This document shows positions 1 through 46,634 of a stretch of 46,634 bases of DNA, one piece after another (position 1 is the first letter of the stretch; each line of letters starts with the position of its first letter). Position numbers and translations under genes: made by a program. The stretch is taken from the NCBI GenBank assembly GCA_018819205.1, contig JAHJQE010000010.1, forward strand, positions 1 through 46,634, written 5' to 3'. The notes beneath the pieces are model-generated. The model was not told the DNA's origin, made no database searches, and saw nothing but the letters and a program-made list of their open reading frames with translations. The DNA is from Gammaproteobacteria bacterium. GTDB taxonomy: Bacteria; Pseudomonadota; Gammaproteobacteria; Burkholderiales; Gallionellaceae.

Positions 1-122
1 GGGAATACAACGAGGAGCGGCCGAAGAGATCGTTAGGCGGCCTGACGCCCTCGGCCTACGCAGCACAACTGGCAGGAAAATCGGTTACATTAACTGCGGA
101 CTCTAAAGCCCTGTGCTACTGA
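1..122 (+). CDS. IS3-family transposase, C-terminal fragment (cut by window start)
   Basis: Frame 3 reads through about 39 codons to a TGA at 120-122. The residues include NEERPKRSLGGLTP and end in DSKALCY. The motif N-E-x-R-P-H/K-x-S-L-G-x-x-T-P is the hallmark of the C-terminus of the IS3-family OrfB integrase (DDE/rve domain), and the tail resembles the IS51/IS407 group. Only the last residues are present, so I cannot tell whether the element is complete upstream. The right end of the element must lie just after the stop, probably within about 25 bp, inside or next to the following reading frame. Confidence 0.8.
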   Translation, partial: EYNEERPKRSLGGLTPSAYAAQLAGKSVTLTADSKALCY

Positions 123-1636
123 AAACTGGGGAGACGTCGCAGGCATGTGTGAATCATGCTCGCGCTTTGGTCGAATCAGCACGGGCCGTGCAAACTACAG
201 GCCACCCAAATATTGCATACCACCTTGCTGTACTTGCTCTGGAGGAGTTGGGACGCAGGGAGCTAATTGGTGTGCAGGCCGTTGCCACAAATCAAGCTTT
301 GCCACCACCAACTTGGTCTGAGAAACATACTCAAGATCACGTCAGAAAGCTCTTCTGGTGTTTTTTTGGGGCACATTTCTTTGAAGAAAAGCTAACCACA
401 AAAGCGCTGGATTCAATTAAGGGTTTTGCTCAGAATTTGCATGAAAAGAGGCTTGAGGGTCTTTATGTGGATCAAGGTGAAGATGGGTTGGGCGTTCCTT
501 CCGAGGCGATTAAGCCTGAAGAGTGTGAAGCGATAGTTGCTCTTGCTGAAGCGCGCCTTGGCATAGCAGAGTCTGAAAGACTACGCGAAAATATTCCAAT
601 AGAAGATACAAAACTTCAGGCATGGTTCCTTGGTGCAACGGATGATCGTGAAAAGCGACGCTATATCTTTTCTGATACGTCAATGTCGAAGCTCGCTGAA
701 CTAAAGAATGCGAAGGCGTGGACGGAGTGGCTCAAAACCGAATTTGACAAAGTTGAGGCAAAAAATTTTGAATTTGCACAACAGGAGCTTGAACGAAGTC
801 GTAATATTGACGGCACGGGTTCCAAGAAAAAGTGGAAGGTGCGCATTCGCATCTTTTCAAATTCACATTCGATCAGACCCAAAGCTTTAAACGATTGGAA
901 TAACAAGATCGATTGGATCAAGTTGGTCGCGGTTTCTGGGAAGAAGAACCAGTTGATCGTGGAGTTCATACTTCTCGATAACGTACCTGTTGATGCGCTT
1001 TGGCACTTTACTTGGGGGTTGGCCAGGCACTTTGTAGTCGCACTAAATATTGGCACCATGGGTTATTGGTGGTGGCATATGCCGGAACAGATTAGCAAGT
1101 ATTACGAGAGCATTGAGGACCTTGACCTAAAGCATATGCTTTCACTTGAAAGATCGCCCATCTTGAAGGTTGACTGGGGGCAAAATCGGGTATTGACCGA
1201 GGAGGATTTAAATCGTGTGTCCTCTTGCTTTGTTGCGTTGCCTAGCCCGCATGATCGCGATCAACATGAAACATTTAACTATTACATCGGGGGGCTGACT
1301 TTTCTCGCACTTAATGATGTTCACTGGCAGTGCGAGAGTACAGTTTTCGGAAACTTTTTTGAGTGTATGCGTGCAATGATGGCAGAGGTGGGAGATTGGA
1401 AGAAAGGCACCCAATTTGAGCCTGTATTCACAGATTTTCTAAATAAGGCATTCCCAGAAATTGATGAAGATCGGGAACAATTTCTGAGTATATGCAGGGC
1501 ATTTGAAGCCAAAGTCCCCCAGAGCGTAACAGTCACTCTTAAGGAAGCATCCTTCGCCAAGCTGTTTTGTGATGCCTATTTCATGCATAAATTTCGTCCC
1601 GCCGCTTTAGCTCGAAACGCACCCAAGGGGAATTAA
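113..1636 (+). CDS. AbiV-like N-terminal (HEPN-type) protein, 507 aa, possibly 5'-altered by an IS
   Basis: Residues about 10-55 carry the pattern ACVNHARALVESARAV followed by AYHLAVLALEELGR. This matches the start of AbiV-family abortive-infection proteins, which have a helical HEPN-like bundle with an A-x-x-LAVLALEE-x-G-K/R signature. The remaining 450 residues are unrecognised and rich in W and aromatic residues. Classical AbiV is about 200 aa, so this is much longer. The GTG start at 113 lies inside the transposase gene (10-nt overlap), so the first residues are probably IS-derived. A GTG at 149 is another possible start. Base composition is clearly more AT-rich than the core genes, which suggests horizontal transfer. 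The antiphage role is inferred from the N-terminus and from the toxin-antitoxin genes next door; the family call is moderate. Confidence 0.55.
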   Translation: MLLKTGETSQACVNHARALVESARAVQTTGHPNIAYHLAVLALEELGRRELIGVQAVATNQALPPPTWSEKHTQDHVRKLFWCFFGAHFFEEKLTTKALDSIKGFAQNLHEKRLEGLYVDQGEDGLGVPSEAIKPEECEAIVALAEARLGIAESERLRENIPIEDTKLQAWFLGATDDREKRRYIFSDTSMSKLAELKNAKAWTEWLKTEFDKVEAKNFEFAQQELERSRNIDGTGSKKKWKVRIRIFSNSHSIRPKALNDWNNKIDWIKLVAVSGKKNQLIVEFILLDNVPVDALWHFTWGLARHFVVALNIGTMGYWWWHMPEQISKYYESIEDLDLKHMLSLERSPILKVDWGQNRVLTEEDLNRVSSCFVALPSPHDRDQHETFNYYIGGLTFLALNDVHWQCESTVFGNFFECMRAMMAEVGDWKKGTQFEPVFTDFLNKAFPEIDEDREQFLSICRAFEAKVPQSVTVTLKEASFAKLFCDAYFMHKFRPAALARNAPKGN

Positions 1637-1676
1637 ATCGATTCGGGGTCAATCCCGTTTGTTCTCCCCCCATGCC

Positions 1677-1979
1677 TCAAACCTGCGCCGTCATCTTCAC
1701 CCCAATAGCATCCATCAATTTGCGCACTGTTTCATAGCGCGGCTTCGCGCCGGGGGCGAGGGCTTTGTACAAACTCTCGCGACTGAGCCCTGCATCCTTG
1801 GCGATTTTCGCCATGCCTCGCGCTTTTGCGACGTCGCCGAGGGCGGAGAGGAATACATCCGGGTTGCTGTCTTCGAGCGCGGCGGCGAGGTATTCGGCGA
1901 TCATCTCTTCGCTGTCGAGATAGTCGGCCGCGTCGAAGCGGGTGACGCTAATCTTCTTTTTTGTTGTTTTCACGGGCAT
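1677..1979 (-). CDS. Type II antitoxin, HigA-like helix-turn-helix (addiction module antidote family)
   Basis: This 100-residue protein has the layout of the putative addiction module antidote family. A short N-terminus (TRFDAADYLDSEE) is followed by an acidic segment, and then an HTH around residues 60-95 (IAKDAGLSRESLYKAL, then a P-R-Y-E-T-V-x-K-L-M-D-A-I-G segment). It should bind and neutralise the upstream toxin and repress their shared promoter. It begins 3 nt after the toxin stop and has a strong ribosome site (AGGAGG) overlapping the end of the toxin gene, which fits tight co-translation. The toxin-first order is characteristic of hig-type modules. Confidence 0.85.
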   Translation of the reverse strand: MPVKTTKKKISVTRFDAADYLDSEEMIAEYLAAALEDSNPDVFLSALGDVAKARGMAKIAKDAGLSRESLYKALAPGAKPRYETVRKLMDAIGVKMTAQV

Positions 1980-1982
1980 GGT

Positions 1983-2291
1983 TCATTCCTCCTCAAGTTG
2001 TTTGCGCATGGCTTTGGCGCGTGCGATGTCGCGCTTCTGCGTTGATTTGTCGCCGCCGCACAGCAGCAGGTACACCACTTTGTCGCGCTGGGTGAAATAG
2101 ACCCGATACCCCGCGCCGATATGGATGCGCATCTCGCTGACACCTTCGCCAACTGGCTCGCAATCACCGAAGTTGCCATGTTCCGCACTCTTGATGCGGC
2201 TAACGATGCGAGCTCGGGCGCGAAGGTCGCGCAACGCAGACAGCCAATCAGAAAACTCGCTGGTCTTGTCGATGGTGTACATGCGCGCCAT
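1983..2291 (-). CDS. Type II toxin, RelE/HigB-like (addiction module killer family)
   Basis: The frame is open up to 2501, but homology to the RelE/ParE-superfamily killer proteins begins at the ATG at 2291, giving 102 aa. An internal ATG at 2282 is also possible. Recognisable segments are SDWLSALRDLRARARI, the GNFGDCEPVGEGVSEMRIH turn and strand, GYRVYF, and the C-terminal LLLCGGDKSTQKRDI helix region. Members of this family are mostly ribosome-dependent mRNA interferases; activity here is inferred. The extra upstream codons lie in hairpin-rich repeat DNA and have no family similarity, so I exclude them. Confidence 0.85.
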   Translation of the reverse strand: MARMYTIDKTSEFSDWLSALRDLRARARIVSRIKSAEHGNFGDCEPVGEGVSEMRIHIGAGYRVYFTQRDKVVYLLLCGGDKSTQKRDIARAKAMRKQLEEE

Positions 2292-2325
2292 TGTAGCCAC
2301 ATGGATACTTAATGCAAGCTGAGCT

Positions 2326-2575
2326 TCGTGGGCACGAAGTGCCCACGAGGGGTTTGGGTTTTTACTTTTCTTCCCCTGTGCGCCGCCGAGTAGCGCAGGC
2401 TGGTCAGGGGTAGTCGGCGAGGACTGTCTGAGCGCGTAGCGCGAGTTCCGCAGCCGCCTGACCAGTCGAGCAACGCAGGGTACCCACGAAGTGGGCGGCA
2501 AACCGGGGGCGCCCTCTTTTGGTTACTTTTCTCGGCAAGACGAGAAAAGTAACTTGCTGTCGGGCAACCCCCGAC
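2326..2575. repeat. Hairpin-rich intergenic repeat region
   Basis: The gene-free stretch 2292-2727 holds several palindromes in a row. There is a 9-bp stem TCGTGGGCA/TGCCCACGA at 2326-2348. CTGGTCAGG and CCTGACCAG face each other near 2400 and 2457. A 13-bp perfect stem GTTACTTTTCTCG/CGAGAAAAGTAAC with a 6-nt loop sits at 2522-2553, and GTCGGG/CCCGAC at 2559-2575. The motifs CACGAAGTG and CCCACGAAGTGGGC recur. This looks like a composite REP/BIME-type element common between betaproteobacterial genes. It sits at the 5' side of the toxin gene, so any toxin promoter must lie in or next to it. No convincing ORF was found. Confidence 0.6.
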
Positions 2576-2646
2576 GGTGTTGATTTTGAATTTGAATTAA
2601 AGCAAACCTGCGGGCTTCGCCCATCCTTCGATACGGCTATCGCCTA

Positions 2647-2714
2647 CTGATGGAACTACTAACCAATCGACTAAGCCCGCAAGCGGGCAAGTCGCTGGTA
2701 ATCAGGACGAACGG
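2647..2714. repeat. 68-bp dispersed repeat, copy 1 (inverted copy at 45097-45164)
   Basis: Position-by-position comparison with the reverse complement of 45097-45164 shows 64 of 68 matching bases. Beyond it, the 11-base string CCATCCTTCGA also occurs at both sites, with a different spacer. The two copies lie in opposite orientation about 42 kb apart, both in intergenic DNA at the edges of the conserved core. Confidence 0.8.
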
Positions 2715-2727
2715 AATGGCGCGAAGG

Positions 2728-2961
2728 TCACTTCGCCCGAAGCATCCACAAATACAACTCCTCCACCTTCGCCCTAGCCCAAGGCGTCCTCCGCAAAAAC
2801 TTCAAACTCGATTTCACACTCGGATCATGCGTGAAGCAACGGATGGGCACGGCATCAGCCATCGCTTCCCAGCCCATGCTCTCGGATAGCTGTGTGACGA
2901 TCTTTTCCAGTGTGACGCCTTCCAGCGTGGGGCGGGTGGCGGGTTTGTTGTGGGTGTCCAT
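2728..2961 (-). CDS. VF530 family (DUF2132) small DNA-binding protein
   Basis: This 77-aa protein matches the VF530/DUF2132 family along its whole length. Diagnostic segments are LEGVTLEKIVTQL near residues 13-25, GWEAMA, the IRCFTHDPSVKSSLKFLRRT segment around residues 41-60, and TPWARAKVEELYLWML at the C-terminus. The family is annotated as DNA-binding from structural work on the Vibrio fischeri member; its cellular role is unknown. It is divergent from the pseudouridine-synthase-like gene, with about 70 bp between starts. The ATG at 2961 is the only start that covers the full domain. Confidence 0.85.
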   Translation of the reverse strand: MDTHNKPATRPTLEGVTLEKIVTQLSESMGWEAMADAVPIRCFTHDPSVKSSLKFLRRTPWARAKVEELYLWMLRAK

Positions 2962-3033
2962 GGCCGGATTTTACAGGGGAACGGCGGGGGCTAGCGTTTA
3001 CAATGCGCACCTTGTTTCCACGAAGTGCCTCCC

Positions 3034-3744
3034 ATGACTGAACCCGTCCGTCTTGCCAAACGCCTTGCTGAATTGGTCTCTTGCTCGCGCCGCGAGGCGG
3101 AGCTGTATATCGCGGGTGGCTGGGTGCGGGTGGACGGGCAGGTGGTTGAGTTGCCGCAGTTCATGGTGACGGAGCAGGAGGTGACTCTGGATCCGGCTGC
3201 CAAGGCGGTGCCGGTGGAGCCGGTGACCATGCTGTTGCACCAGCCTCTCGGTCTGGATGACGGGGCGGTGGCGGCGTTGCTCTGCGCCGAGTCGCGGGCG
3301 GTGGACGATCATTCCAATGTTCGTGTGTTGCAGCAGCACTTCGTGCGCATGACGCCGTGTCTGCCGCTGGAGCCGAATGCGAGCGGCATGGCGGTGTTCA
3401 CGCAGGACTTTCGTGTGTCGCGCAAGCTGGTGGATGGTGCGGCGACGGTGGAGCAGGAGTATGTGGCCGAGGTGACGGGCGAGTTGTCTGATGAAGGGTT
3501 GAAGCTGCTCAATCACGGGCTGATCTTCAACGGCAAAGCCTTGTCGCCGGCCAAGGTCAGCCGCCAGAGCGAAACGCGCTTGCGCTTTGCCCTGAAGGAC
3601 GTGCAGCCGGGGCAGATCGCGTTCATGTGCGAGAGCGTTGGCTTGCAGTTGTTGGGCTTGCGCCGTCTGCGCATCGGGCGCTTGTCGATGGCCAAACTGC
3701 CTTCGGGTCAGTGGCGTTATCTGGCACCGTATGAAAAGTTCTAA
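3034..3744 (+). CDS. S4-domain RNA pseudouridine synthase-like protein, apparently degenerate active site
   Basis: This 236-aa protein has an N-terminal S4 RNA-binding fold (residues about 4-50: RLAKRLAELVSCSRREAELY, then GGWVRVDGQVV) and a RsuA/RluF-like catalytic half. In that family the catalytic motif is G-R-L-D-x-x-x-x-G-L. Here the aligned stretch reads L-P-L-E-P-N-A-S-G-M, so Glu stands where the catalytic Asp should be and the Arg is lost. The late motif R-Q-I-R-R-M-C is replaced by G-Q-I-A-F-M-C. As far as I recall, similar divergent proteins are conserved in other betaproteobacteria, so this is probably a subfamily trait and not local decay. I chose the ATG at 3034 over the GTG at 3025 because similarity begins at MTEPVRL. 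Confidence 0.75.
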   Translation: MTEPVRLAKRLAELVSCSRREAELYIAGGWVRVDGQVVELPQFMVTEQEVTLDPAAKAVPVEPVTMLLHQPLGLDDGAVAALLCAESRAVDDHSNVRVLQQHFVRMTPCLPLEPNASGMAVFTQDFRVSRKLVDGAATVEQEYVAEVTGELSDEGLKLLNHGLIFNGKALSPAKVSRQSETRLRFALKDVQPGQIAFMCESVGLQLLGLRRLRIGRLSMAKLPSGQWRYLAPYEKF

Positions 3745-4063
3745 AGCCGGCCTGGAGATGGATGCGTTCTGCCAGTGGCAGGACGATACGCTGGTGCTGA
3801 ACGTCCTTGGTCGGCCGCGCGCAAACCGCACGCGCATCGGCAAAGTGATCGGCAAGCAACTGGAAATATATGTCGCGGAGAACCCGGTGCGCGGACGCGC
3901 TACGGCGCATCTGGTGCGCTATCTGGCAGGCAGGTTCGATGTGTCCGAGCCGGCGATCACGGTGGTGTTCGGGGTGTACAACGTGAACAAGCAGTTACGT
4001 ATCAAGGCGCCGAAGAAACTGCCTGCCGTGATCGCGAAGCGGCTGGCTGCCGCTGCGCAGTGA
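3731..4063 (+). CDS. DUF167 family protein (YggU-like fold), paralogue 1
   Basis: The 110-aa product has DUF167 features: a strand LVLNVLGRPRANRTRIGKV, then LEIYVAENPVRGRATAHLVRYLA and a basic LRIKAPKKLP segment. These parallel the HVQPGAKRSEV, IRLAAPPIEGRANDAL and KVV segments of the second DUF167 protein at 14918-15205. The function of the family is unknown. The ATG at 3731 overlaps the end of the pseudouridine-synthase-like gene by 14 nt, which implies coupled translation; an internal ATG at 3758 is also possible. It ends 1 nt before the convergent bacteriohemerythrin gene. Confidence 0.7.
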   Translation: MKSSKAGLEMDAFCQWQDDTLVLNVLGRPRANRTRIGKVIGKQLEIYVAENPVRGRATAHLVRYLAGRFDVSEPAITVVFGVYNVNKQLRIKAPKKLPAVIAKRLAAAAQ

Positions 4064-4064
4064 A

Positions 4065-4529
4065 TCAGCCGAAGAACTTCTTCATGGCGCTGCCCAGCCA
4101 GCCGCCGCTGGTATCGGACTTCTTGATCTCGACCCCGAGTGCGTTGACTACGGCTTCCACATAGTCTGCGTCATCGCCCTTGATGTGGTTGACCAGCCAG
4201 ATCTTCAACATGGAGAGCAGTTCCGGTGCGACGTTCTCGCCGCCTGCGGCACGTTGCTGGAATTCATCGACGCGCTTGGTGAAGATCTCATGCACGCGCT
4301 TGTGTGCCTTGGAGAAGGGATAGTTCGCCTTCTCCTGCAATTCTTCCTCGAAGCTGAAGTGCGACAGGGTGTAGTCGACAAGTTCGCCCAGCACGTGATT
4401 GATCACGGCGGTATCGCCGCTTTCGTTGGCTGAGTTCAACTCGTTGATCAGATCGACGATGCGCCGATGCTGTTTGTCGATGACTTCGATCCCCGTGTCC
4501 AAGTCATTGGACCAATGCAGGTATGCCAT
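4065..4529 (-). CDS. Bacteriohemerythrin (non-heme di-iron O2-binding protein)
   Basis: This single-domain, 154-aa hemerythrin has the full set of di-iron ligands in the expected order: H21, H57, E61 (in HFSFEEE), H76 and H80 (AHKRVH), H115 and D120 (HIKGDD). It begins with the typical LHWSNDLDTGIEVIDKQHRRI. Such proteins reversibly bind O2 in the cytoplasm and are common in microaerophiles, where they store, deliver or sense oxygen. It is monocistronic as far as I can see and divergent from the VanZ-like gene. Confidence 0.93.
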   Translation of the reverse strand: MAYLHWSNDLDTGIEVIDKQHRRIVDLINELNSANESGDTAVINHVLGELVDYTLSHFSFEEELQEKANYPFSKAHKRVHEIFTKRVDEFQQRAAGGENVAPELLSMLKIWLVNHIKGDDADYVEAVVNALGVEIKKSDTSGGWLGSAMKKFFG

Positions 4530-4647
4530 AATCCCCTCCCGTGCGGTGTGGCGTACGTAATAGTTGTTTTAACTGCGGGCCGCATTCTTTACTACCACTA
4601 CTGCTGAGTCAACTAAAAATGAGCCCGAGCCTGTTCGTCGGGTATAC

Positions 4648-5742
4648 ATGATGCCCGCACTGTCCGCACAATCCGATCGTTCCTTGCTGCGCCGCTATCT
4701 GCTGGCGGGTTATGTGCTGATGATCGCGTATGCCAGCCTGTCCCCGTTCGCGGGTTGGGAGGCCTCGCCAGCGTCCTTTATGGAAGTGCTCGTTTCACAT
4801 CAAAGCCAAACCTATACTGCGTTCGACGCAGTCGCCAACTGGCTGGCCTATCTGCCGCTGGGCATGTTGCTGGCGCTCAATCTGGGCACGCGCTTCAAGC
4901 CTCTGCGCAGTATGCTACTGGCGACCTTGGCGGCGCTGTTTTTGTCGATGGCGATGGAATATCTGCAGATGTATCTGCCGATGCGTGCGGTGGCCAGCGT
5001 GGATGTGCTCACCAACAGCATGGGCGCGTTGTGCGGGTCGGTGCTGTCATTGTGGATCGCGCCACAGGCATGGTTCGCACGGGCGACGCAGTGGCGCATC
5101 GAACTGTTCCAGCGCGGAGACGGGGTGGATTTCGGCCTGGCGCTGGTGATGCTGTGGATGTTCGCGCAGATCAATCCTTCGCTGCCCATGCTCGGCAACG
5201 TGTTCCTCACCGAAGAGGCGGGACATATCGCGGCGTTCGCGCCGTCGCAGTTCAGCATGTGGGCGAGCGCGGCAGTGGCCTGCAACCTGCTGCTGATCGG
5301 GCTGTTGTTGCAGACCCTGTTCCGTATCCGGCGCCATGTGGCAGCGGCGTTGTTGCTGATGCTGAGCGTGGTGGCACTGGGCAAGTTCGTCACGGCTGCG
5401 GTGTTGCTGAAATCCTGGGCATTGATGCTGTGGCTGAACGGTGAAGCAGTACTGGGTCTGCTGGCGGGCCTGACATTGACGGGTGCCAGCTTCTGGTTGC
5501 CGCGTCCGGCGCTGCTGCTGGCCGCGCTGGGGACGAGCATCGCTTATCTGGCACTGGCAGCAGGGGTATTGGACAGCACCGCACCCGCTGCCGCGATGCG
5601 CTTGTATCATTGGCACTACGGCCATCTGCGCAACTTCAACTGGATGTCGCAGATCGCTTCGGCGGTGTTCCCCTTGCTGCTGGTGATCTATCTGGCCTGG
5701 GCGCGCCGCCGCATCATGAATGTGGAGGAGAGAGATAAATGA
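4648..5742 (+). CDS. VanZ-like multi-pass membrane protein
   Basis: This 364-aa protein is highly hydrophobic, with about 8-10 predicted membrane helices. The N-terminal third (YASLSPFAGWE, DAVANWLAYLPLGMLLAL, MEYLQMYLPMRAVASVDVLTNSMGALCG) carries the VanZ-like pattern N-x-x-x-Y-x-P-x-G and D-x-x-x-N-x-x-G. VanZ proteins are linked to teicoplanin resistance in Gram-positives, but the role of these long Gram-negative members is unknown. It is first in a six-gene run; its last 4 nt (ATGA) overlap the ferredoxin start. Confidence 0.8.
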   Translation: MMPALSAQSDRSLLRRYLLAGYVLMIAYASLSPFAGWEASPASFMEVLVSHQSQTYTAFDAVANWLAYLPLGMLLALNLGTRFKPLRSMLLATLAALFLSMAMEYLQMYLPMRAVASVDVLTNSMGALCGSVLSLWIAPQAWFARATQWRIELFQRGDGVDFGLALVMLWMFAQINPSLPMLGNVFLTEEAGHIAAFAPSQFSMWASAAVACNLLLIGLLLQTLFRIRRHVAAALLLMLSVVALGKFVTAAVLLKSWALMLWLNGEAVLGLLAGLTLTGASFWLPRPALLLAALGTSIAYLALAAGVLDSTAPAAAMRLYHWHYGHLRNFNWMSQIASAVFPLLLVIYLAWARRRIMNVEERDK

Positions 5743-6053
5743 CGCAGTATTTCGACAAGCACGTGTTCTTCTGCACCAACCAACGCGCTGACGGCAGCGA
5801 TTGCTGCAACAACCATGGTGCGCAGAAAGCGCGCGACTATGTGAAAGACAGGGTCAAGGCGCTGGGCATCTCGGACCGGCACAACAAGATCCGCATCAAC
5901 TCCGCCGGCTGCCTGGACCGCTGCGACGATGGCCCGGTGCTGGTGATCTATCCGGAAGGTACCTGGTACACCTTCGTCGACGAGAGCGATCTGGACGAGA
6001 TCATCGAGGAACATCTTAAACACGGTCGCGTGGTGGGGCGGTTGAAGATCTGA
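5739..6053 (+). CDS. Thioredoxin-like [2Fe-2S] ferredoxin
   Basis: This 104-aa protein has the cluster ligand pattern of the thioredoxin-fold 2Fe-2S ferredoxins: a Cys in HVFFCTNQR (C12), a second near C22-C23, and the pair NSAGCLDRCDDGP (C58 and C62). The C-terminus (VLVIYPEGTWY, then DLDEIIEEHL) is standard for the family. It is a soluble electron carrier of unknown partner. It overlaps the VanZ-like gene by 4 nt and the next gene by 1 nt (TGATG), so the three are translationally coupled. Confidence 0.9.
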   Translation: MTQYFDKHVFFCTNQRADGSDCCNNHGAQKARDYVKDRVKALGISDRHNKIRINSAGCLDRCDDGPVLVIYPEGTWYTFVDESDLDEIIEEHLKHGRVVGRLKI

Positions 6054-6673
6054 TGGCCGTCGCACTGAAGAACTTTATTCTGGAAGGCCCGGTGGGGCAG
6101 CTTGAAGGCGTGGCGCATCTGCCGGATGGTGAGCTGCGTGCCATCGCGGTGGTGGCGCATCCCTTGCCCACCATGGGCGGTACGATGGAGAACAAGGTGG
6201 CGGTGACGCTGGCCAAGACTTTCGCCGACATGGGCTGTGCGGCCTTGCGCTTCAACTTCCGCGGCGTCGGCGTCAGCGCGGGCGGATTCACGGGCGGCGA
6301 AGGTGAGACGGAGGATCTGATCGCGGTGGCGCATTACGCGCAGGAGCAGTTCGGCAGCGAACTGCCGCTCGTGTTGTCTGGCTTTTCGTTCGGAGGCTAT
6401 GTCGCGGCGCGTGCCGCGCAGCAATTGCAGCCGCAACACCTGATCCTGGCGGCTCCGGCCGTCGGGCGTTTCGCGATGCCGGCCGTGTCGCCCGATACGC
6501 TGGTGATACATGGCGAACACGACGATGTGGTGCCGCTGTTCGATGCGCTGGAATGGGCGCGCCCGCAGCATCTGCCCATCTCCGTATTGCCAGGGGCGGA
6601 GCATTTCTTTCACGGTCGCCTGACACAATTGCGCGATATCGTGAAGCGACATTTCAATGGGGTAGCGTGGTGA
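6053..6673 (+). CDS. Alpha/beta hydrolase (small dienelactone-hydrolase-like family)
   Basis: This 206-aa alpha/beta hydrolase resembles the short family that includes proteins annotated as alpha/beta superfamily hydrolase or CocE-like. The [10 protein letters not shown] segment near residue 36 and [12 protein letters not shown] near 68 form the oxyanion region. The nucleophile elbow is GFSFGG (Ser about 108), the acid Asp lies in HGEHDDVVP, and the catalytic His is in GAEHFFHG. The substrate is unknown. Being coupled to the ABC ATPase gene (the stop at 6671-6673 overlaps the GTG at 6670) hints at a role with an ester- or acyl-linked cargo; this is inference. Confidence 0.85.
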
Positions 6674-7584
6674 ATCCGGTCATACAAGCCAAGGGTCTGC
6701 AAAAATCCTACGCGGGTCACCGCGTGGTGGACGGTCTGGATCTGGCGATCCACAAAGGTGAATGCTTCGGCCTGCTCGGGCCCAACGGTGCGGGCAAGAC
6801 CACCACGCTGCGCATGCTGTTGGGACTGATCGCGCCCGATGCGGGCACGGCCACGCTGCTCGGCCTGCCGGTGCCGCAAGCGGCACGGGAGGCGCGCATC
6901 AAGGTGGGCGTGGTGCCGCAGATGGACAACCTCGATCCCGACTTCACCGTGGCGGAGAACCTGCTGGTGTACGGCCGCTACTTCGGCATGCAAGACAGCG
7001 AGATCGAGGCGCGCATCCCGGATCTGCTTGAATTCGCCAGCCTGACCAGCAAGCGCGACGCGAAAGTGCCGACGCTGTCCGGCGGCATGAAGCGCCGTCT
7101 GACGCTGGCGCGTGCACTGGTGAACGATCCCGATGTGGTGTTCCTCGACGAACCGACCACCGGTCTCGACCCGCAGGCGCGCCATTTGATCTGGCAGCGT
7201 CTGAACGCGCTGACGCAGCAGGGCAAGACGCTGCTGCTCACCACGCATTTCATGGACGAGGCCGAGCGCCTTTGTCACCGTCTCGCAGTGATGGATAACG
7301 GCAGGATCATCAGCCAAGGGTCGCCGCGCCATCTGATAGAGCAGAACATCGAACCGCAGGTGGTGGAGGTGTTCGGCGAAACTTCCGGGGCGTGGGCCAA
7401 CGAGCACGGTGCGATCTTTGCGCAACGCCATGAAGTGAGCGGCGAATCGGTGTTCTGCTACGTGCAGGATGCGCAGCCGCTGGTGGCACACCTGCAGGCG
7501 CAGAGTGCACTGCGCTATCTGCATCGCCCGGCGAATCTGGAAGATGTATTTTTGAAATTGACCGGCAGAGAGATGCGCGAGTGA
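6670..7584 (+). CDS. NodI-like ABC transporter ATP-binding protein
   Basis: This 304-aa ATPase has all ABC motifs: Walker [10 protein letters not shown] (residues 37-45), Q-loop Q84, signature LSGGM (136-140), Walker B VVFLDEP (156-162) and H-loop His193 ([11 protein letters not shown]). The segments [26 protein letters not shown] and RHLIWQRL are close to NodI, the ATPase that exports lipo-chitooligosaccharide in rhizobia, and to the DrrA family. Outside rhizobia such proteins export other lipids or drugs. The frame extends upstream to 6553 inside the hydrolase gene, but homology starts at the GTG at 6670 (or 6667). Confidence 0.9.
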
Positions 7585-8048
7585 ATCTCATCTTCCGCAT
7601 GCTGTGGATCATCGTCCGTTCCTTCTTCATGCCGCGGATGGAGGGCGGGAGTTATGCGAGCGCGCTCACATTGCGCGTGCTGCCGAACGATATCGATATC
7701 AATTTTCATATGAACAATGGCCGCTATCTGACAATCTGTGATTTGAACCGCGTGGACGTGTTTGCGCGCAGTGGTCTGTTGAAGGCGATGTTCAAGCGCA
7801 ACTGGATACCGGTCATCGCAGAGCACACCATGACCTACAAGAAGCCGCTGAATATCTTCCAGCGTTACGAGGTGAAGCTGGAAGTGCAGCGATGGGACGA
7901 GAAATATTTCTATATGACGCATACTTTCATGCACGGCGACCGCATCGCGGCGGAAGGCACATCGAAAGGTTGCGTCTATGCACGCGGCAAAGGCGTGGTG
8001 GCACCTGCCGATGCGTTCGCCGCGGTGGAACAGGACAGATCGAGATGA
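7581..8048 (+). CDS. Hot-dog fold acyl-CoA thioesterase (THEM6/4HBT-like)
   Basis: This 155-aa protein shows the thioesterase-like motif [14 protein letters not shown] near residue 40, followed by [23 protein letters not shown] and [12 protein letters not shown]. That is the usual order in THEM6/4HBT-type hot-dog proteins. The first 17 residues are hydrophobic and may anchor it to the membrane. It starts with GTG in a GTGA overlap with the ATPase stop, and ends in an ATGA overlap with the permease gene. A thioesterase therefore sits between the two subunit genes of one ABC exporter, which suggests that it supplies or trims an acyl cargo. Confidence 0.85.
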
Positions 8049-8830
8049 GTGTTCAATATTTTGCATTGCCGCGTTTGACGCTGCGCTTCTTCCCCATCTG
8101 GCGCAGGCACTGGCTGGTGTGGCGCAAGGTCGCCGTGCCTGCCATCCTCGGGCATTTGGCCGACCCTGTGATCTACATGCTGGGCCTGGGTTACGGTCTG
8201 GGCAGCCTGCTGCCTGAGATGGGCGGTACGTCCTACATCGCTTTCCTCGCGGCGGGTACCTTGTGCTACAGCAGCATGAACAGCGCCAGCTTCGAATCGT
8301 TGTATGGCGCATTCGCGCGCATGCATGAGCAGCGCACCTGGGAAGCCATTCTCAATACCCCTGTGACGCTGGATGATGTCGTTCTGTCGGAGATACTCTG
8401 GTCGGCAACCAAGAGCCTGATGTCCGGTACTGCAGTGCTCATTGTCATCTGGATACTGGGCCTGTCGGATTCGCTGATGTCCTTGTGGATGATTCCGCTG
8501 GTGCTGCTGGTCGGTTTGACCTTTGCCGCGGTCGGTCTGATCATGACCGCACTGGCCCCCGCGTACGACTTCTTCATGTACTACTTCACGCTGGTCATCA
8601 CACCGATGATGCTACTATGCGGCGTCTTTTTTCCGGTCACTCAGCTGCCGGAGGCATTGCAGGCGCTTGCCGCCGCCTTGCCGCTGACCCATGCGGTGGA
8701 TCTGGCGCGGCCCTTGATGAAGGGGGCGGTGCCGGCGCAGGCGCTCCTGCATATCGGCGTGCTGCTGAGCTATGCGATGGTCGGTTTCTATATTTCTCTG
8801 GTTCTGTTCAGACGTAGATTGTCGAGGTAG
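8045..8830 (+). CDS. NodJ-like ABC-2 transporter permease
   Basis: The product is 261 aa with six predicted membrane helices and the ABC-2 pattern. There is an early interface segment (RRHWLVWRKVAVPAILGHLADPVIYMLGLGYGLG), FLAAGTLCYSSMNSASFES, and a MRR-like RTWEAILNTPVTLDDVVLSEI loop. The conserved TPMMLLCGVFFPVTQLPE and ALPLTHAVDLARPL segments are typical of NodJ/DrrB permeases. The frame is open further upstream, but the ATG at 8045, overlapping the thioesterase stop, gives the normal length (rhizobial NodJ is about 260 aa). It forms the membrane half of the exporter with the ATPase at 6670. Confidence 0.9.
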   Translation: MSVQYFALPRLTLRFFPIWRRHWLVWRKVAVPAILGHLADPVIYMLGLGYGLGSLLPEMGGTSYIAFLAAGTLCYSSMNSASFESLYGAFARMHEQRTWEAILNTPVTLDDVVLSEILWSATKSLMSGTAVLIVIWILGLSDSLMSLWMIPLVLLVGLTFAAVGLIMTALAPAYDFFMYYFTLVITPMMLLCGVFFPVTQLPEALQALAAALPLTHAVDLARPLMKGAVPAQALLHIGVLLSYAMVGFYISLVLFRRRLSR

Positions 8831-8847
8831 TTTGTGGATGTCTCTAG

Positions 8848-8967
8848 AAATTGTATTTTGCGAGATGAAGCGCAAGGAGCCGCGGAACGAGCGACGAGAC
8901 ATACCACTTAGGTAGACGAGGAGCGAGTGAGCACGCGACGCCGCGATTCGCTCGCAAAATACAATTT
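8848..8967. repeat. Intergenic inverted-repeat element with 17-bp perfect arms
   Basis: AAATTGTATTTTGCGAG (8848-8864) is exactly complementary to 8951-8967, enclosing an 86-nt core rich in GAGCGA and GACGA motifs. The core contains GCGCAAGGAGC and an ATACCACTTAGGTA segment. A related core, within different arms, occurs at 40467-40703. The element occupies almost the whole gap between the permease gene and hemJ, ending about 16 bp before the hemJ start. It could be a folded leader RNA or a terminator; which one cannot be read from the sequence. Confidence 0.65.
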
Positions 8968-8982
8968 ATAGGGATATCCAAT

Positions 8983-9393
8983 ATGTTGTGGCTGAAAGCA
9001 TTTCACATATTTTTCGTGGTTAGCTGGTTCGCGGGGCTGTTCTATCTGCCGCGCATCTTCGTCAATCATGCAATGGCCGAAGAAACGGCCGTGAAGGAAC
9101 GCCTGAAGCTGATGGAGCGCAAGCTGTACAAGTTCGTCACGCCCATCGGCGCGCTGGCGGTGATCACCGGTCTGTGGCTGTGGTTCGGCTACGGTTTTTC
9201 CGGCGGCTGGCTGCATGCCAAGACGACCTTCGTGGCCGGTCTGGTGGCCTATCACCTGTACTGCGGTCATCTGGTGAAGGTGTTCGCGGAAGACCGCAAT
9301 ACCAAGAGCCACGTCTGGTTCCGTTTCTTCAATGAAGTGCCGGTAATGGTGTTGCTGGCGGTCGTCATCCTCGTCGTCGTGAAGCCTTTCTAA
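8983..9393 (+). CDS. hemJ: Protoporphyrinogen IX oxidase HemJ (UPF0093)
   Basis: The product is a 136-aa, four-helix inner-membrane protein. The first helix reads WLKAFHIFFVVSWFAGLFYLP, containing the conserved His and the W-F-A-G-L-F-Y-L-P signature; further features are the LMERKLYKFVTPIGALA segment and the Y-H segment near residue 90. HemJ converts protoporphyrinogen IX to protoporphyrin IX late in heme synthesis. No hemG or hemY is seen in this window. The gene ends 1 nt before the methyltransferase gene. Confidence 0.9.
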   Translation: MLWLKAFHIFFVVSWFAGLFYLPRIFVNHAMAEETAVKERLKLMERKLYKFVTPIGALAVITGLWLWFGYGFSGGWLHAKTTFVAGLVAYHLYCGHLVKVFAEDRNTKSHVWFRFFNEVPVMVLLAVVILVVVKPF

Positions 9394-9394
9394 C

Positions 9395-10537
9395 ATGCCT
9401 GATTATTTCGCCACCTGTCCGCGCGGACTGGAAAAACTGCTCTCCGACGAGCTGACTTTGTTCGGCGCCAGCGCCGTGAAAGCGACGGACGGCGGCGTCG
9501 GCTTCTCCGGAGACTGGCCGACCTGCTATCGCGTCAATCTGCAAAGCCGCCTCGCGTCGCGCATCCTGTGGCGCGTGCAGGCGCCGACGCCGTATCGCAA
9601 CGAGCAGGATGTGTACAAGGCGACCTACGATCTGCCATGGACGCGCTGGTTCGATGTGAAGCACACCATCCTGGTCAAGGTCACGGCGATCAAGAGTCCG
9701 CTGACCAGCCTGGAATTCATCACGCTCAAGATCAAGGATGCGGTGTGCGACAAGTTCCGCGCCGAGAAGAAGGAGCGCCCCAGTGTGGCCAAGCTGGAAC
9801 CGGATATGCGCATCCACGCTTTCTTCGAGGGTGACAAGTTCACGCTGTATCTGGATACCTCGGGCGAGGCGCTGTACAAGCGCGGTGTGCGCACGCATAC
9901 CAACATCGCGCCGTTGCGCGAGAATCTGGCGGCCGGCATCCTGATGATGACGGGCTGGAAGCCGGGTATCCCTTTGCTCGACCCGATGTGCGGCAGCGGC
10001 ACCTTTCTGATCGAGGCGGCGCAGATGTCGCTCAACATCCAGCCGGGTATCGCGCGCCATTTTGCCTTCGAGAAACTGAAGAACTTCGATGCCAAGACCT
10101 GGCAAGCGATGCGCGAGGCGGCCATCGCCGTGCAGAAGCCGGTATGTGAATTGCCGCTGCACGGCAGCGACCTGTACGGCGATGCGCTGCTGGCCGCCCA
10201 TCAGAATCTGGAGGAGGCGGGCATACGCGAGACGGTCGATCTGAAGCAGTGCAACGTGCTGGAAGCGTCGCCGCCAGAGAAAGAAGGAATACTTGTCGCC
10301 AATCTGCCTTACGGTGAACGTATGGGCGATGAAGACGAGCTGGCAGCGCTGTACCCACAACTGGGCGATGTATTGAAGAAGAAGTTCGGCGGCTGGAACG
10401 CCTACCTGTTCACGGGTGATCTGCGTATCGCCAAGTTGATGCGGCTGACACCCTCCAAACGCACGCCGCTGTTCAACGGCGCGATCGAATGCCGGCTGTT
10501 CGAATACAAGATCGTCAGCGGCAGTAACCGCAAATAA
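9395..10537 (+). CDS. THUMP-domain class I SAM-dependent RNA methyltransferase (RlmL-type)
   Basis: This 380-aa protein starts with an N-terminal ferredoxin-like/THUMP region (residues about 1-155; FATCPRGLEKLLSDEL). A Rossmann methyltransferase domain follows with the SAM motif LDPMCGSGTFLIEAAQ (about 194-209) and the catalytic motif NLPYGERMG (about 304), an N-x-P-Y type seen in guanine-N2 methylases. It equals the N-terminal half of E. coli RlmKL, which methylates G2445 of 23S rRNA; the RlmK half is absent. The target here is inferred. It ends in a strong terminator shared with convergent pilU. Confidence 0.88.
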   Translation: MPDYFATCPRGLEKLLSDELTLFGASAVKATDGGVGFSGDWPTCYRVNLQSRLASRILWRVQAPTPYRNEQDVYKATYDLPWTRWFDVKHTILVKVTAIKSPLTSLEFITLKIKDAVCDKFRAEKKERPSVAKLEPDMRIHAFFEGDKFTLYLDTSGEALYKRGVRTHTNIAPLRENLAAGILMMTGWKPGIPLLDPMCGSGTFLIEAAQMSLNIQPGIARHFAFEKLKNFDAKTWQAMREAAIAVQKPVCELPLHGSDLYGDALLAAHQNLEEAGIRETVDLKQCNVLEASPPEKEGILVANLPYGERMGDEDELAALYPQLGDVLKKKFGGWNAYLFTGDLRIAKLMRLTPSKRTPLFNGAIECRLFEYKIVSGSNRK

Positions 10538-10563
10538 TAAAGCCGCCTGTATGGCGGCTTTAT
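10537..10563. terminator. Bidirectional intrinsic terminator between the RlmL-type gene and pilU
   Basis: An 11-bp perfect stem ATAAAGCCGCC/GGCGGCTTTAT with a 5-nt loop TGTAT begins at the last base of the methyltransferase stop codon. A-rich DNA precedes it and T-rich DNA follows it, so it can stop both convergent transcripts. Confidence 0.85.
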
Positions 10564-10579
10564 TCTCGAGGCTGAAGCA

Positions 10580-11716
10580 TCAGGACAGTTTAAGGTGTTC
10601 GGTGCCGCTCATCACGTCGCGATCCTTGGTCTCGGCACTTTCCAGTTTGATGCGCAGGCGCAGGTCGTTCACAGAGTCGGCGTTCTTCAATGCTTCCTCG
10701 TAGCTGATCATGCCGGCCTCGAACAGGTCGAACAGCGCCTGGTCGAATGTCTGCATGCCGATCTCGCGCGATTTGGACATTACTTCCTTGATCTGGTGTA
10801 CCTCGCCCTTGAAGATAAGGTCGGAGATCAGCGGCGAGTTGAGCAGGATCTCGAACGCGGCGGAGCGGCCCTTGCCGTCCTTCTTGGGGATCAGGCGCTG
10901 CGAGATGAGTGCTTTCACGTTCAGCGACAGGTCCATCAGCAACTGTTCGCGGCGTTCTTCCGGGAAGAAGTTGATGATGCGGTCCAGCGCCTGATTGGCG
11001 CTGTTGGCGTGCAAGGTCGCCATACACAGGTGGCCGGTTTCGGCGAAGGCAACCGCGTATTCCATGGTCTCGCGGTCGCGGATCTCGCCGATCAGGATCA
11101 CGTCCGGTGCCTGACGCAATGTGTTCTTCAGTGCGTTGTGCCAGTTGTCCGTGTCCACGCCGACTTCGCGGTGGGTGATGATGCACTTGTTGTGTTCGTG
11201 CACATATTCCACCGGATCCTCGATGGTGATGATGTGCCCCTGACTGTTGGAGTTGCGGTAGCCAATCATGGCCGCCAGCGTGGACGATTTGCCGGAGCCG
11301 GTGCCGCCGACCAGGATCACCAGGCCGCGTTTGGTGAGCGTGACGTCCTTCAGCACCTCGGGCAGGCGCAGCTCTTCAAAGGTGGGTATCTTGGTAGTGA
11401 TGGTGCGCAATACCATACCGACCCTCTGCTGCTGCATGAACACGTTGACGCGGAAGCGGCCGATACCGGGCGGGCTGATGGCGAAGTTGCACTCGTGGGT
11501 GGCTTCGAATTCGGCGGCCTGGCGGTCGTTCATGATGCTGCGCGCCAGTTCCTGCGTGTGCTGCGCAGAGAGTACCTGACTGGAGACGGGCGTCATCTTG
11601 CCGTCCACTTTGAACGCCGGCGGGAAGCCGGCAGTGACGAACAGGTCGGACGCTTTCTGCGAGATCATGCCTTTCAGCAGATTGTGTACGAGTTCGGTAG
11701 CCTGACTTCTTTCCAT
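10580..11716 (-). CDS. pilU: PilU, accessory twitching-motility ATPase
   Basis: This 378-aa PilT/PilU-family GspE-superfamily ATPase has Walker A GGTGSGKS (137-144), an Asp box TIEDPVEYV, Walker B VILIGEIRD (206-214) and a His box HLCMATLHA (229-237). The N-terminus (LVHNLLKGMISQKASDLFVTAGFPPAFKVDG) and the long charged C-terminus (LRLRIKLESAETKDRDVM) distinguish PilU from PilT. It helps PilT retract type IV pili. It lies 35 bp downstream of pilT in the same direction. Confidence 0.93.
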   Translation of the reverse strand: MERSQATELVHNLLKGMISQKASDLFVTAGFPPAFKVDGKMTPVSSQVLSAQHTQELARSIMNDRQAAEFEATHECNFAISPPGIGRFRVNVFMQQQRVGMVLRTITTKIPTFEELRLPEVLKDVTLTKRGLVILVGGTGSGKSSTLAAMIGYRNSNSQGHIITIEDPVEYVHEHNKCIITHREVGVDTDNWHNALKNTLRQAPDVILIGEIRDRETMEYAVAFAETGHLCMATLHANSANQALDRIINFFPEERREQLLMDLSLNVKALISQRLIPKKDGKGRSAAFEILLNSPLISDLIFKGEVHQIKEVMSKSREIGMQTFDQALFDLFEAGMISYEEALKNADSVNDLRLRIKLESAETKDRDVMSGTEHLKLS

Positions 11717-11751
11717 GCTGTACTCCTGATTCAGTGATGCTCAACGGCGAC

Positions 11752-12795
11752 TTAGCCGGGGAACAGATCCTTGTTGGCTGCTTTGCCGCGAGCTTCGCTC
11801 GATGCGACGACACCGCGTTTGACCAGATCGGTCAGGCACTGGTCCAGTGTCTGCATGCCGATGTTGCCGCCGGTCTGGATGGCGGAATACATCTGCGGCA
11901 CTTTCGCTTCTCGGATCAGGTTGCGGATGGCGGGGGTGCAGATCATGATCTCGTGCGCCGCGGCGCGGCCGCTGCCGTCCTTGGTCTTGAGCAGGGTCTG
12001 CGAGATCACGGCGCGCAGCGATTCGGACAGCATCGCGCGCACCATCTCTTTCTCGTCGGCGGGGAAAACGTCGATGATACGGTCGATGGTCTTGGCGGCG
12101 GAACTGGTGTGCAGGGTGCCGAACACCAGGTGGCCGGTCTCAGCGGCGGACATGGCCAGACGGATGGTCTCCAGATCACGCATCTCGCCCACCAGTATCA
12201 CGTCCGGGTCCTCGCGCAGCGCACTGCGCAGGGCGTTGTTGAACGACAGCGTGTGCGGGCCGACTTCGCGCTGGTTGACCAGGCACTTCTTGGATTCGTG
12301 CACGAATTCGATCGGGTCTTCCACGGTCAGGATGTGGCCCATGTCGTTCTCGTTGATGTGGTTGACCATCGCCGCCAGCGTGGTCGACTTACCGGAGCCC
12401 GTCGGGCCGGTGACCAGCACCATGCCGCGCGGGTTCTCGGCGATGTCCTTGAAGATGGGCGGTGCCTTCAGGTCTTCCAGTGTCAGTATCTTGGAAGGAA
12501 TGGTACGCATGACCGCACCGGCACCGCGATTCTGGATGAACGCGTTGACGCGGAAACGCGCCAGGTTGGGCACTTCGAACGAGAAGTCGACCTCCTTGTT
12601 CTCCTCGTAATGTTTGCGCTGTCCGTCGTTCATGATGTCATACATCATGGCGTGCACTTCCTTGTGCTCCATCGCCGGCAGGTTGATGCGGCGCATATCG
12701 CCGTGCACGCGGATCATCGGGGGCAAGCCAGCGGAGAGGTGCAAGTCGGAGGCTTTGTTCTTCACGCCGAAGGCGAGCAGTTCGGTGATATCCAT
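11752..12795 (-). CDS. pilT: PilT, type IV pilus retraction ATPase
   Basis: The 347-aa product begins MDITELLAFGVKNKASDLHL, typical of PilT. Motifs are Walker A GPTGSGKS (130-137), Asp box TVEDPIEF (157-164), Walker B VILVGEMRD (199-207), His box HLVFGTLHT (222-230), and the C-terminal AIRNLIREAKVPQM helix, which carries the AIRNLIRE motif needed for retraction. PilT works as a hexamer at the pilus base. It is divergent from yggS, with starts about 53 bp apart; pilT leads pilU. Confidence 0.95.
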   Translation of the reverse strand: MDITELLAFGVKNKASDLHLSAGLPPMIRVHGDMRRINLPAMEHKEVHAMMYDIMNDGQRKHYEENKEVDFSFEVPNLARFRVNAFIQNRGAGAVMRTIPSKILTLEDLKAPPIFKDIAENPRGMVLVTGPTGSGKSTTLAAMVNHINENDMGHILTVEDPIEFVHESKKCLVNQREVGPHTLSFNNALRSALREDPDVILVGEMRDLETIRLAMSAAETGHLVFGTLHTSSAAKTIDRIIDVFPADEKEMVRAMLSESLRAVISQTLLKTKDGSGRAAAHEIMICTPAIRNLIREAKVPQMYSAIQTGGNIGMQTLDQCLTDLVKRGVVASSEARGKAANKDLFPG

Positions 12796-12848
12796 ATATA
12801 ATTCCCCAGTCGTTAAACAACCGCCACTATCGTGCAGGCCGCCCGATT

Positions 12849-13547
12849 ATGACTGCAATCCTTTCCAACTTGCAAGCCGTGAGACGGGCTGTAACCGAAG
12901 CGTCGGTAGCGGCTGGACGCCGCTCCGATGCGGTGCATCTGCTGGCGGTCAGCAAGACCTTTCCGGCAGTCTCTGTACGCGAGGCATATCAGGCCGGACA
13001 GACCGCTTTCGGCGAGAACTACCTGCAAGAGGCGCTGGACAAGATCGAGACCTTGCGTGACCTGCCGCTGGAATGGCATTTCATCGGGCCGATACAGAGC
13101 AACAAGACGCGTCCCATCGCCGAACACTTCGACTGGGTGCACAGCGTGGACAGGCTGAAGATCGCCGAACGCCTGTCGGCGCAGCGGCCGGAATCGATGC
13201 TGCCGTTGAACATCTGTCTGCAGGTCAATGTGAGCGGTGAGGAGAGCAAGAGCGGTGTCACACCCCAAGACGTGATGCAGCTGGCAAGAGAGGTTGCGCA
13301 GTTGCCTCGGTTGCAGTTGCGTGGTCTCATGGCGATCCCCGCGCCGGCCGATGATCCGGTGCTGCAGCGCGCGCCGTTCGTGCAGATGCATGCATTGCTT
13401 GAGACATTGAATGCGCAGGGCATGCAACTGGACACACTCTCGATGGGTATGTCGCATGACTTTGCGGTGGCGATACAGGAAGGTGCGACTATAGTGCGCG
13501 TCGGCACCGCGATCTTTGGCAACAGGAATTACGGAGGCGAACTATGA
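12849..13547 (+). CDS. yggS: YggS family pyridoxal phosphate homeostasis protein
   Basis: This 232-aa PLP-binding TIM-barrel protein has the cofactor lysine at K36 in LLAVSKTFP. Further signatures are FGENYLQEALDKIE, WHFIGPIQSNKTR, VNVSGEESKSG, LRGLMAIPA and LSMGMSHDFAVAI. It buffers PLP and affects amino-acid metabolism. It heads a four-gene operon: its last 4 nt overlap the proC start (ATGA), and proC, yggT and yggU follow without gaps. Confidence 0.95.
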   Translation: MTAILSNLQAVRRAVTEASVAAGRRSDAVHLLAVSKTFPAVSVREAYQAGQTAFGENYLQEALDKIETLRDLPLEWHFIGPIQSNKTRPIAEHFDWVHSVDRLKIAERLSAQRPESMLPLNICLQVNVSGEESKSGVTPQDVMQLAREVAQLPRLQLRGLMAIPAPADDPVLQRAPFVQMHALLETLNAQGMQLDTLSMGMSHDFAVAIQEGATIVRVGTAIFGNRNYGGEL

Positions 13548-14365
13548 ACATCTGTTTTGTCGGTGGCGGCAACATGGCGAAGGCGCTGATCGGTGGCCTG
13601 CTCAAACGTGGTTACGCACCCTCGAAGATACGCGTGGTCGAGTCGGATGAAGAACGCTGCATAGATTTGCACACAGAGTTCGTGGTACGTGCCACGACCG
13701 ACATAAGCGACGTGATCCCCTATAGCGAGATCATATTGCTGGCCGTAAAGCCCCAGCAGATGCAGGCTGCATGCCGGAACTTGGCGCCCTTGCTGACCGG
13801 GCAGATGATCATCTCCATCGCCGCGGGTATCCGCGCGCATGACATCGCACGCTGGCTGGGAACCGGCAATATCGTGCGCGCCATGCCGAACACGCCCGCA
13901 CTGATCAGGCATGGCGTCAGCGGACTGTACGCATTGGAGGCAGTGAGCGGAGCTGACCGGGAAAAGGCGGAGGCTATCCTCGAGGCTGTCGGGACCTCAA
14001 TGTGGGTGGAGAAGGAATCCTTGCTGGATAGCGTGACGGCGATCTCGGGTAGCGGCCCGGCCTATGTGTTCTACTTCATTGAGGCCATGCAGCAGGCAGC
14101 GCAGGAGTTGGGGCTGGATGATCTGCAGTCACGCCAGCTGGTGCTGGACACCTTCATCGGCGCGGCCAAGCTGGCTGACAGCAGCCAGCAGGACATCGCC
14201 ACGCTACGCGCCAATGTGACTTCAAAGAACGGCACAACGGAGCGCGCACTGGTCGCACTTGATGCTAACAGGGTGAAACAGCACATCGTGGCTGCGGCAC
14301 ATGCCGCTGCCGCACGTGCCAAAGAGATGGGCGACGAACTCGGCAAGGATAAAGATGCTGGCTGA
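13544..14365 (+). CDS. proC: Pyrroline-5-carboxylate reductase
   Basis: The product has 273 aa with an N-terminal Rossmann fold (ICFVGGGNMAKALIGGL, NAD(P)H-binding GGGNMA), VKPQQM near 78, and MPNTPALIRHGVSGLYA. The C-terminal dimer domain holds the ProC signature (ISGSGPAYVFYFIEAM, near residue 168) and ends with NVTSKNGTTERAL. It catalyses the last step of proline synthesis. It overlaps yggS by 4 nt and yggT by 11 nt. Confidence 0.95.
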   Translation: MNICFVGGGNMAKALIGGLLKRGYAPSKIRVVESDEERCIDLHTEFVVRATTDISDVIPYSEIILLAVKPQQMQAACRNLAPLLTGQMIISIAAGIRAHDIARWLGTGNIVRAMPNTPALIRHGVSGLYALEAVSGADREKAEAILEAVGTSMWVEKESLLDSVTAISGSGPAYVFYFIEAMQQAAQELGLDDLQSRQLVLDTFIGAAKLADSSQQDIATLRANVTSKNGTTERALVALDANRVKQHIVAAAHAAAARAKEMGDELGKDKDAG

Positions 14366-14921
14366 AGCTTTGCTGTTTCTGGTCGATGCGCTGCTGCAAC
14401 CGTTCGCGGCCGTGTTGCTGTTCCGTTTCCATGCGGTCTGGCTGCGCGTACCGATGCGCAATCCGCTAGGCGAGTTCGTGCTGGCGATCACCGATTTCAT
14501 AGTGCTGCCGCTGCGCCGCCGCCTGCCTGCGGTAGCCGGGATGGATAGTGCCACCTTGCTGCTGGCCTTGGTATTCGAATTCGTCTATCTGGTGGCGTTC
14601 CTCAGCTTGCAGGGCTACCCGTTCGACACTTTCCCGCTGTTCGGCCTGCTGCTGTGGACGCTGGTCAAATTGCTGAAGCTGAGTCTGTATCTGCTGATGG
14701 CCAGTCTGTTGCTGGAGGCGGTCCTGTCCTGGGTCAATCCGCAAACGCCACTGGCACCGCTGCTGGCAGCGGTGAACCATCCCTTCGTGCAACCCCTGCG
14801 GCGTCGCATCCCGCCCATGGGCAATTTCGATCTGTCCATTCTGGTACTGCTGCTGTTGTGCCAGTTGTTGCTGATCGTATTGGTCGGCGGCCTGGAGCAG
14901 GCGGCGACGCGATTGCTGTGA
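14355..14921 (+). CDS. yggT: YggT family integral membrane protein
   Basis: This 188-aa hydrophobic protein has the duplicated YggT layout. Two halves each carry a helix pair followed by a P-L-R-R-R-I/L-P motif (VLPLRRRLPAVAGMD near residue 52 and FVQPLRRRIPPMGNFD near 143), and the second half contains SWVNPQTPLAPLL. Its role is unresolved; relatives are linked to cell-division and osmotic phenotypes. I chose the ATG at 14355, behind AAGGAT, over the earlier start at 14301 because the family begins with this hydrophobic helix. Confidence 0.9.
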   Translation: MLAEALLFLVDALLQPFAAVLLFRFHAVWLRVPMRNPLGEFVLAITDFIVLPLRRRLPAVAGMDSATLLLALVFEFVYLVAFLSLQGYPFDTFPLFGLLLWTLVKLLKLSLYLLMASLLLEAVLSWVNPQTPLAPLLAAVNHPFVQPLRRRIPPMGNFDLSILVLLLLCQLLLIVLVGGLEQAATRLL

Positions 14922-15205
14922 GTGAGTGGTACCGCCGCAACGGCGACGTGCTGACTTTGACCTTGCACGTTCAGCCGGGGGCCAAACGCAGCGAGGTCGC
15001 GGGCCTGCATGGCGAGGCATTGAAGATACGCCTTGCTGCGCCGCCCATCGAAGGGCGAGCCAACGATGCCTTGTGCAGGTTCATCGCCGATACCTTCGGC
15101 GTGGCGCTGAGGCAGGTGGAACTCAAGCAGGGTGCACAGTCCCGTCACAAGGTAGTGGCTGTCACCGGCAGTGCAGTCGATCCGGAGACTTGTCTAAAAG
15201 CTTGA
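14918..15205 (+). CDS. yggU: DUF167 family protein YggU
   Basis: This 95-aa DUF167 protein has LTLHVQPGAKRSEVAGLHG, LKIRLAAPPIEGRANDALCRFIA and the HKVVAVTG segment. It starts with GTG in a GTGA overlap with the yggT stop. The frame extends upstream to 14654 inside yggT, but those codons have no family similarity. Function is unknown; the gene is strongly linked to yggS-proC-yggT in proteobacteria. It is the second DUF167 gene in the window. Confidence 0.88.
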   Translation: MSEWYRRNGDVLTLTLHVQPGAKRSEVAGLHGEALKIRLAAPPIEGRANDALCRFIADTFGVALRQVELKQGAQSRHKVVAVTGSAVDPETCLKA

Positions 15206-15305
15206 AAGCGCCAGAGAGGGAAGCGGCGTATACCGTATTCCAGCTAGCCTCCAGCCGACGTGATCTGGCAGACGGCAACCTCTCGAGTCAATGGCTGCCA
15301 AGAAC

Positions 15306-15318
15306 AGGGCAACGCCCT
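15306..15318. terminator. Weak hairpin between convergent yggU and the exported-protein gene
   Basis: AGGGC-AAC-GCCCT forms a 5-bp stem with a 3-nt loop, next to TTATTCTT on the plus strand. It lies 100 bp after yggU and touches the stop of the minus-strand gene. It lacks a long T tract, so termination here is uncertain. Confidence 0.35.
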
Positions 15319-16301
15319 TATTCTTCGTCGAACAGCATCTGCAAGCGCAGCCAGAGTAGCGGATCCATGGCGTAGCTTTGTGCATGCCGGAAATGCAGTT
15401 GCGGATTGAATTCAAAGAACAACCAGCGCCGGTTCAATTGACGACGGTACAGCAGTGAAAGCACGGCATCGTCCAGCATGGATTGTGGTTTGCTGACGCC
15501 AATCAGACTGAGCTGATATTGCAGTGCGCGTTTCTCGTCCAGCGAGTGGAATATGGTGAAGTCCTGCTGCAGATCGAAGCGCTGCGGCAGGTGTAGCCAT
15601 GTCACACTGCTGGTGGCACGGAACAGCGTCTGCGCTGCCAAAGGGCGTTCGAAGTCGACCTGCGAGGTCTCCCCCAGACCGGACTGGCTGAACCAATACA
15701 GCGATTGCGCCGGTTTCATGCGCCATTCACCCAGCGGAACGACAAGGCTCGCACGCGTACGGGCGAACGGTTCCAGCGGCGCATGCAGTTTGACACCGAC
15801 ATCGGCACTGGTGTGCCACACCTGTTCCTCGCTCTTTTCCACCCGCAGTGCCAGGCCGTATTCACCCGGCGCACGGAAGGGGCCGATAAGTTGTGCCTGA
15901 TTCTGGGGAGAGGCGCCAGCGCCGGCAGTGTTCTGCTCGGGATCACTTTCCAGCAGCAGATGCATGCGATGCTCTGTCGAGGGGAGGTGTAGTTTGATAC
16001 GCCCCGACAGTGAAGTGTCACGTTGGCCGCCGGACTGCATCAGCTCATTGAGATCCAACTGGAACACGCTGCGATTGCTTTCCTGGAAATTGCGTTCATC
16101 GCCGAAGAATCGATCCAGACCGGTGATCAGCCTGACAAAATGCTGCGACACGTATTCTCTTGTTACATCAGCCTGTTGCATGCCGGAATCGGCCAACTCC
16201 GGGAGCGGGTTGTCCATGGCCGAAGCCGCCGATACAGGCAGGCAGATAGCTGCCCACAGGCAGGCCGCATGGAATATTGGTTTCTGTAACAGATGGCGCA
16301 T
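15318..16301 (-). CDS. Exported protein of unknown function, possibly an outer-membrane barrel
   Basis: I do not recognise the family. The ATG at 16301 gives 327 aa with a clear Sec signal (MRHLLQKPIFHAACLWAAIC, cleavage likely after ASA). The mature part begins with a helical DRFFGDERNFQESNRSVFQLDL segment. After it come alternating hydrophobic/polar stretches (GRIKLHLPST, YGLALRVEKS, TSADVGVKLHA, ARTRASLVVPL, SLYWFSQSG, WLFFEFNPQLHFR) that look like beta-hairpins of a barrel. The frame extends to 16412, but that part crosses a terminator and would hide the signal peptide. Confidence 0.6.
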   Translation of the reverse strand: MRHLLQKPIFHAACLWAAICLPVSAASAMDNPLPELADSGMQQADVTREYVSQHFVRLITGLDRFFGDERNFQESNRSVFQLDLNELMQSGGQRDTSLSGRIKLHLPSTEHRMHLLLESDPEQNTAGAGASPQNQAQLIGPFRAPGEYGLALRVEKSEEQVWHTSADVGVKLHAPLEPFARTRASLVVPLGEWRMKPAQSLYWFSQSGLGETSQVDFERPLAAQTLFRATSSVTWLHLPQRFDLQQDFTIFHSLDEKRALQYQLSLIGVSKPQSMLDDAVLSLLYRRQLNRRWLFFEFNPQLHFRHAQSYAMDPLLWLRLQMLFDEE

Positions 16302-16318
16302 GCGGGGATGATACACAG

Positions 16319-16344
16319 AAAAAAAAGCCGGCTTGCGCCGGCTT
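16319..16344 (-). terminator. Intrinsic terminator after rng
   Basis: Read on the minus strand, AAGCCGGC-GCAA-GCCGGCTT (8-bp stem, 4-nt loop) is followed by an unbroken run of T. It lies about 80 bp after the rng stop and closes the long fau-to-rng transcription unit. It ends only 18 bp before the start of the exported-protein gene. Confidence 0.9.
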
Positions 16345-16426
16345 GAAATCGCACTGTTGCTGTTGCCTTGAGTCCGGTTTCCCGCAATCGCAAGAATCCG
16401 GAAGGCTAGCAACTAACGCGCGACCC

Positions 16427-17881
16427 CTACATCAGGATGACATCGTATTGCTCTTGATTGTAAAGTGTCTCGACTTGCAGTGAGACCGGCTTGCCGATGA
16501 AGTCGGATAACTGGGCAAGGCTTTGCGATTCTTCGTCCAGGAACAGGTCGATTACTTGCTGGGAAGCGAGGATGCGGTATTCGCGTGCATTGAACTGGCG
16601 GGCCTCGCGCAGGATCTCGCGCATGATCTGGTAGCAGACGGTCTGTGCGGTCTTGACCTCGCCGCGCCCCTGACAGGTGGGGCAGGGTTCGCACAGCACG
16701 TGCGCCAGGCTCTCCCGTGTGCGTTTGCGCGTCATTTCGACCAATCCCAGGGAAGAGAAGCCGTTGACGTTGATGCGTGTGCGATCCAGTGCCAGCATCT
16801 TGCGGAACTCCTCCAGCACGCCGTCGCGATGTTCCTGGCTGTCCATGTCGATGAAGTCGCAGATGATGATGCCGCCCAGGTTGCGCAAGCGCAGTTGACG
16901 CGCGATGACCTGTGCCGCTTCCAGATTGGTCTTGAAAATGGTGTCGTCGAAGTTACGGCCGCCGACAAAGCCGCCGGTGTTCACATCGATGGTGGTGAGC
17001 GCCTCGGTCTGGTCGATGATCAGGTAGCCGCCCGACTTGAGGTTGACGCGTTTGGACAGTGCCGATTCGATCTCGTCTTCGATGCCGTACAGGTCGAACA
17101 AGGGGCGCGTGCCGATGTAGTGGCTCAATTTACCCAGTGCGGCGCTGCTGAAGTCGGCCGCGAAGGCCTGCATGCGCTGGTGCGTGTCGCGTGAATCGAT
17201 CAGGATGCGCGAGGAGTCCGGGCTGACAAAATCGCGCAGCACGCGCAAACTGATATCCAGCTCTTTGTACAGCAGTGCCGGCGCGCCCAGCTGTTTCGCC
17301 TGTTGTTGCAACTTGTCCCACAACTTGTCCAGATAGGCCACGTCGGCGCGCATCTCTTCGTCCGTAGATCCCTCAGCCATGGTGCGGATGATGTAGCCGC
17401 CGCCATGTTCGGGAGGGAGCAACTGCTGCAGGCGCGCGCGCAGGGTCTCGCGCTCTTCCTCGTTCTCTATGCGTTGCGATACGCCGATGTGCGCTTCCTG
17501 CGGCAGGTAGACCAGCAGCCGACCGGCGAAGCTCAATTGTGTGGAAAGGCGCGCGCCCTTGCTGCCGATCGGGTCCTTGATCACCTGCGCCAGCACACTC
17601 TGTCCTTCGAACAGTACTTTTTCGATGGGTTTGGCCGCGTCGCCGTTGATGCGGTTCTCCCAGATGTCGGCCACGTGCAGGAAAGCGGACCGTTCCAGGC
17701 CGATGTCGATGAAGGCGGACTGCATACCGGGCAGCACGCGCTTCACCTTGCCGACGTAGACGTTGCCGACCAGGCCGCGCTGGCTGCCGCGTTCGATGTG
17801 CAATTCCTGAACCACGCCCTGCTGCATCACGGCGACGCGCGTCTCCTGCGGGGTGACGTTGATCAGTATCTCTTCGTTCAT
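16427..17881 (-). CDS. rng: Ribonuclease G
   Basis: The 484-aa length fits RNase G (E. coli 489) and not the longer RNase E. It has an S1 domain (about 36-120; GNVYVGKVKRVLPGMQSAFIDIG), the metal-binding catalytic aspartates D299 (TIDVNTG) and D342 (IICDFIDMD), and the Zn-link CPTC (400-403). It processes the 5' end of 16S rRNA and degrades some mRNAs. It is last in the minus-strand run and overlaps maf by 4 nt. Confidence 0.95.
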   Translation of the reverse strand: MNEEILINVTPQETRVAVMQQGVVQELHIERGSQRGLVGNVYVGKVKRVLPGMQSAFIDIGLERSAFLHVADIWENRINGDAAKPIEKVLFEGQSVLAQVIKDPIGSKGARLSTQLSFAGRLLVYLPQEAHIGVSQRIENEEERETLRARLQQLLPPEHGGGYIIRTMAEGSTDEEMRADVAYLDKLWDKLQQQAKQLGAPALLYKELDISLRVLRDFVSPDSSRILIDSRDTHQRMQAFAADFSSAALGKLSHYIGTRPLFDLYGIEDEIESALSKRVNLKSGGYLIIDQTEALTTIDVNTGGFVGGRNFDDTIFKTNLEAAQVIARQLRLRNLGGIIICDFIDMDSQEHRDGVLEEFRKMLALDRTRINVNGFSSLGLVEMTRKRTRESLAHVLCEPCPTCQGRGEVKTAQTVCYQIMREILREARQFNAREYRILASQQVIDLFLDEESQSLAQLSDFIGKPVSLQVETLYNQEQYDVILM

Positions 17882-18498
17882 GAGGTGGAGACTCCGAAAG
17901 ATTGCAGCAATTCTACCGTTTCACACAAAGGCAGTCCCATCACGCCTGTGTAGCTGCCGTCGATATGCTTTATGAAAGCACCGGCGGCGCCCTGGATGCC
18001 ATAGGCGCCAGCTTTGTCGTGGGCCTCGCCGGTCAACAGGTAGCGGCGGATACGTGCCTCGCTCAGTTCGGCGAAAGTGATAGTGGTGGTCGACAGTCGC
18101 ATCTCCAGCCTGTTTTCGAGGACGACAGCGACGGCTGTGAGTACCTGATGGCTTGTGCCGGACAGTTCGCTCAATATCTGTAAGGCATGTTCGTTGTTGA
18201 CCGGCTTGCCGATGATCTTGCCGTTCACGGTGACAGTGGTGTCCGCTGCCAGTACCGGATGAATGCGCAACTTGCGCAGCATCAGCGCTTCCCAGCCGGC
18301 CTCGGCCTTTTCACGGCAGATGCGCTGCACATAGTCGGCGGGGAGTTCGCCTTCTAGCGGCGTTTCGTCCACTTGTATTCCGCGGCGTGGGTCGTTGCGC
18401 AACAGCAGCGGGTCGAAACGCACGCCGATCTGTTTGAGCAGTTCACGGCGGCGCGGACTTTGCGAGGCGAGATAGATGCGTGAGTGGCTGAGGCTCAT
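17878..18498 (-). CDS. maf: Maf family nucleoside triphosphate pyrophosphatase
   Basis: The 206-aa product shows the Maf signature IYLASQSPRRRELLKQIG at the N-terminus. It also has DETP, REKAEAG, VLAADTTVTVNGKIIGKPVN (catalytic Asp) and AGAYGIQGAAGAFIKHIDGSYTGVMGLPL. Maf proteins hydrolyse dTTP/UTP or modified nucleotides, a house-cleaning role. The maf-rng overlap (4 nt) is common in proteobacteria. Confidence 0.93.
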   Translation of the reverse strand: MSLSHSRIYLASQSPRRRELLKQIGVRFDPLLLRNDPRRGIQVDETPLEGELPADYVQRICREKAEAGWEALMLRKLRIHPVLAADTTVTVNGKIIGKPVNNEHALQILSELSGTSHQVLTAVAVVLENRLEMRLSTTTITFAELSEARIRRYLLTGEAHDKAGAYGIQGAAGAFIKHIDGSYTGVMGLPLCETVELLQSFGVSTS

Positions 18499-18511
18499 GG
18501 CTGACCTTGGT

Positions 18512-18982
18512 TCATTCTCTATGGTAGGGGTGATTGTGCATCAGCGAGTGTGCGCGATAAAGCTGCTCGGCCAGCAGCACGCGCACCATGCCGTGCGGGA
18601 GAGTGAAGGCTGACAGCGCCATCAGTTGCCGCGCGCGCTGTTTGACCGATGCGTGCAGGCCGTCGGCACCGCCGATGATGAAGGCGACATCGCCGCCCTG
18701 TTGCATCCAGTCTTTCAGCTGCTGCGCCAATTGTTTGGTGGTGGGGGTTGCACCGTGCTCGTCGAGCGCGATGCAGTGTGCGGAGGCGGGCAGGGCAGCC
18801 AGGATGCGCTGCGCCTCGGCCTCCATGATCTGTGCGGTGGTCTTGCCGGTAGTGCGCGGTTCCGGTTTGATCTCGACCAGCGAGATGCTCGCCTCGCGCG
18901 GCATGCGCTTGGCGTATTCGTTGAAACCCTCTGTGATCCACGCGGGCATCTTGTTGCCCACCGCGAGGATCATCAGTTTCAT
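18512..18982 (-). CDS. rlmH: 23S rRNA (pseudouridine1915-N3)-methyltransferase RlmH
   Basis: With the ATG at 18982 the protein is 156 aa (E. coli 155). It begins [20 protein letters not shown]. The SPOUT knot regions are [33 protein letters not shown] and the C-terminal [29 protein letters not shown]. It modifies helix 69 of the ribosome. The frame extends 13 codons further upstream, inside rsfS, but the family begins here. It overlaps rsfS by 4 nt. Confidence 0.95.
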
Positions 18983-19332
18983 TTGCCGGTTTGGGCGCGC
19001 AGCTTGGGTTGGACGCCCCACAATTCTTCAAGGTTGTAATAGGCACGCACCGCAGGTTGCATGATGTGCACCACCACGTCGCCCAGGTCGACCAGCACCC
19101 ATTCGCCGCTGTCTCCGCCCTCGACGCCGATCACTTCCTCGCCGAGTTCCTTGAGTTTCTTTTCCACCTGGTCGGCAAGCGCCTTGGTCTGGCGTGTGGA
19201 TTGTGCGCTGGCGATCACCATCGCTTCGAACAGCGAGTTGAACTTGCGCGTGTCGATGACTTCGATGTCCATCGCCTTGATGTCTTCCAGTGCCGCCACG
19301 ACTGCGGCGGTCTTGTCTTTTACGTTCAGCAT
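18979..19332 (-). CDS. rsfS: Ribosome silencing factor RsfS
   Basis: This 117-aa RsfS/Iojap-family protein contains [33 protein letters not shown] near residues 21-53 and [29 protein letters not shown] near 77-105. It binds L14 (uL14) and blocks 50S-30S joining when nutrients are short. It overlaps nadD by 7 nt and rlmH by 4 nt, the usual nadD-rsfS-rlmH cluster. Confidence 0.95.
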
Positions 19333-19988
19333 GTTGAGTAGGTCTGATTGGTTTGAATATGGTGGGCTACGGCATCGGGTACCAGATAGCGGATGTTCTT
19401 GCCCTCTGCACTGCGGCGGCGGATGTCAGTGGATGATATCTCCAGCGCAGGCATGTCGGCGACGAAGATCGCGCCGGCTGGTGTCTCGTGCAGTGCTTGT
19501 GCACCCGGCGCGAGACGCGCGCGGTATTCGGTCTGCAGTGCATCATCGGCCTGGGCGATCGCATTGCCCAGCGGTAATCCGCCTGCGCGTTGCAGCACCA
19601 CGATGTGTGCCAGATCGAACAGCTGCCGCCATTCGTGCCAGGTGTGCAGTTGCAGGAAAGCATCGCCGCCGAGTATCAGGCACAGCGGTTGCTGGGCACC
19701 CAGTTCTGCACGCAGCGTCTTAAGCGTGTCGACGGTATAGCAGGGATCGGTGCGGAACACTTCGCGCGTATCCACCACTAAGTCAGGGTGACCGGTCACC
19801 GCCAGCCGCACCATCTCCCATCGTGCCTTGGCGGGTGCTTGTGGAGCGGGGCGATGCGGCGGCGTTCCGCTGGGTATGAAGCGCACTTGAGACATACCGC
19901 ACTGTTCCAGCGCCTCCTGCGCGATACGCAGATGTCCATGATGGATGGGATCGAACGTACCGCCCAGGATGCCGATCGGCTGTGCCAC
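19326..19988 (-). CDS. nadD: Nicotinate-nucleotide adenylyltransferase NadD
   Basis: The 220-aa product has the nucleotidyltransferase signature GILGGTFDPIHHGHLRIA (residues 6-23), PSGTPPHR, YTVDTLKTLR, LGGDAF and the ISSTDIRRR motif at the C-terminal side. It makes NaAD in NAD synthesis. It starts 3 nt after the aceF stop, so it is probably co-transcribed with the pyruvate dehydrogenase genes. Confidence 0.95.
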   Translation of the reverse strand: MAQPIGILGGTFDPIHHGHLRIAQEALEQCGMSQVRFIPSGTPPHRPAPQAPAKARWEMVRLAVTGHPDLVVDTREVFRTDPCYTVDTLKTLRAELGAQQPLCLILGGDAFLQLHTWHEWRQLFDLAHIVVLQRAGGLPLGNAIAQADDALQTEYRARLAPGAQALHETPAGAIFVADMPALEISSTDIRRRSAEGKNIRYLVPDAVAHHIQTNQTYSTC

Positions 19989-19991
19989 TGC

Positions 19992-21278
19992 TCAGACAGC
20001 CAGCCGGCGCACGTCTGCCAGCACGTGCGCCAGATAGGTGGTGAAGCGCGCACCGGCTGCACCGTCGATCACGCGGTGGTCGTAGGACAGCGACAGCGGC
20101 AGCATCAGGCGCGGCACGAACTCGCCGTCCTTCCACACCGGTTTCATGCTGGAACGCGACACGCCGAGGATGGCCACTTCCGGCGCATTGATGATGGGCG
20201 TGAACGAGGTGCCGCCGATACCGCCCAGGCTGGAGATGGTGAAGCCGCCGCCCTGCATGTCGGCAGCGGTGATCTTCTTGTCGCGCGCGCGCGCGCTGAC
20301 TTCCATCAGCTCCTGCGCCAGTTGAGCTATGCCTTTCTGGTCCACGTCGCGGATCACTGGCACCATCAAACCGTCGGGCGTATCCACCGCGACGCCGATG
20401 TGGATGTATTTCTTCACGATCAGGTTCTCGCCGCTCGCGTCCAGCGAGGCGTTGAAATCCGGGAAGTGCTTCAGTGTCACGGCGACCGCCTTGAGCATGA
20501 AGGCCAGAGGCGTGATCTTGATGCCCTGCTTGGCGTACTCCTCGTTGAGCTGTTTGCGGAAGGCTTCCAGTTCGCTGGTATCAGCCTCTTCGAACTGCGT
20601 GACATGCGGGATCATCACCCAGTTGCGGTGCAGGTTGGCGCCGGAGATCTTCTTGATGCGCGACAGCGGCTTGGATTCGATCGCGCCGAACTTGGCGAAA
20701 TCCACATCCGGCCACGGCAGCAGGCCGGGCAACGCACCACCGCCAGTGCTCGCGCCACCACCGGCCAGCGATTGCTTGACGAAGTTCTGCACGTCGTCTT
20801 TCGTGATGCGACCTTTGTCCGCACTACCTTTTACCCGTGTCAGATCGACACCGAGTTCGCGTGCGAAGCGACGGATGGATGGGCTGGCGTGTGCATTGCC
20901 GCCGCCGGAAACAGCTGCAGGCGCTGCAGCAACAACTGGTGCAGCGACCGTCGCCGGTTTCGCAGCGGGTGCTGTCGCAACAGGTGCAGCCTGTGGCGCG
21001 GACGCGGACGGAGCGGCGGCAGCCGGCGCTGCACTAGCAGCGGCTTCGATCAGTGCGATCAGATCGCCTTCCGACACCTTGTCGCCGACCTTGACCTTCA
21101 GTTCCGTCACCACGCCGTCGAACGGCGCGGGCACATCCATGGTGGCCTTGTCGGTCTCCAGTGTGATCAGCGTCTGTTCGGCCGTGACTTTCTCGCCGGC
21201 CTTCACGCCTATTTCAATGATTTCGACACCTTTGAAACCGCCGATGTCCGGTACCAATACGTTCTTGATTTCTGCCAC
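19992..21278 (-). CDS. aceF: Pyruvate dehydrogenase E2 (dihydrolipoamide acetyltransferase)
   Basis: The 428-aa E2 has one lipoyl domain (residues 1-75, lipoyl-lysine K44 in [11 protein letters not shown]) and a long Ala/Pro/Val linker (about 88-130). A peripheral-subunit-binding domain follows ([21 protein letters not shown]), then the catalytic domain ending with [15 protein letters not shown] (active-site His). E. coli AceF has three lipoyl domains; one is normal for many betaproteobacteria. It follows aceE by 14 nt. No E3 (lpd) gene follows within this window. Confidence 0.95.
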
Positions 21279-21292
21279 GTCGTTCTCCTCGA

Positions 21293-23947
21293 TTACACCG
21301 TGGTGGGATTCGGCTTGTCAGCGTCGATCTGGTATTGCTTGATCGCCTTGCTGACCACACTCGCATCGATGCTGCCTGCGTCTGCCAGCGCTTTCAGTGC
21401 TGCGACGGCCACGTAGTAGCGATCAACTTCGAAGAACTCGCGCAACTTGCGACGGAAGTCGGAACGGCCGAAACCGTCCGTACCCAAGGTCTTGTACTGC
21501 GCCTTCACATAAGGACGGATCTGGTCCGGATAGGATCGGATGTAGTCGGTCGCGGCGACGACGGGTGTGTTTGCATCCAGACACTGTTCGACATAGCTGA
21601 CGCGTGCCTTGGCTTCGGGATGCAACATGTTCCAGCGTTCGCAGTCGATACCTTCGCGGCGCAACTCGTTGAAGCTGGTCACGCTCCACACATCTGAAGA
21701 GATGTCGAAGTCGCGTTCCAGCAGTTCAGCGGCGGCGATGACCTCACGCAGGATGGTGCCGCTGCCCAGCAGTTGTACCTTGGTCTTGGATTTGGCCTTG
21801 GTGCTGCTGAACTTGTACATGCCCTTGATGATGCCTTGCTCGGCACCCTTGGGCATGGCCGGGTGGGTGTAGTTCTCGTTCATCACCGTGAGGTAATAGA
21901 ACACGTCCTGCTGTTCCTGATACATGCGGCGCATACCGTCCTGCACGATCACGGCCAGTTCATAGGCGAACGTGGGGTCGTAGGACATGCAGTTGGGGAT
22001 GGTCGCGGCCATCAGATGGCTGTGGCCGTCCTGATGCTGCAGGCCCTCACCGTTCAGCGTAGTGCGGCCGGCCGTACCGCCGACCAGGAAGCCGCGCGCG
22101 CGCAGGTCGCCCGCCGCATAGGCCAGATCACCGATGCGCTGGAAGCCGAACATGGAGTAATAGATGTAGAACGGGATCATCGCCACGCCATGGTTGGCGT
22201 AAGCGGTCGCGGCGGCGATCCAGTCGGCCATGCCGCCGGCTTCGTTGATGCCTTCCTGCAGGATCTGGCCGGACTCGGATTCCTTGTAGAACATCAGCTG
22301 GTCGGCATCCTGCGGGGTGTACAACTGACCCACCTGCGAGAAGATGCCGAGCTGGCGGAACATGCCTTCCATACCGAAGGTACGTGACTCGTCCGGTACG
22401 ATAGGCACGATCTGCTTGCCGATCGCTTTGTCCTTCACGAGCATGCCGAGCAGGCGCACGAAGGCCATGGTGGTGGAGAACTCGCGATCCTCGCTCGATT
22501 TCAGAAGTGCATCGAAAGCGTCCAGTGTCGGGATGTTGAGCGGGTGTGCCAGCGGTTCGCGTGCCGGGATGTTGCCCATCTTCGCGCCGCGTTCCTTGAG
22601 GTATTTCGCTTCCTGACTGTCGGGCGCCGGGCGCACGAACGGCAGGTTGGGCAGTTGTTCGTCGCTCACCGGGATGTTGAAGCGGTCGCGGAAATGACGC
22701 AGCGATTCGCCTTCCATCTTTTTCTGCTGATGGGTCGGGTTTTGTGCTTCGCCCGATGAACCCATGCCGTATCCCTTCACGGTCTTGGCCAGGATCACGG
22801 TAGGCTGGCCCTTGTGCTTGGTGGCTGCCGAGTAGGCGGCGAACACCTTGAACGGATCATGACCGCCGCGGTTCAGGCGCCAGATCTCGTCGTCGGACAT
22901 GTCTGCCACCAGTTCCAGCAACTCGGGATACTTGCCGAAGAAATGCTGGCGTACATAGGCGCCATCCCTGGACTTGTAGGTCTGGTACTCGCCGTCCACC
23001 ACTTCCATCATGCGTTTCGCCAGCAGGCCGCTCTTGTCCTTGGCCAGCAGGCGGTCCCACCAGCGACCCCATACCACCTTGATCACGTTCCAGCCCGCGC
23101 CGCGGAACACACCTTCCAGTTCCTGGATGATCTTGCCGTTGCCGCGTACCGGGCCGTCCAGACGCTGCAGGTTGCAGTTGATCACGAAGATCAGGTTGTC
23201 CAGACCTTCGCGGCCGGCCATGGAGATCGCACCCAGCGATTCCGGCTCGTCGGTCTCGCCGTCGCCGAGGAATGCCCATACCTTGCGGCCGTCGGTCTGC
23301 GACAGGTTGCGATGCTGCAGATAGCGCATGAAGCGCGCCTGATAGATGGCCATCAGCGGACCCAGACCCATGGACACGGTGGGGAACTGCCAGAAGTTCG
23401 GCATCAGCCACGGGTGCGGATAGGAAGACAGGCCGTCACCGTCCACTTCCTGGCGGAACTTGCGCAGTTGTTCTTCGGACAGGCGGCCTTCGAGGAAGGC
23501 GCGCGCATAGATGCCGGGCGAGCAGTGGCCCTGGAAATACACCAGGTCGCCGCCGTGATCCTTGGTCTGGCCGCGGAAGAAATGGTTGAAGCCTACGTCA
23601 TACAAGGTGGCGGCCGAAGCGAAGCTGGCGATGTGGCCGCCCAGCTCGGAAGATTCCTTGTTCGCGTTCAGGATGATCGCCATCGCGTTCCAGCGCGTCA
23701 GCGCGCGAATGCGGTGCTCAAGTTCATGGTTGCCTGGCGAGCGCTCTTCCTTGTCCACCGGGATGGTGTTGACGTAGGGCGTGGTGGCGCTGATCGGCAT
23801 ATCGTCGCCGGCCAGCCGTGCATGGTTGATCAATTGATCAAGCAGGAAGTGGGCGCGTTGCGCGCCTCCTTCTTTCAGCACGGACTGGAGCGACTCCAGC
23901 CATTCCTGGGTTTCCTGCGGATCGTGATCGGGTATCTGTGTGGCCAT
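21293..23947 (-). CDS. aceE: Pyruvate dehydrogenase E1 (homodimeric type)
   Basis: At 884 aa it matches the homodimeric AceE family (E. coli 887). Visible motifs include [23 protein letters not shown], the ThDP-binding [32 protein letters not shown] stretch around residues 229-260, and KTVKGYGMG. The C-terminal half holds the transketolase-like pyrimidine domain ([17 protein letters not shown]). It decarboxylates pyruvate and hands the acetyl group to AceF. It starts 3 nt after the fau stop. Confidence 0.97.
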
Positions 23948-23950
23948 CGC

Positions 23951-24550
23951 TTACTCTCTCTCTCGGTTACAACGCAATATTTCGTTTTCCGTCACCAACC
24001 ATTCCACTGCGCGGTCGGTGTCCTCCAGCGGGATGTCTGCGACGACTTGCAGCCCGAATGCGGCAGCGACCAAAGCCGGTCGATGCGGCAAGCGAGCCAG
24101 CAGTCTGTCGTAGAAACCGCCCCCATAGCCCAAGCGCTTCCCGTTTCGGGTGAACGCCACACCGGGTAACAACACGAAATCGATCGTTCCCGGTACTTCT
24201 TCTTTTATACATCGCTCTATCAGCGGTTCGCGTATGCCCCACAAGCCGGGCGCCACGTCGCGCTGCAAATCATTTATCTGATACAAGTCCAGATGCTTGC
24301 TGGCCTTGTTCACGCGGGGCAGTAGAACACGTTTGCCATCGCTCAAAGCCTGCTCCACCCACGTTTCAGTCGCCAGCTCTGCACCGAAGTTCAGGTATCC
24401 CAGCACTGTTGCAGCTTGCCGATATGCAGGCAGACCGCTCACCGAGCGCAGGATGACATTGCTCAGGCGCAACCGTTCAGACGCGGCCAGATTTTCGCGG
24501 GCGGCGATTATACGTTGCCGGAGGGTCTGCTTCCTAGCTTGGATGTTCAT
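23951..24550 (-). CDS. fau: 5-formyltetrahydrofolate cyclo-ligase
   Basis: This 199-aa MTHFS/YgfA family protein starts NIQARKQTLRQRIIAARENL. It has the basic VLLPRVNKASKHLDLYQI segment, IDFVLLPGVAFTRNGKRLGYGGGFYDRLLA (ATP-binding and catalytic loop, near residues 125-155) and ADIPLEDTDRAVEWLVTE. It converts 5-formyl-THF to methenyl-THF. The 150-bp gap upstream is too short for a normal 6S RNA gene, which in many proteobacteria precedes this gene. Confidence 0.92.
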   Translation of the reverse strand: MNIQARKQTLRQRIIAARENLAASERLRLSNVILRSVSGLPAYRQAATVLGYLNFGAELATETWVEQALSDGKRVLLPRVNKASKHLDLYQINDLQRDVAPGLWGIREPLIERCIKEEVPGTIDFVLLPGVAFTRNGKRLGYGGGFYDRLLARLPHRPALVAAAFGLQVVADIPLEDTDRAVEWLVTENEILRCNRERE

Positions 24551-24670
24551 GAGCCCCTATTTGATTGTCTACAATGCGATGAACGCACGCTATTGCTAAT
24601 AAAACAGAGCTTAACTTCGCGGTAATTCACGCAAAACACTCTCGTTGAGGGTGGTGTGTCGCGGACGCGT

Positions 24671-24693
24671 AAAGGCACGGAAATGATCCGTGC
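24671..24693 (-). terminator. Weak intrinsic terminator after ilvA
   Basis: On the minus strand GCACGG(A)/(T)CCGTGC forms a 7-bp stem with a 5-nt loop about 9 bp after the ilvA stop. It is followed by CTTT only, so termination may be partial. Confidence 0.4.
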
Positions 24694-24701
24694 TCACCGC
24701 A

Positions 24702-26219
24702 TCATCCCAAAAACAGGCGGTACGCCGGGTTGTCACTCTCGTCCCAATAGCGGTAACCGAGTGTATCGAGGAAGGTCTTGAGCGCCTTCTTGTCCTGATG
24801 TGGTACCTGCATGCCGACCAGCACGCGACCGTAGTCCGCACCGTGGTTACGGTAGTGGAACAGGCTGATGTTCCAGTTATGGCTCATGCTGTTGAGGAAG
24901 TTCATCAGCGCACCGGGCCGTTCCGGGAACTCGAAACGGAACAGGATTTCGTCCTTCGCCTCCGGCGCATGACCGCCGACCAGATGGCGCAGGTGCAGCT
25001 TGGCCATCTCGTTGTCGGACAGGTCCAGCGCGGGTAGCTTGCTGCGCTCGAGTTTGTCGATCAAGTCCATCGTTTCAGATTGATCTTTGACCTGGATGCC
25101 AACGAACACCCGCGCCGCTTTCGGGTCGGCGTAGCGGTAGTTGAACTCGGTGATGTTGCGTTTGCCCAGCAGCGAGCAGAACTTGCGGAAACTGCCCGGC
25201 GCCTCGGGGATGGTCACCGCGAGGATGGCTTCGCGCTTCTCGCCGATCTCGGCACGTTCAGCGACGAAGCGCAAGCGATCGAAATTCATGTTCGCGCCGC
25301 TGCACACGGTGACCAGCGTCTCGCCCTTGAGTTGTTCGCGCTTGGCATAGGCTTTGGCGCCGGCGACTGCCAGCGCACCGGCCGGCTCGAGGATGGAGCG
25401 CGTGTCCTGGAACACGTCCTTGATGGCGGCGCACACTTCGTCGGTGTCGACCAAGATCACCTCGTCCACATATTTCTTGCATACGCGGAAGGTCTCTTCG
25501 CCAGCCAGTTTCACTGCCGTGCCGTCCGAGAACAGGCCGACGTCGTTGAGCGTGACACGTTTCTTCGCTTTCAACGAACGTGCCATCGCGTCCGAGTCGG
25601 TGGTTTGCACGCCGATCACCTTGATGTCGGGACGCACCTGTTTGACGTAGGCGGCCACGCCCGCGATCAAACCACCGCCGCCGATGGCGCAGAAAATGGC
25701 ATGGATGGGGGCCTGGCGTTGACGCAGGATCTCCATTGCGACGGTGCCCTGGCCGGCGATCACATCCGGATCGTCGAAGGGGTGTACGAAGGTGAGTTGC
25801 CTCTCCTTCTCCAGTGTGTAGGCATGGGTGCAGGCGTCGCTGTAGCTGTCGCCGTGCAGCACGATCTCGACCGAGCGCTGGCCGAAGTGCTTGACCGCAT
25901 CGATCTTCACTTGCGGGGTGGTGGTGGGCATCACGATGGTGGCTTTGCAGCCTAGGCGGTTTGCAGACATCGCTACGCCCTGCGCGTGATTGCCGGCCGA
26001 GGCGGCGATCACGCCGCGCTTCAGCTGTTCGGGTGTGAGCTGCGCCATCTTGTTGTAAGCCCCGCGCAGCTTGAACGAGAACACTGGCTGCATGTCCTCG
26101 CGTTTGAACAGTATGGTGTTGCCGGTGCGCGCAGACAGATCGGGCGCTAGTTCGAGCGATGTTTCAACGGCCACGTCGTAGACACGGGCGGTCAGGATGC
26201 GTTTCAGATAACCTTGCAT
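24702..26219 (-). CDS. ilvA: Biosynthetic threonine ammonia-lyase
   Basis: This 505-aa fold type II PLP enzyme has the PLP lysine K50 in FSFKLRGAYNKM, a glycine-rich phosphate loop (AIGGGGLIAGVAAY) and SAGNHAQGVAMSA. Two C-terminal ACT-like regulatory segments follow (from about residues 330 and 425, e.g. EAPGSFRKFCSLLGKRNITEFNYR and FEFPERPGALMNFLNSM). Two ACT modules mark the isoleucine-inhibited biosynthetic form. It makes 2-oxobutanoate for isoleucine synthesis. It appears monocistronic. Confidence 0.95.
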   Translation of the reverse strand: MQGYLKRILTARVYDVAVETSLELAPDLSARTGNTILFKREDMQPVFSFKLRGAYNKMAQLTPEQLKRGVIAASAGNHAQGVAMSANRLGCKATIVMPTTTPQVKIDAVKHFGQRSVEIVLHGDSYSDACTHAYTLEKERQLTFVHPFDDPDVIAGQGTVAMEILRQRQAPIHAIFCAIGGGGLIAGVAAYVKQVRPDIKVIGVQTTDSDAMARSLKAKKRVTLNDVGLFSDGTAVKLAGEETFRVCKKYVDEVILVDTDEVCAAIKDVFQDTRSILEPAGALAVAGAKAYAKREQLKGETLVTVCSGANMNFDRLRFVAERAEIGEKREAILAVTIPEAPGSFRKFCSLLGKRNITEFNYRYADPKAARVFVGIQVKDQSETMDLIDKLERSKLPALDLSDNEMAKLHLRHLVGGHAPEAKDEILFRFEFPERPGALMNFLNSMSHNWNISLFHYRNHGADYGRVLVGMQVPHQDKKALKTFLDTLGYRYWDESDNPAYRLFLG

Positions 26220-26276
26220 GGTGATTCACGGACAATTGATAGTGTCCGCAAGATTAGCAGGAAACCCGCCGATTGC

Positions 26277-26981
26277 CTAAATACGCAGACCGCTCATTTG
26301 GTAGAAAGCGGGCAAGTCGCTCAGATCATTCAGCACGGCAGCTGCGCCGGTGAAATCCTGGGTGTGCGTATACGGATTGGTGGTGATGTAGGTCTTGATG
26401 CCTGCCGCAAGCGCAGAGTGCAGGCCGTTATAGGAATCCTCAAGCGCTATGCACTCGCCTGGTTGCAGTGCCAGTTTGTCCAGCACCCAGTCGTAGATGT
26501 CCGGTGCAGGCTTCTTTCTGGGCACGATGTCGCCGCAGCCGTTGGCAGCGAAGAAACTTGCCCAATCTCTGCCCAAGCCAACTTCCAGCAAGGCGCTAAC
26601 GTTCTCGGCAGTGGTGGTGGTGGCAATGGCCAGCGTGATGCCTGCAGTGCGCGCGTCATGGATGAGTTGCTTGATGCCGGGACGCAACGGAATGGCGCCT
26701 TCACGCAGCATGGCGGTGTAGTGGCCGGTCTTCACGACATGCAAGTGTTTGACGAAGTCGTCGAAGTTCTCTGGCTTCTCATAACCTTGCAGGAAGTCGG
26801 ATACAAAATACTTGATGCGTTCCTTGCCGCCTGTGACTTTGAGCAGCTTGTCGTACAGTGCGACATCCCAGTTCCAGTCCAGTCCGCTCTCGGCGAATGC
26901 CTTGTTGAATGATTTGCGGTGGCCGTCCTCGGTATCCGCCAGTGTGCCGTCCACATCGAAAATGATCGCTTTTATTGCCAT
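26277..26981 (-). CDS. cbbY: CbbY-type HAD hydrolase
   Basis: The 234-aa HAD-IA protein has motif I FDVDGTLADTEDGHR (residues 7-21), a helical cap with WNWDVALYDKLLKVTGGKERIKYF, motif II LAIATTTTAENV, and the late motifs KKPAPDIYDWVL and ALEDSYNGLHSALAAG. The cap segment and TGGKERI are specific to CbbY, which removes xylulose-1,5-bisphosphate, an inhibitor of RuBisCO, in Calvin-cycle bacteria. No RuBisCO genes lie in this window. It follows ffh by 14 nt. The frame extends back into ffh, but the domain starts at the ATG at 26981. Confidence 0.85.
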   Translation of the reverse strand: MAIKAIIFDVDGTLADTEDGHRKSFNKAFAESGLDWNWDVALYDKLLKVTGGKERIKYFVSDFLQGYEKPENFDDFVKHLHVVKTGHYTAMLREGAIPLRPGIKQLIHDARTAGITLAIATTTTAENVSALLEVGLGRDWASFFAANGCGDIVPRKKPAPDIYDWVLDKLALQPGECIALEDSYNGLHSALAAGIKTYITTNPYTHTQDFTGAAAVLNDLSDLPAFYQMSGLRI

Positions 26982-26995
26982 TGTTTTTTCCTTTG

Positions 26996-28351
26996 CTATC
27001 TCATCCCGGGGAATTTCTTGCCGGCCATGGACTTCATCATCTTGCCCATCATGCCCTTGCCGCTGAACATCTTCATCATCTTCTGCGATTGCTCGAACTG
27101 GTTCAGCAACTGGTTTACATGCATCACCTGCACGCCGGAACCGGCCGCGATGCGCTTCTTGCGCGAAGCCTTGATCTGCTCCGGGTGGCTGCGCTCCCAA
27201 GGGGTCATGGAATTGATGATACCTTCGGTGCGGTTGATCTGACGCTCGTCGACCTTGGCACCAGCTGCCGCATTGGCCAACTGCGCAGGCAGCTTGTCCA
27301 TCAGTGCAGCCATGCCGCCCATCTGTTTCATCTGCACGATCTGCATCTTGAAATCGTTGAGATCGAAGCCCTTGCCGCTCTGCATCTTCTTGGCCAGCTT
27401 CTCCGCGGCGCCGATATCCACATTGCGTTGCGCTTCTTCCAGCAGCGACAGCACATCGCCCATGCCAAGGATGCGCTGCGCCATGCGTTCCGGGTGGAAG
27501 GCCTCCAGGCCGTTCGGTTTTTCGCTGACGCCGACGAACTTGATCGGCTTGCCGGTGATCTGCCGTACCGACAGCGCCGCACCGCCGCGTGCATCGCCGT
27601 CCAGTTTGGTGAGGATCACGCCGGTCAGCGGCAAGGTCTCACCGAAGGCCTTGGCGGTGTTCACGGCGTCCTGGCCGGTCATCGCGTCGACCACGAACAG
27701 GGTCTCGACGGGCTTCATCGCGGAATGCAGGTCTTTGATTTCGGTCATCATCGCTTCGTCTACCGCGAGACGACCGGCGGTGTCGACAATCAACACATCG
27801 TGGTGATGCTTCTTCGCCCAGTCGTGCGCGGCCAAGGCGATGGCCTGTGGTTTCTGCGAGATGTCGGAAGGAAAGAAGTCGATCTTGAGTTGCTCGGCCA
27901 GCGTGCGCAGTTGCTCAATGGCGGCGGGGCGATACACGTCGCAACTGACCAGCAGCACCTTTTTCTTGTGCTGTTCGCTGAGCAGCTTGGCCAGTTTTCC
28001 GCTGCTGGTGGTCTTGCCTGCGCCTTGCAAACCGGCCATCAGGATCACGGCGGGCGGCACGGTGGCGAGGTTGATGCCGACGTTGGCTTCACCCATCAGT
28101 TTGGTCAATTCGCGATTGACCACGCCGATCAGTGCCTGCCCGGGCGTCAAGCTGCCGATGACCTCTTCACCCAGCGCTGCTTCCTTTACTTTGGCAATGA
28201 ATTCCTTCACCACCGGCAGCGCGACGTCTGCTTCCAGCAGTGCAAGGCGTACTTCACGCAGCGCATCCTGAATGTTGCTTTCGGTCAGGCGCCCCTGTCC
28301 GCGCAGGTTCTTGATGATGCCGGTGAAACGTTGTGTGAGATTGTTGAGCAT
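26996..28351 (-). CDS. ffh: Signal recognition particle protein Ffh
   Basis: The 451-aa SRP54-type GTPase has an N domain (about 1-85), then a G domain with G1 GLQGAGKTTSSGKLA (about 107), VSCDVYRPAAIEQL, G3 DTAGRLAVDEAMM, and G4 TKLDGDARGGAAL. The methionine-rich M domain comes last, ending GKGMMGKMMKSMAGKKFPGMR. It delivers membrane-protein nascent chains with 4.5S RNA and FtsY. The start at 28351 (MLNNLTQRF) matches the family; codons further upstream do not. It is divergent from the YpjD-type gene. Confidence 0.96.
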   Translation of the reverse strand: MLNNLTQRFTGIIKNLRGQGRLTESNIQDALREVRLALLEADVALPVVKEFIAKVKEAALGEEVIGSLTPGQALIGVVNRELTKLMGEANVGINLATVPPAVILMAGLQGAGKTTSSGKLAKLLSEQHKKKVLLVSCDVYRPAAIEQLRTLAEQLKIDFFPSDISQKPQAIALAAHDWAKKHHHDVLIVDTAGRLAVDEAMMTEIKDLHSAMKPVETLFVVDAMTGQDAVNTAKAFGETLPLTGVILTKLDGDARGGAALSVRQITGKPIKFVGVSEKPNGLEAFHPERMAQRILGMGDVLSLLEEAQRNVDIGAAEKLAKKMQSGKGFDLNDFKMQIVQMKQMGGMAALMDKLPAQLANAAAGAKVDERQINRTEGIINSMTPWERSHPEQIKASRKKRIAAGSGVQVMHVNQLLNQFEQSQKMMKMFSGKGMMGKMMKSMAGKKFPGMR

Positions 28352-28406
28352 GATGCCTGAGTGACTTGGTGTAGAATCCGCACAGTCTAAAACATCCGCA
28401 CTCTTC

Positions 28407-29219
28407 ATGTCGAACCAAGCTCTGCCTCTGCTGACTTTCGCCCTGTACGCTGTATTGGCATTCCTGTTCTGGCGCGCCCAAGCTGAAGGCACTGCCGAAC
28501 AAAAGAATCGCGGCGCACTGGGATTCGCAGTGATCGTGCCGTTGCTGTTGCATGGTGCCTTGCTGTATCAAACCCTGTTCGTATGGGGCGCGCTGAATCT
28601 GGGTGTGACCTATGCTCTGTCGCTGATATTGTGGCTGACCGTACTGGTGTACTGGGTGGCGCGTTTGTTCTACCCACTTTCTGGTTTGCTGGCGCTGGTC
28701 CTGCCGCTGGCGGCTATCAGTGCGGTGTTGCCGGGACTGTTCCCGGTCGGGCACATATTGTCCCAGCCGCCGTCCGGTCTGTTCGATACGCATGTGCTGA
28801 TGGCCATGCTGGCATATAGCCTGCTCACCATCGCTGCCTTGCATGCCGGGCTGATCTCCATGGTCGAGAAGCGCCTGCACCATGCCAGGCTGCCCAAGAT
28901 ATTAAAGAGCCTGCCACCCCTGATGACCATGGAGTCCTTGCTGTTCCGCGTCATCGGCGTCGGTTTTGTGATCCTGACGATCACCGTGGTTTCCGGCATC
29001 CTGTTCTCGGAGCAGGTGTTTGGACAGCCCTTCCAGTTCACCCATAAGGTGTTGTTCGGATTGATCTCCTGGTTCGTTTTTGGCGGACTTCTGGTGGGGC
29101 ATCACTTCTACGGTTGGCGTGGCCATACCGCGGTGCGCTTGACCCTGAGCGGGTTCGCTTTCCTGCTGCTCGCCTATCTGGGCACCCAATTCGTCCTGCA
29201 AGTCATCCTGCAGCGCTGA
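28407..29219 (+). CDS. YpjD/CcsA-family inner-membrane protein
   Basis: This 270-aa protein has about eight membrane helices and belongs to the cytochrome-c-assembly (CcmC/CcsA/YpjD) superfamily. The segment [27 protein letters not shown] and the later [23 protein letters not shown] carry its two conserved histidine regions. The tryptophan-rich WWD heme-handling motif of true CcsA/CcmC is missing, as is usual for YpjD, so a direct role in heme delivery is unproven. It sits between ffh and rpsP, its usual place in betaproteobacteria. Confidence 0.85.
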
Positions 29220-29240
29220 TTTCCCTAAAAAATTCAGTCC

Positions 29241-29270
29241 TTGCCATACTTCGGCAAGGTGTCGTAGAAT
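29241..29270 (+). promoter_or_regulatory. Predicted sigma-70 promoter for the rpsP operon
   Basis: TTGCCA (29241-29246) and TAGAAT (29265-29270) are separated by 18 bp, and lie about 50 bp before the rpsP start. An inverted repeat CCTTGCC/GGCAAGG (29239-29259) overlaps the -35 region. Found by eye only. Confidence 0.5.
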
Positions 29271-29319
29271 TCGCGCCCTTTGGCACGGGCCAGATCAACT
29301 TTTTATATCGGAAATCATT

Positions 29320-29574
29320 ATGGTAGTCATTCGTCTTTCTCGCGGCGGTTCCAAGAACCGTCCGTTCTACAACGTGGTCGTAGCCGATTCTCGCAATCGT
29401 CGCGACGGCCGTTTCATCGAGCGCGTTGGCTTTTACAACCCTTTGGCTGTTGAAGGTACAGAAAGCCTGCGTATCGCGCTGGATCGCGTTACACACTGGC
29501 AAGACAAGGGTGCGCAGTTGAGCGAGACTGTAAGCCGTCTGGTTAAAAAAGCCGGTGCAGCTGCAACAGCCTGA
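29320..29574 (+). CDS. rpsP: 30S ribosomal protein S16
   Basis: The 84-aa protein is a clear S16: [39 protein letters not shown] and the C-terminal VSRLVKKAG. It heads the conserved rpsP-rimM-trmD-rplS operon and ends 13 nt before rimM. Confidence 0.98.
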
Positions 29575-29587
29575 TGAGGCAAGTCCC

Positions 29588-30085
29588 ATGGTCGTCATGG
29601 GAAAGATCGTAGCTGCTCAAGGCATTCAGGGCTGGGTGAAGGTGCAGACTTTCACCGAATATCTGGATAGTCTGCTCGATTACGACGTTTGGTACTCGGG
29701 AAGCGAAGCAGCCTGGCAGCCTGCCAAAGTGCTTGATGCCAAAGTGCACGGCAAGGTGATCGTCGCCAAGCTGGAAGGTGTGGCCGACCGTACTGCAGCC
29801 GAAAAGTTGAAAGGTCAGTTGATCGCCGTACCTCGCGCCCAATTGCCGGAGCAGGACGAGGACGAATATTACTGGTCCGACCTGATCGGCATGACGGTAC
29901 GGAACCTGCAGGACGAGGTGCTGGGCACGGTCGAGAATCTGCTGGAGACGGGTGCCAACGATGTGCTGGTGTTGCAGGGAGAACACGGGCAGCTGATGCT
30001 CCCCTTCATCGAAAGCGTGGTTCAGGATGTCGATCTGTCCAACAAGATGATCCGGGTGGATTGGCAGGCGGATTACCTTAAATGA
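29588..30085 (+). CDS. rimM: Ribosome maturation factor RimM
   Basis: The 165-aa product has an N-terminal RimM barrel ([29 protein letters not shown]) and a PRC-barrel C-terminal half ([40 protein letters not shown]). It assists 30S head assembly through S19. I placed the start at 29588; the ATG at 29597 is also possible. The stop overlaps the trmD start by 4 nt. Confidence 0.95.
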
Positions 30086-30858
30086 GGTTCGACGTCGTCA
30101 CGTTGTTCCCCGAGATGTTCGAAGCGATCACCCAATATGGTGTGACGCGACGGGCGGCAGAAAAAGGGCAGTTCGAGTTGCAAACGTGGAATCCGAGGGA
30201 CTTCACGACCGACAACTACCGCACCATCGATGATCGCCCCTACGGAGGCGGCCCCGGCATGGTGATGTTGGCGGAGCCGCTGGAAAAAGCGATCAGCGCA
30301 GCGAAAGCAGCGCAGGCCGCAAGCGGCAAGGCAAAGAGTCGTGTGATCCACCTCTCGCCGCAGGGCAGGACGCTCAGCCATGAAGTGGTGATGGAGTTGC
30401 TGGCGCGGGACGAGGGATTGATATTGCTGGCGAGTCGTTACGAGGGCGTGGATGAACGCCTGTTGCGCAGCCAGGTGGATGAAGAGCTTTCCATCGGGGA
30501 TTATGTATTATCCGGTGGCGAGTTGGCGGCAATGGTGGTGATGGATAGCGTAGTGCGGCAGATCCCCGGTGTTTTGGGTGACGACGCATCGGCGCAGCAG
30601 GATTCCTTCGTGCAAGGCCTGCTGGATTGCCCGCACTACACGCGGCCCGAGATTTATAACGGCGAGGGTGTTCCGGATGTTCTGATGTCCGGGCACCACG
30701 CCGAGATAGAGAAGTGGCGATTGAAGCAGTCATTAGGCAGGACTGCCGAACGTCGTCCGGATTTGCTGGCAGACCGCCAGTTGACTAAACAGGAAGCTCG
30801 GCTACTGGCTGAGTACCAGCAGGAACAAGCTTCCGCAAAAGAAAAGAAAAGGAAATGA
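30082..30858 (+). CDS. trmD: tRNA (guanine37-N1)-methyltransferase TrmD
   Basis: The 258-aa SPOUT methylase begins [22 protein letters not shown]. It has [23 protein letters not shown], the SAM knot [16 protein letters not shown] and the [22 protein letters not shown] stretch with GELP-like conservation. It makes m1G37 and prevents frameshifting. It lies 1 nt before rplS. Confidence 0.97.
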
Positions 30859-30859
30859 A

Positions 30860-31225
30860 ATGAACCTGATCGGCATTCTTGAAAAAGAAGAAATCGCGCG
30901 TCTGAACAAGACCATCCCAGAATTCTCGGCTGGTGACACCGTAATCGTCGGCGTAAACGTGATCGAAGGCGAGCGCAAGCGCGTGCAGCTGTTCGAAGGC
31001 GTGGTGATCGCCAAGCGCAACAAGGGGCTGAACTCCAGCTTCATCGTGCGCAAGGTCTCCTCCGGCGAAGGCGTCGAGCGTACCTTCCAGACTTACTCAC
31101 CGCTGATCGCCAGCATCGAAATGAAGCGTCGCGGTGATGTCCGTCGCGCCAAGCTGTACTACCTGCGCGACCGCTCCGGCAAGTCGGCGCGTATCAAGGA
31201 AAAACTGCCTGCACGCAAAGCCTAA
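30860..31225 (+). CDS. rplS: 50S ribosomal protein L19
   Basis: This 121-aa L19 has [54 protein letters not shown], and [21 protein letters not shown] at the C-terminus. It is the last gene of the operon and is followed by a strong terminator. Confidence 0.98.
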
Positions 31226-31252
31226 GCATCATCAGGCTGCAGGTAATATGGA

Positions 31253-31281
31253 AAACGGGAGCTTCGGCTCCCGTTTTTTTG
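31253..31281 (+). terminator. Intrinsic terminator of the rpsP-rplS operon
   Basis: AAAACGGGAGC-TTCG-GCTCCCGTTTT: an 11-bp stem with a stable UUCG tetraloop, followed by a run of T. It lies 28 bp after the rplS stop. Confidence 0.93.
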
Positions 31282-31355
31282 GGCCTTTTATTTACAAATA
31301 CTCAGCGGCTATGCGGTAGCAAAGCAGATTTCTGCATTTCAGATATGATGCGCGC

Positions 31356-31817
31356 ATGAAATACCAAGCCATCATGTCCGCCCCATTCGGCAAGCTCGGC
31401 ATCCGTTGTTCAGACACGGATCTGCTGGGCATCGAACTCTTGCCACAGAGCACCAAACTCCAAGCCCCGTTGGGCGAAATGGCGAAAATGATCTGTGCCG
31501 AACTGGAGGCCTATCTGGCTGACCCGCGGCACGAGATAGACCTGCCGTTCGAACTCGACGGTACGCACCACCAGTGCAACGTTTGGCAAGCGATGCTGGC
31601 CATTCCCAGCGGTCAGACACAAAGCTATGGCGAACTGGCTGCGCAGATCGGTTCCAGCGCTCAGGCTGTCGGTCAGGCGTGCGGCAGCAACCCCATTCCC
31701 CTCGTCATACCGTGTCATCGGGTGGTCGGTAAAAAGGGCCTGGGAGGCTTCATGCATCGTGCAGACGAAGATGCACTGAACATCAAACGGTGGCTGCTAG
31801 CCCATGAGCGACGCTGA
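31356..31817 (+). CDS. ogt: Methylated-DNA-[protein]-cysteine S-methyltransferase
   Basis: This 153-aa protein has the acceptor motif IPCHRVVG (Cys120), the helix-turn-helix region FYQ-like VWQAMLAIPSGQTQSYGELA and the GKKGLGGFM lid. It transfers O6-alkyl groups from guanine to its own cysteine in a single-turnover reaction. It lacks the Ada regulatory domain. Its end overlaps xerD by 14 nt. Confidence 0.93.
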   Translation: MKYQAIMSAPFGKLGIRCSDTDLLGIELLPQSTKLQAPLGEMAKMICAELEAYLADPRHEIDLPFELDGTHHQCNVWQAMLAIPSGQTQSYGELAAQIGSSAQAVGQACGSNPIPLVIPCHRVVGKKGLGGFMHRADEDALNIKRWLLAHERR

Positions 31818-32700
31818 ACTGCTGGATGAGTTCAGTGATGCGCTGTGGCTGGAGGACGGTTTGTCGCGCAACACGCTGGAAAGCTATCGGCGCGATCTGA
31901 ACAAATTCTCACTATGGCTGGCGGCGCAACGCGGATGCGGCTTGCTTGCTGCGACACATGCCGACATCCAGGGGTTTCTCGCCTATCTGGTGAGCAAGCA
32001 GAAAGCCAGAGCGACCTCGACTTCGCGCGCCATCTCCAGCCTGAAACGCTTGTTCCGTTACCTGTTGCGGCAGAACCGGATCGGCGTTGATCCGACCCTG
32101 CAGATCGCCACGCCCAAGCTGCCGCGCAGCCTGCCCAAGAGTTTGACCGAGGAAGATGTCGAGCTGCTGCTGAATGCGCCGGACGTTGATACACCGCTGG
32201 GCATGCGCGACCGCACCATGCTGGAAGTGCTGTATGCCACCGGCTTGCGCGTATCCGAGCTGGTCAACCTGAATGTGGCACAGATCAGTCTGGACATGGG
32301 CGTGACACGGGTGATGGGCAAGGGCAGCAAGGAACGGCTGGTGCCTTTGGGTGAGGAATCGCTGGACTGGGTCAGGCGCTATCTATCCGAAGCACGTCCC
32401 GTATTGCTGTCCGGAAAAGTCAGCGACGCGCTGTTCGTCACACAGCGCGCCGAGGCGATGACACGCCAGATGTTCTGGTACCTGATCAAGAAGCACGCCA
32501 AACAAGGTGGTCTGCACAAACCTTTGTCGCCACACACCTTGCGCCATGCTTTTGCCACGCATCTGCTCAATCATGGCGCAGACTTGCGCGTGGTGCAGAT
32601 GCTGCTCGGTCATTCGGACATCTCGACCACGCAGATCTACACCCATGTGGCGCGCGAGCGTCTGAAACAGTTGCATTCACAGCACCATCCACGCGGTTAA
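31804..32700 (+). CDS. xerD: Site-specific tyrosine recombinase XerD
   Basis: The 298-aa product has a SAM-like N-terminal domain (about 5-95) and a catalytic domain with R149 (ATGLRVSEL), a beta-hairpin Lys (GKGSKERLVP), H244 and R247 (SPHTLRHAFATHLL), H270 (LLGHSDISTTQIYTHV) and nucleophile Y279. The N-terminal residues and the LLNHGADLRVVQMLLGHSDI segment favour XerD over XerC. With XerC it resolves chromosome dimers at dif. Confidence 0.95.
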   Translation: MSDAELLDEFSDALWLEDGLSRNTLESYRRDLNKFSLWLAAQRGCGLLAATHADIQGFLAYLVSKQKARATSTSRAISSLKRLFRYLLRQNRIGVDPTLQIATPKLPRSLPKSLTEEDVELLLNAPDVDTPLGMRDRTMLEVLYATGLRVSELVNLNVAQISLDMGVTRVMGKGSKERLVPLGEESLDWVRRYLSEARPVLLSGKVSDALFVTQRAEAMTRQMFWYLIKKHAKQGGLHKPLSPHTLRHAFATHLLNHGADLRVVQMLLGHSDISTTQIYTHVARERLKQLHSQHHPRG

Positions 32701-32704
32701 TCCC

Positions 32705-33076
32705 ATGAGCCAACAATCGATTCAGACGGACGACGGTCGTACGTTCTACGACATGTCAGGTAACGACAATCCCTGCCTGGGATGTGCGGTCTGTTGCAAG
32801 CACTATCGCGTATCGTTCTATCAGGGTGAGATGGATAGCCAGCCGGGCGGTTACGTGCCGTCGGATATGGCGATGCAACTGACACCGTTCCGAGCTTGCA
32901 TGAAGGGGACGGAACACGCGCCGGGACGCTGCGTCGCTCTGGGTGAGGATGGCTTGTGTACCATCTACGAGAACCGCCCTTCCGTTTGCCGCGAATTCCC
33001 CGCGCTGATGCCGGACGGGACGCAGAACCCGGAATGTATCCGTTTGCAGGCCTTATACGGAATACGCCAGAAATAG
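32705..33076 (+). CDS. YkgJ family cysteine-cluster protein
   Basis: The 123-aa protein has the zinc/iron-chelating cysteine pattern of the YkgJ/UPF0153 family: NPCLGCAVCCKHYRV near residues 22-36, CMKG, RCVALGEDGLCTIYENRPSVCREFP near 77-99, and a last Cys near 110. Function is unknown. It lies 4 nt after xerD and is convergent with the tRNA gene. Confidence 0.9.
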   Translation: MSQQSIQTDDGRTFYDMSGNDNPCLGCAVCCKHYRVSFYQGEMDSQPGGYVPSDMAMQLTPFRACMKGTEHAPGRCVALGEDGLCTIYENRPSVCREFPALMPDGTQNPECIRLQALYGIRQK

Positions 33077-33089
33077 TGTTGGTGTGAAA

Positions 33090-33165
33090 TGGTGGAGGTG
33101 ATCGGGATCGAACCGACGACCTTCTGATTGCGAACCAGACGCTCTCCCAACTGAGCTACACCCCC
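33090..33165 (-). tRNA. tRNA-Ala (anticodon CGC)
   Basis: The minus strand folds into a full cloverleaf of 76 nt with an encoded CCA. The acceptor GGGGGTG pairs with CACCTCC and carries the G3-U70 wobble that identifies alanine tRNAs. The D arm is GCTC/GAGC, the anticodon stem TCTGG/TCAGA holds loop TTCGCAA (anticodon CGC, codon GCG), and the T arm carries TTCGATC. It stands alone, away from rRNA genes. Confidence 0.95.
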
Positions 33166-33300
33166 ACGGCAGGCAAATGCTAATCGCTGTTCCAGTTTTT
33201 GAAAAGCGCTCGAACGAGGGCTTTCGTGGCGTCCCGTTTCCTTATTCGCCGAATTCCTGCAATAATCAGCGCACCGAGAGAGACAACAAAGAGAATAGAT

Positions 33301-33969
33301 ATGGCAATGACACAAGACGATTTGAAACGCGCAGTCGCCCAGGCGGCGATCGCCTATGTTCCCAACGATTGCATCGTAGGTGTGGGCACCGGCTCCACCG
33401 CCAACTTCTTTATCGATGAGCTGGCCAAGATCAAGGGCAAGATCCGCGGTGCGGTCGCCAGCTCAGAAGCATCGGCCAAGCGTCTGCAAGGCCACGGCAT
33501 CGAAGTGCTGTCGCTGAACGATGCCGGCGACCTGCCGGTTTACGTTGACGGTGCAGACGAGATCAACAAGCACATGCATATGGTGAAGGGCGGCGGCGGC
33601 GCGTTGACACGCGAGAAGATCGTCGCGGCCGCGAGCGCGAAGTTCATCTGCGTCTGCGACCAGAGCAAGCTGGTGGATGTGCTGGGCAAATTTCCGCTGC
33701 CGATCGAAGTCATCCCGATGGCACAAAGCTACATCGCACGCGAGATGGTGAAGCTGGGTGGCCAGCCCAAGCTGCGTGAAGGTTTCACGACCGACAACGG
33801 CAACGTCATCCTCGATGTGCATGGGCTCAGCATCATGAACCCGACAGAACTGGAAGCGAAACTGAACCATTTGCCCGGCGTGGTGACCAATGGGCTGTTT
33901 GCGCTGCGCCCGGCGGATGTACTGTTGCTGGGTACGCCGGATGGCGTGCAAACGCTGACAGCGGCGTAA
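33301..33969 (+). CDS. rpiA: Ribose-5-phosphate isomerase A
   Basis: The 222-aa product has [16 protein letters not shown] (residues about 25-40), SSEASAKRL, the catalytic DGADEIN (about 83) and [14 protein letters not shown], then [19 protein letters not shown]. It interconverts ribose-5-P and ribulose-5-P in the pentose phosphate and Calvin pathways. The frame reaches back to 33199, but the family begins at MTQDDLKR; I chose the ATG at 33301. Confidence 0.95.
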
Positions 33970-34029
33970 CAAATATTTAACGGGGCTCTGTTAGCTTCCG
34001 TCATTTGCAACAACCTTTAAGGAATGATC

Positions 34030-34737
34030 ATGGTCGGCACCGAACACACCTCCAAACAATTCGACGCAGAGCTGGAAGCCGTTCGCGCGCGAGTGCTGCA
34101 GATGGGCGGACTGGTCGAGAACCAGATCAAGTTGGCTATCGAATCGCTGGTCACCGGAGACGTGGCATTGATGACGCAGGTGATCGAAGACGATCATCGG
34201 GTCAACGCGATGGAAGTCGAGATCGACGAAAGCTGCAACCACATCCTGGTGCGTCGCCAACCCGCCGCAGGTGACCTGCGCATGGTGATGACCGTGATCA
34301 AGACCATCACCGATCTGGAACGTATCGGCGACGAAGCCGAGAAGATCGCGCGCATGGCCAAGCTGCTGTCGCAGAAGGAACGTCTGCATTTGCCGCGTTA
34401 CAACGAGATCAAGCATGCCGGTGAGATCGCGCTCGACATGCTGCGCAAATCGCTGGACGCATTCGCCCGCCTCAACCTGACCGCCGCGGCAGAAGTGGTG
34501 CGTCAGGACGAGCAGGTGGACGAAGAGTTCCGCGCCATCATGCGTTACCTCATCACCTTCATGATGGAAGACCCGCGCACCATCTCCACTTCGCTGGAGA
34601 TCCTGTTCGTGGCCAAGGCCATCGAGCGTATCGGCGACCATGCCAAGAACATGTCCGAATACGTGGTCTACATGGTCAAAGGTCGCGACGTGCGCCACGT
34701 CACTGTCGAAGAGATCGAGCGGGAAGTGCAGCTGTAA
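34030..34737 (+). CDS. phoU: Phosphate transport system regulator PhoU
   Basis: The 235-aa product has two PhoU three-helix repeats. The first contains VNAMEVEIDESCNHILVRRQPAAGDLRMVMTVIKTITDLERIGDEAEKIA, the second DEQVDEEFRAIMRYLITFM, then EILFVAKAIERIGDHAKNMSEYVVYMV. The E/D-x-x-x-D metal sites are kept. AAGGA at 34019-34023 is directly before the ATG at 34024 but 6 nt from the ATG at 34030, so the latter is the likelier start. PhoU damps Pho-regulon signalling; no pst genes are seen here, but ppx follows. Confidence 0.93.
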   Translation: MVGTEHTSKQFDAELEAVRARVLQMGGLVENQIKLAIESLVTGDVALMTQVIEDDHRVNAMEVEIDESCNHILVRRQPAAGDLRMVMTVIKTITDLERIGDEAEKIARMAKLLSQKERLHLPRYNEIKHAGEIALDMLRKSLDAFARLNLTAAAEVVRQDEQVDEEFRAIMRYLITFMMEDPRTISTSLEILFVAKAIERIGDHAKNMSEYVVYMVKGRDVRHVTVEEIEREVQL

Positions 34738-34754
34738 GCAGCTGCCGACGCGAT

Positions 34755-36233
34755 TTGCACCGCCAACCTCTCCTTGCCGCCGTCGATCTGGGTTCCAACA
34801 GTTTCAGGCTGCAGGTTGCGCGCGTCGAGAACGATCAGCTCTATATGCTGGACGGCCTGCGCGAGGCGGTGCGCCTCGCATCTGGTATCACTGCCGACAG
34901 ACGCCTGGATCAGGCTTCCCAGAAACGCGCCCTTGAATGTCTGCAACGCTTCGGCGAGCGCCTGCGCGACCTGCCGCGAGGAGCGGTGCGTGCAGTCGGC
35001 ACCAATTCCCTGCGCGTAGCAAAGAATGCCCCCGATTTTCTCAAGCAGGCTGAAGCAGCACTCGGATTTCCCATCGAAGTCATCGCGGGACGCGAAGAAG
35101 CGCGATTGATCTATCTGGGTGTCGCGCAGGGATTGCCGCAAGATGAAGAACGGCGCTTGGTGATGGACATCGGCGGTGGCTCCACCGAATTTATCATCGG
35201 CGAAGGCTTGCAGCCCCTTCATCTGGAAAGTCTGTACATGGGCTGCGTCAGCTACAGTGCCCGTTTCTTTGCCGATGGCAAACTCACCAAATCCAGCCTT
35301 AAGCAAGCCGAGTTGGCTGCGCGCAACGAACTGCAAGCCATCGTGTCGGAATATTCACACGGCCACTGGAGCGTGGCACTGGGTTCGTCGGGCACAGCAC
35401 GGGTGCTTTGCGACGTGCTGGAGCAGAACGGTTACAGCGCGTCCGGCATCACGCGTGAAGGGTTGGAAAAGCTGCGCGCCAAGATGCTGGAAGTTGGCGA
35501 TGTCGCCAAGCTCGACCTGCCGGGTATGAAGGCAGATCGAGTGCCGGTGTTTGCGGGCGGGTTCGCCATCATGTATGCCGCCTTCTGCGAACTGGGCATC
35601 GAATTGATGCGGCCTGCACTGGGCGCGTTGCGCGAAGGGGTGTTGTACGACTTGTTGGGTCGCTTCACACACAACGATATGCGCGATGCGACCGTGCAGC
35701 AGTTCAAGCGGCGCTATCACGTCGATCATGCGCAGACGGATAGAGTACGTGCGCTGGCGGCGCATCTGGCGCAACAGTTCGCAGATGGTCATGCCGATGA
35801 AGAAGACATGCAGCTACTGGCCTGGGCATGCGACCTGCACGAGATCGGCATCAGCGTCGCGCACAGTGGCTATCACAAACATTCCGCCTACATCCTGGCC
35901 AATGCCGACATGCCTGGTTTTTCGCGCATGGCGCAGCAGCGTTTGAGTCTGTTGGCGCTGTCTCACCGCGGCAAGCTGGAAAAGGTGCGTGAGCAGCTAT
36001 CGGAATGGCAAGTGACAGCCAAGGTGATGGCATTGCGGCTCGCCGCCCTGTTCTATCGGAATCGCAGTGATGTCGTGCTGCCCAAGATGCAGGGAATATT
36101 CAGTGGAACGAAATTCCATTTGCAGTTGAGCGGCGACTGGCTGGCGCAGAACCCGCTGACAGAGACAGCCCTGCAAGCCGAAGCCAAACAATGGAAATCG
36201 CTCGGCATCAGTCTGCAGATCGAAGCGAACTAG
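34755..36233 (+). CDS. ppx: Exopolyphosphatase (Ppx/GppA family)
   Basis: The 492-aa ASKHA-fold phosphatase has AAVDLGSNSFRLQVARV near the start, AVGTNSLRVAKN, VIAGREEARLIYLGVAQG, DIGGGSTEFIIGEG, and GSSGTARVL. The C-terminal HD-like domain includes AWACDLHEIGISVAHSGYHKHSAYIL. It degrades polyphosphate, or pppGpp in GppA-type members; sequence alone does not settle which. The start is TTG at 34755, 17 nt after phoU; no ATG gives the full ASKHA motif. Confidence 0.9.
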   Translation: MHRQPLLAAVDLGSNSFRLQVARVENDQLYMLDGLREAVRLASGITADRRLDQASQKRALECLQRFGERLRDLPRGAVRAVGTNSLRVAKNAPDFLKQAEAALGFPIEVIAGREEARLIYLGVAQGLPQDEERRLVMDIGGGSTEFIIGEGLQPLHLESLYMGCVSYSARFFADGKLTKSSLKQAELAARNELQAIVSEYSHGHWSVALGSSGTARVLCDVLEQNGYSASGITREGLEKLRAKMLEVGDVAKLDLPGMKADRVPVFAGGFAIMYAAFCELGIELMRPALGALREGVLYDLLGRFTHNDMRDATVQQFKRRYHVDHAQTDRVRALAAHLAQQFADGHADEEDMQLLAWACDLHEIGISVAHSGYHKHSAYILANADMPGFSRMAQQRLSLLALSHRGKLEKVREQLSEWQVTAKVMALRLAALFYRNRSDVVLPKMQGIFSGTKFHLQLSGDWLAQNPLTETALQAEAKQWKSLGISLQIEAN

Positions 36234-36244
36234 TATTGTTCTGA

Positions 36245-36333
36245 TCCGGGTTCTCTGACGCTCTTTATTCACTGTCCTAAATCCGCCCCGAAGCTGTCTA
36301 GACAGTCGCTGCATAGTACGTTTATGCAGAGGA
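36245..36333 (+). repeat. Partial duplicate of the rnpB promoter region and RNA 5' end
   Basis: This stretch repeats 36389-36478, shifted by about 145 bp. The last 44 bases (GAAGCTG.CTAGACAGTCGC through TGCAGAGGA) match the rnpB 5' end with one substitution (G to T at 36297). The first part matches the rnpB upstream region, including the string GACGCTCTTT, with several changes and a 1-nt indel near the -10 position (CTAAAT here, TAAACT at rnpB). The copy stops before the conserved P4 core, so it cannot encode a working ribozyme. Confidence 0.88.
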
Positions 36334-36421
36334 CAACGTCAGTTGCAGTGCAGACTCATGCGCGAAGCGCGTGACGTCGGAACTAAAGTCCGGGTTCCCG
36401 GACGCTCTTTGACCACCGTGA

Positions 36422-36427
36422 TAAACT
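36422..36427 (+). promoter_or_regulatory. Probable -10 element of rnpB
   Basis: TAAACT ends 7 bp before the expected first base of RNase P RNA at 36435. No consensus -35 hexamer is visible at the usual distance; TTGACC at 36409-36414 is too close to serve. Confidence 0.4.
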
Positions 36428-36434
36428 CCGCCCC

Positions 36435-36783
36435 GAAGCTGGCTAGACAGTCGCTGCATAGTACGTTTATGCAGAGGAAAGTCCGGGCTCCACAGAGCGG
36501 GATGCCGGTTAACGGCCGGACGCCGTGAGGCGATGGAAAGTGCCACAGAAAATATACCGCCTAAGTTCCTTCGGGAGCCGGTAAGGTTGAAATGGCGAGG
36601 TAAGAGCTCACCGCGGACGTGGTAACACGGACGGCAGGGTAAACCCCATCCGGAGCAAGACCAAATAGGCTGGCTATGACGTTGCTCGCGTCGCCAGCGG
36701 GTAGGTTGCTTGAGCGTAAGGTAACGAAACGCCTAGAGGAATGACTGTCCACGACAGAACCCGGCTTACCGGCCAGCTTCACC
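36435..36783 (+). ncRNA. rnpB: RNase P RNA (type A)
   Basis: The roughly 349-nt RNA has the bacterial type A landmarks in order. The 5' end GAAGCTGGC pairs with GGCCAGCTTC at the 3' end (P1). A short P3 hairpin TGCATA/TATGCA follows, then the conserved GAGGAAAGTCCGGGCTCC (P4 and CR-I region), the GGTAAGAGCTCACCGC segment, CCGGAGCAAGACCAAATAGG, and GGTTGCTTGAG. The end is AATGACTGTCCACGACAGAA followed by CCCGGCTTACCGG. It matures tRNA 5' ends with RnpA. A duplicate of its 5' end lies upstream. Confidence 0.97.
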
Positions 36784-36841
36784 TGATATGTTTCGTGGCA
36801 GATGCATGCGACGAATTGAAAGGAACACGAAAGCATCGACT

Positions 36842-38431
36842 ATGCGATTAAAAAGCCTTATCCAGTTTTCACTGTTGACGATCCTGTTCCTGTTCGCACT
36901 GAACTTCGCGCTCAACTTCTGGAACGTGCATCAAAAGAGTCAGGCGGTCGAGCAATTGCAGCAAGAGACAGAACTGCTGGCGGTGACCACCTCGATCAAG
37001 CAGGGTATCGCCGATATCCAGAAGCAGGTCACCCGTCTGGGACAGTTGCCGCAGGACAGCGTGCCTGCACTCAGTGCCAGGGAAAAAGATAAGGTCGAAG
37101 CGCAGTCTGCGCGTGTGGCCGGTGAGATCACTCAACTCAAATCGATGGCGGATGTGGCGCTGCTGAACAAAGTGGCCGCCATGCAGGCTCGATACATGGA
37201 GCTGTCCGCTTCCTGGCATCTGTTCTACAACCATTTCGGTAACGATTCCGCGCAGGCCATGACCGAGCTTGTGCTGCACGCCGAGCCATACAGTCAGCAG
37301 CTGATCTACGAGGATCTGCCTGCGCTCGAAGCGCATGAGAGAGAATTGATCGGGCAAGCGCAACAGCGCCTGCAAGCGGTCGAATGGTGGTCTGAACGCA
37401 CATCGATCTTTATCTTCCTGCTGTCGCTGCTGATCGCGTTGTCATTCGCGGTACGTGTCTATCGCCGTGTCGTCGACGGCATGCGTGCTTTTGCGCCGGG
37501 AGTCGCCACCGTGCTGGAAGGGGGCGAGGCGCGTATCGGTCTGGAAACCAAGGACGAGCTGGGAGAGATCGCCGCGGCCTTCGACACCCTGAGCGATGAT
37601 CTGCACGCATCGCGCAAGCACTGTGCCGAACTGGAACAGGATCTGGCCGAACGCAACGAAGAGGTCGAGGCGCAGCGCAAGGAAGCGAAGTCGCTACTGC
37701 GCAACATTCTGCCGGCGACGGTGGCGGAAGAGTTCCGCGACAAGGGCACTGTGCAACCGAAGTATCTGGAAGACGTCACCATACTGTTCACGGACTTCGT
37801 GGGCTTCTCCGCCTCGACCGAAAAGCTCGCCGCGGAAGACCTGGTACACATGCTGCACGACTACTTCAGCACCTTCGACGAGATCTGTGCACGCTACGGC
37901 ATGGAGAAGCTGAAGACCATCGGCGACAGCTATATGTGTGCCGGCGGTTTGCCGGAGCGCAATCCTTCGCATCCGGTGGATGCGGTGATGGCCGCGATGG
38001 AGATCGTCGAGGCAGTGAACGAGCGCAGCAACCGCAATCCAAACTGGTCGATACGTATCGGCATCCACACCGGGCATGTGATCGCCGGAATGGTCGGCAC
38101 GCAGAAGTTCGCCTATGACATCTGGGGCGAATCTGTGAACTACGCTTCACGGGTGGAATCCAGCGGGGAGCCGAACCGCATCGCGCTGTCGGCGCAGACG
38201 CATGGACGCATCAAGGACTTCTTCGAGTGCGAGAAACGCGTCAAGACGCACAGCAAGGTCTCGCACAAGATGGATCTGTATTTCGTGAACGGCTTCACGT
38301 CCAGTCTGGTGGAAGATACCAGGCAGATGCCGCCGGAAGCTTTCGTGCGACGCTATCGCAGCTACTTCCAGAAAGAGCCGCCGTCCTTCCCGCCGTTGCG
38401 GACCGCCCTCTCGGGCAAGGCCGAGAAATAA
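36842..38431 (+). CDS. Membrane-bound class III adenylate cyclase with HAMP-like linker
   Basis: The 529-aa protein has TM1 (about 6-26), a roughly 160-aa periplasmic sensor-like helical region, TM2 (about 188-206), a HAMP-like and coiled-coil linker (about 207-290), and a class III cyclase domain (about 310-490). Metal ligands are D318 (FTDFVGFS) and D362 (TIGDSYM). K358 and D426 (YDIWGES) are the pair that selects adenine, and N433 and R437 are the transition-state residues. It should make cAMP in response to a periplasmic or membrane signal. The ATG at 36842 gives a clean TM1; starts at 36788 or 36806 would add a basic tail. Confidence 0.85.
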   Translation: MRLKSLIQFSLLTILFLFALNFALNFWNVHQKSQAVEQLQQETELLAVTTSIKQGIADIQKQVTRLGQLPQDSVPALSAREKDKVEAQSARVAGEITQLKSMADVALLNKVAAMQARYMELSASWHLFYNHFGNDSAQAMTELVLHAEPYSQQLIYEDLPALEAHERELIGQAQQRLQAVEWWSERTSIFIFLLSLLIALSFAVRVYRRVVDGMRAFAPGVATVLEGGEARIGLETKDELGEIAAAFDTLSDDLHASRKHCAELEQDLAERNEEVEAQRKEAKSLLRNILPATVAEEFRDKGTVQPKYLEDVTILFTDFVGFSASTEKLAAEDLVHMLHDYFSTFDEICARYGMEKLKTIGDSYMCAGGLPERNPSHPVDAVMAAMEIVEAVNERSNRNPNWSIRIGIHTGHVIAGMVGTQKFAYDIWGESVNYASRVESSGEPNRIALSAQTHGRIKDFFECEKRVKTHSKVSHKMDLYFVNGFTSSLVEDTRQMPPEAFVRRYRSYFQKEPPSFPPLRTALSGKAEK

Positions 38432-38458
38432 AAAACGGGGCATCAAGCCCCGTTTTTT
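38431..38458. terminator. Bidirectional terminator between the cyclase gene and dsbC
   Basis: AAAAACGGGGC-ATCAA-GCCCCGTTTTTT gives an 11-bp stem with A and T tracts on both sides. It starts at the last base of the cyclase stop and overlaps the dsbC stop codon, serving both convergent transcripts. Confidence 0.92.
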
Positions 38459-39155
38459 ATTTGTTCTCGTTCAGTGCCTGTTCCAGCTTGTCCGCGGGCA
38501 GATAACCCGGGTTGATCACACCGTTGGCGAAGATCAATGCGGGCGTGCCGTTCACCTTCAGCTTGCGGCCCAAAGCCATGACCTCTTCCGTCGGCACCTT
38601 GCAGGTGGCCGGTTTTGGCTGCACGCCGTTTTGCATCAGCTGGTCCCATGCTTTCACCGGATCCTTGCTGCAACGGACCGCCTGCACCTTCTCGGCTGAG
38701 CCGTTGAAGATCGGGTACATGAACAGATACAGCGTCACATTGTCGATGCTCACCAGCTCCTGCTCCAGCTTCTTGCAGTAGCCGCAGTTCGGGTCGGTGA
38801 AGTAAGCCAGCTTGCGGCTGCCGTCGCCCTTCACTTTTTTCACAGCCAGCTCCAGCGGCAGCTTGTCGAATTCCACGGCGAACAGTGTGCGTGCGCGCGC
38901 TTCGGTCAGGTTGCGGCGTGCCTTCAGGTCGAACATCTGGCCGTCGATCAGGATCTCGGCCTTCTCGTCGGTATAGAAGATATGGTCGCCGGTCACCACT
39001 TCGTACAGGCCGGAGATAGGCGCGGGGTTCACCTGATCCACCGGGCCGATCAACTGCTGGTAATTCTTGAGCGAATCCTTGACGGCGGCAGACTTGTCAC
39101 CGGCAGCGTGGGCGAGAGAAACGGAGAGCAACAGCAGCAACAGGGTTCTGAACAT
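38457..39155 (-). CDS. dsbC: Thiol:disulfide interchange protein DsbC
   Basis: This 232-aa periplasmic protein has a Sec signal (FRTLLLLLLSVSLAHA) and an N-terminal dimerisation domain (ISGLYEVVTGDHIFYTDEKAEILIDGQMFDL). Its thioredoxin domain has the active site CGYC (C124, C127), a second Cys pair near 162 and 185, and the cis-Pro loop VNGTPALIF. It isomerises wrong disulfides in the periplasm. It follows the hydroxylase gene by 23 bp and shares the terminator above. Confidence 0.94.
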   Translation of the reverse strand: MFRTLLLLLLSVSLAHAAGDKSAAVKDSLKNYQQLIGPVDQVNPAPISGLYEVVTGDHIFYTDEKAEILIDGQMFDLKARRNLTEARARTLFAVEFDKLPLELAVKKVKGDGSRKLAYFTDPNCGYCKKLEQELVSIDNVTLYLFMYPIFNGSAEKVQAVRCSKDPVKAWDQLMQNGVQPKPATCKVPTEEVMALGRKLKVNGTPALIFANGVINPGYLPADKLEQALNENK

Positions 39156-39178
39156 TTAATGCGTCCTTGGTTGGGAAA

Positions 39179-40342
39179 TCAGTTGAGCGCGTGGCGTGCC
39201 AGCATCTTCTTCAGCGGCACGATGGCATTGGTGGCTGCCATGCCGACATTGCGCAGCGTGCGCAGCACCGGATTGGAATTCACAAACAGATGCTTCAGCG
39301 CATCGGTGGTGAGTTGCATGGACAGGATGTCATCCTGCCGTGCCTTCTCGTAACGGCGCAGCAGACGCAGGTCGCCACAATCCAGCGCGCCGCGTTGCAT
39401 CAGCGTTTGCGACAACTCGCGCACGTCGCGCAGGCCGAGGTTCACACCCTGGCCGGACAGCGGGTGCACGTTGTGCGCCGCATCGCCCACCAGCGCCAGA
39501 CGCGGTTTGCAGATGTGTGCCAGATTCAGCACGCGCAGCGCAAAGGCGGCGGGCGCGGTGATCACTTTCAGTTCGCCCAGCGTGTGGTGCGAAGCTTCCG
39601 CTACGCGCGCGCACAATTCCTCGTGCGACAGCGCCAGCAGCTCGGCGGATTTCTCCGGCGTCACCGACCACACGATGGAGATGCGACGTCCCGGCAAAGG
39701 CAGCAGCGCGAGGATGCCGTCTTCGGTGAACCACTGATAGGCGATGCCGCGATGCGCCTTGCTGACGGTGAAGTTGGCGACCAGACCATGCTGGTTGTAG
39801 GGCGTCGGCACTTCCGGCATGACCGTTTGATGGCGCACCCAGGAATCGCGACCGTCCGCGCCGACGATCAGTTTGGCTTTCACCTCGCGTCCGTCCTTCA
39901 GCGTCAGGTTCGCCGCATCGCTATCGATGGCAAGCGCCGCGCATTGCGCGGGATGCAGCAGGGTGAGGTTCTCCTGTTCGCGCAGGCCTTGCCACAGCGC
40001 CTCATGCAGCAAACGGCTCTCGAGGATGAAAGCCATCTCCGGCACGCCCAGTTGATAGGCGCTGAAGTTGAGCTTGGCGCCGGTATCGCCGAAAACTCGC
40101 ATCTCCTCCACCTGCTGCACGCGCGACATATCCAGTCGCTGCCATGCACCACATTCGTGCAGGAACTGGACGTTGCCGGGAGTGAATGCGTAGATGCGCG
40201 CGTCCCAATCGTCTTCGGCCGTAGATGCCTGAGGTGAGGGACCACTTTCAACCAGGGCCAGCTTTAGTCCGCTATCGCGCAATGATGCGGCCAGACTCGC
40301 GCCGACCAGACCGCCGCCGACGATGATGATGTCGAACTCCAT
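39179..40342 (-). CDS. UbiH/UbiF/COQ6-family FAD-dependent monooxygenase
   Basis: The 387-aa flavoprotein has the dinucleotide motif IIVGGGLVGASLAASL (residues 5-20), the DG motif LIVGADGRDSWVR (near 158) and the FAD motif LALVGDAAHNVHPLSGQGVNLGLRDV (near 275-300), the signature of ubiquinone-ring hydroxylases. Which ring position it hydroxylates (UbiH, UbiI, UbiF or UbiM type) cannot be read from motifs. It sits upstream of dsbC in the same direction, a likely two-gene operon. Confidence 0.9.
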   Translation of the reverse strand: MEFDIIIVGGGLVGASLAASLRDSGLKLALVESGPSPQASTAEDDWDARIYAFTPGNVQFLHECGAWQRLDMSRVQQVEEMRVFGDTGAKLNFSAYQLGVPEMAFILESRLLHEALWQGLREQENLTLLHPAQCAALAIDSDAANLTLKDGREVKAKLIVGADGRDSWVRHQTVMPEVPTPYNQHGLVANFTVSKAHRGIAYQWFTEDGILALLPLPGRRISIVWSVTPEKSAELLALSHEELCARVAEASHHTLGELKVITAPAAFALRVLNLAHICKPRLALVGDAAHNVHPLSGQGVNLGLRDVRELSQTLMQRGALDCGDLRLLRRYEKARQDDILSMQLTTDALKHLFVNSNPVLRTLRNVGMAATNAIVPLKKMLARHALN

Positions 40343-40466
40343 ATGGACACCTCACACTTTAGGGTTAAGTAGACAGCCCAGATAGGGTACTGCCCGTAAA
40401 AAACTGCGGGCATCATAGCATGAGCGAGTTGATTAATTTATAATCGCCGCCCCCTTCAGGAATCGC

Positions 40467-40703
40467 CTCAAGGGGGCCTCGAAAATCGTTACGAGCAATT
40501 TGAGTGCAAGGCGCACGGAGCGCAGTGACGAAGAAAACGAGCAAAGTGAGTTTCGGCGAAGACTAACCTTTAGGTTATGTCGAAGCCACATACCCATCGA
40601 GGAAGCGAAAACGAAGTTTCGGTGGAGGCTCATACGCATGGCGTGTGATGCCGTAACCAACACCGTGACAACATTGAACGCAGTAGATTTTAAGGCCCCC
40701 CTG
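40467..40703. repeat. Large intergenic inverted-repeat element upstream of dusB
   Basis: The gene-free stretch 40343-40704 is mostly this element. CTCAAGGGGGCCT (40467-40479) is complementary at 12 of 13 positions to 40691-40703, and weaker pairing continues inward. A local hairpin GCCCCCTT/AAGGGGGC (40449-40477) competes with the left arm. The interior carries GTGCAAGGCGCACGGAGCG, CAGTGACGAAG and CTAACCTTTAGGTTATGTCGA, which resemble the core of the element at 8848-8967. It ends 1 nt before the dusB GTG, so it would be part of the dusB leader or would contain its promoter. Confidence 0.6.
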
Positions 40704-40704
40704 A

Positions 40705-41715
40705 GTGCAAATCGGTAAGTACAAATTGAAGAACAACCTGATCGTCGCCCCCATGGCGGGTGTGACCGATCGGCCGTTCCGCATCCTGTGCAAACGCATG
40801 GGTGCGGGCATGGCGGTGTCCGAGATGGTGGCTTCCAACTCATTGCTGTACGGTTCCGAAAAAACAAAACGCCGCGCCAACCACGCAGGTGAAGTCGATC
40901 CCATCTCGGTGCAGATCGTCGGTGCCGATCCAAAGATGCTGGCGCAGGCCGCGCAACACAACGTGGACAACGGCGCGCAGATCATCGACATCAACATGGG
41001 CTGTCCCGCCAAGAAGATCTGCAACGTCATGGCCGGTTCCGCCCTGATGCAGAACGAGCTGCTGGTGGCCGAGATACTCGAAGCGGTGGTCAAATCGGTC
41101 GACGTGCCGGTCACGCTGAAGATCCGCACCGGCTGGGACAAGCAGAATCGCAACGCCGCCAACATCGCGCGCATCGCCGAAGCCAGCGGCATCCAGGCAC
41201 TGGCCATCCACGGCCGCACCCGCGCCTGCGCCTACACCGGCGACGCCGAATACGACACCATCCGCGCCGTCAAAGACGCGGTGCGCATCCCCATCATCGC
41301 CAACGGCGACATCACCACGCCGGAAAAAGCCAAATACGTGCTCGACCATACCGGCGCCGACGCCGTGATGATCGGCCGCGCCGCACAAGGCCGACCCTGG
41401 CTGTTCCGCGAGATCGAACATTTCCTCACCACAGACACGCACCTGCTGTCGCCGCACGTCGGCGAGATCCATGATGTGCTGGTCGCCCATCTGGCCGACC
41501 TGTACGACTTCTACGGCGAACACACCGGGCTGCGCGTCGCGCGCAAACACATCTCTTGGTACACCAAGGGACTGGTCGGCTCCGCCGTGTTCCGCCATCG
41601 CATGAATCAACTGGAAAGCGTGGACGCGCAGATGCAGGCCGTCTCCGATTTCTTCGAAGAACAAAAAGCCGGCAGCGAAAGGCTACAGTACGAACGGGAG
41701 GCTGCCGCCGCGTAA
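40705..41715 (+). CDS. dusB: tRNA-dihydrouridine synthase DusB
   Basis: The 336-aa FMN TIM-barrel protein has LIVAPMAGVTDRPFR (11-25), SEMVASNSLLY, the catalytic-Cys region DINMGCPAKKICN (about 94-106), KIRTGWD, AIHGRTRACAYTGDAEYD, and IIANGDITTPEKA with MIGRAAQGRPW. DusB precedes fis in most proteobacteria, as here. The start is GTG at 40705, immediately after the inverted-repeat element; MQIGKYKL matches the family start. Confidence 0.95.
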   Translation: MQIGKYKLKNNLIVAPMAGVTDRPFRILCKRMGAGMAVSEMVASNSLLYGSEKTKRRANHAGEVDPISVQIVGADPKMLAQAAQHNVDNGAQIIDINMGCPAKKICNVMAGSALMQNELLVAEILEAVVKSVDVPVTLKIRTGWDKQNRNAANIARIAEASGIQALAIHGRTRACAYTGDAEYDTIRAVKDAVRIPIIANGDITTPEKAKYVLDHTGADAVMIGRAAQGRPWLFREIEHFLTTDTHLLSPHVGEIHDVLVAHLADLYDFYGEHTGLRVARKHISWYTKGLVGSAVFRHRMNQLESVDAQMQAVSDFFEEQKAGSERLQYEREAAAA

Positions 41716-41771
41716 ACGGTGAGCAGAGAGTCACCGGCAGATAAGCCGGGGCTCGGGAGAGGAGAGGGGCA

Positions 41772-41804
41772 GACACATGGCGGCAGAGCAGTGCCCCATG
41801 TGTC
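41772..41804 (+). promoter_or_regulatory. Stem-loop in the fis leader
   Basis: GACACATGG (41772-41780) pairs perfectly with CCATGTGTC (41796-41804). An inner GGC/GCC pair extends the stem past one bulge, around loop AGAGCAGT. It lies in the 141-bp gap between dusB and fis and is not followed directly by a T tract, so it looks more like a processing or regulatory structure than a terminator. Confidence 0.45.
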
Positions 41805-41856
41805 GATATCTTTTGGGACAGGCAGCACCGCAGCACAGAACAACAAGGGGGCAGTA

Positions 41857-42114
41857 ATGAGCAGTGAAGATTGTGGCATCAACGAGAACGACATCGCCAA
41901 GCATGTGCGCAAAGCACTCAACGACTACTTCAAGGACCTGGACGGTGAAGAACCCTCCTGCAGCGTGTACGACATGGTGATCGACTGCGTGGAAAAACCG
42001 CTGATCGAGACCGTCTTGCAACATGCCGGAGGCAACCAGACACGCACCGCCGACCTGCTCGGCATCAATCGCAACACACTGCGCAAGAAGATGCAGGAAC
42101 ACCAAATCAAATAA
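41857..42114 (+). CDS. fis: Fis family DNA-binding protein
   Basis: The 85-aa Fis-type protein has a C-terminal helix-turn-helix ([27 protein letters not shown], residues about 57-84) preceded by the dimer helices ([19 protein letters not shown]). It is shorter than enterobacterial Fis (98 aa), as usual in betaproteobacteria. It starts after AAGGGGG. The frame reaches back to 41719, but that part is leader sequence. Confidence 0.93.
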
Positions 42115-42133
42115 TCATCCACGAAAGAAAAAA

Positions 42134-43696
42134 ATGGCCATCACCCAAGCACTCATCAGCGTCTCGGATAAATCCGGTGTCCTCGAATTCGCCAAAGGTC
42201 TGCACGCCCTCGGCGTGAAGCTGCTGTCCACCGGTGGCACCGCCAAGCTGCTCGCCGACAACGGCGTGCCCTGCACCGAAGTCGCCGACTACACCGGCTT
42301 CCCCGAGATGCTCGATGGCCGTGTGAAGACCCTGCAACCGAAAGTGCACGCCGGCATCCTCGCGCGCCGCGACCTGCCCGAGCACGTCGCCACGCTGAAG
42401 AAGCACGACATCCCCACCATCGACCTGGTGGTGGTGAACCTGTACCCGTTCGCGGCCACCATCGCCAAGCCCGGCTGCACACTGGAAGACGCCATCGAGA
42501 ACATCGACATCGGCGGCCCGACCATGGTGCGCTCCGCTGCCAAGAACCACGCGCACGTCGCCATCGTCACCGACCCGGCCGATTACGCAGACGTATTGGC
42601 CGAGATGCAGACCAATAACTGCAGCGTGTCCGACGCCACCCGTTTCGACCTGGCCAAGAAAGCCTTCTCGCACACCGCCGCCTACGACAGCATGATCAGC
42701 AACTACCTCACCGCCATCAACAGCGACGGTAGCAAGCAAGACTTCCCTGCGCAGATCAACTTCAACTTCGCCAAGGTGCAAGACATGCGCTACGGCGAGA
42801 ACCCGCACCAGAGCGCCGCCTTCTATCGCGACCTGATCGCATTGCCCGGTGGCATCGCCGACTACACGCAAGTGCAGGGCAAGGAACTGTCCTACAACAA
42901 CATCGGCGACTCCGATGCGGCATGGGAACTGGTGAAGACCTTCCAGGAACCGGCCTGCGTCATCGTCAAGCACGCCAATCCCTGCGGCGTGGCCGTCGCC
43001 GACAGCGCGCTGAACGCCTACAAGCTGGCCTACGCGACAGACACCACCTCCGCGTTCGGCGGCATCATCGCCTTCAACCGCGAGCTGGACGAAGCCACCG
43101 CCGCGCAGATCACCGCCAACCAATTCGTCGAAGTCATCATCGCGCCGAGCGCCACCGAAGCCGCACTCAAAGTCACCGCTGCCAAGCAGAACGTGCGCGT
43201 GCTCACCGTGCCGCTGTCCAACGCGCACAACCAGTGGGACGTGAAGCGCGTCTCCGGCGGTCTGCTGGTGCAAAGCCCGGACGCACTCAACGTCGGCGCG
43301 GAGCACCTCAAGGTCGCCACCAAACTGCAACCCACCGCAGAACAGATGACCGACCTGCTGTTCGCATGGCGCGTCGCCAAATACGTGAAGTCCAACGCCA
43401 TCGTGTTCTGCAAAGGCGGCCAGACACTGGGCGTAGGCGCAGGCCAGATGAGTCGCGTCGACTCCACCCGCATCGCCAGCATCAAGGCGCAGAACGCCGG
43501 CCTGAGCCTGACCAATTCCGTGGTCGCCTCCGACGCCTTCTTCCCGTTCCGTGACGGCATCGACGTGCTGGCCCAGGCCGGTGCCAAAGCCGTCATCCAG
43601 CCGGGTGGCTCGATGCGCGACGAAGAAGTCATCGCTGCTGCCGACGAACTGGGCCTGGCGATGGTGTTCACCGGTCACCGTCACTTCCGTCATTAA
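42134..43696 (+). CDS. purH: Bifunctional AICAR transformylase/IMP cyclohydrolase
   Basis: The 520-aa product has an N-terminal IMP cyclohydrolase half ([53 protein letters not shown]). Its C-terminal AICARFT half has [13 protein letters not shown], the catalytic Lys-His segment [40 protein letters not shown] and the ending [11 protein letters not shown]. It does the last two steps of IMP synthesis. The ATG at 42134 is 19 nt after fis; upstream in-frame codons belong to fis sequence. Confidence 0.97.
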
Positions 43697-43703
43697 GAAT
43701 GTA

Positions 43704-43810
43704 ATGTAGGGTGGGTTTCCCCTGCGGGGACAAGAGTTCGCAGACCGTAACCCACCATCGAACAAAGAGACTATCGGTGGGTTACGCAATATCGCTAACC
43801 CACCCTACAT
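43704..43810. repeat. Small palindromic repeat unit (MITE-like) between purH and purD
   Basis: Outer arms ATGTAGGGTGGGTT (43704-43717) and AACCCACCCTACAT (43797-43810) are perfect 14-bp inverted repeats. Inside, CGTAACCCACCAT and ATCGGTGGGTTACG form a second, nested inverted repeat. The GTAGGGTGGGTT family is scattered in many proteobacterial genomes. It fills the purH-purD gap; the presumed purD ribosome site (GAGG) follows its right end at once. Confidence 0.8.
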
Positions 43811-43819
43811 GAGGTCGAT

Positions 43820-45091
43820 ATGAAAATATTAGTCATCGGTTCCGGCGGTCGCGAGCACGCACTGGCCTGGCGTCTGGCGCAAGGCAAGAAAGTGCAGAAG
43901 GTCTACGTCGCCCCCGGCAACGCGGGCACCGCGCTCGAAGAAGGCGTAGAGAACGTCAACCTCACCGCCATCCCCGAGCTGCTTGAGTTCGCCAAGACGA
44001 ACGACATCTACATGACCGTGGTCGGCCCCGAAGCGCCGCTGGCCGCAGGCGTGGTCGACGTGTTCCGCGCCGCAGGGCTGAAGATCTTCGGCCCCACCAA
44101 AGCCGCCGCGCAACTCGAATCCTCCAAGGATTTCGCCAAGCGCTTCATGACGCGCCACAACATCCCCACCGCCTTCTTCGAGACCTTCAGCGAGATCGCA
44201 CCCGCCAAGGCCTACGTTGAGAAACACGGCGCACCCATCGTCATCAAGGCCGACGGACTCGCCGCAGGCAAGGGCGTGGTCGTCGCCATGAGCAAGGAAG
44301 AAGCGTTCGACGCCATCGACATGATGCTGTCTGACAACAAGCTGGGCGATGCCGGCGCACGCGTCGTGGTCGAAGAATTCCTCGCTGGCGAAGAAGCCAG
44401 CTTCATCGTCATGGTCGACGGCAAGAACGTACTCGCCATGGCCAGCAGCCAGGACCACAAGCGCCTGCTCGATGGCGACCAGGGCCCCAACACCGGCGGC
44501 ATGGGCGCGTATTCGCCCGCACCCGTCGTCACGCCCACCATCCACGCCAAGACGTTGCGCGAAGTCATCATGCCCGTCGTGCGCGGCATGGAGAAAGAAG
44601 GCATCACCTATACCGGCTTCCTCTACGCCGGCCTGATGATCTCGCCGGACGGCGGCCTCAAAGTGCTGGAATTCAACTGCCGCTTCGGCGACCCCGAAAC
44701 CCAGCCCATCATGCTGCGCCTGAAGAGCGACTTCGCCGTGCTGATCGAACACGGCATCAACGGCACGCTCGACAAGATCGAAGCCGAATGGGACAAACGC
44801 ACCGCGCTCGGTGTCGTCATGGCCGCCGCCAACTACCCCGACACCCCGCGCAAGGGTGACGAGATCACCGGCCTGCCCAAGAAGCTCGAAGACGCCCACG
44901 TCTTCCACGCCGGCACCACCATGCAAGACGGCAAAGTCGTCACCAGCGGCGGCCGCGTGCTCTGCGTCGTCGCCCTCGGCGACATGGTCAAGCGCGCCCA
45001 ACAACGCGCCTACGAGATCGCCGACACCATCAAGTTCGATGGTTGTCAGATGCGCAGAGACATCGGCTACCGTGCGATAGGGCGGAAGTAG
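43820..45091 (+). CDS. purD: Phosphoribosylamine-glycine ligase
   Basis: This 423-aa ATP-grasp enzyme has KILVIGSGGREHALAWRLAQ at the N-terminus, VGPEAPLAAGVVD, FMTRHNIPTA, IVIKADGLAAGKGVVVA, the ATP-grasp EFLAGEEASFIVMVDG, and NTGGMGAYSPAPVVT with LEFNCRFGDPETQ. It makes glycinamide ribonucleotide, the second step of purine synthesis. It is probably co-transcribed with purH across the repeat unit. Confidence 0.97.
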   Translation: MKILVIGSGGREHALAWRLAQGKKVQKVYVAPGNAGTALEEGVENVNLTAIPELLEFAKTNDIYMTVVGPEAPLAAGVVDVFRAAGLKIFGPTKAAAQLESSKDFAKRFMTRHNIPTAFFETFSEIAPAKAYVEKHGAPIVIKADGLAAGKGVVVAMSKEEAFDAIDMMLSDNKLGDAGARVVVEEFLAGEEASFIVMVDGKNVLAMASSQDHKRLLDGDQGPNTGGMGAYSPAPVVTPTIHAKTLREVIMPVVRGMEKEGITYTGFLYAGLMISPDGGLKVLEFNCRFGDPETQPIMLRLKSDFAVLIEHGINGTLDKIEAEWDKRTALGVVMAAANYPDTPRKGDEITGLPKKLEDAHVFHAGTTMQDGKVVTSGGRVLCVVALGDMVKRAQQRAYEIADTIKFDGCQMRRDIGYRAIGRK

Positions 45092-45096
45092 CAAAA

Positions 45097-45164
45097 CCGT
45101 TCGTCCTGATAACCAGCGACTTGCCTGCTTGCGGGCTTAGTCGAATGGCTAGTAGTTCCATCAG
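45097..45164. repeat. 68-bp dispersed repeat, copy 2 (inverted relative to 2647-2714)
   Basis: It is the reverse complement of 2647-2714 with four mismatches, starting 5 bp after the purD stop. Confidence 0.8.
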
Positions 45165-45183
45165 CATGTCGAAGGATGGATAG

Positions 45184-45223
45184 AATAGAAACGGGGAAGT
45201 GGAGACACTTCCCCGTTTCTATT
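45184..45223. terminator. 18-bp perfect hairpin with GAGA tetraloop after purD
   Basis: AATAGAAACGGGGAAGTG pairs perfectly with its complement around a GAGA (GNRA-type) loop at 45202-45205. It lies about 90 bp after purD and could terminate either direction, although the T runs are short. Its right arm runs straight into the first direct repeat. Confidence 0.65.
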
Positions 45224-45281
45224 CAGCGGCCTATATATTCATCGCTATTGGCGATGCTAGGCAGGGTCGGTACTATTCGGT
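45222..45281. repeat. Direct repeat 1 flanking the ORF6N unit
   Basis: TTCAGCGGCCTATATATTC, then GCTATTGG.GAT, then GGCAGGGTCGGTACTATTCGG. The same order recurs at 46351-46411 with a handful of differences in the middle. Confidence 0.85.
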
Positions 45282-45328
45282 TCGAACTTGGCAATATCGA
45301 ACAAGGCTCATGAATCGGGGAGACGACG

Positions 45329-45874
45329 ATGACTGATAAGAAATCATTCGTGGTGGTTGCAAACATCGAATCCAAAATTCTGTTGATGCGTGGGCAGAAG
45401 GTCATGCTGGATGCGGATTTGGCGGAACTGTATGGTGTGGAAACAGGTGCGTTGAATCGTGCAGTCAAACGGAATGGTGAGAGATTCCCAGAAGACTTCA
45501 TGTTTCAGCTCACCTCTGCTGAGTATGAGGATTTGAGATGCCAAATTGGCACCTCAAACAGTTCAGCTGGGCGCGGTGGCCGCCGATATCTACCCTACGT
45601 CTTCACCGAACACGGTGCGCTGATGCTGGGCAATGTACTCAAGTCAGAGCAAGCGGTAGAAATGAGTCTGATGGTCGTCCGCGCCTTTGTGCGTATGCGC
45701 GAACTGGTCGCTGGCAACAAAGAACTGGCACAGAAGCTGAACCACCTTGAGCGCAAAGTCGGTGCGCATGACAAAGCAATTTCCGAAATCATCAAAGCCA
45801 TCCGCCAACTGATGGCACCGGAAGAGCCAAAGAAGAAACGCCCTATCGGCTTTGCGCCTTGGCAAGAAAAATAG
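45329..45874 (+). CDS. ORF6N-domain protein
   Basis: This 181-aa protein has an ORF6N domain (residues about 9-95; IESKILLMRGQKVMLDADLAELYGVETGALNRAVKRN, GERFPEDFMFQLT, and GRRYLPYVFTEHGALMLGNVL). A coiled helical segment (VVRAFVRMRELVAGNKELAQKL) and a Lys/Pro-rich tail (PEEPKKKRPIGFAPWQEK) follow. ORF6N domains come from phages and are thought to bind DNA; chromosomal copies are widespread and of unknown role. It lies inside a direct-repeat-bounded unit. Confidence 0.88.
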   Translation: MTDKKSFVVVANIESKILLMRGQKVMLDADLAELYGVETGALNRAVKRNGERFPEDFMFQLTSAEYEDLRCQIGTSNSSAGRGGRRYLPYVFTEHGALMLGNVLKSEQAVEMSLMVVRAFVRMRELVAGNKELAQKLNHLERKVGAHDKAISEIIKAIRQLMAPEEPKKKRPIGFAPWQEK

Positions 45875-46047
45875 ACAGAATGAGCTTGACGGATAACTTG
45901 ACTCATACTTGACCGAAGCCCATTGCCACCAAGATATATAGACCAAATGCCACATATCACCCACAAGGCATAACGGTTACTATCCAGCCCAGCACAAAGG
46001 TGGCGCGGCAACAGCCGCACATCGCAAAACATCCAGGGGAGCGCCAC

Positions 46048-46326
46048 ATGTCCAAGAAAAAATTCCACTGCCAGGCAGTCACCCATGCAGGCATCAAAAG
46101 CATCAGCATCACTGATGACACACACCACTTCTGTCTTACATTGGAAGACGCAGGCAACAGATTGAACGCCCTGAAAGAAGCCATCGCCATCGGCAAATAT
46201 CCCATCGCCATGGAGCTGGTGAACTCCTGCGCCAAGCTGATGACCGGCCCAACGGTAAAGTATTACGTCACACAGCACGATGCCGAGAAGTTCCTGCATT
46301 CACTGGATAAAGCGTTGCATCACTAA
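46048..46326 (+). CDS. Hypothetical protein, 92 aa
   Basis: I do not recognise this family. The ATG at 46048, behind GGGGAG, gives a 92-aa mixed alpha/beta protein. It starts SKKKFHCQAVTHAGIKSISITDDTHHF and continues with helix-forming LEDAGNRLNALKEAIAIGKYPIAMELVNSCAKLM and YYVTQHDAEKFLHSLDKALHH. It has no signal peptide or membrane helix. It lies 173 bp after the ORF6N gene, within the same direct-repeat unit; 45875-46047 holds no other feature I can see. Confidence 0.6.
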   Translation: MSKKKFHCQAVTHAGIKSISITDDTHHFCLTLEDAGNRLNALKEAIAIGKYPIAMELVNSCAKLMTGPTVKYYVTQHDAEKFLHSLDKALHH

Positions 46327-46350
46327 GCAGTTGCGCTGCCCCGTTTCACT

Positions 46351-46411
46351 TTCAGCGGCCTATATATTCTATGCTATTGGAGATAGATGGCAGGGTCGGT
46401 ACTATTCGGTA
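46351..46411. repeat. Direct repeat 2 flanking the ORF6N unit
   Basis: Second copy of 45222-45281 in the same orientation, preceded like the first by CCCCGTTTC. The unit from copy 1 to copy 2 is 1129 bp long. Confidence 0.85.
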
Positions 46412-46528
46412 CGGATAGCGCCATAAAATGAAACTGCATTTGCGACATCGAGATGACTTCTGTTGCTTTAAATCCTGAAATAAATAGTTAAGCAGGAGAG
46501 CGAAAAGAAAATCCAAGAGAGGATGAAT

Positions 46529-46634
46529 ATGAGCGATAAAAGGCTGGAGCAAATAAAGATTCAACTTCGCCAATTTGCCGAGGATAGAGATTGGGATCAA
46601 TTCCACTCACCAAAAAATCTTTCAATGGCATTGA
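46529..46634 (+). CDS. MazG-like nucleotide pyrophosphohydrolase, N-terminal part (cut by window end)
   Basis: Thirty-five codons are visible before the window ends, starting MSDKRLEQIKIQLRQFAEDR and continuing DWDQFHSPKNLSMAL. The pattern F-x-x-x-R-D/E-W-x-Q-F-H-S/T-P-K-N-L-x-x-A-L is the start of the small MazG-like/RS21-C6 pyrophosphatase family, which hydrolyses (d)NTPs. AGAGAGG lies 7 nt upstream; the ATG at 46523 in the same frame is an alternative start. The metal-binding E-x-x-E motifs would lie beyond the window. Confidence 0.8.
   Translation, partial: MSDKRLEQIKIQLRQFAEDRDWDQFHSPKNLSMAL

What the first reader, a model, noticed from the sequence alone, without database searches (positions are those of the whole stretch)
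45222..46411. ORF6N gene and a small unknown gene bounded by 60-bp direct repeats
Two similar 60-bp blocks (AGCGGCCTATATATTC through GTCGGTACTATTCGG) flank a 1.1-kb segment with a phage-type DNA-binding gene and a 92-aa orphan. The second block is followed at once by a MazG-like gene. The layout looks like a cassette array in which each gene is preceded by a conserved recombination or promoter site.
Basis: partly seen in the sequence, partly recalled or inferred. Interest (0 to 1): 0.55.

Follow-up and report, generated by a model that had tools for sequence, protein, structure and literature searches.

The report
Shared promoter repeats in defence hotspot
Two near-identical 63-base DNA blocks found next to phage-defence genes in an environmental (iron-oxidiser-type) bacterium are most likely copies of one promoter that stays in place while the defence genes behind it are swapped between species, rather than sites where gene cassettes jump in and out.

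Summary
In detail: two 63-nt direct repeats (54 of 63 identical; 200 shuffles gave at most 41) flank an ORF6N gene and a 92-aa gene, and a MazG-like gene follows. The locus lies between purD and yrdC, a defence hot spot of this Sideroxydans/Gallionella-type genus: there congeners carry type I or III restriction-modification genes, RhuM, or nothing. A profile of the block gave 9 strong hits in 7 of 81 genomes, all downstream of purD. There was no phage, plasmid or exact viral hit and no shared fold; the nearest tyrosine recombinase found is XerC/D-sized and 9-13 kb from purD. The block reads best as a promoter after a terminator: GGYCTATATATTC, 30 nt, then a -10-like hexamer. That spacing recurs outside the block (TANNNT in 7 of 44 other contexts; next best offset 2 of all 50). 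The 92-aa gene has a second type (palindrome TATAGGCCAAATGGCATATA, 21 nt, -10), with that spacing in 58 of 90 contexts. So 'promoter site before each gene' is supported; 'recombination cassette' is not. The '92-aa orphan' is a conserved family lying within 300 nt upstream of restriction, MazG or RhuM genes in 10 of 17 congeners. No expression data; regulator unknown.

The parts
43820..45091 (+). purD, left border of the hot spot
   Evidence: GARS domains
45185..45222 (+). terminator-like stem-loop after purD (17-bp perfect stem, GAGA loop)
   Evidence: folded; homologous stem-loops after purD in G006, G009, G017, G021, G032, G033; single matches elsewhere in G020, G028, G030
45222..45284 (+). 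block copy a: upstream motif GGCCTATATATTC 45228-45240, TTGGCG 45248-45253, TACTAT 45271-45276
45329..45874 (+). ORF6N-domain gene, 181 aa
   Evidence: PF10543 6e-35; PDC-S05 1e-57; phage anti-repressor phrog_4792 1e-27
45937..45983 (+). second promoter-type element: palindromic operator-like site with 3 mismatches (45937-45956), 21 nt, TACTAT (45978-45983)
   Evidence: read; class defined
46048..46326 (+). 92-aa conserved gene; no Pfam family above cut-off, no NCBIfam, PHROG or PADLOC match; PUR/Whirly-like predicted fold (weak)
46328..46350 (+). degenerate half of the purD terminator, repeated after the 92-aa gene
   Evidence: match 46336-46413; in G021 the copy after the 92-aa remnant keeps 28 of 31 letters of the terminator pattern
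46351..46413 (+). block copy b: motif 46357-46369, TTGGAG 46377-46382, TACTAT 46400-46405
46529..46634 (+). start of a MazG-like gene (35 codons; contig end). Contig C68 carries the rest, then a Schlafen-group-3-type helicase, NERD protein, terB-like gene, yrdC, hemF-like gene
   Evidence: NERD; families of the L086 homologues

Best explanation
The block is a promoter module joined to the purD terminator at the left edge of a defence-gene hot spot (purD-yrdC). Its parts are an upstream element GG(C/T)CTATATATTC at about -43 to -55, a weak -35 (TTGGCG/TTGGAG, 17-nt spacer) and a -10-like TACTAT. It drives whatever gene lies behind it: ORF6N from copy a, the MazG-helicase unit from copy b, type III methylase, HsdM or the 92-aa gene in relatives. 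The terminator-promoter module was duplicated around the 92-aa gene, and payload genes are exchanged behind the retained left flank, probably by ordinary homologous recombination in conserved flanking genes. Shown: the repeats, their restriction to this locus, the changing payloads, the recurring motif-to-hexamer spacing outside the block. Inferred: transcription, an activator protein, and the route of exchange.
For: Block only downstream of purD: 9 hits at E 1.6e-11 or better in 7 of 81 genomes, next hit E 5e-4 (all nine are among the 10 sequences the profile was built from). Different genes behind it: ORF6N and MazG (G000), 92-aa and an HsdS-like fragment (G033, read by eye), HsdR-N fragment (G017), type III Mod-Res (G009), HsdM (G021). 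Upstream motif elsewhere: in 50 distinct contexts of the loci held, TANNNT is at offset 30 in 10 (next best offset 2) and [TCG]ANNNT in 21 (next best 5); by my reading of its rows 6 of the 50 are block copies, leaving 7 of 44 and 18 of 44. In the 17 loci re-scored the profile matches end by model position 42, before the block's hexamer near 50, so these were not picked on the hexamer. The reversed motif gave 1 context. In block copies the two ends are conserved and the middle is not. TTGG[CA]G-17-TACTAT stands in 6 of 10 copies (read). The second promoter type in the same locus has TANNNT exactly 21 nt after its palindrome in 58 of 90 contexts, next best offset 3, and in at least one member of 31 of 42 downstream gene clusters.
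Against: The simple sigma-70 scan did not call the block on the + strand (8 of 12 consensus letters; threshold 9); it found 2 sites, no more than shuffles (mean 1.8), one of them on the minus strand inside block b. Copy a of G033 has spacing 26 instead of 30, G021's copy 29, and G006's copy lacks the hexamer (read). MazG starts 123 nt after the hexamer. The 50 contexts come from loci fetched largely for this motif or for the palindrome, several are homologous to each other, and some profile hits outside one search do reach model positions 46-67. For the palindrome class, the largest downstream cluster (12 sites) and the VgrG-like cluster (3 sites) have no TANNNT at 21. No transcript data; no regulator identified.
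Confidence: 0.66

Rival explanations
1. The block is the attachment or cassette site of a site-specific recombinase; genes are inserted and excised between copies.
For: Direct repeats bracket the segment; the gene to the right of a copy differs between genomes; G017 has one copy directly before a payload, as an excision product would look, though its contig ends soon after.
Against: No full copy outside the purD locus in 81 genomes, none in phages or plasmids, 0 exact matches in viral contigs. Tyrosine recombinase domains occur in all 8 genomes tested, but on the purD contig the nearest is a 299-323 aa XerC/D-sized gene 9-13 kb from purD in 6 of 8; G021's 39-kb purD contig and G033's 11.5-kb one have none, nor has contig C68 of the own genome. 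Contigs of G017 and G033 end close to the block. Serine recombinases and transposases were not searched. No RYYYAAC/GTTRRRY inside the blocks and no shared hairpin. Copies in one genome differ by 14% (G000) and 35% (G033).
Confidence: 0.12
2. The repeats are just the relic of a local duplication of the purD terminator region, with no function of their own.
For: The homology includes half of the purD terminator; many 92-aa genes elsewhere are followed by a different, own terminator-like sequence; some copies are badly eroded (G006, G032).
Against: Conserved ends with a variable middle of near-constant length across copies down to about 50% identity, and the same motif plus 30-nt spacing at other places, are not expected of neutral debris.
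Confidence: 0.17
3. The block encodes a structured RNA or leader (riboswitch- or attenuator-like).
For: Copies a and b each fold moderately well as RNA (z -1.5 and -1.4).
Against: Consensus structure has 5 pairs, covariation term 0, no compensatory change; 4 of 8 copies fold no better than shuffles as RNA; the 3 Rfam matches in 43500-46634 are all below gathering.
Confidence: 0.03

Closest known systems
Defence hot spots between core genes, e.g. the Listeria immigration control region (PMC10059834) and E. coli defence islands (PMC10121019); only search-listing abstract starts seen
   Same: Alternative restriction-modification and other defence modules replace one another at one fixed chromosomal place
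   Different: Here the left flank also keeps a repeated terminator-promoter module and often a small conserved gene; no dedicated tyrosine recombinase was found there
Activator-dependent sigma-70 promoters (CRP/FNR/LuxR type; recalled)
   Same: A palindrome centred near -43 at fixed distance from the -10 (second element); an upstream motif at about -50 (block)
   Different: The binding protein is unknown; LuxR-type autoinducer-binding proteins (PF03472) do not track with the palindrome
Integron gene cassettes / attC sites (recalled)
   Same: Short conserved site beside changing small genes
   Different: No attC boxes in the blocks, no conserved fold, no integrase found beside it, site confined to one locus
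ORF6N / phage anti-repressor domain proteins; PADLOC PDC-S05
   Same: The ORF6N gene matches both
   Different: Lies between chromosomal purD and yrdC; no prophage gene was recognised beside it among those examined

Membership tests
Defence hot spot | fixed core-gene borders with alternative defence contents in related genomes | tested here: met
   16 of 28 purD downstream regions run into yrdC within about 330 nt (read by eye); 12 carry other sequence, including types I and III RM, RhuM, MazG-helicase
Integron cassette array | attC core boxes RYYYAAC/GTTRRRY in each site | tested here: not met
   one match to each over 45200-46420 on the + strand (46247, 45451), neither inside a block
Integron cassette array | integron integrase at the array | tested here: inconclusive
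   no PF00589 hit on G000 C68 and only the XerC/D-sized gene on C24; the genome is in 103 contigs
Site-specific att-flanked element | the same site in other integrated or free elements | tested here: not met
   no hit in phages or plasmids, 0 exact in viral contigs, no full copy outside purD
sigma-70-type promoter | -35 and -10 hexamers with 16-18 nt spacing | tested here: inconclusive
   TTGGCG-17-TACTAT, 4+4 of 12 consensus letters, below the scan's threshold, kept in 6 of 10 copies (read)
Upstream-element promoter class of this genus | motif at fixed distance from a -10-like hexamer at places other than the block | tested here: met
   offset 30, 7 of 44 (TANNNT) and 18 of 44 ([TCG]ANNNT) non-block contexts, with the sampling caveat stated
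REP element | many dispersed intergenic copies able to form a hairpin | tested here: not met
   2 copies in the own genome, besides two 15-nt word matches; no shared hairpin
PUR/Whirly nucleic-acid-binding fold (92-aa protein) | fold match to solved PUR/Whirly structures | tested here: inconclusive
   PURA Z 7.3 over 86 residues, under the tool's 8 for confidence; Foldseek E 0.06; no convincing sequence match (best E 0.067, unrelated)

The most novel reading that the evidence does not exclude
One unidentified, Gallionellaceae-specific DNA-binding regulator recognises GGCC/TATA half-sites in two fixed layouts (palindrome 21 nt, or GGYCTATATATTC 30 nt, before the -10) and switches on a regulon of defence, secretion and cell-surface genes. 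Defence modules that land behind such retained promoters, often next to the 92-aa PUR-like gene, are thereby plugged into host control at once.
Probability: 0.33. Interest if true: 0.68.

Novelty: new member of a known kind. Interest (0 to 1): 0.45.

Why it matters
It suggests how a newly acquired defence gene becomes expressed: the hot spot keeps a ready terminator-promoter module and the gene is placed behind it. It also exposes a sharply defined, testable promoter code in a genus of environmental bacteria, with no regulator known to me that fits, and a small conserved gene that lies beside defence modules at several chromosomal sites.

Tried and rejected
Tried without result: Rfam on 43500-46634 (three matches, all below gathering) and on eight palindrome loci; block in plasmids, phages and viral contigs; 92-aa protein in plasmids, NCBIfam, PHROGs, PADLOC, PDB by sequence. 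LuxR-type regulator for the palindrome: PF03472 found in 11 of 41 genomes but not in G000, G006, G009, G017 or G021, which carry the palindrome. Structured RNA: no covariation. Cassette/att reading: see rivals. First idea that the block is a free-standing dispersed repeat: dropped when the profile found no full copy outside purD. Idea that the motif belongs to a FimB-like invertase, because weak hits lie near 225-aa tyrosine recombinase genes: the sequences show a hexamer-like word at 30 nt instead; invertibility itself was not tested. Paper searches: ORF6N with restriction-modification (0 papers), Gallionellaceae/defense system/hotspot (53), MazG/Schlafen/phage defense (72), ORF6N/defense (73, 3 papers), Sideroxydans/promoter motif/regulon (90), purD/defense island/integration hotspot (91), TATAGGCC as letters (92, 337 papers, 10 listed): no title or abstract start among the papers listed described this block, locus or motif; I opened no paper.

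Rows dropped: one search used only distinct 85-nt contexts with at least 30 nt before and 120 nt after the site start; only downstream ORFs of at least 100 aa (78 of 90), some of which are probably not genes; one search merged contexts with 6 or fewer mismatches and needed 90 nt downstream; one search listed 18 of the 24 loci; one search aligned 22 full-length relatives and the window protein, leaving out L088 and L089; one search covers 27 of the 29 genomes with a purD match plus the window (G019's is partial; the own genome is counted once).

Full report
What is there. One search finds the two copies at 45222-45284 and 46351-46413 (63 nt, 86%). Shuffling the region 200 times never gave more than 41 matches of 63, against 54 observed. 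The match extends left into a terminator-like stem-loop (78 nt). Between the copies lie an ORF6N gene and a 92-aa gene. The window ends at the end of contig C24, 35 codons into a MazG-like gene; contig C68 begins with a later part of such a gene, followed by a Schlafen-group-3-type helicase, a NERD protein, a terB-like gene, yrdC and a hemF-like gene (terB, yrdC and hemF are named from recall of their sequences; MazG and helicase families were scanned on the L086 homologues). So the locus is purD - ORF6N - 92 aa - MazG - helicase - NERD - terB - yrdC, with the contig join inferred from homology.

Where it is. Record titles place relatives in Sideroxydans, Gallionella and other Nitrosomonadales. 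In 16 of 28 purD downstream regions of the genus (27 fetched plus the window), yrdC follows within about 330 nt; in 12 other sequence intervenes (read by eye). Contents include type I RM (G006, G015, G018, G021), type III RM (G009), an HsdR-N fragment (G017), an HsdS-like fragment (G033, read by eye), RhuM (G021) and, in G032, none of the twelve proteins tested. This is a defence hot spot.

What the block is. Among 61 genomes (own included) only G009, G017 and G033 gave close matches besides the own genome; an exact pattern found only G000 and G033 among 34. A sequence profile from 10 copies, run on 81 genomes, gave 9 hits at E 1.6e-11 or better in 7 genomes, all downstream of purD and all used to build it, then a gap to E 5e-4 (run with stricter filters, which can lose weak matches). 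It is thus bound to this locus. Copies of different genomes and positions are mixed in similarity: G000b is 94% like G033b; G009b 86% like G017a. The ends are conserved and the middle is not. No common fold exists.

Why a promoter. Most weak profile hits share only the left part, GG(C/T)CTATATATTC. Reading on from them, a -10-like hexamer often stands 30 nt further on, as in the block: over 50 distinct contexts TANNNT is at offset 30 in 10 (next offset 2) and [TCG]ANNNT in 21 (next 5). Six of the 50 are block copies; of the other 44, 7 and 18 have it, and several of these are homologous to each other. The window also has a second layout upstream of the 92-aa gene: a copy of the palindrome TATAGGCCAAATGGCATATA with 3 mismatches, 21 nt, TACTAT. 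That palindrome has matches (up to 2 mismatches) in 30 of 61 genomes with no hit for the reversed control, and TANNNT lies exactly 21 nt after it in 58 of 90 contexts, next best offset 3, in at least one member of 31 of 42 downstream gene clusters; the largest cluster (12 sites) has none. Families downstream include HsdM, Mrr-type endonucleases, an AAA ATPase, ShlB/FhaC, HlyD, a GPD (VgrG-like) protein and a GGDEF protein, and RhuM. Against this, a consensus scan does not call the block, and some copies have other spacings or no hexamer.

Why not a recombination site. No full copy elsewhere, none in phages, plasmids or viral contigs, no attC boxes in the block. In six of eight genomes the nearest tyrosine recombinase on the purD contig is a XerC/D-sized gene 9-13 kb from purD; G021's 39-kb and G033's 11.5-kb purD contigs have none. 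The contigs of G017 and G033 end near the block, and serine recombinases and transposases were not searched.

The 92-aa gene. It is single-copy in 18 of 61 genomes, 17 of them in this genus including the own one and a fragment in G021, with 87% mean column identity over 23 sequences. In 12 of these 17 a restriction-modification, MazG or RhuM gene lies downstream on the same strand, in 10 within 300 nt (in G014 only RhuM was seen before the contig ends); G005, G019, G029, G032 and G033 show none of the twelve proteins tested, G005 and G029 with under 4 kb available and G033, with 0.3 kb, showing an HsdS-like fragment by eye. It occurs at purD, near a sigma-70-like gene in six loci (gene named from recall), and elsewhere. 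The Sulfuricella locus (L073) shows no such neighbour. The predicted fold (pLDDT 85, but only one of five models above 70) resembles PUR repeats and Whirly proteins, weakly.

Verdict. Observation confirmed; promoter reading supported, recombination reading not; the locus is a defence hot spot of a known kind with an interesting, still unassigned promoter code.

Noticed in passing
45937-45983 and L117-L146, L242-L298: Genus-wide palindrome TATAGGCCAAATGGCATATA (30 of 61 genomes, 0 reversed-control hits) with TANNNT exactly 21 nt downstream in 58 of 90 contexts: an apparent activator regulon with unknown regulator.
   Followed up: partly
L121, L125, L133, L135, L140, L142 (after the palindrome): A conserved, apparently non-coding stretch with a CAACTC arm of a possible hairpin and an anti-Shine-Dalgarno-like CTCTCCTCCT follows the -10; possibly a small RNA. 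No Rfam match in the eight loci scanned, which include L121, L125, L135, L140 and L142.
   Followed up: partly
46048-46326 and L066-L089: The 92-aa family sits immediately upstream of different defence modules at several chromosomal sites; may be a marker or partner of them.
   Followed up: partly
45105-45165: A roughly 57-nt element splits a 'gttcgtcctgag...gtcgaaggatga' repeat that is uninterrupted in G009; similar elements lie in L074, L079, L083, L095, L101, L109, L110, L111: REP- or MITE-like.
   Followed up: no
L299 (G000 C1), L300, L301, L302: The GGYCTATATATTC motif lies about 230 nt from the domain match of a 225-aa tyrosine recombinase gene, facing away from it, at four places in three genomes.
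   Followed up: partly
L086 5862-10234: 92 aa - RhuM - MazG-like - Schlafen-group-3 helicase unit near a sigma-70-like gene: the same MazG-helicase pair as in the window's locus but at another chromosomal site.
   Followed up: partly
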